Source of the DNA: Acetobacteraceae bacterium
GTDB taxonomy: Bacteria; Pseudomonadota; Alphaproteobacteria; Acetobacterales; Acetobacteraceae
Length of the DNA: 64,000 nt
Reading direction: 5' to 3'
Assembly: GCA_025354865.1 (NCBI GenBank)
Contig: JANXMB010000060.1
Coordinates: 1-64,000 of the forward strand
In this document: positions 1 to 64,000 of the stretch, one piece after another
Layout of the letters: each line of letters starts with the position of its first letter
Position numbering within the stretch: position 1 is the stretch's first letter
Position numbers and translations under genes: made by a program
Notes under the pieces: generated by a model
Seen by the model: the letters and a program-made list of their open reading frames with translations, nothing else
The model's database searches: none
What the model was told of the DNA's origin: nothing

Positions 1-423
1 CGGTTCCGCCCCCACCGCCGCGTTGATCGCTCGGACATTGAAACAATTACCCAGGGCGATATTGCCGGCCAGCGCATAGAAAAAGCGTTCCTGCGCCTCG
101 ATCGCCAACACCGAACCCCAGCCGGTCATGGCCTTCGCCCATTCGAGGGTCATGATACCGATATTGGCGCCGCAATCGACCGCAACCACGCCGTCGCCGA
201 AATGGCGGCGGCGCAGGCCCAGCAGGATGCGGGCGAAGGCGATATCCTCCCGGTCGTAGCTGCCGTTGCTTAGCACCATCAGACCGACGCCGAAGCCGGT
301 GCCGTCGGGCGCCTCCTGCCGATCGAACCGGTTGACGATCAGGCTGCCTTGATCGGACGGCGCCAGCACGAAGGCGAGGCAGCGCGGCGGGTTGGTCCAG
401 GAGTCGCCCTCGATAACGATCAT
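1..423 (-). CDS. FkbM-family methyltransferase, 3' end cut by window edge
   Basis: The reading frame opens at an ATG at 423 and stays open to base 1 (141 codons), so the C-terminal part lies outside the window and the ORF track misses it. The segment VAVDCGANIGIMTLEW resembles the SAM-binding motif I of FkbM-type methyltransferases (D-C-G-A-N-x-G), followed by an acidic strand (VLAIEAQERFF) that would bind the ribose. FkbM-type enzymes O-methylate sugars or polyketides, and many sit in surface-polysaccharide loci. The substrate cannot be inferred here. It lies 136 bp downstream of modB on the same strand, and I see nothing in that gap. The family call is fairly confident; the specific role is unknown. 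Confidence 0.75.
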   Translation of the reverse strand, partial: MIVIEGDSWTNPPRCLAFVLAPSDQGSLIVNRFDRQEAPDGTGFGVGLMVLSNGSYDREDIAFARILLGLRRRHFGDGVVAVDCGANIGIMTLEWAKAMTGWGSVLAIEAQERFFYALAGNIALGNCFNVRAINAAVGAEP

Positions 424-559
424 TGTCTTCCTCGTTGCCCGACCGGCGTGCCTCGGACGATCCCGGTGGCTGCACGCTGCGGCGCCGTTCTATACCAAGG
501 CACCCCAAGGTCGATCCATAGTGCACGATGCGCTGCCGTTACGGTGTGTCTGGGCGGAC

Positions 560-1279
560 TCACCGACCAACCCGCGCCCGCAACCGCCGGCCGAGGCTTT
601 CCGCCGCAGTCAGAAAGACGATTGCCAGTCCGACCGATACCAAGGACAGGCGGGCGGCTGCCTCGGTCCCGCCGGGGCTTTGCAGGGCGCTGTAGATCGC
701 CAGCGGCAAGGTCTGCGTCTGGCCGGGAATATTGGCGGCGAAGGTGATGACCGCCCCGAATTCCCCCAAGGCTGCGGCAAACCCGGTGATGGCGGCGACC
801 AGCACGCCCGGCGCGGCCAAAGGCAGGGCGATGGAGACGAAACGGTCCCAGGGGCCGGCCCCGAGGGTGCGGGCCGCTGCCTCCAACCCGGGATCGACGG
901 CTTCCAAGGACAGGCGTATCGCCCGCAGCATCAACGGCAAGATCATCGTCGCGCACGCCAGGACCGCGCCGGCTTGGGTGAATACCAGCCGCACGCCGAA
1001 CCAATCGAACAGCACCGCCCCGATCGGCCCGTGCAGCCCCAGCAGCAACAGCAGCAGCCATCCGACCACCACAGGCGGCAACACCAACGGCAAATGCGCG
1101 ACGGTGTCCAACACCGCTCGGCCGGGGAAGCGCCCGCGCGACAGCAGCAGGGCCAGCCCCAAGGCCAACGGCAGATCGGCCAACACCGCGCGCGAGGCAA
1201 CGATCAGGGTCAGGCGAATGGCCTGCCACTCGTCTGGAGTGAACGGATCGGCGAAAAGGCCCAAGGTTGGGTCCGACAG
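560..1279 (-). CDS. modB: Molybdate ABC transporter permease ModB
   Basis: Inner-membrane permease of the molybdate importer ModABC, with about five hydrophobic segments. The ABC-permease EAA loop is visible as EAAARTLGAGPWDRF followed by SIALPLAAPG, and the C-terminal GEFGAVITFAANIPGQT is characteristic of ModB. The ORF-track start far upstream overlaps the divergent slipin gene and is not credible. The segment just before LSDPTLGLF carries a GGAGG five bases before an in-frame CTG at 1279, giving 239 aa. A TTG at 1264 is the alternative and gives 234 aa. No ModA or ModC is present on either side, which is unusual because modABC is normally one operon. Family call strong, start uncertain. 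Confidence 0.85.
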   Translation of the reverse strand: MSDPTLGLFADPFTPDEWQAIRLTLIVASRAVLADLPLALGLALLLSRGRFPGRAVLDTVAHLPLVLPPVVVGWLLLLLLGLHGPIGAVLFDWFGVRLVFTQAGAVLACATMILPLMLRAIRLSLEAVDPGLEAAARTLGAGPWDRFVSIALPLAAPGVLVAAITGFAAALGEFGAVITFAANIPGQTQTLPLAIYSALQSPGGTEAAARLSLVSVGLAIVFLTAAESLGRRLRARVGR

Positions 1280-1384
1280 GGCTGCCTCCGACTTGAACTT
1301 TCTGCGAACCGGTTGGTTGCGCGCTGCGGTTATGCGATGGTGAGGCCCCGGCACACAACCGCCGGTCAGCGGGAGCAGACGACC

Positions 1385-2161
1385 ATGCTTGCTATCCTCG
1401 GGATCGTTGCCGTCATTCTGGCCGTCATTGTCATCAGCGCCGTCCGCATCGCGTCGGAATGGCAGCGCGCGGTGATCCTGCGCCTGGGGCGATTCCACAA
1501 GGCCAAAGGGCCGGGCGTCTATCTCCTGTTCCCGTTCGTCGATCGTGTTGCCCAGACCATCGATCTGCGCATCCAGACCACCACGATCACTGCCGAGCAG
1601 GCGTTGACGCGCGATACGGTGGCGGTGGGGGTGGATGCGATCGTGTTCTGGCAGGTCGAGGACCCCGCCGCCGCCGCGATCCGCATTGCCAACTACCGCG
1701 AAGCCATCGAGCGTGTGGCCCAAACCACTTTGCGGGAAATGATCGGCGCCACCGATTTGTCCCGCCTGCTTTCGGACCGCAAATCGGCCGACGAGCAGTT
1801 ACGCGCCAACATCACCGCCAAAACCGCAGACTGGGGCGTGACCGCCCACAGCGTCGAAATCAAGGACGTAACCATCCCGCGGGAATTGCAAGACGCCATG
1901 AGCCGACAGGCCCAAGCCGAGCGGGAGAAGGATGCGCGGGTGACGCTGGCCTCGGCCGAGTTGGAGATCGCGCGGCAAATCCTCGCCGCCGCTCGGCTTT
2001 ACGGCGACGATCCGAACGCGCTGAAGCTGCGGCAGATGAATCTACTGTATGAGATGAACAAGGAACGCGGCACCACGGTGCTGATCCCGACCGACATGGC
2101 GAACAGCCTGGGTTCGGTGGTGGCCCTGTCGCAAGCGATGAGCGCGGGGAAAAACGGCTGA
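1385..2161 (+). CDS. Slipin/stomatin-like SPFH-domain membrane protein
   Basis: The 258-aa protein has an N-terminal hydrophobic hairpin (MLAILGIVAVILAVIVISAVRI) followed by an SPFH (Band 7) domain with the typical EWQRAVILRLGRFHKAKGPG and FPFVDRVAQTIDLR stretches. The C-terminal third is an Ala/Glu-rich helix (QAQAEREKDARVTLASAELE) expected to oligomerise. Slipins form cytoplasm-facing scaffolds in membrane microdomains and often pair with an NfeD partner, but none is adjacent here. The start is the ATG preceded by GGGAG; the longer track ORF is antisense to modB. It is divergent from modB and convergent with the DUF2076 gene. Confidence 0.9.
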   Translation: MLAILGIVAVILAVIVISAVRIASEWQRAVILRLGRFHKAKGPGVYLLFPFVDRVAQTIDLRIQTTTITAEQALTRDTVAVGVDAIVFWQVEDPAAAAIRIANYREAIERVAQTTLREMIGATDLSRLLSDRKSADEQLRANITAKTADWGVTAHSVEIKDVTIPRELQDAMSRQAQAEREKDARVTLASAELEIARQILAAARLYGDDPNALKLRQMNLLYEMNKERGTTVLIPTDMANSLGSVVALSQAMSAGKNG

Positions 2162-2167
2162 TCGGCA

Positions 2168-2190
2168 CCGACCGGCGCTGGTCCGGTCGG
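2168..2190. terminator. Short GC-rich hairpin between convergent genes
   Basis: CCGACCGG and CCGGTCGG form a perfect 8-bp stem with a 7-base loop, 6 bp after the slipin stop and 20 bp before the stop of the convergent DUF2076 gene. There is no T tract on either side, so intrinsic termination is possible but not certain. It may only stabilise the 3' ends. Confidence 0.4.
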
Positions 2191-2210
2191 GACGCGCGGT
2201 CGAGCGGCGT

Positions 2211-3104
2211 TCAGAACGTGTCGTCGGACCCGCCGCCGCCACCACCGCCACCCGAGTCCCAGCTGCTGCTGCCGCCGCTGTTGTCCGACCAAGACGACTG
2301 ATCGGCCGCCGGCTGGTCCCAGGTGCCGTTGTCAACGTAATCCTGGTTGCCCGAAGGTGCCGCGCCACCGCCGCCCCAACTGCCGTTATCGACGTAATCC
2401 TGCTGCGCCGCCGGCGCCGCCCAGGGGCCGCCCGCTTGGGCACCGCCGCCGAAGCCGCCGCCAAAGCTGTCGCTGCCATGATGGCCGGAGAACAGGCTGC
2501 CGATCGCCTGCGCCGCCAGAATGCCGCCGCCGACCCCGGCCGCCGTGGTCAACGCGGACGATAGGAACCCACCGCCCGGGCGCTGCTGGAACATACCCTG
2601 CTGATAACCGGGGGCATATTGCGGTTGGGGCGGCGGCATTTGCTGATAAACCGGCTGCGGTGCGGCGTTCCATGCCGGACCCGGCGGCGGGGCCTGCGGG
2701 GCCGACGGGGCCTGCGTCCGACCGCCGCCGAACAGGCCACCGAACATACCGCCGGAGGCCGGGCGTTGCTGCGCGGCCTGCGCCGTCGCCTGCTGCGCGG
2801 CCTGCTGCGCCTGCTGCACCGCTTGTTGCGCCTGTTGCAGTTCCCACTCCAGCCGTTGGATGCGGTTCTGCGCCTCCGCCAGGGCATGGTCCTGCACGAA
2901 CGCCGTCTGCGTCAGGCGATACCGAGCATCGGGGTATTGTTGGAACAGGCCGCCGATCAGGCCGTCGGCCTCCCGATCGACCGGCGGCAAAGGCGGTTGC
3001 ACCGTCGCCGGCACCGATCCGGCGAAGCTGGGCGGTGCCGCCCGCTGCGCGCCGCTGACGCGGACGATGAACTGGGTGATGATGTCGCGTTCTTCGTTGG
3101 TCAT
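2211..3104 (-). CDS. DUF2076 family protein (predicted periplasmic ligand-binding sensor family)
   Basis: A 297-aa protein of the DUF2076 family. The conserved N-terminal MTNEERDIITQFI, then DREADGLIGGLFQQYPDARY and a glutamine/alanine-rich coiled coil (QAQQAVQQAQQAAQQ) match this family. The middle is proline- and glycine-rich. The C-terminus carries two copies of a DYVDNG(S/T)W motif and ends in a poly-Gly run before SDDTF. DUF2076 proteins are listed as predicted periplasmic sensors, but their biochemical role is unproven and no signal peptide is visible here. Start ATG at 3104. The low-complexity composition generates long shadow ORFs on the other strand. Confidence 0.8.
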   Translation of the reverse strand: MTNEERDIITQFIVRVSGAQRAAPPSFAGSVPATVQPPLPPVDREADGLIGGLFQQYPDARYRLTQTAFVQDHALAEAQNRIQRLEWELQQAQQAVQQAQQAAQQATAQAAQQRPASGGMFGGLFGGGRTQAPSAPQAPPPGPAWNAAPQPVYQQMPPPQPQYAPGYQQGMFQQRPGGGFLSSALTTAAGVGGGILAAQAIGSLFSGHHGSDSFGGGFGGGAQAGGPWAAPAAQQDYVDNGSWGGGGAAPSGNQDYVDNGTWDQPAADQSSWSDNSGGSSSWDSGGGGGGGGSDDTF

Positions 3105-3276
3105 GGTGGGTCCCTTCGGGGTCCGCGGTTTCGACCGTCACTGCGCAGCAAAGTGGTCCTTCCCGGCCCGGACTTCAATGGCCAAACAAACCCAGGCGTC
3201 GTTGCTCCCAGGGGCACGGATGCTCCCGTGCCATCGAAGTTCAGGGGGCCATCCAGGTTCAGGGGGCCGTTGGGGC

Positions 3277-4101
3277 TCACGGAGCGATTTCCTCGTTCGG
3301 CAGCGTGCCCCAGAACTGGTTGCGGCGGAGGTAGCCGGCATGGCCGGCCACGGTGACGTGGCACCAGGCCGAGTCCTTCGGGCAGGCTTTGATGCGCCCG
3401 ATCACACCGGGCTTGAGGGTGGCGACCGGCGGCGCTTTATCGTTGGAATCGTCGCGCAAGGTGGCCTCCCCGCCTTTGACGATGAAATTCCGCCGCGCGT
3501 TCAAGGTCGCTTGATTGACCCAGCCCTCGATCCCGTCGGCATCGCGGATGGCGCGCCAGTGCTCGAATTCGCGCACCACCTCCACCGGCAGATCGGACCG
3601 TTTGTAAACCCAGTCGATCCGGTAACGAACGCCGGGGCCGGCGCGGAGGTTCACCTCGTTCGATCGCAGCGATTGGAAACGCGGCACCGGCTGGGCGCCG
3701 GCGGCTTTGGCAGCCTTGGCGGCGCGGGCCGCATCGGCCGGCGTGGCGACCGGGGGCGCGGCCGGGTTGTCGGCAGCGGCAGCGGTGGGCGCAACGACGG
3801 CGGGCGCGACGACGGCCGGCACTGCGGGCGGCGCCGGTTTGGCGGGCGCGGCGGCCGGCGGGATGGCCGGCTTCTGCGCATGGGTCTGGCCTTGCGGCTG
3901 GACCACCGGGGTGCGGTGCGCGCCAGACGTGGTGGCCAAAGGGGGGATTGGCGGCACGGAAGGCGGCTTTTTCGTCGCCGGGGCGGCCGGTTGCGCCGGG
4001 GACGGGGTCGGCTGCTGCGCCCAGCCGGCAACCGGCGCGAGCAGCAGCGCGGTCAGCGGCAAAAGCGTCCGGACGGTTGCAAGCACGGAAGTGACACGCA
4101 T
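3277..4101 (-). CDS. Exported SH3-domain protein with proline/alanine-rich linker
   Basis: The 274-aa protein starts at MRVTSVLATVRTLLPLTALLL with a clear signal peptide ending near GWAQQ. A region of about 100 residues rich in Pro/Ala follows, then two bacterial SH3-like modules. The first contains the motif EVNLRAGPGVRYRIDWVY typical of SH3b domains; the second ends in GHAGYLRRNQFWG. Bacterial SH3 domains usually bind peptidoglycan or other envelope components, and the linker could span the periplasm. The ORF track begins earlier in frame, but that part overlaps the dsrE-like gene antisense-style and lacks a signal sequence. Specific function unknown. Confidence 0.8.
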   Translation of the reverse strand: MRVTSVLATVRTLLPLTALLLAPVAGWAQQPTPSPAQPAAPATKKPPSVPPIPPLATTSGAHRTPVVQPQGQTHAQKPAIPPAAAPAKPAPPAVPAVVAPAVVAPTAAAADNPAAPPVATPADAARAAKAAKAAGAQPVPRFQSLRSNEVNLRAGPGVRYRIDWVYKRSDLPVEVVREFEHWRAIRDADGIEGWVNQATLNARRNFIVKGGEATLRDDSNDKAPPVATLKPGVIGRIKACPKDSAWCHVTVAGHAGYLRRNQFWGTLPNEEIAP

Positions 4102-4150
4102 GCGGGGACCTCTCGCATCGACGGTTGCGGCCGCAGCCAAGCCGGAAGGG

Positions 4151-4531
4151 TTACAGCGTGACAATCTGACCCGCCCCGACGGCCGAAAGGAAGGTGGCGA
4201 CGCCCGCGACCTCGGTTTGCGGTAGCAGCCCGGCGGGATCGATGTTTTCGGCGCGCAGCCCGGCCTCGCAGGCGATGGTGCGGACATGCAGTTCCAAAGC
4301 GGCCTCCCGCAGTTCTTCCAGACCGGCGACGCCGGACGGGCGGATGCGAGCGTCGCGGGCGGCGTCGTCCAGCGCCTGCCAGTCGCGCAGCAGGGCTTTG
4401 CAGCCGGCATTGGTGGCGAACAGCACGACATCGCGCCCCAGCGCCGCCGCGCCCGAGGCCATGACGAACGCATAATGGGCGCGTTCGTGCGTGCCCGATA
4501 TCAGCAGGATGCCCAGCGGCTCAGACCGCAC
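4151..4531 (-). CDS. DsrE-family protein
   Basis: A small (about 126 aa) DsrE/DsrF-like fold protein. The [20 protein letters not shown] start with alternating beta/alpha pattern, and [19 protein letters not shown], are typical of the family, whose members carry sulfur on a cysteine or have unknown roles. The chosen start is a GTG at 4531 with an AGGG upstream. It overlaps the 3' end of the MoeB/HesA-like gene by 11 bases, so translational coupling is likely. An in-frame ATG at 4555 is the alternative. The cysteine in NAGCK could be a persulfide site, which is inference. Pairing with a sulfur-carrier adenylyltransferase homologue suggests sulfur-transfer chemistry. Confidence 0.72.
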
Positions 4532-5339
4532 AGACCGGCCCTGCGGTTGCGGCATGGGCGGACAGGTCGGCGATCGTCGCATGCGGCCCGCACAGCGCGC
4601 ATTTCGGGTCGGGGCGCAGCTTGATGGTGCGGAAGCGGGTTGCCAGCGCGTCCCAGACCAGCAGCCGCCCGGACAGCGAATCGCCGATCCCCAGGATTTC
4701 CTTCAGCACCTCGGTCGCCTGCAGGGTGCCCATAACCCCGGTGACGGCGCCAAGCACCCCGGCTTCCCCGCAGGAGGGCACCAGCCCGTCGGGCGGCGGT
4801 TCGGGATAGAGGCAGCGGTAGCACGGCCCGCCGGTATGCGGCTTGAACACCGACAATTGCCCGTCGAACCGCAGCACTGCCGCCGAGACCAAAGTGCGCT
4901 GCGCCAGCGCGCAGGCGTCGGCGATCAGGAAGCGTGTGGCGAAATTGTCGGTGCCGTCGCAGACGATATCGTATTGCCGGATCAGGTCGATCGCGTTGTC
5001 CGGACCCAGGCGGATTTCGTGCGGGACGACGTTCGCCTCCGGATTGATGGCGCGCGCGGCTTCGGCGGCCGACAGCGCTTTCGGCACCCCGATGCGGGCG
5101 GTGGTATGCGCGATCTGGCGTTGCAGGTTGGAAAGCTCCACCCGGTCGTCGTCCACCAGCCCGATCGTGCCGACGCCGGCAGCGGCCAGATACAGCGCGA
5201 GCGGCGAACCCAGCCCCCCGGCGCCGATCGCCAGCACCTTCGCGGCCTTGAGTTTCGCCTGCCCGGTGCCGCCAACCTGCTGCAACAGGATGTGGCGGGA
5301 GTAGCGGCGTATTTCGTCTTCGGAGAAATCCAGATCCAT
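4521..5339 (-). CDS. moeB: MoeB/ThiF/HesA-family adenylyltransferase
   Basis: The 272-aa E1-like enzyme activates the C-terminal glycine of a ubiquitin-like sulfur carrier (MoaD or ThiS) by adenylation. N-terminal [20 protein letters not shown] is the family signature. The nucleotide-binding loop is [23 protein letters not shown], and the conserved NLQRQI and DGTDNFATR stretches are present. Two zinc cysteine pairs, [10 protein letters not shown] and CALCG, are intact. There is no C-terminal rhodanese domain, so this is the short bacterial form. Whether it serves molybdopterin or thiamine cannot be settled from sequence alone. A modB lies 3 kb away but moaD is absent from the window. Start ATG at 5339. 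Confidence 0.85.
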
Positions 5340-5372
5340 GAATCCAATATAGGCCGGCCCTCGCCGACGTCC

Positions 5373-5426
5373 AATAACCCCGGCAACAACCCCGGCAACA
5401 ACCCTGGTAACCCCGGCAACAACCTT
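5373..5426 (+). repeat. 12-bp tandem repeat (AACCCCGGCAAC) in the leuC leader
   Basis: Two exact head-to-tail copies of a 12-base AACCCCGGCAAC unit, a diverged AACCCTGGTAAC, then another exact copy shifted by three bases. They lie between the divergent moeB and leuC starts. All insertions are multiples of three, so the leuC-frame reading shows an NNPG-like repeat, but no start codon precedes it and I do not consider it translated. It may be a slippage-prone spacer in a shared promoter region. Confidence 0.7.
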
Positions 5427-5492
5427 GGCGAACTTGCACAAACCCGGCGGTTGGTTCAAATCGGCAGCCACAGCGCGATTGAGGGAAAAACC

Positions 5493-6911
5493 ATGTCCGC
5501 CAGCAAGCCGAGGACTCTGTTCGACAAAATTTGGGATGCCCACGTCGTGGAGCGGCTGCCGGACGGAACCTGCATCCTTTATATCGACCGGCATCTTCTG
5601 CACGAGGTCACCAGCCCGCAGGCGTTCGAAGGCCTGCGCGCCGCCGGCCGCAAGCTGCGCCGCCCCGACCTGCACATCGCCGTCGCGGACCACAACATCC
5701 CGACCAAGGGATCCCGCATCCCGAAGGATATTCAGGAAGAAGACAGCCGCATTCAGGTCGAAACCCTGGAAAAGAACGTCAAAGAATTCGGCGTGCCGTA
5801 CATTCCCATTCTGGATAAGCGCCAGGGCATCGTGCACATCATCGGGCCAGAGCTGGGCCTGAGCCTGCCCGGCACCACCCTGGTCTGCGGCGACAGCCAT
5901 ACCTCCACCCATGGGGCGCTGGGTTCGCTGGCGTTCGGCATCGGCACGTCCGAGGTCGAGCATGTCATGGCAACCCAGACCCTGCTGCAAGCGCCGCAGA
6001 AAAACATGCGCATCGACGTCACCGGCACTCTCGGCCTCGGCTGCTCGGCGAAAGACGTCGTGCTGGCGATCATCGGCAAGATCACGACGGCCGGCGGCAA
6101 TGGGCATGTGATCGAATACACCGGCGATACCATCGTCGGGCTGGACATGGCCGGTCGCATGACCGTGTCCAACATGACGATCGAAGGGGGTGCCCGAGCG
6201 GGGCTGATCGCGCCGGACCAGACGACGTTCGACTATATTAAGGGCCGTGAATTCGCCCCCAAGGGGGAGGCGTGGGACAAGGCGCTCGCGTATTGGAAGA
6301 CCCTGCCGACCGATCCCGGCGCGCATTACGACACGCAGGTGTTCATGACCTCGGCCGAAATCGCGCCGATGGTCACCTGGGGCACCACCCCCGGACAGGT
6401 CGTCCCGGTCACCGGCATCGTGCCGAACCCGATGGATATCGAAGACGAAGGCAAGCGCGCGCAGCACCAACGCATGCTGGAATACATGGGCCTGACCCCC
6501 GGCCAGCACATGACCGATCTGGCGATCGACGTGGTGTTCATCGGGTCCTGCACCAACGGCCGCATCGAAGACATTCGCGCGGCGGCGCAGGTTGCGAAGG
6601 GGCGTAAGGTGGCCGACGGGGTGCAGGCGCTGGTCGTGCCGGGCTCCGGCTTGGTCAAGGCGCAAGCGGAAGCCGAGGGGCTGGACCGCATCCTGCTGGA
6701 AGCCGGGTTCGAATGGCGCGATCCCTGCTGCTCGATGTGCCTGGGCATGAACCCGGACAAGATCACGGCAGGCCAACGCTGCGCCAGCACGTCGAACCGG
6801 AACTTCGAAGGCCGCCAGGGCATCGGCGGACGCACGCATCTGGTGTCGCCGGCAATGGCCGCTGCCGCCGCCGTCACCGGGCGTTTCGCCGACGTCCGGC
6901 AAATGGGTTGA
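5493..6911 (+). CDS. leuC: 3-isopropylmalate dehydratase large subunit
   Basis: LeuC (472 aa) isomerises 2-isopropylmalate to 3-isopropylmalate with LeuD in leucine synthesis. The aconitase-type iron-sulfur ligands are visible in [14 protein letters not shown] and [33 protein letters not shown] is the standard substrate-loop block. Length is usual for the bacterial LeuC. The ATG at 5493 follows GAGGGA at a good distance; the ORF track's 806-aa version runs through moeB antisense and the repeat leader and is not real. First gene of leuC-leuD-leuB on the plus strand, with 49 bp to leuD. The long leader could hold regulation, but no leucine-rich leader peptide was seen. Confidence 0.97.
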
Positions 6912-6960
6912 GCCGATCGCTGCACGACGCCGTTAACGCCTCCTGCCAGGAGAAATGACC

Positions 6961-7587
6961 ATGGAACCCTTCACCAAACTGACCGGCATCGCCGCCCCGC
7001 TGCCGATGCAGAACGTCGATACCGACAAGATCATCCCGGCCCGCTTCCTGAAGACCATCAAGCGGTCCGGCCTCGGCGTGCATCTGTTCGACCCGCTGCG
7101 TTTCAACAAGGACGGGTCGGAGAAGCCGGAATTCGTGCTGAACCAGGAACCGTACCGCAAGGCCGAAATCATCGTCGCTTTCGAGAATTTCGGCTGCGGG
7201 TCCTCCCGCGAGCATGCCCCCTGGGCGCTGCTGGATTTCGGCATCCGCTGCATTATCGCGCCGGATTTCGCCGATATCTTCTTCAATAACAGCTTCAAGA
7301 ACGGCATCCTGCCGGTGCGGCTGCCGCGCGCGGTCTGCAACCAATTGATCGAGGACACCAAGATGGGCGGCAACGCCCGCATCACGGTGGACCTTGAACG
7401 CCAGGTCGTCGTCCGCCCGAACGGGGAGGAAATCCCGTTCGAAATCGACGCCTTTCGCAAACATCTGCTGCTGAACGGCCTCGACGATATCGGGCAGACG
7501 CTGCAACACAGCACGTCCATCGACAGCTACGAAGCCCGGCAAGAGCAGGATCGATCCTGGATGCCGACCACCATGACCGCCGCCTGA
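6961..7587 (+). CDS. leuD: 3-isopropylmalate dehydratase small subunit
   Basis: LeuD (208 aa) forms the swivel domain of isopropylmalate isomerase. The diagnostic blocks [14 protein letters not shown] and [21 protein letters not shown] are intact. Two close ATGs exist: 6955 is only two bases from the AGGAG, while 6961 is eight bases away, so 6961 is preferred. It follows leuC and precedes leuB by 19 bp, consistent with one transcript. Full-length for the single-domain bacterial family. Confidence 0.96.
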
Positions 7588-7606
7588 TCCGGGAAAGACA
7601 GATACC

Positions 7607-8719
7607 ATGGCCGCCAACAAGAAATTGCTGATCCTGCCCGGCGACGGCATCGGCCCGGAAGTGATGCGCGAAGTCCGCCGCGTCATCGACTGGATGGACC
7701 GCCGCCGCATGGTCACCTTCGATGTGTCCGAGGACTTCGTCGGCGGCGCCTCGATCGATGCCAAGGGCACCCCGATCGCCGACAACACGTTGCAGGCAGC
7801 AAAAGACGCCGACGCCATCCTGTTCGGGTCCGTCGGCGGCCCGAAATGGGACAAGCTCGGCTTCGACATGCGGCCGGAAATCGCGATCCTGCGGCTGCGC
7901 AAGGAACTCGACCTGTTCGCCAATCTGCGCCCGGCGATCGTGTTCGACCCGCTGGTCGATGCGTCCACCCTCAAGGCCGATGTCATCAAGGGCCTCGACC
8001 TGATGATCGTGCGGGAAAGCACCGGCGGCATCTACTTCGGCGAGCCGCGCGGCGTGGAAACCATGGCCAACGGGGAAAAGCGGGGCTTCGACACCGAAAC
8101 CTACACCACCGGCGAAATCCAGCGCGTGGCGCGGGTCGGGTTCGAGTTGGCCCGCAAGCGGCAGAACAAACTGTGCAGCGTGGAAAAAGCCAACGTCATG
8201 CAATCCGGCCTGTTCTGGCGCCAGACCGTCGCCGCGCTGGGCGCCGCCGAATACCCGGATGTCGCGCTGTCGCACATGTACGCGGATAATTGCGCCATGC
8301 AGTTGGTGCGCAACCCGCGCCAGTTCGACGTGATCGTGACATCGAATATCTTCGGCGACCTGCTGTCCGACCTCGCCTCTATGCTGACCGGTAGCCTCGG
8401 CATGCTGCCATCCGCCACGCTGGGCGCCATCCAGCCGTCCGGCAAACGGCATGCGCTGTATGAACCGATCCACGGCAGCGCCCCCGATATCGCCGGCAAA
8501 GGGGTCGCCAATCCGTTGGCCCAGATCCTGAGTTTCGCGATGCTGCTGCGCTATTCCTTCGGCATGGACGAAGACGCCGCGCTGATCGAGAAAGCCTGCG
8601 TCAACGTGTTGGGATCCGGCTTGCGGACCGCCGACATCATGGGCCCGGCCACCGCGCGCGTCGGTACGGGCGTGATGGGCGAGTCGATCCTGCGGGAATT
8701 GGAAAAACTCGCCGCCTAA
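7607..8719 (+). CDS. leuB: 3-isopropylmalate dehydrogenase
   Basis: LeuB (370 aa) oxidatively decarboxylates 3-isopropylmalate with NAD in the third step of the leucine branch. LPGDGIGPEVMREV at the N-terminus, the substrate-binding LRLRKELDLFANLRPA, RESTGGIYFG and the C-terminal EPIHGSAPDIAGKGVANPLAQILS cofactor region are all present. This is a full-length beta-decarboxylating dehydrogenase of the bacterial type. The ATG follows a GGGAAAG ribosome site. It is the last protein gene of the leuCDB run; tRNA-Arg follows 60 bp downstream. Confidence 0.97.
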   Translation: MAANKKLLILPGDGIGPEVMREVRRVIDWMDRRRMVTFDVSEDFVGGASIDAKGTPIADNTLQAAKDADAILFGSVGGPKWDKLGFDMRPEIAILRLRKELDLFANLRPAIVFDPLVDASTLKADVIKGLDLMIVRESTGGIYFGEPRGVETMANGEKRGFDTETYTTGEIQRVARVGFELARKRQNKLCSVEKANVMQSGLFWRQTVAALGAAEYPDVALSHMYADNCAMQLVRNPRQFDVIVTSNIFGDLLSDLASMLTGSLGMLPSATLGAIQPSGKRHALYEPIHGSAPDIAGKGVANPLAQILSFAMLLRYSFGMDEDAALIEKACVNVLGSGLRTADIMGPATARVGTGVMGESILRELEKLAA

Positions 8720-8779
8720 CAAATCCCCGAAAGGGGGTTGCCCTGGGGGGGCGGTTCGGTTAGACACCGCCCCTCGGTT

Positions 8780-8856
8780 GCGCCCGTAGCTCAATTGGAT
8801 AGAGCACCAGACTACGAATCTGGGGGTTGGAAGTTCGAGTCTTTCCGGGCGCGCCA
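8780..8856 (+). tRNA. tRNA-Arg (anticodon ACG)
   Basis: A 77-base cloverleaf. The acceptor GCGCCCG pairs with CGGGCGC, followed by a G discriminator and an encoded CCA. The D arm contains AGCTCAATTGGATAGAGC, and the anticodon loop CTACGAA gives ACG (read as ICG), Arg. The T arm contains GTTCGAGTC. It reads CGN arginine codons, which are frequent in this high-GC genome. Confidence 0.95.
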
Positions 8857-8952
8857 GTTTCTCCGTCGACGTCCGCATGCGGTCTTGCGGCAAGTCCGGA
8901 GCCTTCGGATCATTGTCAGTTCAGCCCGCAGGCGCCGCGCCAGCCGCAGCGT

Positions 8953-9723
8953 CTACTGTCCCTTGAAAACCGGCTGCCGCTTTTCCAACTGAGCGCGCCG
9001 CGCTTCCCTGGCATCCTCGGTCCTGGAAAGCTCGTAGGTGAAATTCTGCTCGAACCGGTAAGCGTCTTTCGGCGGCATCAGTTCCACCAGATTGGTGCTC
9101 AGCTTCGCCCGATTGATCCCCGTCGGGCTTTTCGACGCAATCCGCTCGGCCATTTTCAACGCCGCCGGCAGCAGTTCGTCCGGCGCCCACACCGAGTCGA
9201 GGATGCCCAGCCGATACAACTCGCTGGCGGGCAGCCGATCGCCGGTGAACATCAGCCGACGCACGAAGGATTTGCTGAATAACTGATTGAGCATGGCCGC
9301 GCCGCCGGCCAGACCGACGTCGATCTCCGGCATGCCGAACACCGCAGTTTCCGAGGCCATCATGATGTCGCACGCGGCCATCAGCCCGAAGCCGGCGCCG
9401 AGTGCCGCACCGTTGACGGCAGCGATGACCGGCTTGAGGCATTCTTTGATCGAATTCCCGGTTTCCCGGGTGACGCGGTTGTGGTGCCAATAGGTGCCCG
9501 GCACGCCGGCGTCCGGCCGTTGCTTCAGATCGGCACCGGCCGAGAAAATCTTACCCTGCGCGGTCAGCACCACCACCCGGATGTCGGGGCGATCGGTGGC
9601 CTCGTCGAAAATATCGATCAGGCGATGGCGCATCTCGGCGTCGATCGCATTCACCGGCGGGCGGTTCAGCGTCGCCACCGCGACATAATTCGATACTTCC
9701 AGCTTCACGACATCGGACGACAT
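8953..9723 (-). CDS. Enoyl-CoA hydratase/isomerase family protein
   Basis: A 256-aa crotonase-fold enzyme. The oxyanion-hole segments FSAGADLKQR and NGAALGAGFGLMAACDIMMAS are present, as is a catalytic-region glutamate in GMPEIDVGLAGG. The motif set fits enoyl-CoA hydratases that add water to 2-enoyl-CoA, but crotonase members also isomerise or hydrolyse, so the substrate is open. Start ATG at 9723. It is followed on the same strand (upstream in coordinates) by the tRNA-Arg region, and 47 bp separate it from the end of the glycosyltransferase gene. Confidence 0.88.
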   Translation of the reverse strand: MSSDVVKLEVSNYVAVATLNRPPVNAIDAEMRHRLIDIFDEATDRPDIRVVVLTAQGKIFSAGADLKQRPDAGVPGTYWHHNRVTRETGNSIKECLKPVIAAVNGAALGAGFGLMAACDIMMASETAVFGMPEIDVGLAGGAAMLNQLFSKSFVRRLMFTGDRLPASELYRLGILDSVWAPDELLPAALKMAERIASKSPTGINRAKLSTNLVELMPPKDAYRFEQNFTYELSRTEDAREARRAQLEKRQPVFKGQ

Positions 9724-9770
9724 GGCGATTTCTCCCTCCCGACCAGTGTATCGCGGGGTGGGGCTGCACG

Positions 9771-11252
9771 CTATCCGGCGCACCCACCCGGTCTGACAAA
9801 CACGCAGACGGTCGGGTCGTCGAGATGGCCGGTGCCGTGGCAGCGGTGGCGGACGAAGCCCGGCAACCCGTCGGCAGGCGATCCCATCAAGACGTTGAAT
9901 GCATCGGTATGCTCGGCCAGCGCCGGTCCGGGATATTGCGGCACCGAGCGCCCGAGCAGCATGCTCTCCAGGGGTAGGACGATGGGCGAGCCCGGGATGG
10001 TCTGGGCGCGGTCCCATGTTTCGAAATAAATCGGCAGATCGCGCCGCCAATAGGTGTAGCCGCCCGTTCGGTAGACCCAGATGCTGCGGATCGCCAGGCC
10101 GCAAGCGCCCTCGAATGAGCGTGCCGTTGCGGTTGCCGCCAGCATCGACGCATCGCGGTGCCAATCGTCGGCCGCGGTCGCGCGCGACAAAGTGCCCCAG
10201 CCAAGCGTGAGCGCGAGGACCAGTGCCAGCACAGTCGGGATCGGCCATGCGGCTCGGCTGGGCGCGTAGCGCTCGACCAGGATGGCAATCCCTACGCCGA
10301 TCGGGACCGGCAACGCGACGTTTGCCAACAGGATAAAGCGAAGCTCCTTGTGCGCCGGCAGCATGTGCAGGCCGATGGTAAGCGCCACCGTCAATGCCAC
10401 CGCCGGGACAAGCCGAGCGCCCAGGATCGCCAGTCCCACCGCCACCGGGGTCGCTGCCCCCCAGGCGACCAGGAAATATTGCAGGTAATACGACCAGTGC
10501 TCCGCCCCCATTGCCTGGCTGAAACCCTGCGGACCATTGCGCAGGTAGTTCAGCCAGACCGACTGAAAGGGCGCCCCCCAGGTCAACAGATCGAGCAACC
10601 CCAACGTCGGGACAACGACCGCAAGCCCCGCCAGCACAACCGTGCCCAGCGCTCGGGGCGTAGGCGCATATTGCCACAATGCAACAACGGCGAGGATGGG
10701 CGCGTATTGGTAGCGCAGGGCGCAGGCCAGCCCGAACAGCAGCCCCGCCCGCGCCGGCCGGTGGGCGAAGGCGATCGCCAGCATGGCCGCATCGGTTGCC
10801 AGCCCGTCTGTCATGATAACCGGCGCGTAATAGATCGCTTGTGGCGACAGGGCGCACAAAACCCCCACCGCCAGCGCCGCGCCCCGTCCTGCGCTCCGCT
10901 CGGCGATCCGGTAGCCGGCGTAGGGAATGGCGAGCGAGGCGAGGATGCAGAGGATGCGCAGCACCGCGATGCCGGTGCGGGGATCGGGATCGAGCAGAGC
11001 AACCGCGCGCAGGATCGCGGCGATGCCGCCCGGCAACAGCCAGGACCGAATGCCGTCGATATACTCCCAGGTCACGACCCCGCTGCCGAACGCGAGGCGT
11101 TGGGCGGGTTCCAGGTACTGAAACGTCTCGTCGGGGAAGGCGATATAGGTGTGCGTCGCAAAGGCACACAGGCGTATGCCGAGCGCGACGATCAGCACCG
11201 CCGCCAGAGGCGATGAGAAAAGAGATTTTGGCACAGGCAAAGCGGGCGGCAA
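9771..11252 (-). CDS. GT22-like (Alg9/PIG-B type) membrane mannosyltransferase homologue
   Basis: A 493-aa polytopic protein with around ten hydrophobic segments. The first luminal-type loop reads FPDETFQYLEPAQRLAFGSG followed by VVTWEY, matching the H/F-P-D-E-x-F-Q and Y/F-G-x-G-x-x-T-W-E-Y signature of eukaryotic GT22 mannosyltransferases. HKELRFILLANVALP corresponds to the family's conserved H-K-E-x-R-F motif. These enzymes use polyprenyl-phosphate sugars on the outer side of the membrane. No ATG is available; TTG at 11252 starts two bases after the upstream gene's stop, suggesting coupling. Acceptor and sugar are unknown; a role in envelope glycolipid or glycoprotein decoration is inference. 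Confidence 0.78.
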   Translation of the reverse strand: MPPALPVPKSLFSSPLAAVLIVALGIRLCAFATHTYIAFPDETFQYLEPAQRLAFGSGVVTWEYIDGIRSWLLPGGIAAILRAVALLDPDPRTGIAVLRILCILASLAIPYAGYRIAERSAGRGAALAVGVLCALSPQAIYYAPVIMTDGLATDAAMLAIAFAHRPARAGLLFGLACALRYQYAPILAVVALWQYAPTPRALGTVVLAGLAVVVPTLGLLDLLTWGAPFQSVWLNYLRNGPQGFSQAMGAEHWSYYLQYFLVAWGAATPVAVGLAILGARLVPAVALTVALTIGLHMLPAHKELRFILLANVALPVPIGVGIAILVERYAPSRAAWPIPTVLALVLALTLGWGTLSRATAADDWHRDASMLAATATARSFEGACGLAIRSIWVYRTGGYTYWRRDLPIYFETWDRAQTIPGSPIVLPLESMLLGRSVPQYPGPALAEHTDAFNVLMGSPADGLPGFVRHRCHGTGHLDDPTVCVFVRPGGCAG

Positions 11253-11254
11253 AA

Positions 11255-12877
11255 TCAGCCGCGCCGGGCGCGGGGCGATGGGTGGGGATCGCTCGCCGGC
11301 TTGGCCAAGGGCGCAGCCGATATCGTATCCGGCCGGTTTTGCGCGACCGCAGGCGCGGCCTCTGCGCCGCGGTAAACGACGTGATCCTCGGTGCGAAACA
11401 ACACCTCACCCTCCCAGGGCATATCGGCGGGAAGCAGGAAATACGCCCCTGTAGCCACCCCGCTCGGGCCGGCAGCGAGATAGGCCCGGCGCTGCGCATT
11501 GAGCGGCGCCCAGGCAATATAGGGGTTGGAGTGGATTTCCGGCGGGGCGACCAATTGCCGGCCGGCGGCGATCACCGTCGCGGCGGCGGGGCCCATCTGG
11601 TCGGCCTCGGGCGGCAGCAGGGTCACGAAGCGGGCCGCCGGACGGGTGTTGGCAACGATCCAGGCATAGGCCGCCCGATCCATAATCGCCCCCGGCCGCA
11701 CCAACGTACCGGCGCGGGCATCGCGATCCCACGGTTGGACGAACAGGCCCACAACGCCGGCCGCGATCGCAAGACCTGCGGCAGCGGCGGCGATCGGCCG
11801 CATGCGCGGCGCCAGCCGGGTGGCCAGCAGCGAGAGGGCATAGCCGGTCGCACAAGCCTCCGCCGCTTGGAGGTAGACATGGAAATGGTGCGGGGCGATC
11901 GCGAGCACCCGGCAGGCGGTGCCGTCGATCACTCCATCGGCACAAAGCGACCGGCGGGCAAGAAATACCAGGCAAATACCGACCCACGCACCGAACAACG
12001 CCAGCACCCCGGCCGGCACCCGCGCTCGGGTATACACCAACCAGCCGAGAGACAGCACGGCCGGCAGACTGAGCAATGCCATCCGCCCGGGTGCGGCGAA
12101 CAGCGGATGCATCCAGGCGCCCGGAACGGGATTGGCGATGTGCAGGCGGTAATCGATCAGCAGCGGCGCGAGGAACGGCAGCGCCCACAGCAGCGCGACC
12201 GCCCCGGTGCCGACCAACCACAGCAACGCGCGGCCCCGTCGTCCGGGCTGTGCGAGGGCCAAGGCCGAGACCATGCCGGTCAACAGGATCGCCGGGACGG
12301 TATGGGCCAGGAAAACCACCCCGATCGAGCAGCCGATGCCGATCGCGCCGCCGATCCGCAGCGCGGGCGTCAGGCGGTGAATGGCCATCGTGGCCAGGAA
12401 GAACAGCGGCCAGGCCAAGGCGGGGGTGAAGGTCCATGGGGTGTAGCCGGCGGCTTCGTCCCCGCTCATGACCGATCCGCCGAACAACACCATGACCCCA
12501 GCCGCCGCCGCCGCCGCCCAGGTGCCGAACAATTGCCGGTTCAGCAGGAAAAACGCAGCCGGCGTCGCGAGGTTCAGCCCGACTCCGGCGGCGTTCCACA
12601 GCGGCAAGGGGTCGCTGTCGGACAGAAAGGCGACGGCCGCCGCGATCACGTGGAACAGCGGCGGATACCAACGCCAGGCGCCGGCCATGGCAGGATCGCC
12701 CCAGGCGTTGCCGTCCAGGATGCCGCGAATGAAGCCGATATCGCGCACCGTATCGGCATCGGTCGGGACGGTCAGCCCGTGTGCGAACCATAGCCCGCGC
12801 GCGGCGCACAGCAGCAGCAGGGCGCATAGCGCAAGCCATGGCAGCCTGCCGGTTTCGGGGTTCGGGTCGCGCAGCAT
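11255..12877 (-). CDS. Predicted GT-C-type polytopic glycosyltransferase
   Basis: A 540-aa membrane protein with about a dozen hydrophobic segments and a C-terminal soluble part. The first extracytoplasmic loop has an acidic motif, TDADTVRDIGFIRG, followed by WRWYPPLFHVIAA, a pattern seen in GT-C glycosyltransferases of the oligosaccharyltransferase/PMT superfamily. The start chosen is the ATG at 12877 preceded by GGAG; the longer track frame runs into the gloA gene. It lies immediately upstream of the GT22-like gene (stop and start two bases apart), so both are probably co-translated and act in the same pathway. I cannot name the substrate. Confidence 0.6.
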   Translation of the reverse strand: MLRDPNPETGRLPWLALCALLLLCAARGLWFAHGLTVPTDADTVRDIGFIRGILDGNAWGDPAMAGAWRWYPPLFHVIAAAVAFLSDSDPLPLWNAAGVGLNLATPAAFFLLNRQLFGTWAAAAAAGVMVLFGGSVMSGDEAAGYTPWTFTPALAWPLFFLATMAIHRLTPALRIGGAIGIGCSIGVVFLAHTVPAILLTGMVSALALAQPGRRGRALLWLVGTGAVALLWALPFLAPLLIDYRLHIANPVPGAWMHPLFAAPGRMALLSLPAVLSLGWLVYTRARVPAGVLALFGAWVGICLVFLARRSLCADGVIDGTACRVLAIAPHHFHVYLQAAEACATGYALSLLATRLAPRMRPIAAAAAGLAIAAGVVGLFVQPWDRDARAGTLVRPGAIMDRAAYAWIVANTRPAARFVTLLPPEADQMGPAAATVIAAGRQLVAPPEIHSNPYIAWAPLNAQRRAYLAAGPSGVATGAYFLLPADMPWEGEVLFRTEDHVVYRGAEAAPAVAQNRPDTISAAPLAKPASDPHPSPRARRG

Positions 12878-12992
12878 TCTCGCTCCAGGCGCAGGGGACC
12901 TGAAGTCGCAGGCAAAAACCGCGCCAATTGCTATGTTCGGGGCATCCGCCCATCGAGGACCCGTAAACGGTAACCCCAACAGCGGGACGAGA

Positions 12993-13379
12993 TTATGGCC
13001 GTTGAATGAGTTCGATCGCATAACCGTCGGGATCGCGCACGAAGGCGATGATCGTGGTGCCGAATTGCACCGGACCGGCGGGACGGGTGACGGCACCGCC
13101 GGCGGCCGCAGCACGCACACAGGCGTCGGCGACGTCGGGTACGCCGACAGCCAGATGGCCGAACGCCGTGCCGGGTTCGTATTTCTCGACGCCGTAATTG
13201 TACGTCAGCTCGATTGCGGTGTTGTCGTCCTCGTTCCCGTAGCCGACGAAAGCGAGGGTATATTTGCCGTCCGGCACGTCGCGGCGGCGCAGTTCGTGCA
13301 TCCCGAACGCCTTGCAATAGAAATCGACGCTGCGCTGCAGGTCGCCGACGCGCAGCATGGTATGCAGAAAACGGCTCAT
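12993..13379 (-). CDS. gloA: Lactoylglutathione lyase (glyoxalase I)
   Basis: GloA (128 aa) converts the hemithioacetal of methylglyoxal and glutathione to S-lactoylglutathione. The four metal ligands of the VOC fold are visible: His in [11 protein letters not shown], Glu in [11 protein letters not shown], His in FGHLAVGV and Glu in DGYAIELIQ. The order and spacing match bacterial GloA. The ATG at 13379 overlaps the lpxI stop as ATGA, indicating translational coupling to a lipid A gene, an unrelated pairing. Intact and full-length. Confidence 0.93.
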
Positions 13380-14242
13380 GTTGGTGAACTCCCTCGATCG
13401 ATCTCGTGCGGATCGAGACCTAGCAGAAACAACCCGGCCTTGTCTGCCGCAACGACGGTCGCATCGCGATCGACCAGAATGACGCCGCCCGCTTCGAAGG
13501 CGATGCCGCGCAGCCCGGCGGCGGCAGCGACGGCGACGGTATCCGGGCCGATCGTCGGCAGATCGGCCCGCCGTTCCTGCCCGGGTTTGACGACTTTGAC
13601 CAACACCCCGCCGGGTCCGGTTCGAGCCAGCGGGCCACAGCGGGCGAGCATGGCGTCAGTGCCCTCGACGGTTTCGACAGCGAGGACGAAGCCCTGCTGC
13701 ACCACACACCCCTGCCCCACATCGACCGCCCCCAGCGCTCGGGCCACCGTCCCGCCGCGCGCGATATCGGCCATCGCGGTGGCGTCGGGGGCGACCCGAC
13801 CGAGCAGACCGCGGGGACCGAGGGCTTCTTGTAGGATTTCGTGGGCGCCGATGACGCAGAAGCCTTCCTCACCGAGGATTTTGATGGCGGCTGCCAGCAG
13901 CCCGTCGTCGCCCGCGAACGCGGCCCGCCCGACACGGGCCAATAATTTGGTGCCGGTGGCATCGGGGCGCAGGTCGAACAGGCCGGGCCGGCGCACCGGG
14001 CCGATCATAACAAGGTCCTGACACAGGTTTGTCCGCAGCGCGGTCAGGATACGCCCCATCGCGCCGATACGGATGACCTCGTGCGGCCAGGGCGGCAGGC
14101 GGGCGGTATCGACGAAACCTTCCAAGCCGACGACGAAAACGGCGCGACCTGCTGCCTGGGCGGCAGAGGCGACCTGAAACGGCAGGCTGCCGCCGCCGGC
14201 GAGAATACCAAGAGTGCGCGGTGCTTCGGATCGATCGGTCAT
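13376..14242 (-). CDS. lpxI: UDP-2,3-diacylglucosamine pyrophosphatase LpxI
   Basis: LpxI (288 aa, formerly DUF1009) hydrolyses UDP-2,3-diacylglucosamine to lipid X in lipid A synthesis. Alphaproteobacteria use it in place of LpxH. The N-terminal [16 protein letters not shown] and central [17 protein letters not shown], followed by [20 protein letters not shown], are family hallmarks. The preferred start, at MTDRSE (14242), follows GGACGGA; an upstream ATG at 14302 lacks a ribosome site. Its more usual neighbours lpxA/lpxB/fabZ are absent, and lpxD lies 16 kb away, so the lipid A genes are dispersed. Confidence 0.92.
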
Positions 14243-14366
14243 TCCGTCCAATAGCGCAAAATGCTGCGTGCGCGAAGGTTGCCTCTTTCCTGTTGCCGCC
14301 ATAGGGTTAAGGTGGATTACCGGATGCGGCGGCCTCGGACCGCCCTAGCAGCATGAGGATACGCGC

Positions 14367-15674
14367 ATGAGTGGCACCCCCCCGAAGACCGTGACCATCA
14401 CCCTCGATGGTACGAACCGCAAGCTGACGATTCCGCTTATGCACGGCACGGCCGGTGCGGACGTGTTCGATATTCGCAAGCTTTACAACGAGCTGGGCGT
14501 GTTCACTTACGATCCCGGCTACGGCGCCACCGCATCGTGCGAAAGCAAGATCACCTATATCGACGGCGACGTCGGCGTGTTGCAGTACCGCGGCTATCCG
14601 ATCGAGCAGTTGGCGGAAGGGTCGAACTTCCTGGAAGTCTGCTACCTGCTGCTGAACGGCGAACTGCCGAACCCGGCGCAGGCGGCGGAGTTTAACAAAG
14701 GCGTCATGCACCACACCATGTTGCATGAACAAATCCGCAGCTTTTACAACGGGTTTCGCCGCGACGCCCACCCGATGGCGGTGATGTGCGGCGTGGTTGG
14801 CGCGTTGTCCGCCTTCTACCACGACAGCCTGGACATCAACGACCTGCAGAGCCGCCGCATCAGCGCCTTCCGCCTGATCGCCAAACTGCCGACGATCGCC
14901 GCCTGGGCCTACAAATACACGGTCGGCCAGCCGTTCATGTATCCGCGCAACGACCTGACCTACGCGGAAAACTTCCTGTACATGTTCCACGCCGTGCCGA
15001 CCGAGGAATACACGGTCAACCCGGTGCTCTCGAAGGCGATGGATCTGATCATGATCCTGCACGCCGACCACGAGCAGAATGCTTCGACGTCCACCGTGCG
15101 TCTGGCCGGCTCGACGGGCGCCAATCCGTTCGCCTGCATCGCCGCCGGCATTGCCAGCCTGTGGGGCCCCGCGCATGGCGGTGCGAACGAAGCGGTGTTG
15201 AAGATGCTGGCCGATATCGGCCACGTCGACAACATCCCCGAATTCCTGTCCGAGGTGAAGGACAAGAACAACCACGCCAAGCTGATGGGCTTCGGCCACC
15301 GCGTCTATAAGAACTACGACCCGCGCGCCAAGATCATCCAGAAGGCCTGCCACGACGTTCTGCACGAGCTGGGGATCGAGGGCGATCCGCTGCTCGATCT
15401 GGCGATGGCGTTGGAAAAGATCGCGTTGACCGATCCGTACTTCGTCGAACGCAAGCTGTATCCGAATGTCGATTTCTATTCGGGCATCATCCTGAAGGCG
15501 ATGGGCTTCCCGACCAGCATGTTCACCGCGCTGTTCGCCCTTTCGCGCACCGTCGGCTGGATCACCCAGTGGAACGAGCTGATCGAGGACCCGGAACAGC
15601 GCATCGGCCGTCCGCGCCAGATCTACACCGGCCCTGCCGAACGCAATTTCGTGCCGCTGTCGGCGCGGAGTTAA
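14367..15674 (+). CDS. gltA: Citrate synthase (type II)
   Basis: GltA (435 aa) condenses oxaloacetate and acetyl-CoA at the entry of the TCA cycle. The catalytic histidines lie in [12 protein letters not shown] and [17 protein letters not shown], and the aspartate in the region after [10 protein letters not shown]. The N-terminal beta-domain with TFDPGYG-like text ([15 protein letters not shown]) is typical of hexameric, NADH-sensitive Gram-negative enzymes. The ATG follows GAGGA. It stands alone, divergent from lpxI, and ends in a strong intrinsic terminator, so it is probably monocistronic. Confidence 0.97.
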
Positions 15675-15728
15675 ACCGCGAGCACGGCAGGTCGCGTCCT
15701 GCCGGACTCGATTCCAGAACCGAAGAAG

Positions 15729-15756
15729 CCGGGGGCCAGTCCCCCGGTTTTTTTTT
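15729..15756 (+). terminator. Intrinsic terminator of gltA
   Basis: CCGGGGG and CCCCCGG form a 7-bp GC stem with a 5-base loop, followed directly by nine T residues. It lies 54 bp after the gltA stop on the plus strand and isolates gltA from the AT-rich island that follows. Confidence 0.93.
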
Positions 15757-15774
15757 GCGTTCGGCTCGGCAGAA

Positions 15775-15806
15775 TTATCCACAGGCTGGGGACAAAATTA
15801 TCCACA
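15775..15806 (+). other. Two perfect DnaA boxes in tandem (candidate replication origin element)
   Basis: TTATCCACA occurs at 15775-15783 and again at 15798-15806 in the same orientation, 23 bases apart (about two helical turns). Both are perfect matches to the strongest DnaA box. They stand at the edge of a stretch (15807-15960) that is markedly AT-rich compared with the rest of this GC-rich window. Together with a CtrA-type site at 15962 this resembles an alphaproteobacterial chromosomal origin, or else a DnaA-controlled promoter or titration site. The whole 15757-16058 gap holds no credible gene. Confidence 0.7.
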
Positions 15807-15811
15807 GGATG

Positions 15812-15841
15812 TTGATAGATTGCTGTAGCAACGGCTATCAA
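15812..15841. repeat. Nested inverted repeat beside the DnaA boxes
   Basis: TTGATAG (15812) pairs with CTATCAA (15835-15841), and inside it TTGCT pairs with AGCAA around a two-base centre. The result is an interrupted palindrome of twelve pairs immediately after the second DnaA box. It could be a binding site for a dimeric protein or a cruciform-forming element. No T tract follows, so it is not a terminator. Confidence 0.75.
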
Positions 15842-15961
15842 GTCTATCGCAACGCAACAAACTCTAAAATTAGAATAAAAAATGCCATTTTTGTAATATT
15901 GAACATAAAAAGAACAGCGCCCACAAAAGACGCAGTCTCGATTCGTCACGACGGCAAAGGC

Positions 15962-15976
15962 TTAACCGATGGTTAA
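15962..15976. promoter_or_regulatory. CtrA-type site TTAA-N7-TTAA
   Basis: TTAACCGATGGTTAA fits the CtrA recognition pattern (TTAA, seven bases, TTAA) and is itself a perfect TTAACC/GGTTAA palindrome. CtrA silences the Caulobacter origin and regulates cell-cycle promoters. The position between the AT-rich stretch and the unknown gene at 16059 would suit either role. Single motifs of this length do arise by chance, so this relies on the neighbouring DnaA boxes. Confidence 0.5.
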
Positions 15977-16058
15977 TTTATGCCTTGTAATCCGGCGCCT
16001 CGCTCTTCAAAATACATCTATAGGTTGTATTCCTATGATTTTGTAACGGGAGGCATGT

Positions 16059-16685
16059 GTGAGCGACCGATTAGCGCTTGATAACCTGGTCAGAAGCCGA
16101 CTGAAGCAATGGCCCCAACGCCCGCCGGGACTGAAGCAACGGCCCGGCCAAAATGCGTGGCTTCGCTGCCGGCCGAGCGCCGATTCCAAGCAAGTACACC
16201 CGTTTCTCAAGCTGCCGGGCAGCAACAATTGGCGCACCTTGCCCGATGGGCTGTGGCTCAATTTCGGAGGCACGCCGGAGGATCCCTTTGTGGATATCTT
16301 TGCAATCGAGGCCTGCAGCACCACCCAAAACCTGTTGGATAAGCGGTCGCGTTTCGCCCCGAGCACGCATTCGATGCTGGCCTTCTGCCCAATCCCCTGG
16401 CTGCTGGCCCCGGTGACTCCCGGCGATCCGACCCCGCGCTGGCGCATCACCGGCATCTTCCGGGAACAACCCACGCAGCCCGCCACCTTGCCGGTGCGCG
16501 AGATGCGGGTGCTCTACGGACTCAAGAGCAGGGACTACACGGGGTTCATACGCACCCAGCTTGCCCATGCGCACGAATTCTTCATGCCGCTGGAAACGCT
16601 GACGGAGGAAAACAGCGAACAGAATCCGGCCTTGCGCGCTTTGGTCAAGCGCGCCTCGATCACCGCCAACTTCCTACGCTGCTGA
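16059..16685 (+). CDS. Unrecognised protein next to the origin-like island
   Basis: A 208-aa protein I do not recognise. The GTG start has an excellent GGGAGG five bases upstream; a nearby ATG at 16055 is out of frame and closes after eight codons. Features: a basic, proline-rich N-terminus (RSRLKQWPQRPPGLKQRPG), a dense aromatic/acidic core (WRTLPDGLWLNFGGTPEDPF, then VDIFAIEAC, then NLLDKRSRFAP), and a second basic stretch near the end. No signal peptide, transmembrane segment or repeat is seen. A start preceded by a strong ribosome site and conserved-looking charged/aromatic text suggest a real expressed gene. It converges with the glycerophosphodiesterase, 61 bp apart. Confidence 0.72.
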   Translation: MSDRLALDNLVRSRLKQWPQRPPGLKQRPGQNAWLRCRPSADSKQVHPFLKLPGSNNWRTLPDGLWLNFGGTPEDPFVDIFAIEACSTTQNLLDKRSRFAPSTHSMLAFCPIPWLLAPVTPGDPTPRWRITGIFREQPTQPATLPVREMRVLYGLKSRDYTGFIRTQLAHAHEFFMPLETLTEENSEQNPALRALVKRASITANFLRC

Positions 16686-16746
16686 CCGCCATCGGGATAA
16701 TGTCGGGTGCCCGAACCGCTGCGGCGATCGGCGCCCGCGACCGAGG

Positions 16747-17607
16747 TCAGCGCGGATATAAATCGGGCCGGTCGGTGATGATCCCGTCCACACCCCAACC
16801 GATCAGCCGCCGCATCGCCGCAGTCTCGTTGACCGTCCACGGCAGCACCAGAAGACCGAGGTCGTGGGCCTCCGCGATTTCGTCCTGGGTTAACGCGGCA
16901 TACTCCGGTGCCCAGATCGCCCCGCCCTCGGCCGCCACCGCGCGGGGGACCGAGCCGCCGAAATCCGAGGGAACCGGGCCGCCCCACCAGAGATGGGCGT
17001 CGCGCACCGTCTCCGGTCGGGTCAACCAGGCCAAACGGATGTCGGCGCGGGTCCGCCGCACATGACGTGGGCCGCGCCAATCGAACGACTCCAAATCGAT
17101 GCGCGATGCTGCCCCGGCCGCATCGACCACGGCCAGGGTGGCGTCGGCCAAATCCGCAGGCGACGCCGTGCGATCGGGAAAGCGCGGATCGGTCTTCAAC
17201 TCGATCGTGAAACGCATCGCCGCATCGAGCCGCAGAACCTCCGCCAATGTAGGAATGCGGGCGCCGTCGCAGGGCTGTTGCAGCGGGAATTGCGCGGTAT
17301 AGGCCGCCCCCGGCCGCAGCCGCCCGACGTCGAACGTTTGCAGCGCCTCCCAGGTCAGATCGCGCAGCGCCGATCCTGGTCCGGGCAACCACACGCCCGT
17401 CGCGTCGCGCACGATATCGGGGTTCAAACCCAGATCGTGCGACACCACGGCCACGCCGTCGGCCGTCAGCCCCACATCCAGTTCGATCGCATCGATGCCC
17501 AGTGCGAGCGCCGCGCGGAAGCCTTCGATCGTATTCTCGGGGAATAATCCGCGCGCACCGCGGTGACCTTGAAGACCGAGCGGCAAGACAATGTTAGAAT
17601 GGGGCAA
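16747..17607 (-). CDS. ugpQ: Glycerophosphodiester phosphodiesterase
   Basis: A 286-aa GDPD-family TIM barrel hydrolysing glycerophosphodiesters to glycerol-3-phosphate and an alcohol. The signatures GHRGARGLFPENTIEGF, IELDVGLTADGVAVVSHD and, near the end, TVNETAAMRRLIGWGVDGIITDRPDL are all intact, including the catalytic His pair and metal-binding Glu/Asp. No signal peptide, so cytoplasmic like UgpQ. The likely start is a TTG at 17607 preceded by GAGG. It is divergent from the aldo/keto reductase, with only 22 bp between start codons. Confidence 0.9.
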   Translation of the reverse strand: MPHSNIVLPLGLQGHRGARGLFPENTIEGFRAALALGIDAIELDVGLTADGVAVVSHDLGLNPDIVRDATGVWLPGPGSALRDLTWEALQTFDVGRLRPGAAYTAQFPLQQPCDGARIPTLAEVLRLDAAMRFTIELKTDPRFPDRTASPADLADATLAVVDAAGAASRIDLESFDWRGPRHVRRTRADIRLAWLTRPETVRDAHLWWGGPVPSDFGGSVPRAVAAEGGAIWAPEYAALTQDEIAEAHDLGLLVLPWTVNETAAMRRLIGWGVDGIITDRPDLYPR

Positions 17608-17629
17608 ACGGGACCTCGGAGAAACCAGT

Positions 17630-18589
17630 ATGGACTACACCACGTTCGGGCGGACAGGTTTGCGCGTCAGCGTCGCGGGCCTGGGGTGCGGCGGGTTCAG
17701 CCGCCTGGGACTCACGGCCGGTGCGAGCGAAGACCACGCGATCGGTATCGTGCGCGGGGCGTTGGATTTAGGGGTAAACATCGTCGATACCGCATCGGTC
17801 TACGGCACGGAAGAGGTCGTGGGCAAGGCGTTGCGCGACGTCCCCCGCGACAGCGTGGTCATCTGCACCAAGGCCTCGAAGCCCGCCGGCGACAAACATT
17901 TCAGCGTCGAGAAGATACTGGAAAGCCTAGACGCGTCTTTGAAGCGGCTACAGGTGGACCATGTGGACGTGTTCCAATTGCACGCCGTTCCGCCGGATGC
18001 CTATGACTATGTGCGCGCGGAAATCGCGCCGGCCCTGCTGCGGGAAAAGGAAAAGGGAAAATTCCGCTTCCTCGGCATCACGGAAACCGCCCCCAACGAC
18101 CACGAGCAGGAAATGCTGGGCCGAGCAAGCCAGGATGGGATTTGGGACACGGCGATGCTGGCGTTCCATCTGATGGATCAGGTCGCCCGCAACCAGGTGT
18201 TTCCCCATACCATGGCACACGGCGTCGGCACGCTGACGATGTTTGCAGTCCGATCGATCTTCGCCCGCCCAGACCAATTATCCGACACGATGAAGGGCCT
18301 CGCCGCCGCCGGGCTGGTGCCGGCCGAACTCGCCCAGCGCGGAAATCCGTTGGATTTCCTGGTGCACGAGGGCGGGGCGAGCAACGTGACCGACGCAGCC
18401 TACCGCTATGTGCGCCACGAGCCCGGCGTCGATGTCGTGCTGTTCGGCACCGGCAGCCACGAACACATGCGCACCAACATCCAATCCATCCTGAAACCGC
18501 CCTTGCCGGACGCCGATCGCGCCCGCCTCGCGACCCTGTTCGGCCATCTGCGCGGCGTCGGACTGCAACTACCGCCACCGCGTGCCTGA
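17630..18589 (+). CDS. Aldo/keto reductase
   Basis: A 319-aa NADPH-dependent aldo/keto reductase barrel. The catalytic tetrad is readable as Asp and Tyr in VNIVDTASVYGTEEVVGKAL, Lys in VVICTKASK and His in HVDVFQLHAVPP. The protein begins MDYTTFGRTGLRVSVAGLGCGGFSRLG, a usual AKR opening. ATG at 17630 follows GGAG; an upstream in-frame ATG at 17591 would overlap the divergent gene. The substrate is not predictable. It is monocistronic; the 221 bp to rhlE hold no gene. Confidence 0.9.
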   Translation: MDYTTFGRTGLRVSVAGLGCGGFSRLGLTAGASEDHAIGIVRGALDLGVNIVDTASVYGTEEVVGKALRDVPRDSVVICTKASKPAGDKHFSVEKILESLDASLKRLQVDHVDVFQLHAVPPDAYDYVRAEIAPALLREKEKGKFRFLGITETAPNDHEQEMLGRASQDGIWDTAMLAFHLMDQVARNQVFPHTMAHGVGTLTMFAVRSIFARPDQLSDTMKGLAAAGLVPAELAQRGNPLDFLVHEGGASNVTDAAYRYVRHEPGVDVVLFGTGSHEHMRTNIQSILKPPLPDADRARLATLFGHLRGVGLQLPPPRA

Positions 18590-18810
18590 CCCGCATTTGC
18601 TGCGGTGCGGAATTTTCTTGCCATTTCTGCCGATCCCCGGCATATGCCGCTGGTCTTTCCGCGATTGCGCGATTGGCCTGCCCTTTTCGGCGGGCCCTCC
18701 CGGGAATATCTCAGTCGAAACGCGTTCGTCCCCATTATCGCGCGGGGCGACGGACATTCAGGCGACCGCATCCGGACAAGGGTCCGGCGGCGCTGGAGCT
18801 ACCATACATC

Positions 18811-20076
18811 GTGACCCAAACTACGTTTGCGACCCTCGGCTTGGCCGAGGATCTTCAACGCGCGCTCGTTGCGCATAAATTCTCCATTCCCACGCCCATC
18901 CAGGAACAAGCGATCCCCGCCCTCCTCGCCAAGCGCGATCTGCTCGGCCTCGCGCAGACCGGCTCCGGCAAGACCGCCGCGTTCTCCCTGCCTTTGATGC
19001 AGCATCTGTCGGCGGAAAACGTCCGATCGATGGCGTTCGGCACGCGCGCGCTGATCCTGGCGCCGACCCGCGAACTGGCCCTGCAAATCGACGAAGCCAT
19101 TCGCACCTTCGGCAGCCAATCCCGCCTGCGCACTGTCGTCATCATCGGTGGCGCCAGCCGTTTCAAACAGGTCGAAGCCATGCGGCGCGGCGCGGATATC
19201 GTCATCGGCACCCCGGGCCGGGTCTGCGATCTGATGCAGACGCGCGAATTGAACCTGTCGAACGTGCGCCAGTTCGTGCTGGACGAAGCGGATCGGATGC
19301 TCGACCTCGGCTTCATTCGTGACATCCGCAAGATCGTTGCCGTGCTGCCGGCGCAACGCCAGTCCGCACTGTTCTCTGCCACCATGCCGTCGGAAGTCGC
19401 CACTCTGGCCAACGGCCTGCTGCGCGACCCCGTTCGGGTCGAGATCGAGCGGGTGGAAGCCACCGCGCCGAAGATCGACCAGACCGTCTACCATCTGGCG
19501 ATTTCCGGCAAACTGCCGCTGCTGGGCAGGCTGCTGGAAGACTCTGCGCTCAGCCGGGTGATCGTGTTCACCCGCACCAAGCACGGGGCCAACAAGGTTT
19601 GCGAAACCCTGGAAACGGCGGGACATCGTGCCAACGCCCTGCATGGCAATAAAAGCCAGCCGCAGCGCGAAAAAGCGCTCGACCAGTTTCGCTCCGGTCG
19701 CGCTCGGGTCCTCGTCGCCACCGATATCGCCGCGCGCGGGATCGATGTGACCGGCGTGACCCATGTCATCAACTACGACGTCCCGGTCGAGCCCGAGAGC
19801 TACGTCCATCGCATCGGCCGCACCGCGCGCGCCGGCGCTGCGGGCCACGCAATCACGTTCTGCGACGGATCGGAACGCGGCACGCTCCGCGCGATCGAGC
19901 GTCTGATCGGCGGACCGATCCCGGTGGCCGAGGGCAGCGGCCCGCCGCAACCGCAAACCGCGCCGATCGATCCGCGTCAAAATCGCAATCGCGGGCCCAA
20001 GCCCAACCAAGGGGCGAAGCCGGCGCAAGGCCAGCGGCGCCCTTACGTTCAGCGCGGCGTTCGCTCTGCGGCGTAA
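18811..20076 (+). CDS. rhlE: DEAD-box ATP-dependent RNA helicase (RhlE type)
   Basis: A 421-aa RNA helicase. In order: Q motif FSIPTPIQEQAIP, Walker A AQTGSGKT, PTRELA, TPGR, DEADRMLDLGF, SAT, then the C-terminal domain with ARVLVATDIAARGIDV and HRIGRTARAG. A basic Gln/Pro/Arg-rich tail (NRNRGPKPNQGAKPAQGQ) is typical of the RhlE group and binds RNA non-specifically. GTG at 18811 begins the conserved MTQTTFATLGL; the track's longer ORF is a shadow upstream. It abuts the YaiI-family gene (TAAATG), indicating co-translation. Such helicases act in rRNA maturation and cold response. Confidence 0.95.
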   Translation: MTQTTFATLGLAEDLQRALVAHKFSIPTPIQEQAIPALLAKRDLLGLAQTGSGKTAAFSLPLMQHLSAENVRSMAFGTRALILAPTRELALQIDEAIRTFGSQSRLRTVVIIGGASRFKQVEAMRRGADIVIGTPGRVCDLMQTRELNLSNVRQFVLDEADRMLDLGFIRDIRKIVAVLPAQRQSALFSATMPSEVATLANGLLRDPVRVEIERVEATAPKIDQTVYHLAISGKLPLLGRLLEDSALSRVIVFTRTKHGANKVCETLETAGHRANALHGNKSQPQREKALDQFRSGRARVLVATDIAARGIDVTGVTHVINYDVPVEPESYVHRIGRTARAGAAGHAITFCDGSERGTLRAIERLIGGPIPVAEGSGPPQPQTAPIDPRQNRNRGPKPNQGAKPAQGQRRPYVQRGVRSAA

Positions 20077-20535
20077 ATGACGACGACCATCTACGTCGAT
20101 GGCGATGCCTGCCCGGTGCGGGAGGAGGTTTACAAAATCTCCGACCGCCTGGGTTTGCCGGTCTTCGTCGTCTCCAACGGCTCCCGGCCGATCCGCCCGA
20201 CGGGTCGGCCGCTGGTGCAACTCGTTACCGTCGAAGCCGGCGCCGATATCGCCGACGACTGGATCGCGGAACGGATCGAGCAGACCGATGTCTGCGTGAC
20301 GTCCGACATTCCGCTCGCGTCCCGCTGCCTGGCCAAATCGGCCCGCGCTTTAGCACCGAACGGCAAGGTCTGGACCGCCGACAATATCGGCAACGCGCTC
20401 GCCGGGCGCGCCGTGTCCCAGCATATGCGGGAACTCGGCATGGCGACCGGCGGCCCCGCCCCATTGACGAAACAAGACCGTTCCCGCTTCCTGAGCGCGC
20501 TGGACAGCGCCGTACAGGCGGCGAAACGGGGGTAA
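20077..20535 (+). CDS. YaiI/YqxD family (DUF188) protein
   Basis: A 152-aa protein of the DUF188 (YaiI/YqxD) family, which has a PIN-like fold. The opening TTTIYVDGDACPVREEVYKI, the central VCVTSDIPLASRCL and the C-terminal GPAPLTKQDRSRF are the conserved blocks, with the aspartates in YVDGDACP and TSDIPLA suited to metal binding. The function is not established biochemically; nuclease-like activity is suggested by fold. It starts right after the rhlE stop, hinting at RNA-related work. Confidence 0.9.
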   Translation: MTTTIYVDGDACPVREEVYKISDRLGLPVFVVSNGSRPIRPTGRPLVQLVTVEAGADIADDWIAERIEQTDVCVTSDIPLASRCLAKSARALAPNGKVWTADNIGNALAGRAVSQHMRELGMATGGPAPLTKQDRSRFLSALDSAVQAAKRG

Positions 20536-20540
20536 ACGGC

Positions 20541-21248
20541 ATGGTTGACAAGGTTCTCGGCGTTCTCGGCGGCATGGGCCCGTTGGCCAGCGCCCAGTTC
20601 ATGCTCCGCCTGACCTTGCTGACCCAAGCCGATCGCGACCAGGATCATATCCCCGCAGTCCTGTGGTCCGACCCGAGGGTGCCGGATCGCACCCGTGGCA
20701 AACTATCCGGCGGCGCCGATCCCTTGCCCTGGCTGATCCGTGGGATCGAGGGTTTGAAGCAAGCCGGGGTGGGTGCGATCGCCATTCCTTGCAACACCGC
20801 GCACGGCTGGTATCGCGAAATGGCGGAGGCTGCGGCGATGCCGATCCTGCACATCGTCGATGCCGCCGCCACCGATCTGGCGCGTTTGGGAATCCGGCCG
20901 GGCAAGATCGGTCTGATGGGCACGGCCGCGACGCTGGCGATGCGGCTCTATCAGGAACAGCTGTCGGATCGGGGATGGACGTGCATCGTGCCGGACGACG
21001 AGCAAATGGCCCGCTATGTGACCCCGTCGATCGGCTTGGTGAAGGCCAATCGGGTGGCGGAGGCGTACGAACCCTTGGCCAAGGTCGCCAACGACCTCGC
21101 GGCGCGCGGTGCGACGGCGGTGGTGCTGGGTTGCACCGAAATCCCATTGGGTATTCAAGCGGGGCCGGCCGACGGCCTGCACGCCCCGGTTGTCGATACG
21201 ATCGATGCCTTGGCCCGCGCGTCTATCGAATGGGCGCGCGGGGGTTAG
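20541..21248 (+). CDS. Aspartate/glutamate racemase family protein
   Basis: A 235-aa PLP-independent amino-acid racemase. The opening KVLGVLGGMGPLASAQFMLR is characteristic. Both catalytic cysteines are present, in AIAIPCNTAHGWY and VVLGCTEIPL, which supports two-base racemisation rather than a degenerate homologue. The likely product is D-aspartate, but D-glutamate or broad-spectrum activity is possible. It lies 5 bp after the YaiI gene on the same strand, so it is probably in the rhlE transcript, and it converges with the large autotransporter. Confidence 0.9.
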   Translation: MVDKVLGVLGGMGPLASAQFMLRLTLLTQADRDQDHIPAVLWSDPRVPDRTRGKLSGGADPLPWLIRGIEGLKQAGVGAIAIPCNTAHGWYREMAEAAAMPILHIVDAAATDLARLGIRPGKIGLMGTAATLAMRLYQEQLSDRGWTCIVPDDEQMARYVTPSIGLVKANRVAEAYEPLAKVANDLAARGATAVVLGCTEIPLGIQAGPADGLHAPVVDTIDALARASIEWARGG

Positions 21249-21255
21249 GCGTCGA

Positions 21256-24200
21256 TCAGAAGTCCGTCTTCAAGCGCAGGAAGAAGGCGTTGTCGGTCGT
21301 GGTCTGACCGTAGGTGTAGTCGTAGACCGCGCTCAGGACGAACGGCCCTGCCTGCGAGATCGTCAGACCGGCACCGACATTGGCCAGATCGGCATCGCGT
21401 GCCGGGCCGGTCACGTTGAACGCGCCGCCCGATGGGAAGGACGCCGATGTCGTGATGCGGCTGGTGATCAGGTTACGCACGTAATAGGCGTGCACCTCGG
21501 GGGTGAAGGTCCAACCGGAGGTCTGGGTCAGCGGATAGGCGGCGCGACCGCCGAGCTTGAGCTGCATGACGTCGAGGTGTTGGTCCGCGACATTCAGGTT
21601 GAACAGCCCGGCACCGGACGTCCGGTGCGCGTCCACATCGAGGTGGATTTGCTGGAAGGTGACGTTCGGCGTCAACACCAGACCGGCCGCGTGCCAGTCG
21701 TAACCGCCGGTAATCTTCGTGCTGAACTGCACACCGGTATAATCCGAGTTACGCTGCGTGCCGAAGGCGCTGATATTTTCCTTGGTGTTGTACCAGTGGT
21801 AGCCGAAGGCACCGATGCCATCGACGAAGAACCCGTTCTGGAACCAGGTGGCATAGACGCCGGCCTGCGCGAGCAGATCGCCGGTTTTGTTGCCGGCCTG
21901 CAGGCCCGAGAAGCTGACATCGGTGTTCGACAGCGACAGCGCCACACCCAGGCGCATGTCGGGTCGGATCAGGGTGTCGGCACCCGCCGCTACACCGTAG
22001 GATGTCGCGGTAAAGCCGGCCACGCCTTCTTTGACGCCTTGGCTGAAGCTCTCGCCGAAGGGGCGCGCCCATGCGGTGAAGCCGCGTCCGGTTTCGTCGC
22101 CGGCAGACATGCCCTCGTTTTGCAGCAGGGCGTAGACGCGATTATCGACCGAGGTGGTCAGACCGCCATTGTTGGTCAGAGCCGAACTCAGGAGCGCTTG
22201 CGCGGTGCCGAGCTGCGACGGCTGCAATTGCGAGAAGAACAGGGTCTTTTGCGCCGGCGTCATGGCATTCAAGCTGTTCAGGATGGATTCGCCCGCCGAA
22301 CGGTTGTTCGCGAGGCTATCGATCAACCCTTGCAAGCCGCGAGCGGCATTCAATTCGTTTTGCAGACCCGTGCTGATCAGGCCTTGTCCGGTCCCGACGA
22401 CCGCAGCCTGATACGCGGTATCGATCTGTTGCGTGGAGGGGGCGGCGAAGCTGATCACCAAGGTGTTGGCGGCCTTCGACGCCAGCGGGTTTTGCAGCCA
22501 GGGATCGGCGCTGTCGCTGGATACGGTCGGGGTCGGCGAGAGCGTCAACGCACCGCCGGCGGACACCGCGACGAAGGATGTCAGGGTGCTGGGGCCGACG
22601 AAATGCAGCGCCACACCGGTGCCGGTGCTTGCGAAGCTCGCGCCGCCGCCGATGGTCAGCGACCCCGTGGTGTTGCCGGCGACGGTGACCCCGAGTTGTC
22701 CGGTCGTGCCCTGGTTGTAGCTGCCGGTAATGCCAGCGGCGTTCGTCCCAATGTTGAGCATGCCGAGATTGGAGACCACGCTCGCGCCGATGGTCCCGTT
22801 CAGCGCAACGGACCCGGGGGCCGCGATATTGAACGTGCCATTGTTGGTCATGGCGATCCCGCCGGAGCCGACGATCAGCGCCCCGGTGTTCAAATTGACC
22901 GTCCCGACCGTCGAGATCGTCGAGCCTGCCGCGATAGTACCACCCGACCCAAAGTTCATATTGACGGTGTTGGCGCCGTTATTGCCGACGATATTGCCGG
23001 TCAGCGTGCCGCCGTTCAGGTTGACGGTTTGCCCTGCGCCGGCGCTTTGCAACGCGATGCCCCCGACGACCGAGCCGTTGTTCGTGAACACGGTTGCGGC
23101 GGTGGAGACGGACAGGTCAATCGCGGTGCCGCTGCCATTCGCAGCCCCACCCTGGATCAGCCCGCTCGCGGCATTGGAAATCGTGCCCGACACTGTACCG
23201 CCGGCGGCGACACCGATGGCCGCCCCCCCGGTGGACAGCACGGTTCCGGTATTCGTCAGGCCGGCGACGGTGCCTCCGCTAACGATGGTCACACCGGAGC
23301 CAAGGCCCGTGATCAGGCCGCTATTGACGACCGAGCCGGTATTGCCCGCGACGCTCAGCCCCGTGCTACCGGCGCCGGTCCCGGACATTGTGCCGGTGTT
23401 GCCGATGCCAGCGACCGTTCCGGTGCTGGCGATGGTGACGCCGCCGCCGGGGCCGGTGATCAGGCCGCCGTTGGTGAGCGAGCCGCCATTGCCGACGACG
23501 GTCAACCCGAAGGTGCCGGCGCCCGTGCCAGACATGGTGCCGGTGTTGCCGATGCTGGCAACGGACCCGGTGCTGGCGATGGTGACGCCGCCGCCTGGGC
23601 CGGTGATCATGCCGCTATTGCTCAGCGCGCCGCCGCTGCCTGCAACGGTCAGGCCCGACGTGCCCACACCCGTGCCAGACATGGTGCCGGTATTGCCGAT
23701 GCCGGCGACGGTTCCGGTGCTGGCGATCGTAACGCCGCCGCCCAGACCAGTGATCAGGCCACCGTTGGTGAGCGAACCTGCGTTGCCTGCAACGGTCAGG
23801 CCCAACGCGCCCGCCCCGGTGCCAGACATGGTGCCGGTGTTGCCGATGCTGGCAAGCGTTCCCGTGCTGGCAATGGTGACGCCGCCACCCAGACCAGTGA
23901 TCAGGCCACCGTTCGTGAGCGAACCTCCGCTGCCTGCAACGGTCAGGCCCGACGCGCCCGCCCCGGTGCCCGACATGGTGCCGGTGTTGCCGATGCCGGC
24001 GACGGTTCCGGTGCTGGCGATGGTGACACCGCCGCCCAAGCCCACGATCGTGCCGCTATTGGTGAGCGACCCGGTATTGCCGGCGACGTTCACCGCCTGG
24101 CTGCCCGCCCCGGTGCCGGAGAGGGTGCCGCCGTTGACGATCGGACCGGTCGTTCCGGTGGTCGCAACATTGATCGCGCCACCCGGACCGGTGATCAGGC

Positions 24201-25995
24201 CGTTGTTGGTCAGTGTGCCGGTGTTGCCGGCGACATTCAAACCGTAAGTGCCGGGTCCGGTGGCGGCCAGGGTGCCGCCGCTGTTGTTGGTCAGGACGGT
24301 CAGCGAACCGCCGCTGAGGACCGTGACGCCCGAAGTCGTGCCTTGGAACAAGCCGGTATTAGTCAGGGTGCCGAGCGCGCCGCCGATCTTCAGGCCGGTG
24401 TCGGTGGCGATCACCGTCCCACCGGCGTTGTTCGTGAAGCTACCGATGTTGCCGCCGGTGAAGACGTTGACACCGACGCCATTGCTGCCGTTCGCGGCCA
24501 CCTGCCCGTTATTGACCAACCCGACGAGAATGCCGGACACGCCAAGGGCCGTGCCGTTCGAGCCGTTGGCAGAGATAGTGCCAGCCGCAGCGTTCGTCAC
24601 CGCCTGCACCAATCCGCCAGCGGCGATCGTCATACCCGTGCCGCCCGCGCCCGAAGCATCGACCGTCCCGGTGTTGGTGACGCTGAGCAGAGCGCCCGTC
24701 GGGCCGACGCTGACACCCGCGCCATTCGACCCGGTCGATTGGATCAAGCCGGTATTGCCCAAGGTGGTGACGGTGCCGACGATGCTCGCGCCGATGCCCG
24801 CGCTGCCGGTGGCCTGGATGGTGCCGCCCGTGTTGTTCAGGGTGCCGACGGAACCCGCCGACACGACCTTGAGGCTGGTGCCGCCTGCGCCACTGGTGAG
24901 AACCCGACCCTGGTTGGTCAATGTCGTCACATTGCCGGAGACGGCAATGCCGATGCCGAGACTGCCGGCCGAACCGATCGTGCCGGTCAATGCGTTGGTC
25001 AGGGTGCCCATGTTGCCGGTTGCGGCAACGCTAATACCGGTGCCGGAGACGCCGTCGGCAGTAATCTGCCCTTGGTTGTTAAGGCTCGACAGCGCGCCGG
25101 CAACGTTCACGGCAACAGCCGACGTGCCGTTCGCGATAATCGCCCCGGTCGCGGTGTTCACCAGGCTCGGCACGATCGCCGAGGTGCCGACATTGATCGC
25201 CATACCGCCATCGCCGGCCGCCGAAATGGTGCCCGCATTGCTGACGCTGCCGACCGACGTGGCGATGTTCAACCCGACGCCGTTGGTGCCGGTCGCGGTG
25301 ATGAGACCGGCCGCATTGTTGGTAATCGTGCCGACCGAACCGCCGGCCCCTGCCGTGCCGACGACCACGCCGGCGGCGGAACCGGTGATGGTACCCGTGT
25401 TACCGAGGCTGGCGATGGTGCCGCCGGCGACCACAACCGCCGAACCCAGGGGGCCCGCCGCCGCGATGGTGCCGCCCGTCTGGTTGGTCAAAGTGCCGAC
25501 CGAGCCGCTAGATACGACATTGACGGCGATGCCGGAGGCGCCGCCGGCGCGGACGATCGAGCTGTTGATCAAGCTGCCGATCCCGCCGGCCGCATTGATC
25601 GCCGTCCCCAGACTACCATTGGCCTGAATCAGCCCGGTGCCGGTGTTGGTGATCGTGCCCACCGACGTCGCGGTGACGACGCCGATCCCGATGCCGCCGG
25701 GATCCTGTTGCGACTGGATCGTTCCGTTATTGAGAATGAACGCCGCTGCCCCCGAACCCGTGGCTGCCGCCGGCTGGAACCCGGTCGCGGCGCCGGTGAT
25801 CGTCAGGCTGCCGGCCCCGGTCGTGGTCAGCGAATCGCCGGCGCCCAATGTGACGAATGTCGTTGTGCCAGACTGCGCCGTTGTGACAGTGGTCGCGGTT
25901 TGTGCCCGGGCATCGCCCAATCCGCCGGCCATCGCGAAACCCGCGACCGACGCCAAAAGGGCCGCACGGCGCGAAGAAAAATATGTCTGAGCCAA
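21256..25995 (-). CDS. Large type V autotransporter with repeat-built passenger
   Basis: The 1,579-aa protein has an extended signal peptide (MAQTYFSSRRAALLASVAGFAMAGGLGDARAQ). A very long Gly/Thr/Asn-rich passenger follows, made of beta-helix-like units such as NTGTMSGTGAG and SLTNGGLITGL. The C-terminal beta-barrel of about 270 residues contains GRGFTAWARPFGESFSQGVK and GAGLTISQAGPFVLSAVYDY and ends in the outer-membrane phenylalanine (FLRLKTDF). This is a classical monomeric autotransporter, probably an adhesin or surface structural layer. The passenger has no cysteine visible and no protease motif. Start is a TTG at 25995 behind GGGGGA. The passenger includes five exact-period 147-bp repeats. 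Five upstream genes on the same strand include lipid A and O-antigen functions. Confidence 0.9.
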   Translation of the reverse strand: MAQTYFSSRRAALLASVAGFAMAGGLGDARAQTATTVTTAQSGTTTFVTLGAGDSLTTTGAGSLTITGAATGFQPAAATGSGAAAFILNNGTIQSQQDPGGIGIGVVTATSVGTITNTGTGLIQANGSLGTAINAAGGIGSLINSSIVRAGGASGIAVNVVSSGSVGTLTNQTGGTIAAAGPLGSAVVVAGGTIASLGNTGTITGSAAGVVVGTAGAGGSVGTITNNAAGLITATGTNGVGLNIATSVGSVSNAGTISAAGDGGMAINVGTSAIVPSLVNTATGAIIANGTSAVAVNVAGALSSLNNQGQITADGVSGTGISVAATGNMGTLTNALTGTIGSAGSLGIGIAVSGNVTTLTNQGRVLTSGAGGTSLKVVSAGSVGTLNNTGGTIQATGSAGIGASIVGTVTTLGNTGLIQSTGSNGAGVSVGPTGALLSVTNTGTVDASGAGGTGMTIAAGGLVQAVTNAAAGTISANGSNGTALGVSGILVGLVNNGQVAANGSNGVGVNVFTGGNIGSFTNNAGGTVIATDTGLKIGGALGTLTNTGLFQGTTSGVTVLSGGSLTVLTNNSGGTLAATGPGTYGLNVAGNTGTLTNNGLITGPGGAINVATTGTTGPIVNGGTLSGTGAGSQAVNVAGNTGSLTNSGTIVGLGGGVTIASTGTVAGIGNTGTMSGTGAGASGLTVAGSGGSLTNGGLITGLGGGVTIASTGTLASIGNTGTMSGTGAGALGLTVAGNAGSLTNGGLITGLGGGVTIASTGTVAGIGNTGTMSGTGVGTSGLTVAGSGGALSNSGMITGPGGGVTIASTGSVASIGNTGTMSGTGAGTFGLTVVGNGGSLTNGGLITGPGGGVTIASTGTVAGIGNTGTMSGTGAGSTGLSVAGNTGSVVNSGLITGLGSGVTIVSGGTVAGLTNTGTVLSTGGAAIGVAAGGTVSGTISNAASGLIQGGAANGSGTAIDLSVSTAATVFTNNGSVVGGIALQSAGAGQTVNLNGGTLTGNIVGNNGANTVNMNFGSGGTIAAGSTISTVGTVNLNTGALIVGSGGIAMTNNGTFNIAAPGSVALNGTIGASVVSNLGMLNIGTNAAGITGSYNQGTTGQLGVTVAGNTTGSLTIGGGASFASTGTGVALHFVGPSTLTSFVAVSAGGALTLSPTPTVSSDSADPWLQNPLASKAANTLVISFAAPSTQQIDTAYQAAVVGTGQGLISTGLQNELNAARGLQGLIDSLANNRSAGESILNSLNAMTPAQKTLFFSQLQPSQLGTAQALLSSALTNNGGLTTSVDNRVYALLQNEGMSAGDETGRGFTAWARPFGESFSQGVKEGVAGFTATSYGVAAGADTLIRPDMRLGVALSLSNTDVSFSGLQAGNKTGDLLAQAGVYATWFQNGFFVDGIGAFGYHWYNTKENISAFGTQRNSDYTGVQFSTKITGGYDWHAAGLVLTPNVTFQQIHLDVDAHRTSGAGLFNLNVADQHLDVMQLKLGGRAAYPLTQTSGWTFTPEVHAYYVRNLITSRITTSASFPSGGAFNVTGPARDADLANVGAGLTISQAGPFVLSAVYDYTYGQTTTDNAFFLRLKTDF
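23384..24118 (-). repeat. Five 147-bp tandem repeats in the autotransporter passenger
   Basis: Marker positions of the same motif (gacatNGTGCCGGT) recur at 23384, 23531, 23678, 23825 and 23972, with a degenerate continuation at 24119, exactly 147 bases each time. One period encodes 49 residues (GGGVTIASTGTVAGIGNTGT, then MSGTGAGASGLTVAGSGGSL, then TNGGLITGL). Copies differ by a few substitutions, so recombination could change copy number without a frameshift. Flanking sequence shows older, diverged units of the same pattern. Confidence 0.9.
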
Positions 25996-26123
25996 AGAAT
26001 CGTCCCCCAGGAGGCAGCGCTTTGCGGATTATCTATGGTTCCGTTGCGGTTGTCCACCGGAAGTCCGCCAAAGCACCGGCTCTGTATCGCCCAGTGCTAC
26101 AAATGTCATGCATTGAACAGAAG

Positions 26124-26960
26124 TCAATTTCTGGAGACATCGGCCGGCGCGCAAGCCACCCGCTGCCCCAACAACGCCGGCCAACGCGCCGGCCACCCGT
26201 CGGCGTGGCCGACCTGCGACACAACCTCCGTCCTTATGCACTGCAATCGACGGAATCGCGATTCATACGATCGGGTAATATCCAGACCGACGACCGAATC
26301 TTCACCCCCAACAAAGTGCAATTGCGGTATAAATTGCAATCTATCGGTGTAGTCGGCTGGATTGAGGGAGCCGATAAGCGGCGTTGAACTCTGCCGAGAC
26401 GTCCAAGCAGCGGTATCGAGGTTCGCCGCAACCGTGCGCAGCGTCGCAACATCGTGTCGCCGCGCCGCGACCAGCGCCGCAACCGCCCCGCCGCCGGAAT
26501 ATCCGACCAATGCCACCGACTGCGCACCGCTGCGTGCCAAAAGCCGATCGACAGCCAGATCGGCACTCGCGATCGCCGGTTCGGCATAGCGCCCGGCGGT
26601 CCAATAGAACGGCTCGCATGCCGGGTCGGACCCCGCCTCAATATACTGACACGGGCGCGCCAGATAAGCGACCGAGGCCGAGGGGTCGCGGATCGCCAGT
26701 TCCAATGCGATCGGCGACCAAGGGGTCGGATCGTCCGACGGGCGCGTCCGGGTCGACCACGCATGGCCATCGCCCTCGATATAAACGTGCAGAACCGGAT
26801 CGGCGCCGAAGCGGGCATAGGCGACCAAATGGAACAAGCGGGTTTGGATATCCACCCGCTGCATACCAGCGGACGCCGCCAGACGCGCGGCGTTCGATCG
26901 CGCCTCTCGCCCATTAGCGCAGGCCGCGACGAGCAGGACGAGCCACAGCCGCAATAACAT
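26124..26960 (-). CDS. Predicted lipoprotein alpha/beta hydrolase
   Basis: A 278-aa alpha/beta-hydrolase-fold protein. The N-terminus MLLRLWLVLLVAACANG is a lipoprotein signal with lipobox VAAC, so it is probably an outer- or inner-membrane-anchored periplasmic enzyme. The nucleophile elbow is SVALVGYSGGGAVAAL (G-Y-S-G-G), and the candidate catalytic His is in SQVGHADGWP near the C-terminus. Catalysis is expected to be esterase-like, substrate unknown. The chosen start at 26960 excludes an in-frame upstream stretch that overlaps the ligase gene region and has no lipobox. It sits between the ligase-like gene and the autotransporter on the same strand. Confidence 0.75.
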   Translation of the reverse strand: MLLRLWLVLLVAACANGREARSNAARLAASAGMQRVDIQTRLFHLVAYARFGADPVLHVYIEGDGHAWSTRTRPSDDPTPWSPIALELAIRDPSASVAYLARPCQYIEAGSDPACEPFYWTAGRYAEPAIASADLAVDRLLARSGAQSVALVGYSGGGAVAALVAARRHDVATLRTVAANLDTAAWTSRQSSTPLIGSLNPADYTDRLQFIPQLHFVGGEDSVVGLDITRSYESRFRRLQCIRTEVVSQVGHADGWPARWPALLGQRVACAPADVSRN

Positions 26961-27027
26961 CGCGCCCGCCACCCGCACGCGCGCGCCACCACCCGGCTGG
27001 CGGGTGGCCAGACGCCGGGCCGGCGGC

Positions 27028-29058
27028 TCATTCGGATGGGCGATACGCATCGATCGTGGCCCGCACGGTGTTCGGCACCGGCACAACGGCATCGACGTGC
27101 TGCGCCAAAGCGGCGCGCATCGAGGCCACGCCGGCTTTCTCGGTCGCCGGATTGCCCAGGCGCGCGAGCCCTGTGTACCACTGGCACACACGATCGGCGG
27201 GGTGCATCGCATCGATCCGAGCGCACACGCCCTCGATCCGGGAAAACTGTTTGGTCAGGGCGAGGAAGGCCAGAAACGGCACCGCCACATCCGTCCGATC
27301 CGGCGCATGGGCGATCAGCCGCAGCACCGCCGGCTCCCACCGTGGCAGTTCCCGTTCGCGCAGCGGCGCGAGGGCGGTGTGCTCGTATTGGCCGATCAGA
27401 TCGTTGCGCAGGGCCAGGGTCAGGGCGCGCAACCGGGTGCCGGCGCGACCCGCGACCGCCCAGGTATCGACCTCATCGAGCATTCGCCCATACCACTGCG
27501 CTTGCTCCGGCGTGACGGGTTGGCCGGATTGCAGGTGCGCGCCGACGAAAGCGGCCTCATTCAACGCCAGCCACCACAGATGCACGCCACCGCGCCCACG
27601 ATCGGCGGGGAACCGACCGAAGATCGGAATTTCGGCCGGATTCTGCCGGCCCAGCGCCGCGAGCCGATCGCCGCCCGTGCGCGCGTCCTGCCAGGTCGCG
27701 ACCCCGCCCATGGCGAGCACAGCGATCGCCGCCAACCCCAGGAAGCGCATCCAACCGCCCATCGGCACCGGGATGGGCGATCGCAGAACGCTGGCCGGCG
27801 CGCTTGTTGCCGCGATCGCCAGCGCCAAAAACGGGAAGCAGAGCATGAACGGGAACCAGAAGCACAGCGATCCCACAATCAGAAACCAGCCGACGGCGGC
27901 GATGCCTAGCATCCGCCGGCGGGCACCCGCGACGATCGTGGCGAAGAACGTCAGATACAGCCCGCCGGAGATCGCGCCGCCGCCCAAAACAGCCTCGAAC
28001 ACATCGTTATGGACGTGGAACGCGCCGGCGCCGAGACCCTCCCAATTCGGGTTCCACACGCCGTCGACGAAGCCGCGCACCGAAGGCAGGTAATTGTGCC
28101 AATAGAGCACGTCGTTGAAACTGCCCCAACCGAAGCCGGTCAGCCAGGCCGCCGGCCGATCCTGCAAGCCAAGCAGGGCGGCCCAGATCAGCAACCCGCG
28201 GGAGCGGACGGAATAGAGCGGGTCCCAATCGCCATAGGCCATGGCGGCGGCGATGGTCGCGCAGGTCAGCAGCAACGCGCTGACCGGCATCCAGGCCAAG
28301 ATCCGCCGCGCCCGCGGAAGCGGCACGCCGCGCAGACCCAGCAATACGGCGGCGAGCAAGATCGGCGCGGCGAGGCACAGCAGCACGATCGCAGTTTTGT
28401 TGCCGGAGAAGGCGACCGGCACCAACCCCACCCCCACCGCCAACACCCCCATCCGCCACTCCGCTCGGCGGAACGCCCCGGCGACGATCAGCGCGACCGG
28501 CGGGCCGACGGTGCCAGCGTAGCCGGCATATTTCTCGGGCCTCCAGGGTGAGTCGGGCGGCAGCAGCGCGTCCAACCCGCCGATCGTCAGCGCTGCCAGG
28601 GCCGCTGCACCGACCATCGCGAGCCGCGCCATGCGGTAGGGCCACAGCGCCATCGTCAGCAGGGTCAGCATCGCCAGCGCCATGAAGCTGAACATACCCT
28701 GCCCGGTTTCCGGCGTGCCGAACCAGCTGCGGCCGGGGAAATCCTGCACCGCCGACACCAGTGCATTCCAGAGCAGGAACGCCAGCAGCACCTGGATGTG
28801 ACGACGCCCGAGCAGAAGGGCGATCGAATGGCCGGTGAGGTCGAGGGCGAACAAGCTCAGGCCCGCAGCAACCCCGACCGCCGCCAGCCCCACCGTCGTC
28901 GGTTCGGTTTGGAACCACACCCCGTAGGCGACGGGCGGCATTGCCAGCATGAAGAGAAAAAGCGAGGCCATCGCGACAGCCGTCCCGCAGGCGCGGGCGC
29001 AGACCGCTGGCAGGCGGCTGGGGTCGAAGCGGGTCGGAGCGGCGGTGTCGGACGGCAT
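27028..29058 (-). CDS. O-antigen ligase/polymerase-like (Wzy_C) membrane protein
   Basis: A 676-aa protein with about ten or more hydrophobic segments. The periplasmic loop carries GAGAFHVHNDVFEAVLGGGAISGGLYL, matching the Wzy_C motif H-x-H-N-D found in O-antigen ligases (WaaL), polymerases (Wzy) and related glycoprotein oligosaccharyltransferases. The C-terminal 200 residues are soluble and predicted to be periplasmic. The family ranges over LPS ligation, capsule polymerisation and protein O-glycosylation, and I cannot choose between them here. It lies 63 bp downstream of lpxD on the same strand, supporting a role in LPS assembly. Start ATG at 29058. Confidence 0.75.
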   Translation of the reverse strand: MPSDTAAPTRFDPSRLPAVCARACGTAVAMASLFLFMLAMPPVAYGVWFQTEPTTVGLAAVGVAAGLSLFALDLTGHSIALLLGRRHIQVLLAFLLWNALVSAVQDFPGRSWFGTPETGQGMFSFMALAMLTLLTMALWPYRMARLAMVGAAALAALTIGGLDALLPPDSPWRPEKYAGYAGTVGPPVALIVAGAFRRAEWRMGVLAVGVGLVPVAFSGNKTAIVLLCLAAPILLAAVLLGLRGVPLPRARRILAWMPVSALLLTCATIAAAMAYGDWDPLYSVRSRGLLIWAALLGLQDRPAAWLTGFGWGSFNDVLYWHNYLPSVRGFVDGVWNPNWEGLGAGAFHVHNDVFEAVLGGGAISGGLYLTFFATIVAGARRRMLGIAAVGWFLIVGSLCFWFPFMLCFPFLALAIAATSAPASVLRSPIPVPMGGWMRFLGLAAIAVLAMGGVATWQDARTGGDRLAALGRQNPAEIPIFGRFPADRGRGGVHLWWLALNEAAFVGAHLQSGQPVTPEQAQWYGRMLDEVDTWAVAGRAGTRLRALTLALRNDLIGQYEHTALAPLRERELPRWEPAVLRLIAHAPDRTDVAVPFLAFLALTKQFSRIEGVCARIDAMHPADRVCQWYTGLARLGNPATEKAGVASMRAALAQHVDAVVPVPNTVRATIDAYRPSE

Positions 29059-29121
29059 CGGTGGCAGTATTCCTGTCTCGGCCGCCCATTTACGCCGGGA
29101 TTGCCGAGGCGGACAGCAGGA

Positions 29122-30147
29122 TCAACCGGGATCGCGCGTCAGGCGCTTCAGCGTGGCCACCTGACGGAAGAACGCCTTGCGCGGTTGCGCCGGCGTGCCC
29201 ATCACCGTCGCTCCGGCCGCGACATCGCCGATGACCCCGGCCTGCCCGCCGATCCGCGCCCCGGTGCCGATCCGGATATGGCCCGTCAACGCCGCCTGCC
29301 CGCCGATCTGGACGAAATCCTCCACCACCGTCGATCCCGCGATGCCGGCCTGGGCGACGATCGCGCAACAGCGGCCGATGCGGACATTGTGACCGATCTG
29401 CACCAGATTATCCAACCGGGTGCCAGCGCCGATCGTGGTATCGCCGGTTGACCCCCGATCGACGGTGCTGTTGGCCCCGATTTCCACATCGTCGCCGATA
29501 TCGACACGCCCGAGTTGCGGGATACTGAGGAAACCGGTGGCGGTCACGGCGAAACCGAACCCCTCCTGTCCGATGCGGACCCCAGGAAACAGGGTAACCC
29601 GGCGACCGAGATTGGCGTGGCTGATGCTGACATGGGCCCCGATGCGGGCATCGCTGCCGATGGCGACGCCGGGCCCGACCGAGACATAGGGACCGATCCG
29701 ACAATTCGCAGCGATGGTCGCCCCGGCCTCGATATAGCAATAGGCGCCGATTTCGCTGCTGGGATGGACCGTCGCGCCGTCTTCCACCGTCGCGGTCCGA
29801 TGCACCCCTGGCCGCACCGCCGCCCTGGGATGGAACAGTTCGGCGACCCGCGCCCATCCTTCCGACACCGCATCCGTGACGATGGCGACCGCGCCGGGCG
29901 GCACACGATGGCGCAGTTCGGCCGCGACAATGACCGCGCCGGCGGCAGTCTGGTCGAGCGCCAGGACGTAGCGCCGGTTGTCGAGGAAGCTGACATCCCC
30001 CGGCCCGGCGGCCCGCAACGGCGCGACCCCGGTAAACATCCGATCCAATAGTGGGGCCGTCCCGCGCGCCGCCGCGACGATGGCGGCAAGGGCGTGCGGG
30101 CCGTTACGGGCGAAAAATCTTGCATCGCCCATGGGCGCTTCGGTCAA
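29122..30147 (-). CDS. lpxD: UDP-3-O-acylglucosamine N-acyltransferase
   Basis: LpxD (341 aa) adds the second 3-hydroxyacyl chain to the glucosamine of the lipid A precursor. The N-terminal uridine-binding domain (GDVSFLDNRRYVLAL) is followed by a left-handed beta-helix built from hexapeptides such as IGANSTVDRGSTGDTTIG. The catalytic His is in LVQIGHNVRIGR. GVRIGQEGFGFA is a family signature. The TTG at 30147 has AAGGA eight bases upstream; an ATG at 30132 is the alternative without a ribosome site. lpxD heads a possible minus-strand transcript towards the ligase-like gene and is divergent from groESL. Confidence 0.93.
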   Translation of the reverse strand: MTEAPMGDARFFARNGPHALAAIVAAARGTAPLLDRMFTGVAPLRAAGPGDVSFLDNRRYVLALDQTAAGAVIVAAELRHRVPPGAVAIVTDAVSEGWARVAELFHPRAAVRPGVHRTATVEDGATVHPSSEIGAYCYIEAGATIAANCRIGPYVSVGPGVAIGSDARIGAHVSISHANLGRRVTLFPGVRIGQEGFGFAVTATGFLSIPQLGRVDIGDDVEIGANSTVDRGSTGDTTIGAGTRLDNLVQIGHNVRIGRCCAIVAQAGIAGSTVVEDFVQIGGQAALTGHIRIGTGARIGGQAGVIGDVAAGATVMGTPAQPRKAFFRQVATLKRLTRDPG

Positions 30148-30216
30148 AGGGTCGTTCCTTTTCGCGCTGGGCCGGACCCAAGGGGCGCATCCGGGCCGGT
30201 GACGGCAATCTTATCG

Positions 30217-30243
30217 CTGGCACTCCCAGGGCGAGAGTGCTAA
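30217..30243 (+). promoter_or_regulatory. CIRCE operator (HrcA site) upstream of groESL
   Basis: CTGGCACTC, nine bases, GAGTGCTAA. The right arm is a perfect half of the CIRCE inverted repeat (TTAGCACTC-N9-GAGTGCTAA), the left arm matches at seven of nine positions, and the spacer is exactly nine. It lies 77 bp before the groES start, the usual distance for HrcA-repressed heat-shock operons. This predicts HrcA control; hrcA itself is not in the window. Confidence 0.9.
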
Positions 30244-30319
30244 TCCCATCGTATCGGCGAAATATACCTAGTACTGGCGTGTTTCCAACCGCCCGCCCCC
30301 GCTTTCAGGAGAAGACACC

Positions 30320-30640
30320 GTGAAATTCCGTCCTTTGCACGACCGGATCGTGCTGCGCCGCGTGACCGCCGAAGAGAAAACCGCTGGTGGGATCATCATC
30401 CCCGATACCGCGCAGGAAAAACCGATGGAAGGCGAAGTGATCGCAGTCGGTCCGGGTGCCCGCAACGAAGCCGGCCAGGTCGTAGCCCTGGACGTCAAAG
30501 CCGGCGACCGCGTTCTGTTCGGCAAATGGTCGGGCACCGAAGTGAAGATCGGCGGCGAAGACCTGCTGATCATGAAAGAATCCGACATCATGGGCATCGT
30601 CGAAGGCACGGCGGCACCGACCAGCAAGAAAAAGAGCTGA
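30320..30640 (+). CDS. groES: Co-chaperonin GroES
   Basis: GroES (106 aa) caps GroEL during folding. [42 protein letters not shown] and [20 protein letters not shown] are canonical, with the mobile loop intact. The start is a GTG at 30320, seven bases after AGGAG. The usual family ends near MKESDIMGI; this one continues for about 12 residues ([13 protein letters not shown]), giving a basic tail. It is 57 bp upstream of groEL in one CIRCE-controlled operon. Confidence 0.96.
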
Positions 30641-30697
30641 CCGCCACGACCCGACCTTACCCGTTACCCCGACCTTCGTTTCACAAGGAATAAGTAA

Positions 30698-32299
<1,602 letters not shown>

Positions 32300-32308
32300 T
32301 CGTTTATC

Positions 32309-32350
32309 CATCGGGGAGAACGCGGGGCTTGCCCCAACTTCTCCCCGATG
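32309..32350 (+). terminator. Nested hairpin after groEL
   Basis: CATCGGGGAGAA pairs with TTCTCCCCGATG, and an inner GGGGC/GCCCC stem extends it, starting 10 bp after the groEL stop. It is very stable but not followed by a T run, so it may act with the next hairpin or stabilise the transcript 3' end. Confidence 0.7.
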
Positions 32351-32365
32351 GCGAGACCGGGTTTT

Positions 32366-32398
32366 GCGATGGGGCGGGGGTTCTTCCCGCCCCATCGC
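32366..32398 (+). terminator. Second hairpin after groEL
   Basis: GCGATGGGGCGGG and CCCGCCCCATCGC form a 13-bp stem with a 7-base loop, followed by TTATTTG. The short T-rich tail makes this the more likely intrinsic terminator of groESL. On the other strand it may also protect the region downstream of nuoN. Confidence 0.75.
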
Positions 32399-32486
32399 TT
32401 ATTTGTGCCTAGTATCCTCTTGATTTCGCGCGCGGCCGCCACGCCGACCCTGCGCGCATACCGATCGGCCGACCAGTCGGATGGGA

Positions 32487-32660
32487 TCAGTCAGCTTCAA
32501 TCGCTGCCTCCCCCAAAGCGATCAAGGCTTTGATCTGCGCGATATCCACTATGTCGTCCGTCGGGCGCCCATAGGCTCGGAACTGCCGTAAGCCGGGCAA
32601 TGCTGGGCTTACGGCTCCCCCATATTGGCCGCCGCTGTACAGCGAGACCGCCAACACCAC
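32487..32660 (-). pseudogene. Short open frame downstream of nuoN, possible gene remnant
   Basis: The roughly 400-bp gap between the groEL hairpins and the nuoN stop contains a small minus-strand frame. Read from a GTG at 32660 it would give about 57 residues ending YGRPTDDIVDIAQIKALIAL, then GEAAIEAD. Reading is blocked by an in-frame TAG at 32697-32699. The C-terminal part has protein-like composition and looks like the tail of something larger, but I do not recognise the family and no ribosome site precedes it. It may be a decayed gene left behind when groESL or nuo moved; alternatively it is chance. Confidence 0.3.
32585..32615. repeat. Perfect 10-bp inverted repeat in the nuoN-groEL gap
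   Basis: GCCGTAAGCC and GGCTTACGGC are exact inverted copies separated by 11 bases, inside the small open frame noted above. No T tract follows on either strand. This is either a REP-like palindrome or a regulator site; I saw no second copy in the window but did not search exhaustively. Confidence 0.6.
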
Positions 32661-32802
32661 CCGCGCCTGTTGAAAGCGAGCATTTTCCGCACAGAACTAT
32701 CGCCGATCCGCATGGCCCCAGGGTCGAACGGATTGGATTCGGTTGCGACCGTCGCGATCGGCGGTGCCTCCGCCGATGCGGGGCGAGCCGCCGTTTCGGA
32801 CA

Positions 32803-34224
32803 TTACCGAAAGAGGACCTGCGCCGCGACGTTCGCCGCGTCGACCACGGGGGCGGGATAGAGGAAGAACAGCAAAGTGAACAACCCAGTCGCCGCAGCGA
32901 CGAACGACAAGGATGGCGCCCGCCGATCGAAGGCCACGGCGGGCGGATCGAAGTACATAACCTTGATGATACGGATGTAGTAGAACGCGCCGACCACGCT
33001 GCTCAGCACGCCGACCACGGCCAGCGTCCACAGGCCGCCCTGGACCGCCGCGAGGAAGACGTAAAGCTTACCGAAGAACCCGGCGAGCAGCGGGATGCCG
33101 GCCATGCTGAACATGAAGATGGCCAACAATGCTGCCAGACCGGGATCGTTCGACGACAGGCCTGCGAGGTCGGAAATCTGCTCCACCGACCGACCTTGGC
33201 GGCGCATCGCGACGATGCAGGCGAAGGTGCCCGCAGTCATGAAGACGTAGATCGTCATGTAGACCAGCACGCCGCGCACGCCGTCGGGGGTGCCGACTGC
33301 CAGACCGGCGAGGGCGTATCCCATATTGGCGATCGAGGAGTAGGCCATCAGTCGCTTGATGTTGGACTGGCCGATCGCCGCGAAGGCGCCGAGCACCATG
33401 GAGGCGATGGAGACGATGACGATGAGGCTCTGCCATGCGGCGAGCAGGTGGCCGAATGGGGTGGACATGACCCGCAGCAGCAGCGCCATCGCGGCCACTT
33501 TCGGGGCGGTGGCGAAGAATGCCGTGACCGAGGTCGGGGCGCCTTCGTAGACGTCGGGCGTCCACATATGGAAGGGCACGGCGGATACTTTGAACGCGAG
33601 CCCGACGAGCACGAAGACCACGCCGACGATCAGGCCGGGGGACGCTTTGGTCGGTTCGGACAGCAGCGACGCCAACTGGGCGAAATCCATCGTGCCGGAG
33701 AAGCCGTAGACCAGCGATATGCCATAGAGCAGCAAGCCCGACGCAAGCCCGCCGAGGACGAAGTATTTCAACCCGGCTTCCGAGGACCGCAGATCGTCGC
33801 GGGCGAACGCGGCGAGGACATAGAGCGACAGGGATTGCAGTTCGAGGCCAACGTACAGCGTCATCATGTTCGACGCCGAGACCATGATCATCATGCCCAC
33901 GGTGGCGAACAGCATGAGTACGGGATACTCGAAACGCTCGATCCCTTGCTTGCGGTTGAAGTCCAGCGCCAGGATCGCAGCCAGGGACGCGCCGATCAGC
34001 ACCAGCACCTTGTTAAAGACACTGAAGGCATCGGCCACGAATTGTCCGTGGAAGCCGGCGCCGCGCGCCCCGCCCACGACCAGCATTCCGGCGACGACAA
34101 AGCCGCCGATGGTCAGCATGGTGCAGAGCGTCACCGCGTCCTGCTTGCGCAGAACCCCGATTATCAGGATCGCGAGGCCGATAACGGCCAACACGATCTC
34201 AGGCAGCGCGATCGTCCAATTCAT
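32803..34224 (-). CDS. nuoN: NADH-quinone oxidoreductase subunit N
   Basis: NuoN (473 aa) is one of the three antiporter-like proton-pumping membrane subunits of complex I. Fourteen or so hydrophobic helices are readable, with the conserved lysine/glutamate-bearing stretch LMAYSSIANMGYALAGLAVG. Start ATG at 34224 overlaps the nuoM stop by one base (TGATG). It is the last gene of the operon and the track ORF upstream of [10 protein letters not shown] is a false extension. Length matches the family. Confidence 0.95.
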   Translation of the reverse strand: MNWTIALPEIVLAVIGLAILIIGVLRKQDAVTLCTMLTIGGFVVAGMLVVGGARGAGFHGQFVADAFSVFNKVLVLIGASLAAILALDFNRKQGIERFEYPVLMLFATVGMMIMVSASNMMTLYVGLELQSLSLYVLAAFARDDLRSSEAGLKYFVLGGLASGLLLYGISLVYGFSGTMDFAQLASLLSEPTKASPGLIVGVVFVLVGLAFKVSAVPFHMWTPDVYEGAPTSVTAFFATAPKVAAMALLLRVMSTPFGHLLAAWQSLIVIVSIASMVLGAFAAIGQSNIKRLMAYSSIANMGYALAGLAVGTPDGVRGVLVYMTIYVFMTAGTFACIVAMRRQGRSVEQISDLAGLSSNDPGLAALLAIFMFSMAGIPLLAGFFGKLYVFLAAVQGGLWTLAVVGVLSSVVGAFYYIRIIKVMYFDPPAVAFDRRAPSLSFVAAATGLFTLLFFLYPAPVVDAANVAAQVLFR

Positions 34225-35753
34225 CAGTGCAGCACCCCGGCGAGCTTCGTGGATTCGAGGAGCGCAGCGGTGTGTTGTTTCACCATCGCGGCCACGCTCG
34301 CGTCCCAGAAGCCGGTAAAGCTGGATGGGTAGATCCCCATCCACAGTGTAAGAACGATCAGCGGCGCGAACACCGCCCACTCCCGCGGGCTCAGGTCGGC
34401 GATGTGCCGGAGATCGTCGCGGACGATCTTGCCGAAGACGACCCGACGATAGAGGTACAAGGTGTAGACGGCGCCGAGGATCATGCCGGCGCCACCGAGC
34501 ATGGCGAGCCAGAAATTGACCTGGAGGGCGCCGAGGATGACGTAGAATTCGCCCACGAAACCGGCAGTGCCCGGCAGGCCGACGGATGCCATGCCGAACA
34601 GCATGAAGGCCAGCGCATATCCTGGCATGCGGTCGGCGAGACCGCCGTAGCGGGCGATTTCGCGGCTATGGATGCGATCGTAGATCACCCCGACAATCAG
34701 GAACAATGCGGCCGACACGACGCCGTGCGACAGCATCATGAACAATCCGCCTTGGATCCCCTGCTCGTTGAAGGTGAACAGCCCGATCGTCACCACGCCC
34801 ATGTGTGCAACTGAGGAATAAGCGATCAGTTTCTTCATGTCCTCCTGCGCAAGGGCCACGAGGGAGGTGTAGATCACCGCCACCACCGACAGGGTGAAGA
34901 CGAAGGGCGCGAAATAATGCGACGCCAGCGGCAACATCGGGATGGAGAAGCGGATGAACCCGTAGGCCCCCATCTTCAAGAGCACCCCGGCCAGGATGAC
35001 GGAGCCAGCGGTCGGTGCCTCCACATGCGCATCGGGCAACCAAGTGTGGACTGGCCACATCGGCACTTTCACGGCGAAGGAGGCGAAGAAGGCCAGGAAC
35101 AGCCAGGTCTGCATCGCGGCCGGGAACTGGGTGTGCATCAGCGTCGGAATATCGGTCGTGCCGGCGTGCAACCACATCGCCAGCAGTGCCAGCAGCATCA
35201 GGACGGAGCCGGTCAGGGTGAACAGGAAGAACTTCACCGCCGCATAGACGCGACGCGGGCCACCCCAGACGCCGATGATCAGGTACATCGGGATCAGCAC
35301 GGCTTCGAAGAACATGTAGAACACGATGAAGTCCAGGGCACAGAACATCCCAACCATCATCGTTTCCAGAATCAGGAACGCGATCATGTATTCGCGCACT
35401 TTGGTCTGGATGCTCTCCCAGCTTGCCAGAATGCAGATCGGGGTCAGCACGGTGGACAGCAGCACGAACAGCACGGAAATGCCGTCCACGCCCATTTTGT
35501 AGCCGACCTTATATTCCGGCAGCCACGCCACACTCTCCACGAATTGGAAGCCCGCATCCGCTCGGTCGAACCTCACCCAGATCAGGAGGGAGACGATCAG
35601 CACGATCAGGCTGGTCCACAGCGCGGTCCAACGGGCGTTGGATGCGACCGTTTCCTCATCGCCGCGAATGGACAGGATAATCGCGGCGCCGACCAGCGGC
35701 AGCCATGTGATCAATGACAGGAGCGGGAAGCCCAGGATATTGCCTGCATTCAT
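34224..35753 (-). CDS. nuoM: NADH-quinone oxidoreductase subunit M
   Basis: NuoM (509 aa), a proton-channel antiporter-like subunit of complex I. The conserved block [20 protein letters not shown] and the helix FMVIYTS-like channel text are typical, as is the lysine in MKKLIAYSS. Two possible starts: ATG at 35753, six bases after the nuoL stop, or a GTG at 35762 overlapping it. The ATG has a GGTGAG just upstream, so I use it. Translationally coupled to nuoL and nuoN. Confidence 0.95.
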
Positions 35754-35758
35754 GGCGC

Positions 35759-37690
35759 TCACCGGCAAATCATAAAGAGACCGACCAGCACGACGACGCC
35801 GATCAGCATGGAGAAGGCATAGACCGCGAGCGACCCCGTCTGGAGTTTCACGATCTGGCGGGAGGAGCTGCCGGTCAGCCAAGCAAGGCCGTTCGGCACC
35901 CCGTCGATCAAGGTGACGTCGCCGGTTTTCCACAGAACGCGGGACAGGCAGAGCAACGGCCGCACGAGGATGGCATCGTACAACTCGTCGAAATACCACT
36001 TGTTCAACAAGAACCTATAAATGCCGCCAAACCGCTCGGCCAACCGGATCGGGGTCATGGGGCTGAGCATGTACATGTAGTACGACAGGCCGATGCCGAG
36101 GAGACCGACGACCAAGGGGATATGCTCGACCCAGGCCGGCACATGTTCGAGGTGTTCGATAATCTCGTTATGCGGCCCGTTGAAGATGCTGCCTTGCCAG
36201 AAGTGTTTCCATTCCTCGCCGATGAACCAGCCGTTCAGCGCCCAGCCGGCAACGACGGCACCGATGGCGAGCACCAGCAACGGCCCCACCATGACCATCG
36301 GGCTTTCGTGCACATGCGACAGGACATGGTGGTCCGCCCGCGACCGGCCATGGAAACACATGAACAGCAGCCGCCAGGAGTAGAACGCGGTCAGGAACGC
36401 GGCCAGCACGGTGCAGACGAACGCATAGTTGCCGACGGCGGAATGCGCGGCAAAGGCGGCGGAGATGATGGCGTCCTTGGAATACGACCCGGCCAATGGC
36501 GGAATGCCAGCCAGTGCCAGATTACCGATCCACATCACGGTGCAGGTCCAAGGGATCAGCTTCGCCAATCCGCCCATCTTGCGCAGGTCCTGCTCGTCCG
36601 ACATCGCGTGAATGACGGACCCGGCGGATAGGAACAGCAGCGCCTTGAAGAAGGCGTGGGTGATCAGATGGAAGACTGACGCCTGATAAGCGCCGACCCC
36701 AGCGGCCACGAACATGTAGCCGAGCTGGGAGCAGGTGGAATAGGCGATGACGCGCTTGATATCGTTCTGGGTGCAGCCGATGGTTGCCGCGAACAGCGCG
36801 GTGGATGCGCCAACGACCGTCACGAAGCCCAACGCGTAAGGGGCGAATTCCATCAGCGGCGACATGCGCGCCATCAGGAACACGCCGGCGGTGACCATAG
36901 TTGCGGCATGGATCAGCGCCGAAACCGGGGTCGGCCCCTCCATCGCGTCGGGCAGCCAGACGTGCAAACCGAGCTGCGCGGATTTGCCCATGGCGCCGAT
37001 GAAGAGGAGGAAGCCGATGACCTCGATAGCGGCGAAGCTATGGCCGAACACCGTATAGGTGTCGGCGACATGGGCGCCGACCGCCGGGAAGATGGTGGCG
37101 AATTCGATCGAGCCGAACTTGAAGAAGATCAGCGCCAGACCGACGGCGAAGGGCAGATCGGCCACGCGGTTGACGACGAAGGCCTTGATCGCAGCAGCAC
37201 AGGCCGACGGACGATCGTACCAATAGCCGATCAGCAGATAGGAGCAGAGGCCCACGCCTTCCCAGCCGAAAAACAATTGCGCCAGATTGTCGGCGGTGAC
37301 CAGCATCAGCATGGCGAAGGTGAACAGCGACAAATAGGCGAAGAACCGATAGCGCGGGCGGGCATCGTGGCCCATGTAGCCGATCGAGTAGACATGGATC
37401 AGCATGGCAATGAAGGACACCATGCCGACCATCGCAGCGGACAGCGTGTCGTAACGCAGCGCCCAGGCGACGTGGAATTTGCCGGCTTCCATCCAGGTGC
37501 CGAGTTGAAAGACCTCGGGGTGGGCGACACCGCTGGTGAGTTGGAAAAACGCCAACGGCCCGCAGATCGCCGCGACAATCATGCCCATCACGGACGCGGC
37601 CATGGCAGCCTTGTCGCCTATCGCTCGGCCGAACAGGCCGGAGATCAGGGCGCCGGCAAGCGGCGCGAAAACGGCGAGAGCGTAGATCAT
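35759..37690 (-). CDS. nuoL: NADH-quinone oxidoreductase subunit L
   Basis: NuoL (643 aa) is the distal proton-pumping subunit with the long lateral amphipathic helix that clamps NuoM and NuoN. The block [20 protein letters not shown], followed by [17 protein letters not shown], is the characteristic quinol-side signature, and [20 protein letters not shown] contains the channel lysine. The C-terminal transverse helix precedes a final TM segment ([17 protein letters not shown]). It begins 2 bases after the nuoK stop. Intact and full-length. Confidence 0.96.
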
Positions 37691-37691
37691 A

Positions 37692-38003
37692 TCAGCCCTT
37701 CATCAGGTTGACGTCTTCAACCTGGATCGATCCGCGATTGCGGAAATAGATCACCACAATGGCCAGCCCGATGGCGGCCTCGGCTGCCGCGACGGTCAGC
37801 ACCAGCATGGCCATGATCTGCCCGGCAAGGTCGCCCAATGCGGCCGAGAAGGCGACGAAGTTCAGATTCACCGCCAGCAGGATCAGTTCGATCGCCATCA
37901 GGATGACGATGACATTCTTCCGGTTCAGGAAGATGCCGAAGATGCCCAGCACCAGCAGGATCGCCGACACGACAAGGTAGTGGCCAAGGCCAACCGTCAT
38001 CAT
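37692..38003 (-). CDS. nuoK: NADH-quinone oxidoreductase subunit K
   Basis: NuoK (103 aa), a three-helix membrane subunit. The conserved glutamates for proton transfer are in [20 protein letters not shown] and [17 protein letters not shown]. It begins at the first of two adjacent ATGs ([10 protein letters not shown]), 18 bases after the nuoJ stop and two bases before the nuoL start. Length and motif order are typical. Confidence 0.95.
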
Positions 38004-38021
38004 GGCGCGATGCCCCTTATC

Positions 38022-38729
38022 TCAATGCCCATGCCCATGCCCCCCGTGCCCATGCCCCTCATGCCCATGAACCGCCTCGTCGGACGCTGCGACTTCCGCG
38101 ACCTTGGGGCGGTAGAAATCCGTCCCGGTTCCGGTGCCCAAACCCACCGTCACCATTTCCAATGTGTCGGCTACCTTGCGTTCGGTCTGCTGGCGGATGT
38201 TCTGATGGCGCGAAGTCTTGCGATCGCGCAGCGTCAGCACGATGGCGCCGATCATCGCGACCAACAGCACCAGACCGGCCGCCTGGAACAAGAAGACATA
38301 GTCGGTATAGAGGATGCGTCCGATCGCCTCGGTATTGGAAACCTTGGCGTCGATCGGCGCGAAGCGCAGTTGCCCGGCTTGCGGCGCCAGTTTCCAGCCG
38401 CCGATCGCGCTGAGCAGCTCGACGAACAGCACGACGCCGACCAGCGCGCCGATTGGCAAATAGCGCTGAAAGCCGCTGCGAAGCTGGATGAAATCCACAT
38501 CCAGCATCATCACGACGAACAAGAACAGCACCGCGACCGCGCCGACGTAGACGATCACCAGGATCATCGCCAGGAATTCCGCCCCGACGATCAGGAACAG
38601 GGCTGCCGCGTTGAAGAACGCCAAGATCAGGAACAACACGGAATGAACCGGGTTGCGCGCGCTCACGACCATCGCGGCGGAAGCCACCAGCACGGTCGCA
38701 AACACATAAAAAAGGAAATCGACGATCAT
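38022..38729 (-). CDS. nuoJ: NADH-quinone oxidoreductase subunit J, with His-rich tail
   Basis: NuoJ (235 aa) is a small membrane subunit with five helices; the conserved [20 protein letters not shown] is the pi-bulge helix region. Most homologues end near residue 200. This one has an extra tail of about 30 residues ending [14 protein letters not shown], encoded by a short CATGCC/CCCATG-rich DNA repeat. The tail is on a cytoplasmic or periplasmic end, undetermined, and could bind Ni, Zn or Cu. It overlaps the nuoI stop by 4 bases. Confidence 0.93.
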
Positions 38730-39214
38730 CGGTAGGGCGCGTCCAGCTCGAGGCGGCGGGCGAGTTCGGGTTCCCAGCGATCGCCGTTCGCGAGCAATTT
38801 GTCCTTATTATAGAACAGCTCTTCGCGGGTTTCGGTGGCGAATTCGAAGTTCGGACCTTCGACGATGGCATCGACCGGGCAGGCTTCCTCGCACAGGCCG
38901 CAATAGATGCATTTTGTCATGTCGATGTCGTAGCGCGTGGTTCGGCGGGACCCGTCGGCACGCGGTTCGGCTTCGATGGTGATCGCTTGTGCCGGGCAGA
39001 CGGCTTCGCACAATTTGCAGGCGATGCAGCGTTCTTCGCCGTTGGGATAGCGGCGCAGCGCGTGCTCCCCCTTGAAGCGCGGGCCGATCGGCCCTTTTTC
39101 ATAGGGGTAGTTGATCGTCACCTTCGGCTTGAAGAAGTAGCGCAAGGTCAGGCTCAGGCCAGAGACGAGCTCGCTCAGCATCAGGCTTCGGGCAGTGCGG
39201 TCCAGGAATGCCAT
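38726..39214 (-). CDS. nuoI: NADH-quinone oxidoreductase subunit I
   Basis: NuoI (162 aa) carries two 4Fe-4S clusters (N6a and N6b) of the peripheral arm. Both cysteine motifs are complete: [18 protein letters not shown] and [38 protein letters not shown] is the conserved C-terminal block. Start ATG at 39214, 22 bases after nuoH. Confidence 0.96.
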
Positions 39215-39236
39215 GGATTAGCGGGCTCCTATCGAA

Positions 39237-40265
39237 TCAAGCATGGGGCAGCCATCCGAACGCCACGAGGGCGCCAGCGGTCAGCACCAGCCAGCCCAGC
39301 GACAGTGGCAGAAAGACCTTCCAGCCCAGGCGCATCAGTTGGTCGTAGCGGTAGCGCGGGAAGGTCGCACGCACCCAGATGAACACGAACAGGCAAACCA
39401 GCACTTTGCCGACGAACCAAAACACGCCGGGAATCCAGGTGAACGGTTCGAGATTGAACGGCGCAAGCCAGCCCCCCAGGAACAGGATGGTGGTCATCGC
39501 GCTCATGAGAATCATGTTCGCGTATTCGCCGAGGAAGAACAGCCCGAAGCTCATGGAGCTGTATTCGACGAAGAACCCGGCGACGATTTCCGATTCGCCT
39601 TCGGGAATGTCGAACGGCGAGCGATTGGTTTCCGCCAGCGCCGAGATGAAGAAAATCACGAACATCGGGAACAGCGGCAGGCAGTACCACATCTTCTCCT
39701 GTGCCCGCACGATCTCCGTGAGATTGAGGCTCCCCGTACAAAGCATGACCGTGACCAGGACAAACCCCATGGACACCTCATAGCTGACCATCTGCGCGGC
39801 GGACCGCATCGCGCCGAAGAACGGGTATTTCGAGTTCGACGCCCACCCGGCGATGATGATGCCGTAAACGCCCAGCGAGCTGATCGCGAACAGATACAGC
39901 ACGCCGACGTTGATATCGGCGATCGCCCAGCCGTCGTTCAACGGGATCACGGCCCAGGCCAAGATCGCCAGGATGAAGGTCAGCATCGGCGCCATCACGA
40001 ACAGCACGCGATTGGCGCCGGACGGGATAATCGTCTCTTTGGTGATCATCTTTAGCGCGTCGGCGAAAGGCTGTAGCAACCCGAAGGGTCCGACCACATT
40101 CGGACCCCGGCGAAGTTGCATCGCCGCCATCACCTTGCGTTCCGCCAAGGTCAGGAACGCGACGGAAATCAGCAGCGGCACGATCAGGGCCAGCGCCTCG
40201 ATCACGGTCAGGATCACCCGACCGATATCGTTGTGCAGCAGGAAGTTGACGACAGTATCGATCAT
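39237..40265 (-). CDS. nuoH: NADH-quinone oxidoreductase subunit H
   Basis: NuoH (342 aa) forms the quinone-access channel at the arm junction. [20 protein letters not shown] and [20 protein letters not shown], followed by AGFFVEYSS, are the conserved loops. About eight hydrophobic helices are seen. The upstream extension in the ORF track is not credible; the ATG at MIDTVVNF lies four bases after the nuoG stop. Intact. Confidence 0.96.
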
Positions 40266-40269
40266 CGCC

Positions 40270-42327
40270 CTACTCCGCCGCCGCTGCGAGTTCGGGTTTC
40301 GTCGCCGAACATTCCGCCATGGTCGGGCTGTTTCGGCTGATCGCATCCGTCTGGTAGTAATTTTCCACAGCCAGCGCGAACGGCGCGTCGCCGACCGCCG
40401 CCGGATCGCCGGACGGCCCGGTCAGGTCGGAACAGCCGAAACGGGGCAGATAGCCGATGCGGGAGAACGCGACATTGGCCTGTTCCAACCGCGCCCGGAG
40501 CGCATCGATCGTATCGTACGGCAGCGTCTTCCCCACCAACTGGCTGAACGCTCGGATGATCGTCCAATCTTCCCGCGCGTCGCCGGGCGGGAACACCGCC
40601 TTGAAACCGCGCTGCACCCGGCCTTCGGTATTCACATAGGTGCCGGATTTTTCCGTGTAGGCGGCGCCGGGCAGAATGACATCGGCACGATGCGCGCCGG
40701 CATCGCCGTGATGGCCCTGGTAAACCACGAAAGTATTGGCGCCAACCCGAGCGGTGTCGATTTCGTCGGCTCCGAGGAGCCAGAGGAGGTCGACGCCGCC
40801 ATCGAGCATTTGCGCGACGGATTTGCCGTTTGCGCCGGGCACGAAGCCCAGGTCGAGCCCACCTACGCGGGCAGCGGCAGTGTGCAGCACGTTGAACCCG
40901 TGCCAATCTGCCGTCAGCGCGCCGACCGAAGCGGCCAAACGCCAAGCTGCGGCCAGCACTGCCGCGCCATCGGCCCGCGCCAAAGCGCCCTGCCCCACGA
41001 CGATCATCGGCTTTTTGGCGTTGCGAAGCGTGTCGGCGAAGGGGTGCGATCCGTTGTGCAGCGCATTTAGAACCGACGGGTCGAACCCGAGATGAACGGT
41101 CTTGTATGTCGGATCGATGACCGGTCCGATCGATCCAACCGGCGCCCTGTTGGCTACGACCGCTTTGCGGATGCGGGCGTTCAAAACCGGCGCTTCCTTG
41201 CGCGGATCGGTGCCGATCAGCAGGACGGCGTCGGCTTCCTCGATCCCGGGGATGGATGTGTTGAAGCTGTAAAAATCCCGCCGCGATGCATCGAGGCGGG
41301 CGCCGTCCTGGCGGCAGTCGATGTTCGCCGACCCTAGGGACGTCATCAGATCTTTCAGCGCCAGCATCGATTCGGCATCGCAGAGGTCGCCGGCGATCGC
41401 CCCGATCCGATCCGCGCTCAGTCCCTTGGTCCGATCGGCGATGGCAGAAAATGCCTCGGCCCAGGACACGGCTTGCAGCTTGCCGTCCTTCTTCAACCAG
41501 GGCCGGTCGAGGCGGCTGCGCTTCAGCCCGTCGATCGAGAAGCGGGATTTATCGCCCAGCCATTCCTCGTTCACGTCTTCGTTCAACCGCGGCAGGATGC
41601 GCAGCACTTCTGGCCCGCGCGAGTCGATGCGGATGTTCGCACCCACCGCGTCCAGCACGTCGATCGAATCGACCTTCTGCAATTCCCAGGGGCGGGCGAC
41701 GAATTCGTACGGCTTCGACGTCAACGCTCCGACCGGGCAGAGGTCGATGATGTTGCCGGATAGTTCGGACGACAGTGCCTTTTCGACGTAGGTGCCGACT
41801 TCCATATGCTCGCCACGATCGGTGGCGCCGAGTTCTGGCACGCCGGCAACCTCGGTGATGAAGCGGATGCAGCGCGTGCAATGGATGCAGCGCGTCATCG
41901 TGGTTTTCACCAGCGGACCGAGGTCCTTATCCTTCACCGCGCGCTTGTTTTCGTCGTAGCGCGAACTGTCGGAGCCGAAGCCGACCGCCTGATCCTGCAA
42001 ATCGCACTCGCCGCCCTGATCGCAGATCGGGCAGTCGAGCGGATGATTGATCAGCAGGAATTCCATCACCCCGCGCCGGCCGTTGCGGACCATCGGCGTG
42101 TCGGTGTGCACGACCATGCCTTCGCCCACCGGATAGGCGCAGGAGGCGATCGGTTTCGGCGGAGTCTTCTCCACCTCCACAAGGCACATGCGGCAATTGC
42201 CGGCGACGCTCAGGCGTTCGTGGTAGCAGAAACGCGGAATTTCGATCCCGGCGGCTTCTGCAGCCTGCAGGATGGTGGACCCGGCGGGGACTTCGATCGC
42301 GATCCCATCGATGGTGAGTTTCGGCAT
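40270..42327 (-). CDS. nuoG: NADH-quinone oxidoreductase subunit G
   Basis: NuoG (685 aa) is the large peripheral iron-sulfur subunit. Its N-terminal 2Fe-2S ferredoxin domain has [17 protein letters not shown], followed by the His/Cys motif [19 protein letters not shown] and the 4Fe-4S motif [11 protein letters not shown]. The remainder is a molybdopterin-oxidoreductase-like fold without catalytic cofactor, standard for complex I. Starts 4 bases after the nuoF stop. Full-length. Confidence 0.96.
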
Positions 42328-42331
42328 GTCC

Positions 42332-43630
42332 CTACTCCGCCGCCATGCGCGAAGGCGACGAGATCCGTGCCTTGTAAGCGTTAATGCGTTCTTCCATCAT
42401 CGGCCGAAAATGCGCGATCAGGCCCTGAATCGGCCACGCCGCCGCATCGCCGAGGGCGCAGATCGTGTGTCCCTCCACCTGCCGCGTCACCTGCTCCAGC
42501 GTGTCGATTTCCTGAATCGTCGCGCGCCCTTCGGCCATCCGGTTCATGGTGCGCCACATCCAACCAGTACCTTCCCGGCACGGGGTGCACTGCCCGCAAC
42601 TCTCATGCATGTAGAACTTCGATAGCCGAGCAATCGCTCGGATCAGATCGGTCGATTTGTCCATGACGATGACGGCGGCGGTGCCGAGACCGCTGCGCAC
42701 GTTCCGGAGGGAGTCGAAATCCATCAGAATGTCGTCGCAGATCGTCTTCGGGATCAGCCGCACAGAGGCGCCGCCCGGAATGATCGCCAGCAGATTGTCC
42801 CAACCGCCGCGCACGCCCCCGGCGTGACGTTCGATCAATTCGCGCAGCGGAATGCCTAGTTCTTCCTCCACATTGCCGGGCTTGTTCACATGCCCGGATA
42901 TGCAGAACAGCTTCGGTCCGGCGTTGTTCGGACGCCCGATGCCGAGGAACCAGTCGGCGCCGCGCCGCAGGATGGTCGGTGCCACCGCGATGCTCTCGAC
43001 ATTATTCACCGTGGAGGGGCAACCGTACAGACCCACGCCCGCCGGGAACGGCGGCTTCATGCGGGGCATGCCCTTCTTGCCTTCCAGGCTTTCGATCAGG
43101 GCGGTTTCCTCACCGCAGATGTAGGCGCCGGCGCCGCGATGGACCACGACATCGAAATCGTAGCCCGATCCGCAGGCATTTTTGCCGATCAGCCCGGCTT
43201 CGTAGGCTTCGTCCACCGCCGCCTGGAGCATGCAGCCTTCGTTGTAGAACTCGCCGCGCACATAAATGTACGCCGCGCAGGCCCCCATGGCGAAACCGGC
43301 GATCAGGCAGCCTTCGATCAGCTTGTGCGGATCGTGGCGCAGAATATCGCGGTCCTTGCATGTGCCGGGTTCGGATTCGTCGGCATTCACCACCAAATAG
43401 GCCGGAAGCTTCGACTCCTTCGGCATGAAGGACCATTTCAGGCCGGTCGGGAAACCCGCGCCGCCGCGCCCGCGCAGGCCGGATTTCTTCATTTCATCGA
43501 TGATACCGTCGCGCCCACGGGCCAAAATTGCCGCCGTGCCGTCCCAGTCGCCGCGCGCCCGAGCACCCTTGAGCAGGGGATCGTGAACGCCGAAGAGGTT
43601 GGTGAAGATACGATCTTTGTCTTGCAGCAT
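42332..43630 (-). CDS. nuoF: NADH-quinone oxidoreductase subunit F
   Basis: NuoF (432 aa) binds NADH, FMN and cluster N3. [38 protein letters not shown] and, at the C-terminus, [16 protein letters not shown] with the downstream Cys supply FMN, NADH and cluster ligands. All are present. Begins 3 bases after nuoE on the minus strand. Intact. Confidence 0.97.
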
Positions 43631-43633
43631 CGC

Positions 43634-44263
43634 TTAAGCCTCCGGCGCGAACAGCAAGGTTTGCGAACCGCCTTCGGGCGCGGAATTCTGCCGTCCGATC
43701 GTGGATCCTTTCGGCGGCTTCTCCCCCCGGCGCAACGCCGCCAGCAGGGCGGTCGTCCGCTCCCCGTTCAGGTCCTCGTAAAAATCGTCGTCTACCTGGA
43801 GGATCGGCGCATTCACGCAGGCACCGACACACTCGACCTCGGTCATTGTGAACATCCCGTCGGCCGAGGTTTCCTTCCACCCGGCAATGCCCGTTTCCGC
43901 GCGGCAGGCGGCCACGATTTCGTCGGACCCGCGCAGCCAGCACGGCGTCGTGGTGCAGACCTGAAGGTGGTATTTGCCGATCGGCGCCATGTTGAACATG
44001 TAATAGAAGGTCGCGACCTCGTAGACGCGGATCGGCGCCATACCCAGGCGTTCTGCCAGCGCATCCATGCCTTTGACCGGCACCCAGGCGCTATCGGTCT
44101 GGCGCTTCATCTGGTGCTGCACGACATAAAGGCCGGGGATCACCACGCTAGCCTGCTTGCCAGCCGGATAGCGGCCGATCAGCATGGCCAATTCCGCTTC
44201 CGACTGCGCGTCGAAGGCGAAACACGCCGGCTGCTCAAAATTCGAAGGGGCTGCGGCTGCCAT
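43634..44263 (-). CDS. nuoE: NADH-quinone oxidoreductase subunit E
   Basis: NuoE (209 aa) carries cluster N1a (2Fe-2S, thioredoxin fold). The four cysteines are readable in QVCTTTPCWLRGSDEI and EVECVGACVNAPILQVDDDF. Longer than E. coli NuoE, like other alphaproteobacterial forms, because of a C-terminal tail (GSTIGRQNSAPEGGSQ). Lies 3 bp after nuoD. No defects seen. Confidence 0.95.
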   Translation of the reverse strand: MAAAAPSNFEQPACFAFDAQSEAELAMLIGRYPAGKQASVVIPGLYVVQHQMKRQTDSAWVPVKGMDALAERLGMAPIRVYEVATFYYMFNMAPIGKYHLQVCTTTPCWLRGSDEIVAACRAETGIAGWKETSADGMFTMTEVECVGACVNAPILQVDDDFYEDLNGERTTALLAALRRGEKPPKGSTIGRQNSAPEGGSQTLLFAPEA

Positions 44264-44266
44264 GGT

Positions 44267-45472
44267 CTACCTGTCGATCTCGCCGAACACGACATCCAGC
44301 GATCCGATAATCGCACAGACATCGGCCAGCATGTGCCGCTTGGACATCGTGTCCACGGCCTGCAAAAACGCGAATCCGGTGGAGCGGATCTTGCACCGGT
44401 ACGGCTTGTTGGTGCCGTCCGACACAAGGTACACGCCGAACTCGCCCTTGGGGCTTTCCACAGCGGTATAGGTCGTGCCTTCCGGCACATGATACCCTTC
44501 CGTGTAGAGCTTGAAGTGATGGATCAACGCCTCCATCGACCGCTTCATTTCCGAGCGGGTCGGCGGAGAAAATTTGCGATCCTGCACCTTGATCGGACCC
44601 GGCTGCATTTTGGCTAGGCACTGCTGGACGATCTTCACCGACTCGCGGGTTTCCGCCAGACGCACCAGATACCGATCGAAGCAGTCGCCGTTGCGCCCGA
44701 CGGGCACCTGAAAATCCACTTCGGCATATTTGTCGTACGGCTGCGAGCGACGCAGGTCCCACGGCACCCCCGATGCCCGCAGCGGCGGACCCGAAAATCC
44801 CCAGGCCAACGCCTGCTCGGCGCTGAATACGCCGATATCCACCGTCCGCTGCCGCCAGATGCGGTTGCCGGTCAGCAGTTGTTCGAGATCGTCGAGGAAC
44901 TTCGGAAACGTCTCGGCCCAAGCCGCGATCTTGTCCGTCAGGCCGGCCGGCAGGTCTTTGGCGACCCCGCCGGGGCGGAAATAATTGGCATGAATCCGAG
45001 CACCGGAAGCCGCTTCATGGAATTCCATGAGCTTTTCCCGTTCCTCGAAGCCCCAAAGTGCCGGCGTGATCGCCCCGACGTCCAACGCATAGGTCGTCAG
45101 GTTCAGCAAATGATTGAGGACGCGGGTAATCTCGGCGAACAACACCCGAATCCACTGACCGCGATCCGGCACCGTAATACCCAGCAGCTTCTCGACCGCC
45201 AGAGCAAAAGCATGCTCCTCGCACATCGGGGAGACGTAATCGAGGCGATCGAAATACGGCACCGCCTGCATGTAGGTCTTGTACTCGATCAGTTTCTCGG
45301 TGCCACGGTGCAGCAGCCCGATATGCGGATCGGCGCGTTCGACGATTTCGCCGTCGAGTTCCAGAATCAGGCGCAAAACGCCATGCGCGGCCGGGTGCTG
45401 CGGGCCGAAGTTGATCGAATGGCTGTCGATCTCCACCGACCGTTTCGTCGGCGCGGGCAGAATTTCGCTCAT
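44267..45472 (-). CDS. nuoD: NADH-quinone oxidoreductase subunit D
   Basis: NuoD (401 aa) is the 49-kDa-type subunit that shapes the quinone cavity with Nuo[21 protein letters not shown] is the conserved start, and [32 protein letters not shown] contains the key His/Tyr region. The C-terminal end reads VVFGEIDR. It overlaps nuoC by 4 bases, and both are separate genes rather than fused as in E. coli. Confidence 0.97.
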
Positions 45473-46119
45473 GATTTTGCTCGCTCGGTGAACACCTTCT
45501 CATCGCCCGGCAGGGTGGTCATCGCCTCCCACGGGGAGAGGAAGTCGAAGCTGCGGAAATCCTGCGTCAGCTTCACCGGTTCGTAAACGACCGACTTACG
45601 GTCTTCGTCGTAACGCAACTCGACATAGCCGGTGAGGGGGAAATCCTTGCGCAACGGATGCCCTTCAAACCCATAATCGGTAAGGATGCGGCGCAGATCG
45701 GGCTGGCCGGAGAAAATAATGCCGAACAGGTCCCATGCCTCCCGCTCCCACCAGGTGGCAGCCGGCCAAACATTCAAGACCGACGGCACCGGAGTCGTTT
45801 CGTCGGTCGTCACGATCACCCGCACGCGATGGTTCAGCGACACCGACAGCAGGTTGTAAACAACCTCGAACCGTTCGGCGCGTTCCGGCCAATCGACACC
45901 GCACAGATCCATCAACTGCTCGCAGGCGAAGCGCGGATCGTCGCGCAACGCCGTCATCGTGGCCACGACCGAGTCGCGCGACGCAGCGACGGTTATCTCC
46001 CCATGCTGCCAATGCGAACCGGTCACGCCCGGCACCGTGGCAATAGCCGCAGAGAACAATTCGGCCGGCGTCGGCGGCGGAGGCGGCGGGGCCTCGGCGG
46101 GGGCGATTTCCTCAGCCAC
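45469..46119 (-). CDS. nuoC: NADH-quinone oxidoreductase subunit C
   Basis: NuoC (216 aa), 30-kDa-type peripheral subunit. [41 protein letters not shown] is the classical signature, shortened here only in quotation. A GTG at 46119 opens the frame with MAEEIAPAE after a Pro-rich segment ([13 protein letters not shown]), overlapping nuoB by 8 bases; the ORF track's longer version runs inside nuoB and is not used. Separate from nuoD. Confidence 0.94.
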
Positions 46120-46660
46120 GGAGAATGGTCCCTGTCCGACGGATTTTTTTCTGAAGCTGCATGATCCCGTACACCAGCGCTTCGGCGGTCGGGGGACAGC
46201 CGGGGACATAGATATCGACCGGCACGACACGATCGCAGCCGCGCACCACCGAATAGGAGTAATGGTAGTAACCGCCGCCGTTGGCGCAGCTACCCATGCT
46301 GATCACCCAACGCGGTTCCGGCATCTGGTCGTACACTTTGCGAAGTGCCGGCGCCATTTTGTTGGTCAGCGTCCCCGCCACGATCATCACATCCGATTGC
46401 CGCGGCGAGGCGCGCGGGATGACGCCGAGCCGATCCAGATCGTAACGCGGCATGTAGGCGTGGATCATCTCCACCGCGCAGCACGCCAGCCCGAAGGTCA
46501 TCGGCCAGAGCGAACCGGTGCGCGCCCAGTTCACCACCTTGTCCAGGTTGGCGACAATGAAGCCCTTATTCTCGATCTCGCCGGTGATGCCTTTCAGCAC
46601 CGCGTCCTGTTCGGCCCCGGGCGGTAGCGCCTGACCGTTCCATGCCAACGTCGTGCTCAT
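46112..46660 (-). CDS. nuoB: NADH-quinone oxidoreductase subunit B
   Basis: NuoB (182 aa) carries cluster N2. The tandem cysteines are in [18 protein letters not shown], with further ligands in [18 protein letters not shown] and [16 protein letters not shown]. Start at MSTTLAWNG (46660), 8 bases after nuoA; the longer ORF-track start overlaps nuoA. Intact and essential for electron transfer to quinone. Confidence 0.97.
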
Positions 46661-46667
46661 GTGCCGG

Positions 46668-47033
46668 TCACTCCCAGTCCAAGGCGCCCTTGCACCACTC
46701 GTAAATAAACCCAACCGTCAACACACCCAGGAATGCGATCATCGACCAGAAGCCGAATGCACCGATTCCCTTCAACGCCACGGCCCAGGGGAACAGGAAG
46801 GCCACTTCCAGGTCGAAGATGATGAACAGGATGGCCACAAGGTAATACCGCACGTCGAAGCGGCGGCGCGCATCGTCGAATGCTTCGAACCCGCATTCGT
46901 AGGCCGACAATTTTTCCGCATACGGCTTCTGCCGGGCCAGCAGAAACGATCCGCCGATCATGGCAACCGCAATGCCGCCAGCGATCACCAAGAACACCAG
47001 GATGGGCAAGTAGCCGTAGAGGACTGGCTGCAT
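46668..47033 (-). CDS. nuoA: NADH-quinone oxidoreductase subunit A
   Basis: NuoA (121 aa), three-helix membrane subunit at the arm junction. [20 protein letters not shown] and [20 protein letters not shown] are the conserved motifs. It opens the operon; the start is MQPVLYG at 47033 and the 254-bp gap to tRNA-Asp is the only candidate for the nuo promoter. I could not fix -35/-10 boxes with confidence. Confidence 0.95.
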
Positions 47034-47287
47034 CGTCGTTCCACATCCCAGGTTCGTTGCGCGCGGACGCGCATGGCCAAAAAACAGAGCGCCCGGGATA
47101 TAACCCCATCCCGCCGCGACCGCCATAGGGGACCGAACGGGAATTATCGCCGCCGCAGCCTAGCAATCGCACATCCGCGCGTTGCATACCGCGTGCGGGG
47201 GCCGCATGTGTCAAAGAAAGGTCTGGGAATGGGCCTGTTTTGGCCGGGTGCGGCGCCGAAAATCGGCTTCGCCGCGATGCTTGCTAC

Positions 47288-47364
<77 letters not shown>

Positions 47365-47505
47365 AGCAAGGAGGCGCCGTTTAAGCCGGGCGCCCGGGGA
47401 CGTCAAGGCTGGTTTTTCATTTTGTCGGCCTGGATGCCAAGTTAGATGAAAACCCCAGTTGCGGTGCCCCGAATTGGCACGCCCGCATACGCCAACAATC
47501 CCGGT

Positions 47506-47580
47506 TGGTGGGCGGTGACGGTTTCGAACCGCCGACCCTCTCGGTGTAAACGAGACGCTCTACCGCTGAGCTAACCGCCC
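47506..47580 (-). tRNA. tRNA-Val (anticodon TAC)
   Basis: A 75-base cloverleaf with acceptor GGGCGGT/ACCGCCC, A discriminator and encoded CCA. The anticodon stem-loop TCTCGTTTACACCGAGA gives TAC, and the T arm is GGCGGTTCGAAACCGTC. It lies between hup and tRNA-Asp on the same strand, so the two tRNAs may be processed from one transcript beginning near hup/lon. Confidence 0.95.
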
Positions 47581-47657
47581 CTAGATCGCGATGCCCGCAC
47601 CGAGCCTCCCCCGGCGCGCACAGGGGCTGGGGGTGCTGCGGAGCGGGTCGCTTCGTC

Positions 47658-47930
47658 CTAGTTGACGGAGTCTTTCAACTGCTTGCCGACCTTGAAGCGG
47701 ACGGTGGTGGATTCGGGGATCTGCATTTCCTCGCCGGTGCGGGGATTGCGGCCGGTGCTGGCTTTGCGGGTGGCGGCGGCGAAAGTACCGAAGCCGATCA
47801 GACGGACCTCGTCCTTCTTCGCAAGGGCGCCGGAGATGGCTGCGAAGACCGCGTCGACCGCGTCGGTTGCCTTGGCGCGCGGGAGATCGGCTTCGGCTGC
47901 CACGGCCGTGATGAGGTCCAACTTATTCAC
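47658..47930 (-). CDS. hup: DNA-binding protein HU
   Basis: HU (90 aa), a small histone-like DNA-bending dimer. The N-terminal helix MNKLDLITAVAAEADLPRAK is followed by RLIGFGTFAAATRKASTGRNP, with the DNA-intercalating arm RNPRTGEEMQIPES; the proline is intact. A single homodimeric copy is implied. Immediately follows lon on the same strand, as in many proteobacteria. Start ATG at 47930. Confidence 0.96.
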   Translation of the reverse strand: MNKLDLITAVAAEADLPRAKATDAVDAVFAAISGALAKKDEVRLIGFGTFAAATRKASTGRNPRTGEEMQIPESTTVRFKVGKQLKDSVN

Positions 47931-48032
47931 TGCTACACTTTCCTCTCGAAAACGGAATCCGCCGGCCGGGAAACGGTCCGGTCGGAGCGGGTTAGTAAGG
48001 GTGGGTTTGCCCTGGCGTCAATGAACGGACAG

Positions 48033-48061
48033 CGGCTCGCCGACGTTTTTTCGGCGAGCCG
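48033..48061 (-). terminator. Hairpin between lon and hup
   Basis: CGGCTCGCCGA and TCGGCGAGCCG form a perfect 11-bp stem with a 7-base loop, 7 bp beyond the lon stop. The A/T-rich part sits in the loop rather than after the stem, so it is probably an attenuating or 3'-stabilising hairpin rather than a full terminator. Confidence 0.55.
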
Positions 48062-48068
48062 TCCCGGT

Positions 48069-50501
48069 TCAGTGCGGCAGGGAGCCGATGGCCGGCTGTG
48101 CGGCGGTCACCACCGGTTCCGGCGGCTCTTCCCATTCGATGGGTTCGGGCCGCCGCGCGAGGGCCTGGACAATGACCTCGTCCGCATCGGCGACGGCGAT
48201 GATTTTCAGGCCTTTTTTCACGTTGTCCGGAATTTCTGCGAGGTCTTTTTCATTGTCCTTGGGAATGAAGACCGTCGTAATCCCCGAGCGCAACGCTGCC
48301 AAAAGTTTCTCTTTCAGACCACCGATCGGCAGGACGCGGCCGCGCAGCGTGATTTCCCCGGTCATCGCAACATCGCGGCGCACCGGGATGCCGGTCATCA
48401 CGGACACCAGGGACGTTGCCATCGCCACCCCGGCGGACGGCCCATCCTTCGGAGTCGCTCCTTCCGGCACATGCACGTGTATGTCGCGCTTTTCGAACAA
48501 AGTCGGCTTGATGCCGAACTTGATCGAGCGGCTGCGCACGTAGCTGAGCGCCGCCGACACGCTTTCCTGCATCACGTCGCCTAGTTTGCCGGTCTGCTTG
48601 ATGTTGCCCTTGCCCGGCAGCAACACCGACTCGATGGTCAGAATCTCGCCGCCGACTTCCGTCCAGGCCAGGCCGGTGACGACGCCGACCATGTCCTCGG
48701 CTTCGGTTTCGCCGTAGCGGAATTTTTTGACGCCAGCGTATTTTTCCAGGTTCTTGGCGGTGATCGCGACCTTCTTGACCGGCTTGCTGGTGACGATCTC
48801 CTTCACCGCCTTGCGCGCCAGATTGGCGATTTCGCGTTCCAGGTTCCGGACCCCGGCTTCCCGCGTGTAGTAGCGAATCAGTTCGCGCAGAACCTCATCG
48901 GACAGGGACCATTCGTCGGGCTTCAACCCGTGGGCCTCGCTTTGCTTGGCGATCAAATGGCGCTTGCTGATTTCGACCTTCTCATCCTCGGTGTAGCCGG
49001 GGATGCGGATGATCTCCATGCGGTCCATCAGCGGTTGCGGCATACGCAGGCTGTTGGCGGTGGTGACGAACATCACGTCCGACAGATCGTAATCGACCTC
49101 CAGATAGTGATCGGCGAAGGTGGCGTTCTGTTCGGGATCCAACACCTCCAGCAAGGCGGAGGACGGATCGCCGCGCCAATCGGCGCCCAGTTTGTCGATT
49201 TCATCGAGCAAGAACAACGGGTTCGATGTCTTCGCCTTCTTCATGCCTTGGATCACTTTACCGGGCATCGACCCGATATAGGTGCGCCGATGGCCACGCA
49301 CTTCCGCTTCGTCGCGCACGCCGCCCAGCGACATCCGCACGAAATTGCGGCCGGTCGCCTTGGCGATGGATTTGCCCAGGGACGTCTTGCCGACGCCGGG
49401 TGGTCCCACCAAGCAGAGGATCGCACCGCGCACCTTCGGGCTTCGGGCCTGCACGGCCAGATATTCGATGATGCGTTCCTTGACCTTCTCCAGGCCGTAG
49501 TGATCGTCGTCCAGCACCTTCTCGGCGGCGATGACGTCGTTGTTGATCTTGCTGCGCTTCTTCCAGGGGATGGACAGCATCCAATCAAGGTAGTTGCGCA
49601 CCACCGTGGCCTCCGCGCTCATGGGGCTCATGGTCTTGAGCTTTTTCAGCTCCTGCATGGCCTTTTCGCGCGCTTCCTTGGTGAACCGCGTCTTCTTGAT
49701 CTTCGCTTCCAGCTCGGCGTTTTCGTCCTTGCCGTCCTCGCCCTCGCCCAACTCCTTCTGAATGGCCTTCAGTTGCTCGTTCAGATAGTACTCGCGCTGG
49801 GTCTTCTCCATCTGCTTCTTGACGCGGTTGCGGATCTTCTTTTCGACCTGCAACACGCCCATTTCGGCTTCCATGTGGCCGAAGACTTTCTCCAACCGAT
49901 CGCCGACCTTGGCGATTTCCAACAAATCCTGCTTTTCCGCGATTTTCAGATTCAAATGGCTCGCGACCGTGTCGGCGAGTTTCGAGGGTTCGGAGATCTG
50001 GTTCAACGAAACCAGCACTTCCGGCGCGATTTTCTTGTTGAGCTTGATGTACTGCTCGAACTGGGACACCACGCTACGGCCCAGGGTTTCCATGTCTTTG
50101 CGGTCGGTGCCGGTATCCGGCATCGGCTCGACAATGGCTTCGAAGTAGGATTCGGTTTCCTTGAAGCCGGCGATCTTGGCCCGCTTGCCGCCTTCGACCA
50201 ACACCTTCACGGTGCCGTCAGGCAGCTTCAGCAGTTGCAGAATCGTGGAGACGGTGCCGACCCGATAAATATCATCGACGGACGGGTCGTCCTGCGTGGC
50301 ATTTTTCTGAGACACCAGCAGAATCTGCTTGTCCTCTTTCATCACCGCTTCAAGCGCTCGTACCGATTTTTCCCGTCCGACGAACAGCGGCACGATCATG
50401 TGCGGGAAGACGACGATATCGCGCAGCGGCAGCACGGCGAGTAGATCGCCCCGACCAGAGCGTTGGGGCTTTTCCGGGATCGATCGGTTGGTTTCCGTCA
50501 T
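48069..50501 (-). CDS. lon: ATP-dependent protease Lon
   Basis: Lon (810 aa) degrades misfolded and regulatory proteins. The N-terminal substrate-binding domain opens LLAVLPLRDIVVFPHMIVPLF. The AAA+ module has Walker A CLVGPPGVGKTSLGKSIA and Walker B NPLFLLDEIDKLGADW. The Ser-Lys dyad protease domain shows PKDGPSAGVAMATSL and, downstream, the Lys in GLKEKLLAALRSG. All catalytic elements are present. Start ATG at 50501. Between clpX and hup on the same strand. A heat-shock promoter is expected but was not identified. Confidence 0.97.
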   Translation of the reverse strand: MTETNRSIPEKPQRSGRGDLLAVLPLRDIVVFPHMIVPLFVGREKSVRALEAVMKEDKQILLVSQKNATQDDPSVDDIYRVGTVSTILQLLKLPDGTVKVLVEGGKRAKIAGFKETESYFEAIVEPMPDTGTDRKDMETLGRSVVSQFEQYIKLNKKIAPEVLVSLNQISEPSKLADTVASHLNLKIAEKQDLLEIAKVGDRLEKVFGHMEAEMGVLQVEKKIRNRVKKQMEKTQREYYLNEQLKAIQKELGEGEDGKDENAELEAKIKKTRFTKEAREKAMQELKKLKTMSPMSAEATVVRNYLDWMLSIPWKKRSKINNDVIAAEKVLDDDHYGLEKVKERIIEYLAVQARSPKVRGAILCLVGPPGVGKTSLGKSIAKATGRNFVRMSLGGVRDEAEVRGHRRTYIGSMPGKVIQGMKKAKTSNPLFLLDEIDKLGADWRGDPSSALLEVLDPEQNATFADHYLEVDYDLSDVMFVTTANSLRMPQPLMDRMEIIRIPGYTEDEKVEISKRHLIAKQSEAHGLKPDEWSLSDEVLRELIRYYTREAGVRNLEREIANLARKAVKEIVTSKPVKKVAITAKNLEKYAGVKKFRYGETEAEDMVGVVTGLAWTEVGGEILTIESVLLPGKGNIKQTGKLGDVMQESVSAALSYVRSRSIKFGIKPTLFEKRDIHVHVPEGATPKDGPSAGVAMATSLVSVMTGIPVRRDVAMTGEITLRGRVLPIGGLKEKLLAALRSGITTVFIPKDNEKDLAEIPDNVKKGLKIIAVADADEVIVQALARRPEPIEWEEPPEPVVTAAQPAIGSLPH

Positions 50502-50662
50502 GGTTGACCTCCTAAAGGACAGTCGGCGCCCAGCCCGCCCAACAGCGGCACGGACCGCGCCTTCACGGGTTTGTCACACCCGTCGGTTAAAGTTGCATAT
50601 CGGCTGCCGGATGGCATGGCACAAGACCTTGAAATTCCGTCATCGGACCCGCGTGCAAGGCA

Positions 50663-51916
50663 TCACGCAGAATGTTCTGCCCGCTCCTTGCCATAAATAT
50701 ACAATGGCGTGGCCCGCGCCTCGGCCACTTCGCCGTTGATCACGACTTCTTCCACGCCTTCGAGGCCCGGCAGGTCGTACATCGTGGTCAGCAAGATCTG
50801 CTCCAGGATCGACCGCAGACCGCGCGCGCCCGTTTTGCGGGAAATCGCCCGTGTCGCCACCGCCTTCAGCGCGTCGTCGGTGAACGACAGCTTCACGCCT
50901 TCCATTTCGAACAAGCGCCCGTATTGCTTGGTCAGGGCGTTTTTCGGCTTGGTCAGAATCTCGGTTAGCGCCTTTTCGTCCAGATCTTCCAGCGTCGCGA
51001 TGACCGGCAGACGGCCGATGAATTCCGGAATCAGGCCGAATTTGAGCAGGTCTTCCGGTTCCACCTCGCGCAGGATGGTCCCCATGCGGCGTTCGTCGGG
51101 ATCGCGAACTTCCGCGCCATAGCCGATACCGGCGCCTTTGCCGCGGTTGCCGATGATCCGTTCCAGCCCGGAAAACGCACCGCCGCAGATGAACAGGATG
51201 TTCGTCGTATCGACCTGCAGGAATTCCTGCTGCGGGTGCTTGCGACCGCCCTGGGGCGGCACGGATGCGACCGTGCCTTCCATGATCTTCAGCAACGCCT
51301 GCTGCACGCCTTCGCCGCTGACATCGCGGGTGATCGACGGATTGTCCGATTTGCGGGAAATTTTGTCCACTTCGTCGATATAGACGATGCCGCGCTGCGC
51401 CCGCTCGACGTTGTAGTCGGCCGCTTGCAGCAGCTTGAGGATGATGTTTTCGACGTCTTCGCCCACGTAGCCGGCCTCGGTCAGGGTCGTGGCGTCGGCC
51501 ATCGTGAAGGGCACGTCGAGAATCCGAGCCAAGGTCTGTGCCAACAGGGTCTTGCCGGAGCCGGTGGGGCCGAGAAGGAGGATGTTGGATTTGGCGATTT
51601 CGACGTCGTTGTTCTTCGCCCCATGCGCCAACCGCTTGTAGTGGTTGTGCACTGCGACCGCGAGGACCTTCTTGGCATGCTCCTGGCCGATCACGTAGTC
51701 GTCCAGGACCTTGCAGATCTCGCGCGGGGTCGGCACCCCGTCGCGCGATTTGACCATATGGGTCTTATGCTCTTCACGGATGATATCCATGCAGAGTTCC
51801 ACGCACTCATCGCAAATGAACACCGTCGGACCGGCGATCAGCTTGCGTACCTCGTGCTGCGACTTGCCGCAGAACGAGCAATAGAGGGTGTTCTTCGAAT
51901 CGCCGGACTTGCTCAT
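50663..51916 (-). CDS. clpX: ATP-dependent Clp protease ATP-binding subunit ClpX
   Basis: ClpX (417 aa) unfolds proteins and feeds them to ClpP. The zinc-binding domain is [11 protein letters not shown] then [10 protein letters not shown]. Walker A is [15 protein letters not shown], Walker [11 protein letters not shown], and sensor regions follow. The loop that docks into ClpP is usually IGF; here it reads [12 protein letters not shown], i.e. IGY. The start at [10 protein letters not shown] (51916) follows GGGAGG-like text; the longer ORF-track start is not used. Downstream of clpP on the same strand, 215 bp away. Confidence 0.97.
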
Positions 51917-52131
51917 GCGCACTCCTCCCCGGGACGTCCGGGGGCACAATGGGGAATTCTACCCCTTGCTCGCGCCAGGGGACAAGGTGAACGATGCGCT
52001 GTTGTTGCGCTTATGTGACGGGAGACCAGCCCCAACCGGCCTCAATCAACGGAAACCATTGATTCTATTGGCACACTGCTCCCGCTACCGCCACTTGGAA
52101 AATATCGGTTGGCCGGAACAGAATCGGCGTC

Positions 52132-52776
52132 TCAGCCCTTGGAGGCATCGTCCGTGGACGCCGGCCGGTATTCCACGACTTCGTCCACCAGCCCGAACTC
52201 CAGGCTTTCCTGCGCCGACATGTAGCTGTCGCGCTCCAGCTTGCGCTCGATCGCCTCGATCGGTTGGCCGGTATGGTGGACATAGATCTCGTTCAGACGC
52301 TTGCGCAGCGAGAGGATTTCGCGCGCCTGGATTTCGATGTCGGTGGCCTGGCCCTGGGCGCCGCCGGAGGGCTGATGCACCATCACGCGGGCATTCGGCA
52401 GCGCATAGCGCTTGCCTTTGGCGCCGGCACACAACAGCAGGCTGCCCATCGACGCCGCCTGTCCGATGCACACGGTGCTGACCGGGCTACGGATGTACTG
52501 CATCGTGTCGTAGATCGCGAGGCCGGCAGAAACCACGCCGCCCGGGCTGTTGATATAGAAGGAAATGTCCTTGGACGGGTTCTCCGACTCCAGGAACAGC
52601 AACTGCGCGCAGATCAACGAGCTGACCTGATCGTAGACCGCACCGGTCAGAAAAATGATCCGCTGCTTCAGCAATAGCGAGTAGATATCGTACGCTCGTT
52701 CCCCGCGCGCGGTCTGTTCGACCACCATCGGCACCAGATTGTTGGCGTAGATTTCGACGGGATCGCGGTCGATCAT
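52132..52776 (-). CDS. clpP: ATP-dependent Clp protease proteolytic subunit ClpP
   Basis: ClpP (214 aa) is the serine-protease chamber of the Clp machine. The Ser is in [20 protein letters not shown], the His in [16 protein letters not shown], and the Asp lies further on in the [11 protein letters not shown] region. The conserved [18 protein letters not shown] is intact. N-terminal region [20 protein letters not shown] is slightly unlike E. coli but typical of alphaproteobacteria. Downstream of tig, upstream of clpX: the classical tig-clpP-clpX order. Confidence 0.97.
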
Positions 52777-52888
52777 GGTATCGCCTTTGACGTCTTGGGC
52801 CGGGCGGCCGCATGGTTGGAAAGGGCAGCGCCCTGCCAGATGGGGTGGCCATTCGCGGAAGTCACCCCCACGAATGGCCGGAATCGTA

Positions 52889-54283
52889 TTATTCCGCTTC
52901 GGTCGCCGGTGCCGACAGCTTCGGCGCTTCCGGTTCCTTCGCCAATTCCTCCGGCGTCACCACCTCGTCGGTCAACGTGGCGAGTTCGAGCACGAAGTCC
53001 ACCACCTTCTCCTCAAAGATCGGGCCGCGCAGCGACTCGGTCATCTGCGGGTATTTGCGGAAGAACTCCATCATCTGCTGTTCCTGACCGGGATAGCGTC
53101 CGGCTTCGACCCGCATCGCCCGCGTCAGCTCGTCCGGCGAGACAACGATGCCGTTGGTCCGACCGATTTCCGCCAACAAAAGGCCCAGGCGCACCCGGCG
53201 CTCGGCGATCTTGCGGTACTCGGCGCGCAGGGTCTCGTCGTCCTTGCCCTGGTCCTCGGCGTCCAATTTACCGGCTTCCTTGTCGCCCGACAGGCGCTGC
53301 CAAATCTGGTCGAATTCCTGATTGGTCATCGTTTCCGGGGTCTCGAACGACACCATATCGGACAGAGCGTCCAACAACAGGCGCTTCAGCCGCTGGCGCG
53401 ACATTCGATCGTATTCGGCCTGCATGCGTTCGGTCATCGCCGTGCGCAGTTCTTCCAACGTCTCCAGGCCCATCTTCTGGGCCAGCGCGTCGTCGATCGC
53501 CGCCGGAACCGGCTTGCGCAACTGCTTCACGGTCACATCGAAGGTCGCAGCCTTCCCCGCCAGATTGGGGGAGCCGTAGTCTTCCGGGAAAGTCACCGAA
53601 ATCGTGGGCGCTTCGCCGGCCTTGGCGCCGACCAACGCTTCGGCGAAGCCCGGGATGAAGCCGGAACCGCCGATTTCCACATCGATATCGTTCGCCGCAC
53701 CGCCGTCGAACGGCACGTCGTCGATCTTACCCAGGAAATCGACCGTCAGCACGTCGCCAGCGATCGCACCCTGGTTATCGCCCCGTGCGGTCAGCTCTTC
53801 CTCGGTCAGCTCCACCAGCGCGCGCGCTCGGGATGCCATGTTCGCCAGGGCTTCGTCGATCGCGCCGTCCCCGACAACCGCCGTGAGGCGGGTCAGCGAA
53901 ATGGACGCGAAATCCGGCATCGCGACATCGGGCAGCAGTTCTATCGCGACCGTGAAAGCGAGATCGACAGCCGGCGAGGCCTTGGCTGCCTCGACATCGA
54001 CACCTTCGACCGTCGGTTGCATCGCCGGACGAAAACCGTTGTCCTCGACGATCTTGCGGGTCGCTTCGTTCACCGAATCGTCGGCGATCTCGGCCGATAC
54101 GGCGACGCCATAGCGCTGCTTGACGACCGGCATTGGCACCTTGCCCGGCCGGAAACCCGGCAGGCGCAGTTGTTTGCCCAGGCTGGTCAGGCGCGCCATG
54201 CGGCGGCTTTCGATGTCCGAGGCCGGCACGATAACCGCGTAGGCGCGCTTCAGACCGTCGGAGAGAGTCTCGGTAACCTGCAT
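52889..54283 (-). CDS. tig: Trigger factor
   Basis: Trigger factor (464 aa) binds ribosomes and nascent chains. The ribosome-binding N-terminal domain contains [21 protein letters not shown] (GFRxGKxP signature). The FKBP-like domain reads [20 protein letters not shown], and the C-terminal helical domain ends [10 protein letters not shown]. The ATG at 54283 begins [10 protein letters not shown]; a TTG further out is less likely. Precedes clpP by 112 bp on the same strand. Confidence 0.96.
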
Positions 54284-54327
54284 ATGCCCGCAAATCCTCA
54301 ATAACTAAACGCGCGCCGGAAGGCTTG

Positions 54328-54411
54328 TGGTGCGGGCGAAGGGACTTGAACCCCCACGGCTTGCGCCACCAGAACCTAAATCTGGCGTGTCTACCATTTC
54401 ACCACGCCCGC
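54328..54411 (-). tRNA. tRNA-Leu (anticodon TAG)
   Basis: An 84-base class II tRNA with acceptor GCGGGCG/CGCCCGC, A discriminator and encoded CCA. The anticodon stem-loop CCAGATTTAGGTTCTGG gives TAG. A long variable arm (GGCGCAAGCC) and T arm GGGGGTTCAAGTCCC are present. It reads CUA/CUG-type codons. Confidence 0.95.
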
Positions 54412-54538
54412 GCCGCCCAGCCTCCGGCCTTCATGGAACAAGCGTTCCCGGTCGGAGCGACAAAGGCTCACTCGCAACCGGGAACGCGGCGCTTTAGCGC
54501 AGCGCGCCCGCTTGGACAAGCGCCGCGTTGCACCGCCG

Positions 54539-55546
54539 TCACGCCAGCCGACCGCTGTACTTCTCCAGGGTGCCCCAAATCTCCTCCCCGACCCGTTGGC
54601 GGGCTTTCTCATAATAGCCCGATGCGCGGAGCACGGCACGGAAGGACGCGGGGTCCACGGTGTTGAACGCCATGCCCTGCGCGGTCAGCGCCTTGCGGAT
54701 GTCGGCCTCGCTCGCGGCGGTATCGGCCCGTTGCAGGATGGCGGCTTTATCCAGGGCCGTGGCAACCACTTGCTTCAGGTTGTCCGGCAGGCGCCCCCAA
54801 CTCTTGGCGTTGACGCATAGCCATTGCCCATCCCAACTATGGTTGGTGAGCGAGCACGCGCGCTGCCGTTCGTAAAGCTGCGCGGCCTGTACCAACGGCA
54901 GGATGCCGTCCTGCGCATCCACCGCACCGGTCTGCAGCGCCGGGAGCAAATCCTGTAGGTTCAAGCCCAGCGGCGCCGCTTTCAGCGCCTGGAACATGGC
55001 CACCAGATCGGGATCGACCGGCGTGCGGATTTTCAGCTTTTCCAGGTCCGCCGCCACCACGATCGGCTTGGCCCGCGTTGTGATCTGGCGAAACCCGAAA
55101 TCCCAGCAACGCTCCATCGCCACCATGCCCAGGCGCTGTTGGATCTGCCCGCGCAACGCCTTGCCCAGGTCGCCATCCAGCGCCGGCCACAGCTTATCGT
55201 AGCCGGCAAAGCCAAAACCGACCGACTGCACGAACACCGATCCCAGCACGCCGGCCAGCGACTGGCCGGTGACCGGCGTCATCTCGACCGAGCCGGCGCG
55301 GACCTGGGCGAGCAAGCCGAGCTGGCCGCCGAGGAGACCGTCGGGGTGGATGGAGAGTTCGATGCGACCGCCGGATTTTTCGCCGATCTCGGCGGCGGCT
55401 TCGACCAGCCGCTTGTGGATCGGAAAGCTCTCGGGCGCGGTGTGCCCCAGCCGCCAACGATGGTCGGGCGCCGCCAACGCGGGGCGCACGAAAGCGGGCG
55501 AGGCGAGCGCAGCGGCGCCCGACAGGACCCGGCGGCGGGCGATCAT
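54539..55546 (-). CDS. TRAP-type dicarboxylate transporter substrate-binding protein (DctP family)
   Basis: A 335-aa periplasmic binding protein of the DctP family. The N-terminus MIARRRVLSGAAALASPAFV ends in a PALAAP cleavage region and carries RRR, resembling a Tat-compatible signal. The body contains LKIRTPVDPDLVAMFQALKA and ALQTGAVDAQDGILP, typical of TRAP substrate-binding proteins that capture carboxylates. No dctQ or dctM membrane subunits are within the window, so it is an orphan. Its ATG overlaps the MmgE/PrpD stop as ATGA, so the two genes are coupled. The ligand is unknown but plausibly the enzyme's substrate. Confidence 0.85.
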   Translation of the reverse strand: MIARRRVLSGAAALASPAFVRPALAAPDHRWRLGHTAPESFPIHKRLVEAAAEIGEKSGGRIELSIHPDGLLGGQLGLLAQVRAGSVEMTPVTGQSLAGVLGSVFVQSVGFGFAGYDKLWPALDGDLGKALRGQIQQRLGMVAMERCWDFGFRQITTRAKPIVVAADLEKLKIRTPVDPDLVAMFQALKAAPLGLNLQDLLPALQTGAVDAQDGILPLVQAAQLYERQRACSLTNHSWDGQWLCVNAKSWGRLPDNLKQVVATALDKAAILQRADTAASEADIRKALTAQGMAFNTVDPASFRAVLRASGYYEKARQRVGEEIWGTLEKYSGRLA

Positions 55547-56925
55547 CGCACGGCCTGCTGCATCGTTTCGGACAATGCCGCCATCGACGCGACCTGTTCC
55601 AGCCCGCGCAATGCCTGCAACAGCGCCGGCACCCGGTTGGCCGACATCGTCCGCCCGGCACAGTTGGCGAATTTCGCCTCCAGCAGATCGGTCGGCAGCG
55701 GGTTTTCCGGCCCGCGTCCCAGCGGTCGGTGGACTTTCTGCACCAGGGTCTCGCCGTTTTTGAGGGTCACTTTCACCTCCGCGCCGAAATGCTCGAATGT
55801 GTCCATCTTCATGTCGGGGTGCGGGGCGGCATGCACCCGGCGCAGCACGTCCTGGACGGCGGGGTCGCGGAAGGAATCGCCCTCGAAATGCTCGATCGAC
55901 ACCCGCCGATCGATCAGCCCGCGCGCGAGGCAATATTGCACGCTGAATTTTGCATCCAGCGCGCTTTGCGGGTTGGGCCGATCGGTGTGCGCAAGGCGGC
56001 GGGGGTGGGTCCAGGAATCGATCCGCTCCACCGATTCGGGGGTCAGGTTGTTGTCGCGCACCAGCATCAACATGGCGTCGATCGCCGGATGGGTGCTGCC
56101 GCAACACGGGTATTGTTTGATCGCCACGCCGGGGGACACGATATCCCAGGGCTCGGCCCAATCCGCCAGAATGGCGTCGGCGTTGAAGTTGCCCGCACCG
56201 TTGAAGACGTTCAGAAACCCCTGCTTGTGCTCGAAGACATTGGCCGACGCGGTGAAGCCGTCCGCCGCGAGGAGGGCGGCCAGCATGCCGTTCCGGGCGG
56301 CGTGGCCGACATGCAACGGTTTCGTCATGGTGCCAAAATTGGCCTTGATCCCCGACGAGAACGTCGCCGCCAGCGCCAGTGCTCGGGTTGTTTGCGCGAC
56401 CGACAGACCCAGCAGATGCGCGCACCCGGCGGCGGACCCGAAAACGCCCAGGGTCGCGGTCGGGTGCCAGCCCTTTTCGTAATGATGGAAATTCACCCCA
56501 CGGGCGATCCGGGTTTCCGCTTCCCACCCCGCAACATAGGCGGTCAGGAACTGCTTGCCGGACGATTTATGCATTTCCGCCAACGCGAACAGCGCCGGCA
56601 CGACCGGGGCCGAGGGGTGGCCGCCCAAGGTGTTGGAACAATCGTCGTAATCCAGCGCATGCGCCGCCGTGCCGTTGATCAGCGCCGCATCCAGCGGGCC
56701 GACCCGCCGATCCGTGCCGAAGACCAGGCACGCGCCCCCCGACGTGCCGATGGTCGCGGTCCGGCCGACGATCTGGGCACATTCTTCGTGCGCACCGGCC
56801 AGGGTGCAGCCGACGGTATCCAGCACCGCAACCTTGGCCCAATGCAGGGCGTCGGAGGACAAATTCTCGAAGGCGACGCTTTGGATGCGTTCGGCTAGGC
56901 CCTCGGCGATGGCAGTGGCGGTCAT
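55543..56925 (-). CDS. MmgE/PrpD family protein (copy 1)
   Basis: A 460-aa enzyme of the MmgE/PrpD superfamily, which includes 2-methylcitrate dehydratase, cis-aconitate decarboxylase and iminodisuccinate epimerase. AHALDYDDCSNTLGGHPSAP near the N-terminus, GTMTKPLHVGHAARNGMLAA in the middle and ALDAKFSVQYCLARGLID towards the end are the conserved substrate-pocket blocks. The start at MTATAIAEGL follows AAGGGA; the longer ORF-track frame enters the promoter region. Divergent from the ABC operon by 83 bp and coupled to the DctP-family gene. Substrate not predictable from sequence alone. Confidence 0.87.
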   Translation of the reverse strand: MTATAIAEGLAERIQSVAFENLSSDALHWAKVAVLDTVGCTLAGAHEECAQIVGRTATIGTSGGACLVFGTDRRVGPLDAALINGTAAHALDYDDCSNTLGGHPSAPVVPALFALAEMHKSSGKQFLTAYVAGWEAETRIARGVNFHHYEKGWHPTATLGVFGSAAGCAHLLGLSVAQTTRALALAATFSSGIKANFGTMTKPLHVGHAARNGMLAALLAADGFTASANVFEHKQGFLNVFNGAGNFNADAILADWAEPWDIVSPGVAIKQYPCCGSTHPAIDAMLMLVRDNNLTPESVERIDSWTHPRRLAHTDRPNPQSALDAKFSVQYCLARGLIDRRVSIEHFEGDSFRDPAVQDVLRRVHAAPHPDMKMDTFEHFGAEVKVTLKNGETLVQKVHRPLGRGPENPLPTDLLEAKFANCAGRTMSANRVPALLQALRGLEQVASMAALSETMQQAVR

Positions 56926-57008
56926 GGGTGGATCCCTTCTGGTTGGGGGAACTATAAACCTGTCCGGCCCGCTGCTAGAAGACGGGACGAAAGACGGGAG
57001 GAACAGGA

Positions 57009-58073
57009 ATGACAATGCTCCGGCGCAGCATGCTGCACGTACCCCTGATCGCGGCGATCGCGCCATCTCTGGCTGCCACGGCTGTTGCCCAAGCGGCGGA
57101 CATGCCAGCGGACATGCCAGCGGACATGGTAGCCTTGGTCGCGGCGGCACAGAAGGCCGGCAAACTCAATCTGTTGCACAACATCCCGCCGCCCCTCGGC
57201 GATCTGTGGATTGCCGAATTCTCCAAGGCATTTCCCAAAATCGCGGTGGAAGCAACCCGGCTCGGCAGCACCGAAATGATGCAACGCTTCGGTACCGAAT
57301 ATCAGGCCGGCGTGTCGGAAGCCGATTTGCTGATCACCCTCTGGGACGACACGCTGCTGAAATGGGCGGACCAAGGCTGGTTGCGCGCCTGGACCCCGCC
57401 CGAGGCCGCCGCCATCGCCGCGCCTTTCAAAAGCCGCGACCGCATCTACAGCCTGTTCTTCAACCGATCCTGCCTGGTATCGAGCAAGACCAAGATCAAA
57501 GAAGCCGACGCGCCGAGGGAGTGGACCGACTTCTTCGATCCGAAATGGCAGGGCAAAATCGGCATGGACCCGCCCTGGCGATCGGTCGCCGTCCAACAAA
57601 TGCTCGCCGTCTGGAAGCAACAAGGCATCGAAGACATTGCTCGGCGCCTCAAAGCCAACAACGTGCGCTTCTTCAACGGCAGCGCCGGCGTGGTGCAGGC
57701 GGTGATCCGGGGCGATATTACCGTCGCCGCTGTCATCGACCCGCCGGTCATCTCCGCCCTGAACGATGGCGCGCCAATACGCGCGATCTTCCCCGCCTCG
57801 GGCGTGCCGGCGGTCGCGAATGTCGTCGCCATGCCAGCCAAGGCGCCGCATCCGGAAGCCGGTCAGGTGTTCCTCAATTGGGCCTTGAGCCTGGAGGGGC
57901 AAAAGGCGCTGGTCGCAACCGTCGGATCCCCCGTCGTGCGCCCCGGTGCCGGCGCCCCCAAGGTGGTGCCCGGCATCGACGGGCAGAAGATCCTGCTCAG
58001 TTCCGACCTACTCACGCCGCCGATGCAGAAAGCCATGATCGAGGAATGGCGGACCGTGTTCGGATTGCAATGA
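57009..58073 (+). CDS. ABC transporter substrate-binding protein, Fe(III)/thiamine type
   Basis: A 354-aa periplasmic binding protein of the AfuA/FbpA/ThiB type. Signal peptide MLRRSMLHVPLIAAIAPSLA, cleaved near AVAQAADM. It has the repeated ADMPADMPADM encoded by a 12-base tandem repeat just after the cleavage site. The following GKLNLLHNIPPPLGDLWIAEF and REWTDFFDPKWQGKIGMDPP match family 1 extracellular solute-binding proteins. The FbpA ferric-binding Tyr pair is not seen, so the ligand is probably not free iron. ATG overlaps the permease start (ATGATG). First gene of the ABC-PrpD operon. Confidence 0.85.
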   Translation: MTMLRRSMLHVPLIAAIAPSLAATAVAQAADMPADMPADMVALVAAAQKAGKLNLLHNIPPPLGDLWIAEFSKAFPKIAVEATRLGSTEMMQRFGTEYQAGVSEADLLITLWDDTLLKWADQGWLRAWTPPEAAAIAAPFKSRDRIYSLFFNRSCLVSSKTKIKEADAPREWTDFFDPKWQGKIGMDPPWRSVAVQQMLAVWKQQGIEDIARRLKANNVRFFNGSAGVVQAVIRGDITVAAVIDPPVISALNDGAPIRAIFPASGVPAVANVVAMPAKAPHPEAGQVFLNWALSLEGQKALVATVGSPVVRPGAGAPKVVPGIDGQKILLSSDLLTPPMQKAMIEEWRTVFGLQ

Positions 58074-58144
58074 TGCCGGCGCGTCCGCGCGAGGGAATGC
58101 CGGCGCGTCCGCGCGGGGGAATGCCGGTGGCGACGCGCGGGGGG
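58070..58144 (+). repeat. Three tandem ribosome-site/ATG repeats at the permease start
   Basis: In-frame ATGs at 58073, 58097 and 58121 are spaced exactly 24 bases and sit in near-identical 24-base units (ATGCCGGCGCGTCCGCGCGA, then GGGA). The second and third ATGs are each preceded by a purine-rich GAGGGA or GGGGGA. The encoded N-terminal extension is MPARPREG MPARPRGG MPVATRGG. The real start may be any of the three. Confidence 0.8.
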
Positions 58145-59791
58145 CGGTTGCCTGTCCAGATCGTCTTCGCCGCGACCTTCCTGGTCACGGCCGGCCTGAT
58201 ACTGACGCCGTTGGGGTCCTTGCTGTACGGCAGTTTCCGCAGCGCCGGCCCCGGCGAGCCGTCGGTGTTCACCCTGCGCAACTGGCTGGACCTCGGCAGT
58301 CCGGCCATCGCCAACACGCTGCTGACCACCTGCGTCATCTCGCTGCTGACGGCGGTGCTCAGCACGGCGGGCGGGGCGGCGATGGCGTGGCTGATCTATC
58401 GCACCGACTTTCAATACAAGCGCAGCATGGTGGCGTCGGTCGGGCTGAGTTTCTTTTTCCCCGGCTTCATCCTCGCGATGGCCTGGGTCATCCTCGGCTC
58501 CCCCGGCGGCATCTTCAACGACATCTTGGAGGAAGTCTTCGGCGTCGAAGGCTTCCGGTTCGATATCTATTCCGAGGCCGGGATCGTCTGGATCCAGGTT
58601 CTGCACATCGTTCCGTTCGCGTTCTTCACCCTGCGTGGGCCGCTGATTTCGATGGACTCCAGCCTGGAGGAAGCGGCCTACGCCTCGGGCGCGTCGCCCT
58701 GGCAGGTGGTGCGCCGGGTGACGCTGCCGCTGATGCTGTTCCCGATGCTGTCCAGCCTGCTGCTATGCTTCGTGTTGTCGGTGGAACAATTCGCCATCCC
58801 CGCGATGGTGGGCATCCCCGGCCATGTGAATACGCTGGCGACGGAACTCTATCTGCTGACCAGCTTTTCACCGCCGAATACCGGCCTGGCAGCGGCGGTC
58901 GGCTTGGCCATGAGCGCGGTGACCGGCCTGACCATTTTCGCCCAACGCCGGATCGTCGCCAGCCGCAGCGCACCGACGGTCAGCGGCAAGGGCTACCGGG
59001 TGCGGCCCTTGAGCCTGCGTAAATGGCGCTGGCTCGCGTCGGCGATCGCGCTGTTCTATGTGGCCATGGCCTTCGTCGTTCCGACCCTGGCGCTGATCTA
59101 CACATCGGCGATCAAATTCTTCGTCGCGAACCCGTTCGACGCCATCTATACCGCCCGCAACTACCTGCAAATCTGGAACAGCCCCGGAACGATGCGGGCG
59201 TTCTGGAACACCATCGTCGTGGCCGGCGGCGGCGCGGTACTGGGCCTGACCCTCGGCACCCTGATCGCCTATTCGACCCATCGGCTCAAACCCACCGGAT
59301 ATCGAGCGTTGGATGTGCTGGCATCCTTGCCCTTCGGCATTCCTGGGATTGTGATCGGGTTGGGCTTCCTGTGGTCCTACGTCTACCTGCCGATCTACGG
59401 CACGCTCTGGGTTTTGGTGTTCTGCTACATGGCACGTTTCCTGCCCTACGCAACCGAAACGGTCGGCGCCCAGATCGTGCAATTCGACAAGGTGTTGGAA
59501 GAAGCCGCCTGGGCATCCGGCGCCAACAGAATCGACAGTTTCCGCCGCATCGTGTTGCCGCTGCTGCGCCCGGCGTTGCAAAGCGGCTATTTCCTGCTGT
59601 TCATCGCCTATTTCCGAGAAATCGCCGCTGCCGCGCTGCTTTACACCGCATCGACCCAGGTGCTGTCGATTTCAATCTGGGCGTTTTTCGAAAACGCCAA
59701 TTGGGGCGTCGCCAGCGCGCTGTCCATTGTCGCAACCATCGTCACAGTCGCGCTGATGGCCGCCGTCGGGCGCGCCTCGTTGCGGGTATAG
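58070..59791 (+). CDS. ABC transporter permease, fused two-domain (FbpB/ThiP type)
   Basis: A 573-aa inner-membrane permease with two fused halves of about six helices each. The two EAA loops are visible as EEAAYASGASPWQVVRRVTL and EEAAWASGANRIDSFRRIVL, which dock to the ATPase. It pairs with the preceding binding protein and following ATPase, completing an importer for an iron(III)-like or organic ligand. The first codon overlaps the binding-protein stop as ATGA; two downstream in-frame ATGs with better ribosome sites could be used. The N-terminal 25 residues are repeat-derived, probably not part of the membrane fold. Confidence 0.88.
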   Translation: MMPARPREGMPARPRGGMPVATRGGRLPVQIVFAATFLVTAGLILTPLGSLLYGSFRSAGPGEPSVFTLRNWLDLGSPAIANTLLTTCVISLLTAVLSTAGGAAMAWLIYRTDFQYKRSMVASVGLSFFFPGFILAMAWVILGSPGGIFNDILEEVFGVEGFRFDIYSEAGIVWIQVLHIVPFAFFTLRGPLISMDSSLEEAAYASGASPWQVVRRVTLPLMLFPMLSSLLLCFVLSVEQFAIPAMVGIPGHVNTLATELYLLTSFSPPNTGLAAAVGLAMSAVTGLTIFAQRRIVASRSAPTVSGKGYRVRPLSLRKWRWLASAIALFYVAMAFVVPTLALIYTSAIKFFVANPFDAIYTARNYLQIWNSPGTMRAFWNTIVVAGGGAVLGLTLGTLIAYSTHRLKPTGYRALDVLASLPFGIPGIVIGLGFLWSYVYLPIYGTLWVLVFCYMARFLPYATETVGAQIVQFDKVLEEAAWASGANRIDSFRRIVLPLLRPALQSGYFLLFIAYFREIAAAALLYTASTQVLSISIWAFFENANWGVASALSIVATIVTVALMAAVGRASLRV

Positions 59792-59801
59792 GAGCGCCTG
59801 C

Positions 59802-60854
59802 ATGAGCATCGTCGTCCGCGATCTGGTCAAACGCTACGGCGACAAGACCATCGTCGATCGTATTAGTTTCGAAATAGAGCAAGGCGAACTCGTCTCCCTG
59901 CTGGGTCCTTCCGGTTGCGGTAAAACAACGACACTGCGCTGCATTGCCGGGCTGGAGACGCCGGAAGCCGGCTACATTGCCATCGACGGTGCGGTTGTCT
60001 TCGATTCCTCCAAGGGCATCGAAGTGGAACCCTATCACCGCGACATCGGCATGGTGTTCCAGTCCTACGCGATCTGGCCGCATCTAACCGTGTTCGAAAA
60101 CGTCGCATTTCCGTTACGTATCCGTCGCAGACCCGCAGCCGATATCGCGCAAAGGGTAAGCCGAGCACTGGAGATGGTGGGATTGACGGCGTTGCGGGAT
60201 CGGTCGTCGCAGCAATTATCGGGGGGGCAACAACAGCGCGTCGCGGTGGCACGCGCCATCGTGCACGAACCGGCGGTGCTGCTGTTCGACGAGCCGCTTT
60301 CCAACCTCGATGCCAAACTGCGGGACCGCACGCGCGCCGAAATCCGCAAATTGCAACGCGATCTGAACGTCGCCACGGTCTACGTCACCCACGATCAGGC
60401 GGAGGCTTTGTCGCTGTCCGATCGTATTCTGGTCATGCGCGAAGGCGTCATTCGCCAGCAGGGCACCCCGTCCGAGGTCTACGCCACCCCGCTGGATATT
60501 TTCGTCGCCGACGTCGTGGGGGCGGCGAATTTCCTGCCGGTTACCATGCGCGATGGCGCGCCGGTGCTGGCGGACGGCACAGTTTTGCAGGCAATCGGAA
60601 CCGGCGGCATCGCAATGATCCGGCCGGACCGGCTTACGATCGGGGGGGCATCCGACAATATATTATCCGGAACGATCCAGCAGCGGCTCTATCTCGGCGG
60701 GCATTACGAATATCTGGTCGCCGTGGGGCCGTCGTTGCTGCGGGTGCTGTCCAATGTCGCGGTGGCGGAGGGCGCGCCCGTCGTGCTCTCGTTCGCGGCG
60801 GCCGATTGCATTATCCTGCCTACCGTCGAAGGGGAACCAACATCATGGGCCTGA
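59802..60854 (+). CDS. ABC transporter ATP-binding protein (Fe(III)/spermidine-type, with TOBE)
   Basis: A 350-aa ATPase driving the importer. Walker A SLLGPSGCGKTTTLRCIAGL, signature SSQQLSGGQQQRVAVARAI, Walker B VLLFDEPLSNLDAKLRD and the switch His VYVTHDQAEALSLSD are intact. A C-terminal TOBE-like segment (GAANFLPVTMRDGAPVLADG) follows the ATPase core, as in FbpC/PotA. Ten base pairs after the permease; its last codons overlap the second MmgE/PrpD gene by 10 bases. Confidence 0.93.
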   Translation: MSIVVRDLVKRYGDKTIVDRISFEIEQGELVSLLGPSGCGKTTTLRCIAGLETPEAGYIAIDGAVVFDSSKGIEVEPYHRDIGMVFQSYAIWPHLTVFENVAFPLRIRRRPAADIAQRVSRALEMVGLTALRDRSSQQLSGGQQQRVAVARAIVHEPAVLLFDEPLSNLDAKLRDRTRAEIRKLQRDLNVATVYVTHDQAEALSLSDRILVMREGVIRQQGTPSEVYATPLDIFVADVVGAANFLPVTMRDGAPVLADGTVLQAIGTGGIAMIRPDRLTIGGASDNILSGTIQQRLYLGGHYEYLVAVGPSLLRVLSNVAVAEGAPVVLSFAAADCIILPTVEGEPTSWA

Positions 60855-62200
60855 CCGCCGATCTTTGCGCGCGCATCGCAAGCCTGGATTACGACGACAT
60901 TCCCGAACCCGCTTTGGCGGCCGCACGGCGGCTGGTGCTCGATGGGTTGGCGGTCGGCGTCGCCGGCGTGTCGCAGGAAGAGGCCATCCCGATCATGGCC
61001 CGCACGCTGCATGCGCTGGGCGGCAATCCGGTCTCCACCGCAATCGGCTGCGGCTTCCGAACCGACCCCGTCCGCGCCGCAGCCATCAACGGTTCGGCGA
61101 TGCATGTGCTCGACTTCGAACCGATGTGGAGCCCGGCGACCCACGCTTTATCGGTGACCCTACCGGTCGCGCTGGCCCTGGCCGAGGCCCGTGGATTATC
61201 GGGACGCGACGTACTGACGGCCCTGGTAAAGGGCCTGGAAATCCAGGGTTGGCTGCGTGAGGCATCCGGCCAATACACGCCCGACGTGCTGCAATTCCAT
61301 CCGCCCGGACTGGTGGGACCGATGGGCGCGGTGGCCGTCGCCTCCCATTTGTTGAAATTGGATCCGTTGCGGATGGCCAACGCGTTCGGCATCGCCGGTT
61401 CCCGCGCCGGCTCGTTGTTCGGCAATGTCGGCACGATGACGAAATCGGCCCATTGCGGGCAGGCTGCCGCAATGGGTCTGGAATCCGCCCTGCTGGCCGA
61501 AGCCGGATTTACCGGCGATACCGAAACATTCGAATCGCCCCTGGGCTACGCCAACTCCTTCTACCGAGGCACTTTCAAACCCCAGGAAATGCTCGGCTAT
61601 GGCACCGGCGCTTGGCGCGTCGCACAGCCGGGTTACGCGATCAAAATGTTCCCCAGCCAGTTCGGCACGCATTTCGGCATTACCGCCGGATTGGAACTGC
61701 ATAAGCAGGTGCCCGATACCGCTGCCATTGCGGCGGTGACCTTGACCGGCCCGGTCATGCCCTATGTGAACCGGCCGTTCCCCGAAACCGGCCTGTCCGG
61801 CAAATTCAGCCTGCAATACACGATGGCCAGCGCGCTGATGGACGGCCATGTCGGCATCCACACCTTCACCGAGGAAAAATTGCGCCGCCCAGCGATGCAG
61901 GCCCTGCTTGGGAAAACGACGTTGGAGATGGATAAATCGATCCCGGCACGATTCGAAACGATGCATGTGCGGCTGCGCGTCGTGCTTGTCGACGGCACGG
62001 TGTTGGAAACCCGCTGCGACGGCCCGCGCGGCATGTGGGGCCAGCCGCCGATCGCCGATGCCGACCATCTGGTAAAGGTGCGCGACTGCCTCGGCACCGT
62101 GCTCGATACGGCAACGGTGGAACAGATCGTTGCGTTGGCGGCGCGGATCGATACGCTGACACCGGCCGACGTCGCCGCGACGATGGCATTGGTCGGATAG
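60845..62200 (+). CDS. MmgE/PrpD family protein (copy 2)
   Basis: A 451-aa second member of the MmgE/PrpD superfamily, only distantly similar to copy 1 by eye. Conserved regions include INGSAMHVLDFEPMWSP, GTMTKSAHCGQAAAMGLESA and SGKFSLQYTMASALMDGHVG. The substrate pocket differs from copy 1: the motif after NGSAMH is VLDFEP rather than ALDYDD. ATG at 60845 follows AAGGGG; the longer ORF-track start is inside the ATPase gene. Last gene of the ABC operon; the operon ends 22 bp before convergent gmhB. Transport plus enzyme in one transcript suggests a dedicated uptake-catabolism route. Confidence 0.87.
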   Translation: MGLTADLCARIASLDYDDIPEPALAAARRLVLDGLAVGVAGVSQEEAIPIMARTLHALGGNPVSTAIGCGFRTDPVRAAAINGSAMHVLDFEPMWSPATHALSVTLPVALALAEARGLSGRDVLTALVKGLEIQGWLREASGQYTPDVLQFHPPGLVGPMGAVAVASHLLKLDPLRMANAFGIAGSRAGSLFGNVGTMTKSAHCGQAAAMGLESALLAEAGFTGDTETFESPLGYANSFYRGTFKPQEMLGYGTGAWRVAQPGYAIKMFPSQFGTHFGITAGLELHKQVPDTAAIAAVTLTGPVMPYVNRPFPETGLSGKFSLQYTMASALMDGHVGIHTFTEEKLRRPAMQALLGKTTLEMDKSIPARFETMHVRLRVVLVDGTVLETRCDGPRGMWGQPPIADADHLVKVRDCLGTVLDTATVEQIVALAARIDTLTPADVAATMALVG

Positions 62201-62222
62201 GCGGCGTTTTGTGCCGACCCGG

Positions 62223-62729
62223 TTACGCCGGCAATCGTTCCAGGATCGGCCGCACGAATTCCAGCAAATTGCCGCCGGGGAACAGGTAACCTTGCATCCC
62301 CGCGTTGGCCGCAGCCGCGAGGTCGGTCGGCTGGTCGCCGATCATTGCGCAACGATCCGGCGATAAATTCCACGACCGCATCAAATCCAGCAGCATCCCC
62401 GGTGCCGGTTTGCGCCAATCGTGGGCGCGTCGATACGCCTCCAACGGCGCATCCGGGTGATACGGGCAATAGCGGCTATCGTCGATCGTGCCACCGCACG
62501 CGGCACATTCCGCAGCGATCCAGGCCAGCAAATCGCGCACGTCGTCTTCGGTGTAAAATCCCCGCGCGACGCCCGATTGGTTGGTGACGATAAAAACCCG
62601 CCAGCCGAGTCCGGTGGCATGGGCAACTGCCTCCCGCGCACCTTCGATCCATTCGAAACGATCGCGGGTGCCGACATAGCCGCGATCGACGTTGATCACA
62701 CCGTCGCGGTCCAGAAACAAAGCGCGCAT
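62223..62729 (-). CDS. gmhB: D-glycero-D-manno-heptose 1,7-bisphosphate 7-phosphatase (HAD family)
   Basis: GmhB (168 aa) dephosphorylates heptose bisphosphate for LPS core synthesis. Motif I ALFLDRDGVINVDRGYVG, motif II VFIVTNQSGVARGF and motif IV AMIGDQPTDLAAAANAG are typical of this HAD subgroup. The zinc-loop cysteines are only partly kept: SRYCPYHPDAPL is present, but the second pair (usually C-x-C before RKP-PGM) is replaced by HDWRKPAPGM. Activity may be retained; histidinol phosphatase is an alternative annotation. Overlaps the following CNNM gene by one base (TGATG). Confidence 0.82.
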   Translation of the reverse strand: MRALFLDRDGVINVDRGYVGTRDRFEWIEGAREAVAHATGLGWRVFIVTNQSGVARGFYTEDDVRDLLAWIAAECAACGGTIDDSRYCPYHPDAPLEAYRRAHDWRKPAPGMLLDLMRSWNLSPDRCAMIGDQPTDLAAAANAGMQGYLFPGGNLLEFVRPILERLPA

Positions 62730-64000
62730 CAGACTGCCTCGACCGCGGCCTCGCGGCTCGCCCGTACTTTTTCGACCCGCCGGCCTTCCATTTCCAGCAC
62801 TTCGAAGCGCCAGCCTGCAAACACGATGCGATCCCCCGCCCGGGGCACGCGGCGCAGCAGCGCCAGCAGCAAGCCCGCGAGCGTGTGGTAGCTGCCCTCG
62901 GCCGGCAGGTCCGGCAGCGAGAGGCGGGATTTGACCTCGTCCACCGGCATCATGCCATCCATCGTCAGCGCGGTTTCGCCCTCGGCGCCCGTTCCACCGA
63001 TTTCCGTTTCGGCATCGGTGGGATCGCCGACGATCGCTTCGAGCACATCGGCCGCCGTCACCACACCTTCGAAACTACCGTACTCGTCCATGACCAAAGC
63101 GAGACCGAGCACATCGGATTTGAGCTGTTCCATGGCGTCGAGGGCGGTGACGGTGTCGGGCACGACCAGCGGTTGGCGCAGCGCCGCATCGAGCGACAAT
63201 TCCCCGCCGCTGAGGATGCCATCGAGCAGGTCCTTGGCCTGCACCACACCGACGACGTTATCGACCGACCCATCGCACACCACGAAACGGGAATGCGGGG
63301 CCGCCTTCAGCGTCGCAACGATGTCCTTCAGCATATCGGTTCGATCGATCCATACCAACTCGGTGCGCGGCGTCATGATCGCTCGCACCGGCTTGTCGGC
63401 CAGACGCAGCACACGGGCGATCATGTCGTGCTCCTCGGTTTCCAGCACGCCGGCCTGCGCGCCCTCCGCCAGGATCATCTTCAGTTCTTCTTCCGTCACG
63501 GTCTGCTCAGCCACCCGATGCGCGCCCAACAGCCGCAGGATAAAGCCCGAGGACCAGCCCAACACCCACACCGCCGGGGCGCCGACGCGGGCCACCAAGG
63601 CGATCGGGCGGGCAACCTTGGCGGCGGTCAGTTCCGGGTTGCGCAACGCGAGGTGCTTCGGCACCAGTTCCCCGATGACCAGGGTCAGATAAGTGGTGAC
63701 CAGCACGACGACGGTCAGCGACAGGGTCTCGGCAAAGGGACGGAGCGCGGGGAAGGTTTCCAGCGTTTCCTGCAAATGGGAGGCGATGCGCGCGCCGCCG
63801 AACACGCCGGTCAGCACGCTGACCAAGGTGATGCCGACCTGGATCGTCGGCAGAAAGCGTTGCGGGTCCTCGGCCAACGCGCGTGCGGCCGCCGCGCCCG
63901 GGGTCCCCGAACGCTCCAGCACCGCCAGGCGCGCTCGGCGTACCGAGACCAAGGCGAGTTCGCTCATCGAGAACAAACCGTTCAGCAGAATGAGCAGGAT
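62729..64000 (-). CDS. CNNM/CorC-type membrane protein with CBS domains, 5' end cut by window edge
   Basis: The open frame reaches base 64000, giving 424 codons; the leading residues ILLILLNGLFSMSELALVSV show a DUF21 (CNNM) transmembrane domain already in progress. Helices continue through GITLVSVLTGVFGGARI and TTYLTLVIGELVPKHLAL. A CBS pair follows (VRAIMTPRTELVWIDRTDML and VVQAKDLLDGILSGGELS), then a CorC_HlyC C-terminal domain ending VEKVRASREA. Family members move or regulate Mg or Co across the inner membrane. Its stop overlaps the gmhB start, so they form one transcript. Confidence 0.9.
   Translation of the reverse strand: MLLILLNGLFSMSELALVSVRRARLAVLERSGTPGAAAARALAEDPQRFLPTIQVGITLVSVLTGVFGGARIASHLQETLETFPALRPFAETLSLTVVVLVTTYLTLVIGELVPKHLALRNPELTAAKVARPIALVARVGAPAVWVLGWSSGFILRLLGAHRVAEQTVTEEELKMILAEGAQAGVLETEEHDMIARVLRLADKPVRAIMTPRTELVWIDRTDMLKDIVATLKAAPHSRFVVCDGSVDNVVGVVQAKDLLDGILSGGELSLDAALRQPLVVPDTVTALDAMEQLKSDVLGLALVMDEYGSFEGVVTAADVLEAIVGDPTDAETEIGGTGAEGETALTMDGMMPVDEVKSRLSLPDLPAEGSYHTLAGLLLALLRRVPRAGDRIVFAGWRFEVLEMEGRRVEKVRASREAAVEAV

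Follow-up and report, generated by a model that had tools for sequence, protein, structure and literature searches.

The gene-free island at positions 15675-16058 of the window (the whole stretch of 64,000 nucleotides analyzed here, contig C159 of the 4.76 Mb, 190-contig Acetobacteraceae genome G000) is probably a conserved DnaA-binding element that is not a replication origin and that belongs to the uncharacterized gene at 16059-16685, as judged from its sequence conservation across the family. Most likely, the island regulates this gene or DnaA itself, and it does not look like the start of chromosome copying. DnaA ties replication to gene expression, yet only a few genes under its control have been described beyond the model species. 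An array of DnaA sites that keeps its distance to a single unnamed gene constant in many genera points to a cell-cycle gene.

The island lies between gltA, the citrate synthase gene (14367-15674, + strand; Pfam Citrate_synt, E 1.4e-139), an upstream neighbor that has no part in the mechanism proposed below, and the gene at 16059-16685 (+ strand), which encodes a 208 amino acid protein. Its description as gene-free is correct, although mechanically called open reading frames overlap the stretch. On the gltA side lies an apparent intrinsic terminator (15731-15752, + strand), made up of a GC stem (15731-15744) and the T run behind it. Four half-sites come next: a perfect DnaA box TTATCCACA at 15775-15783 (+ strand); a degenerate half-site TTGTCCCCA at 15787-15795 (- strand; TGGGGACAA on the + strand), where relatives have TGTGGATAA or TGGGGATAA; a second perfect TTATCCACA at 15798-15806 (+ strand), the best-conserved half-site; and a degenerate half-site CTATCAACA at 15810-15818 (- strand; TGTTGATAG on the + strand), where most relatives have TGTTGATAA. 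These half-sites recur every 11-12 bp on alternating strands, and the two perfect boxes are in the same orientation at a 23-bp step, as the original prediction had it. Perfect boxes are not enriched genome-wide in G000, with 11 occurrences versus 11 for a reversed control pattern; given 11 sites in 4.76 Mb, we estimate that about 0.001 pairs within 50 bp would be expected, so the 23-bp pair is significant rather than a chance occurrence.

The same prediction described an AT-rich segment unlike its surroundings and a TTAA-N7-TTAA site, and both descriptions hold, as does that of the terminator flank. The AT-rich stretch (15791-15950, without strand) is the sole place in the 64 kb where GC content per 100 bp is 0.36 or lower, with a minimum of 0.31 against a window mean of 0.642. 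Its sequence varies between genera in an alignment of the upstream regions, and it would be promoter-region DNA, not an unwinding element. Apart from the motif TTAACCGATGGTTAA at 15962-15976 (+ strand), the window contains no TTAA-N7-TTAA; shuffled sequences average 0.10, and in close congeners a degenerate version of the motif occupies the equivalent place. Following the Caulobacter precedent, we take TTAA-N7-TTAA to be a CtrA site and GANTC to be a CcrM site. Directly before the gene, an imperfect inverted repeat AATACATCTATAGGTTGTATT (16011-16031, + strand) is kept in many genera and is a probable promoter or operator element for some regulator. The gene-free stretch yielded no sigma-70 consensus promoter, and a search against Rfam gave sub-threshold matches only. 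Separately, some relatives change both arms of the inverted repeat in step (AATGCA...TGCATT). Elsewhere in the window, a repetitive 1579 amino acid reading frame at 21256-25995 (- strand) is autotransporter-like in appearance.

The central part of the array is a module, TGTGGATAw-N2-TTATCCACA-GGn-TGTTGATAA, with half-sites every 11-12 bp on alternating strands, that is present in at least 13 Acetobacteraceae genera. We searched 300 Acetobacteraceae genomes with the pattern TTATCCACAGGNTGTTGATAA, allowing up to two mismatches, along with a control pattern; matches were obtained in 34 genomes for the former and in none for the latter. Among the matches listed, 28 of the 34, from 13 genera, share the strand of a homologue of the gene at 16059-16685 and precede it by 216-286 bp (median 277). 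The remaining six comprise the match in genome G042, which is the hemE-linked origin itself; two matches on contigs separate from that of the gene, including that in G433, where module and gene are both near contig breaks and may thus represent the same place; two without a listed homologue; and one without gene coordinates among the matches listed. In 20 aligned upstream regions, the best-conserved block is TGTGGATAA-NN-TTATCCACA-GGC-TGTTGATAA, with approximately 1.6 bits per column versus 0.44 overall, and a GATTC-N4-GACTC element containing two potential CcrM sites lies about 35 bp downstream of the boxes in many genera. The module was also retained in 11 inspected loci where gltA was not found upstream (L064-066, L071, L072, L075, L079, L080, L084, L085 and L094), which indicates that it belongs to the region of the gene at 16059-16685. 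The position of the boxes is thus conserved with respect to a single gene, independently of gltA, as would be expected of a gene regulated by DnaA.

The gene itself is far more common than the module. Its family is present in 179 of the 300 genomes, of which 28 carry a module recognizable at the search sensitivity used; genomes with the gene and without a recognizable module include G168, G103, G366, G290, G009 and G012. The gene, therefore, does not need the module. The 208 amino acid protein had no match in Pfam, NCBIfam, PHROGs or PDB, with the exception of one weak Pfam match for one homologue, and its structure model was unusable (pLDDT 37).

The arrangement of three to four half-sites one helical turn apart, at a nearly fixed distance from the gene and moving with it in at least 13 genera, suggests how such an element could work. 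DnaA would bind the half-sites cooperatively, one next to the other on the same face of the double helix, and could thereby turn the gene at 16059-16685 on or off in step with the replication cycle. Further input might come from CtrA through the TTAA-N7-TTAA motif; in many genera, methylation by CcrM at the GANTC-N4-GANTC element just downstream of the boxes might contribute as well. Under this model, the gene would be a lineage-specific cell-cycle gene.

Binding by a protein other than DnaA seems highly improbable to us: the paired half-sites form imperfect palindromes of the kind favored by dimeric regulators, but the best-conserved half-site matches the DnaA consensus, TTATCCACA, exactly, and in the 20-region alignment the half-sites vary mostly within DnaA-box-like sequences. 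A difficulty for control of the gene by DnaA is the distance of some 280 bp, since classical activators and repressors usually bind closer to the genes they control. This unusual spacing leaves room for a site that acts on DnaA instead of the gene, that is, a titration, inactivation or reactivation site similar to datA or DARS, which we consider unlikely, although it is the main alternative. Elements of this type exist in E. coli (PMC4585315, PMC5742627); the one-turn spacing of the half-sites would allow DnaA to assemble on them cooperatively; the module lies between genes, well away from the start of the gene that follows it; and in G058, the sole carrier genome that could be mapped, it is located far from hemE, about 49% of the chromosome away. 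Such a site, however, would not have to remain beside the same gene at a constant spacing, and the module, with its 2-bp and 3-bp gaps and alternating strands, lacks the core geometry of DARS. We prefer a control element of the gene at 16059-16685.

The interpretation of the island as oriC, the first of the two readings in the original prediction, is not supported, whereas the second, a secondary DnaA-regulated or titration locus, finds support in the conservation described above. A DnaA-box cluster such as an origin contains is present, with two perfect and two degenerate half-sites, but the genes that typically adjoin origins, hemE, ppsR, maf and parAB, are not neighbors of the island: hemE is on contig C100 and ppsR on C17 of G000, and the earlier remark that the hemE neighbor is missing here was right. 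GC skew, followed contig by contig because G000 is in 190 pieces, gave no negative-to-positive turn at the locus in the window or in four long contigs of congeners. Skew is weakly negative on either side of the island in the window and negative on either side in the G021 contig; it is flat in G007 and goes from slightly positive to negative, the wrong direction for an origin, in G013; and in G018, which has kept the hemE-linked origin, the sign relative to gltA is the same as in the window. The power of this test is limited to moderate given that, at the usual hemE-linked origins, local skew turns in G042 and G168 but only weakly in G058 and not clearly in G103. Together with the lack of a skew turn, the presence of the module in G018, alongside a hemE-linked origin, and in G023, as well as its distance from that origin in G058, argue against oriC. 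In G058, the module is at 1.963 Mb and the box-bearing ppsR-hemE region at 3.873 Mb of a 3.907 Mb chromosome. The module tracks the gene, not a chromosomal position.

The usual origin of the family is situated between the divergent genes ppsR and hemE. In G042, this region contains 14 perfect boxes; degenerate boxes are found there in G058, G103, G168, G180 and G366, and in the congeners G283 and G018. Skew sampled along complete genomes is lowest near hemE in G168; in G103, it is lowest at the end that carries hemE, and a second local minimum near 3 Mb is read as a rearrangement. The distance between parS sites and hemE is 14-103 kb in G168, G180, G103 and G058; in the genus of the window, there are only isolated two-mismatch matches or none. 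The literature searched contained no account of DnaA boxes at an oriC of Acetobacteraceae.

In G000 and most inspected congeners, this arrangement is disrupted: hemE (C100:4011-5033 in G000) and ppsR (C17:33049-33879) are apart, and neither has adjoining DnaA boxes. The usual origin is, accordingly, missing from its place in much of the genus, which bears on where the chromosome starts and how it is segregated. The origin of the G000 clade was not located. ParB was not found in G000, G001, G008, G010, G015 and G239, which are 97-100% complete, and was found in nine of the 15 congeners tested; canonical parS was absent from those of the six ParB-negative genomes that were scanned. These six form one clade in the GltA tree (support 100/99), with an array that is generally extended by an additional 23-bp unit. 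The absence of ParB could be a real loss or a gap common to metagenome assemblies.

Taken at face value, these observations allow for the enlarged array to be the oriC of the six-genome clade after loss of the ppsR-hemE origin, a scenario that we consider improbable. In its favor, hemE and ppsR lack adjoining boxes in G000 and its closest relatives, the ParB-negative genomes are exactly those of the clade whose array is generally enlarged, the locus has an AT-rich stretch and a CtrA-type site in addition to its boxes, and perfect boxes close to each other occur at just one place in G000 besides the island downstream of gltA. The skew data given above run against it, the module is older than the change and elsewhere exists beside a hemE-linked origin, and the AT-rich stretch is not conserved. 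The corresponding evolutionary account, in which a clade apparently devoid of its ancestral origin and ParB turned an old DnaA-regulated promoter array into a chromosome origin through the gain of a repeat unit, is quite doubtful; if true, it would be a case of an origin created from a regulatory site, in uncultured Acetobacteraceae.

G000 also contains a separate candidate for a site acting on DnaA. In the folB-uvrC intergenic region (G000:C144:12651-12673, L008), there is a triple box TTATCCACA-N5-TGTGGATAA-N3-TGTGGACGG whose spacing and orientation match those of E. coli DARS exactly; the DARS1 and DARS2 cores, as read from NC_000913, consist of box I (+), 5 bp, an inverted box II (-), 3 bp and box III (-). 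The same geometry, on the strand opposite uvrC, is found in 16 of the 23 uvrC upstream regions examined, including that of G103, which belongs to another genus; besides L008, the triple box is in the uvrC upstream regions L150-L164 and L172, so that most congeners have it between folB and uvrC. When a further 2.8 Mb of sequence was scanned for this geometry, only two more distinct matches appeared, along with the G000 site again. DARS-like sequences are present in many proteobacteria according to a review (PMC10380432), so the element upstream of uvrC is probably a DARS-like sequence of this already known kind. The folB-uvrC region was also considered as the real oriC and rejected, with skew positive on both sides in G103 and the boxes in DARS geometry. 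A second uvrC in G000 (C172:2307-3662, L175), 80% identical to the C144 copy, has a weaker DnaA-box element upstream and could be a product of contamination, which is 3.6% for this assembly.

With the alphaproteobacterial oriC at ppsR/maf-hemE, the island shares DnaA boxes, AT-rich DNA and an intergenic position, but unlike this origin, it shows no skew turn, has neither hemE nor ppsR as a neighbor, travels with a gene and, in some relatives, coexists with the usual origin. E. coli datA is, as the island probably is, a non-origin cluster of DnaA boxes, in that case a minimal 262-bp region with an IHF site between the boxes. The module resembles DARS1 and DARS2 (PMC5742627) in being a small intergenic cluster, with three DnaA boxes in mixed orientation, but its shorter first gap and strictly alternating strands differ from theirs, and identity with DARS was rejected on this geometry. 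In Caulobacter, DnaA activates the hdaA, gcrA, ftsZ and mipZ promoters, each of which has one to six boxes (PMC3193534). The island is like these promoters in that the boxes are upstream of a gene in an alphaproteobacterium; it differs from them in that its gene is uncharacterized and in that the boxes form a fixed, one-turn alternating array, about 280 bp upstream in most genera.
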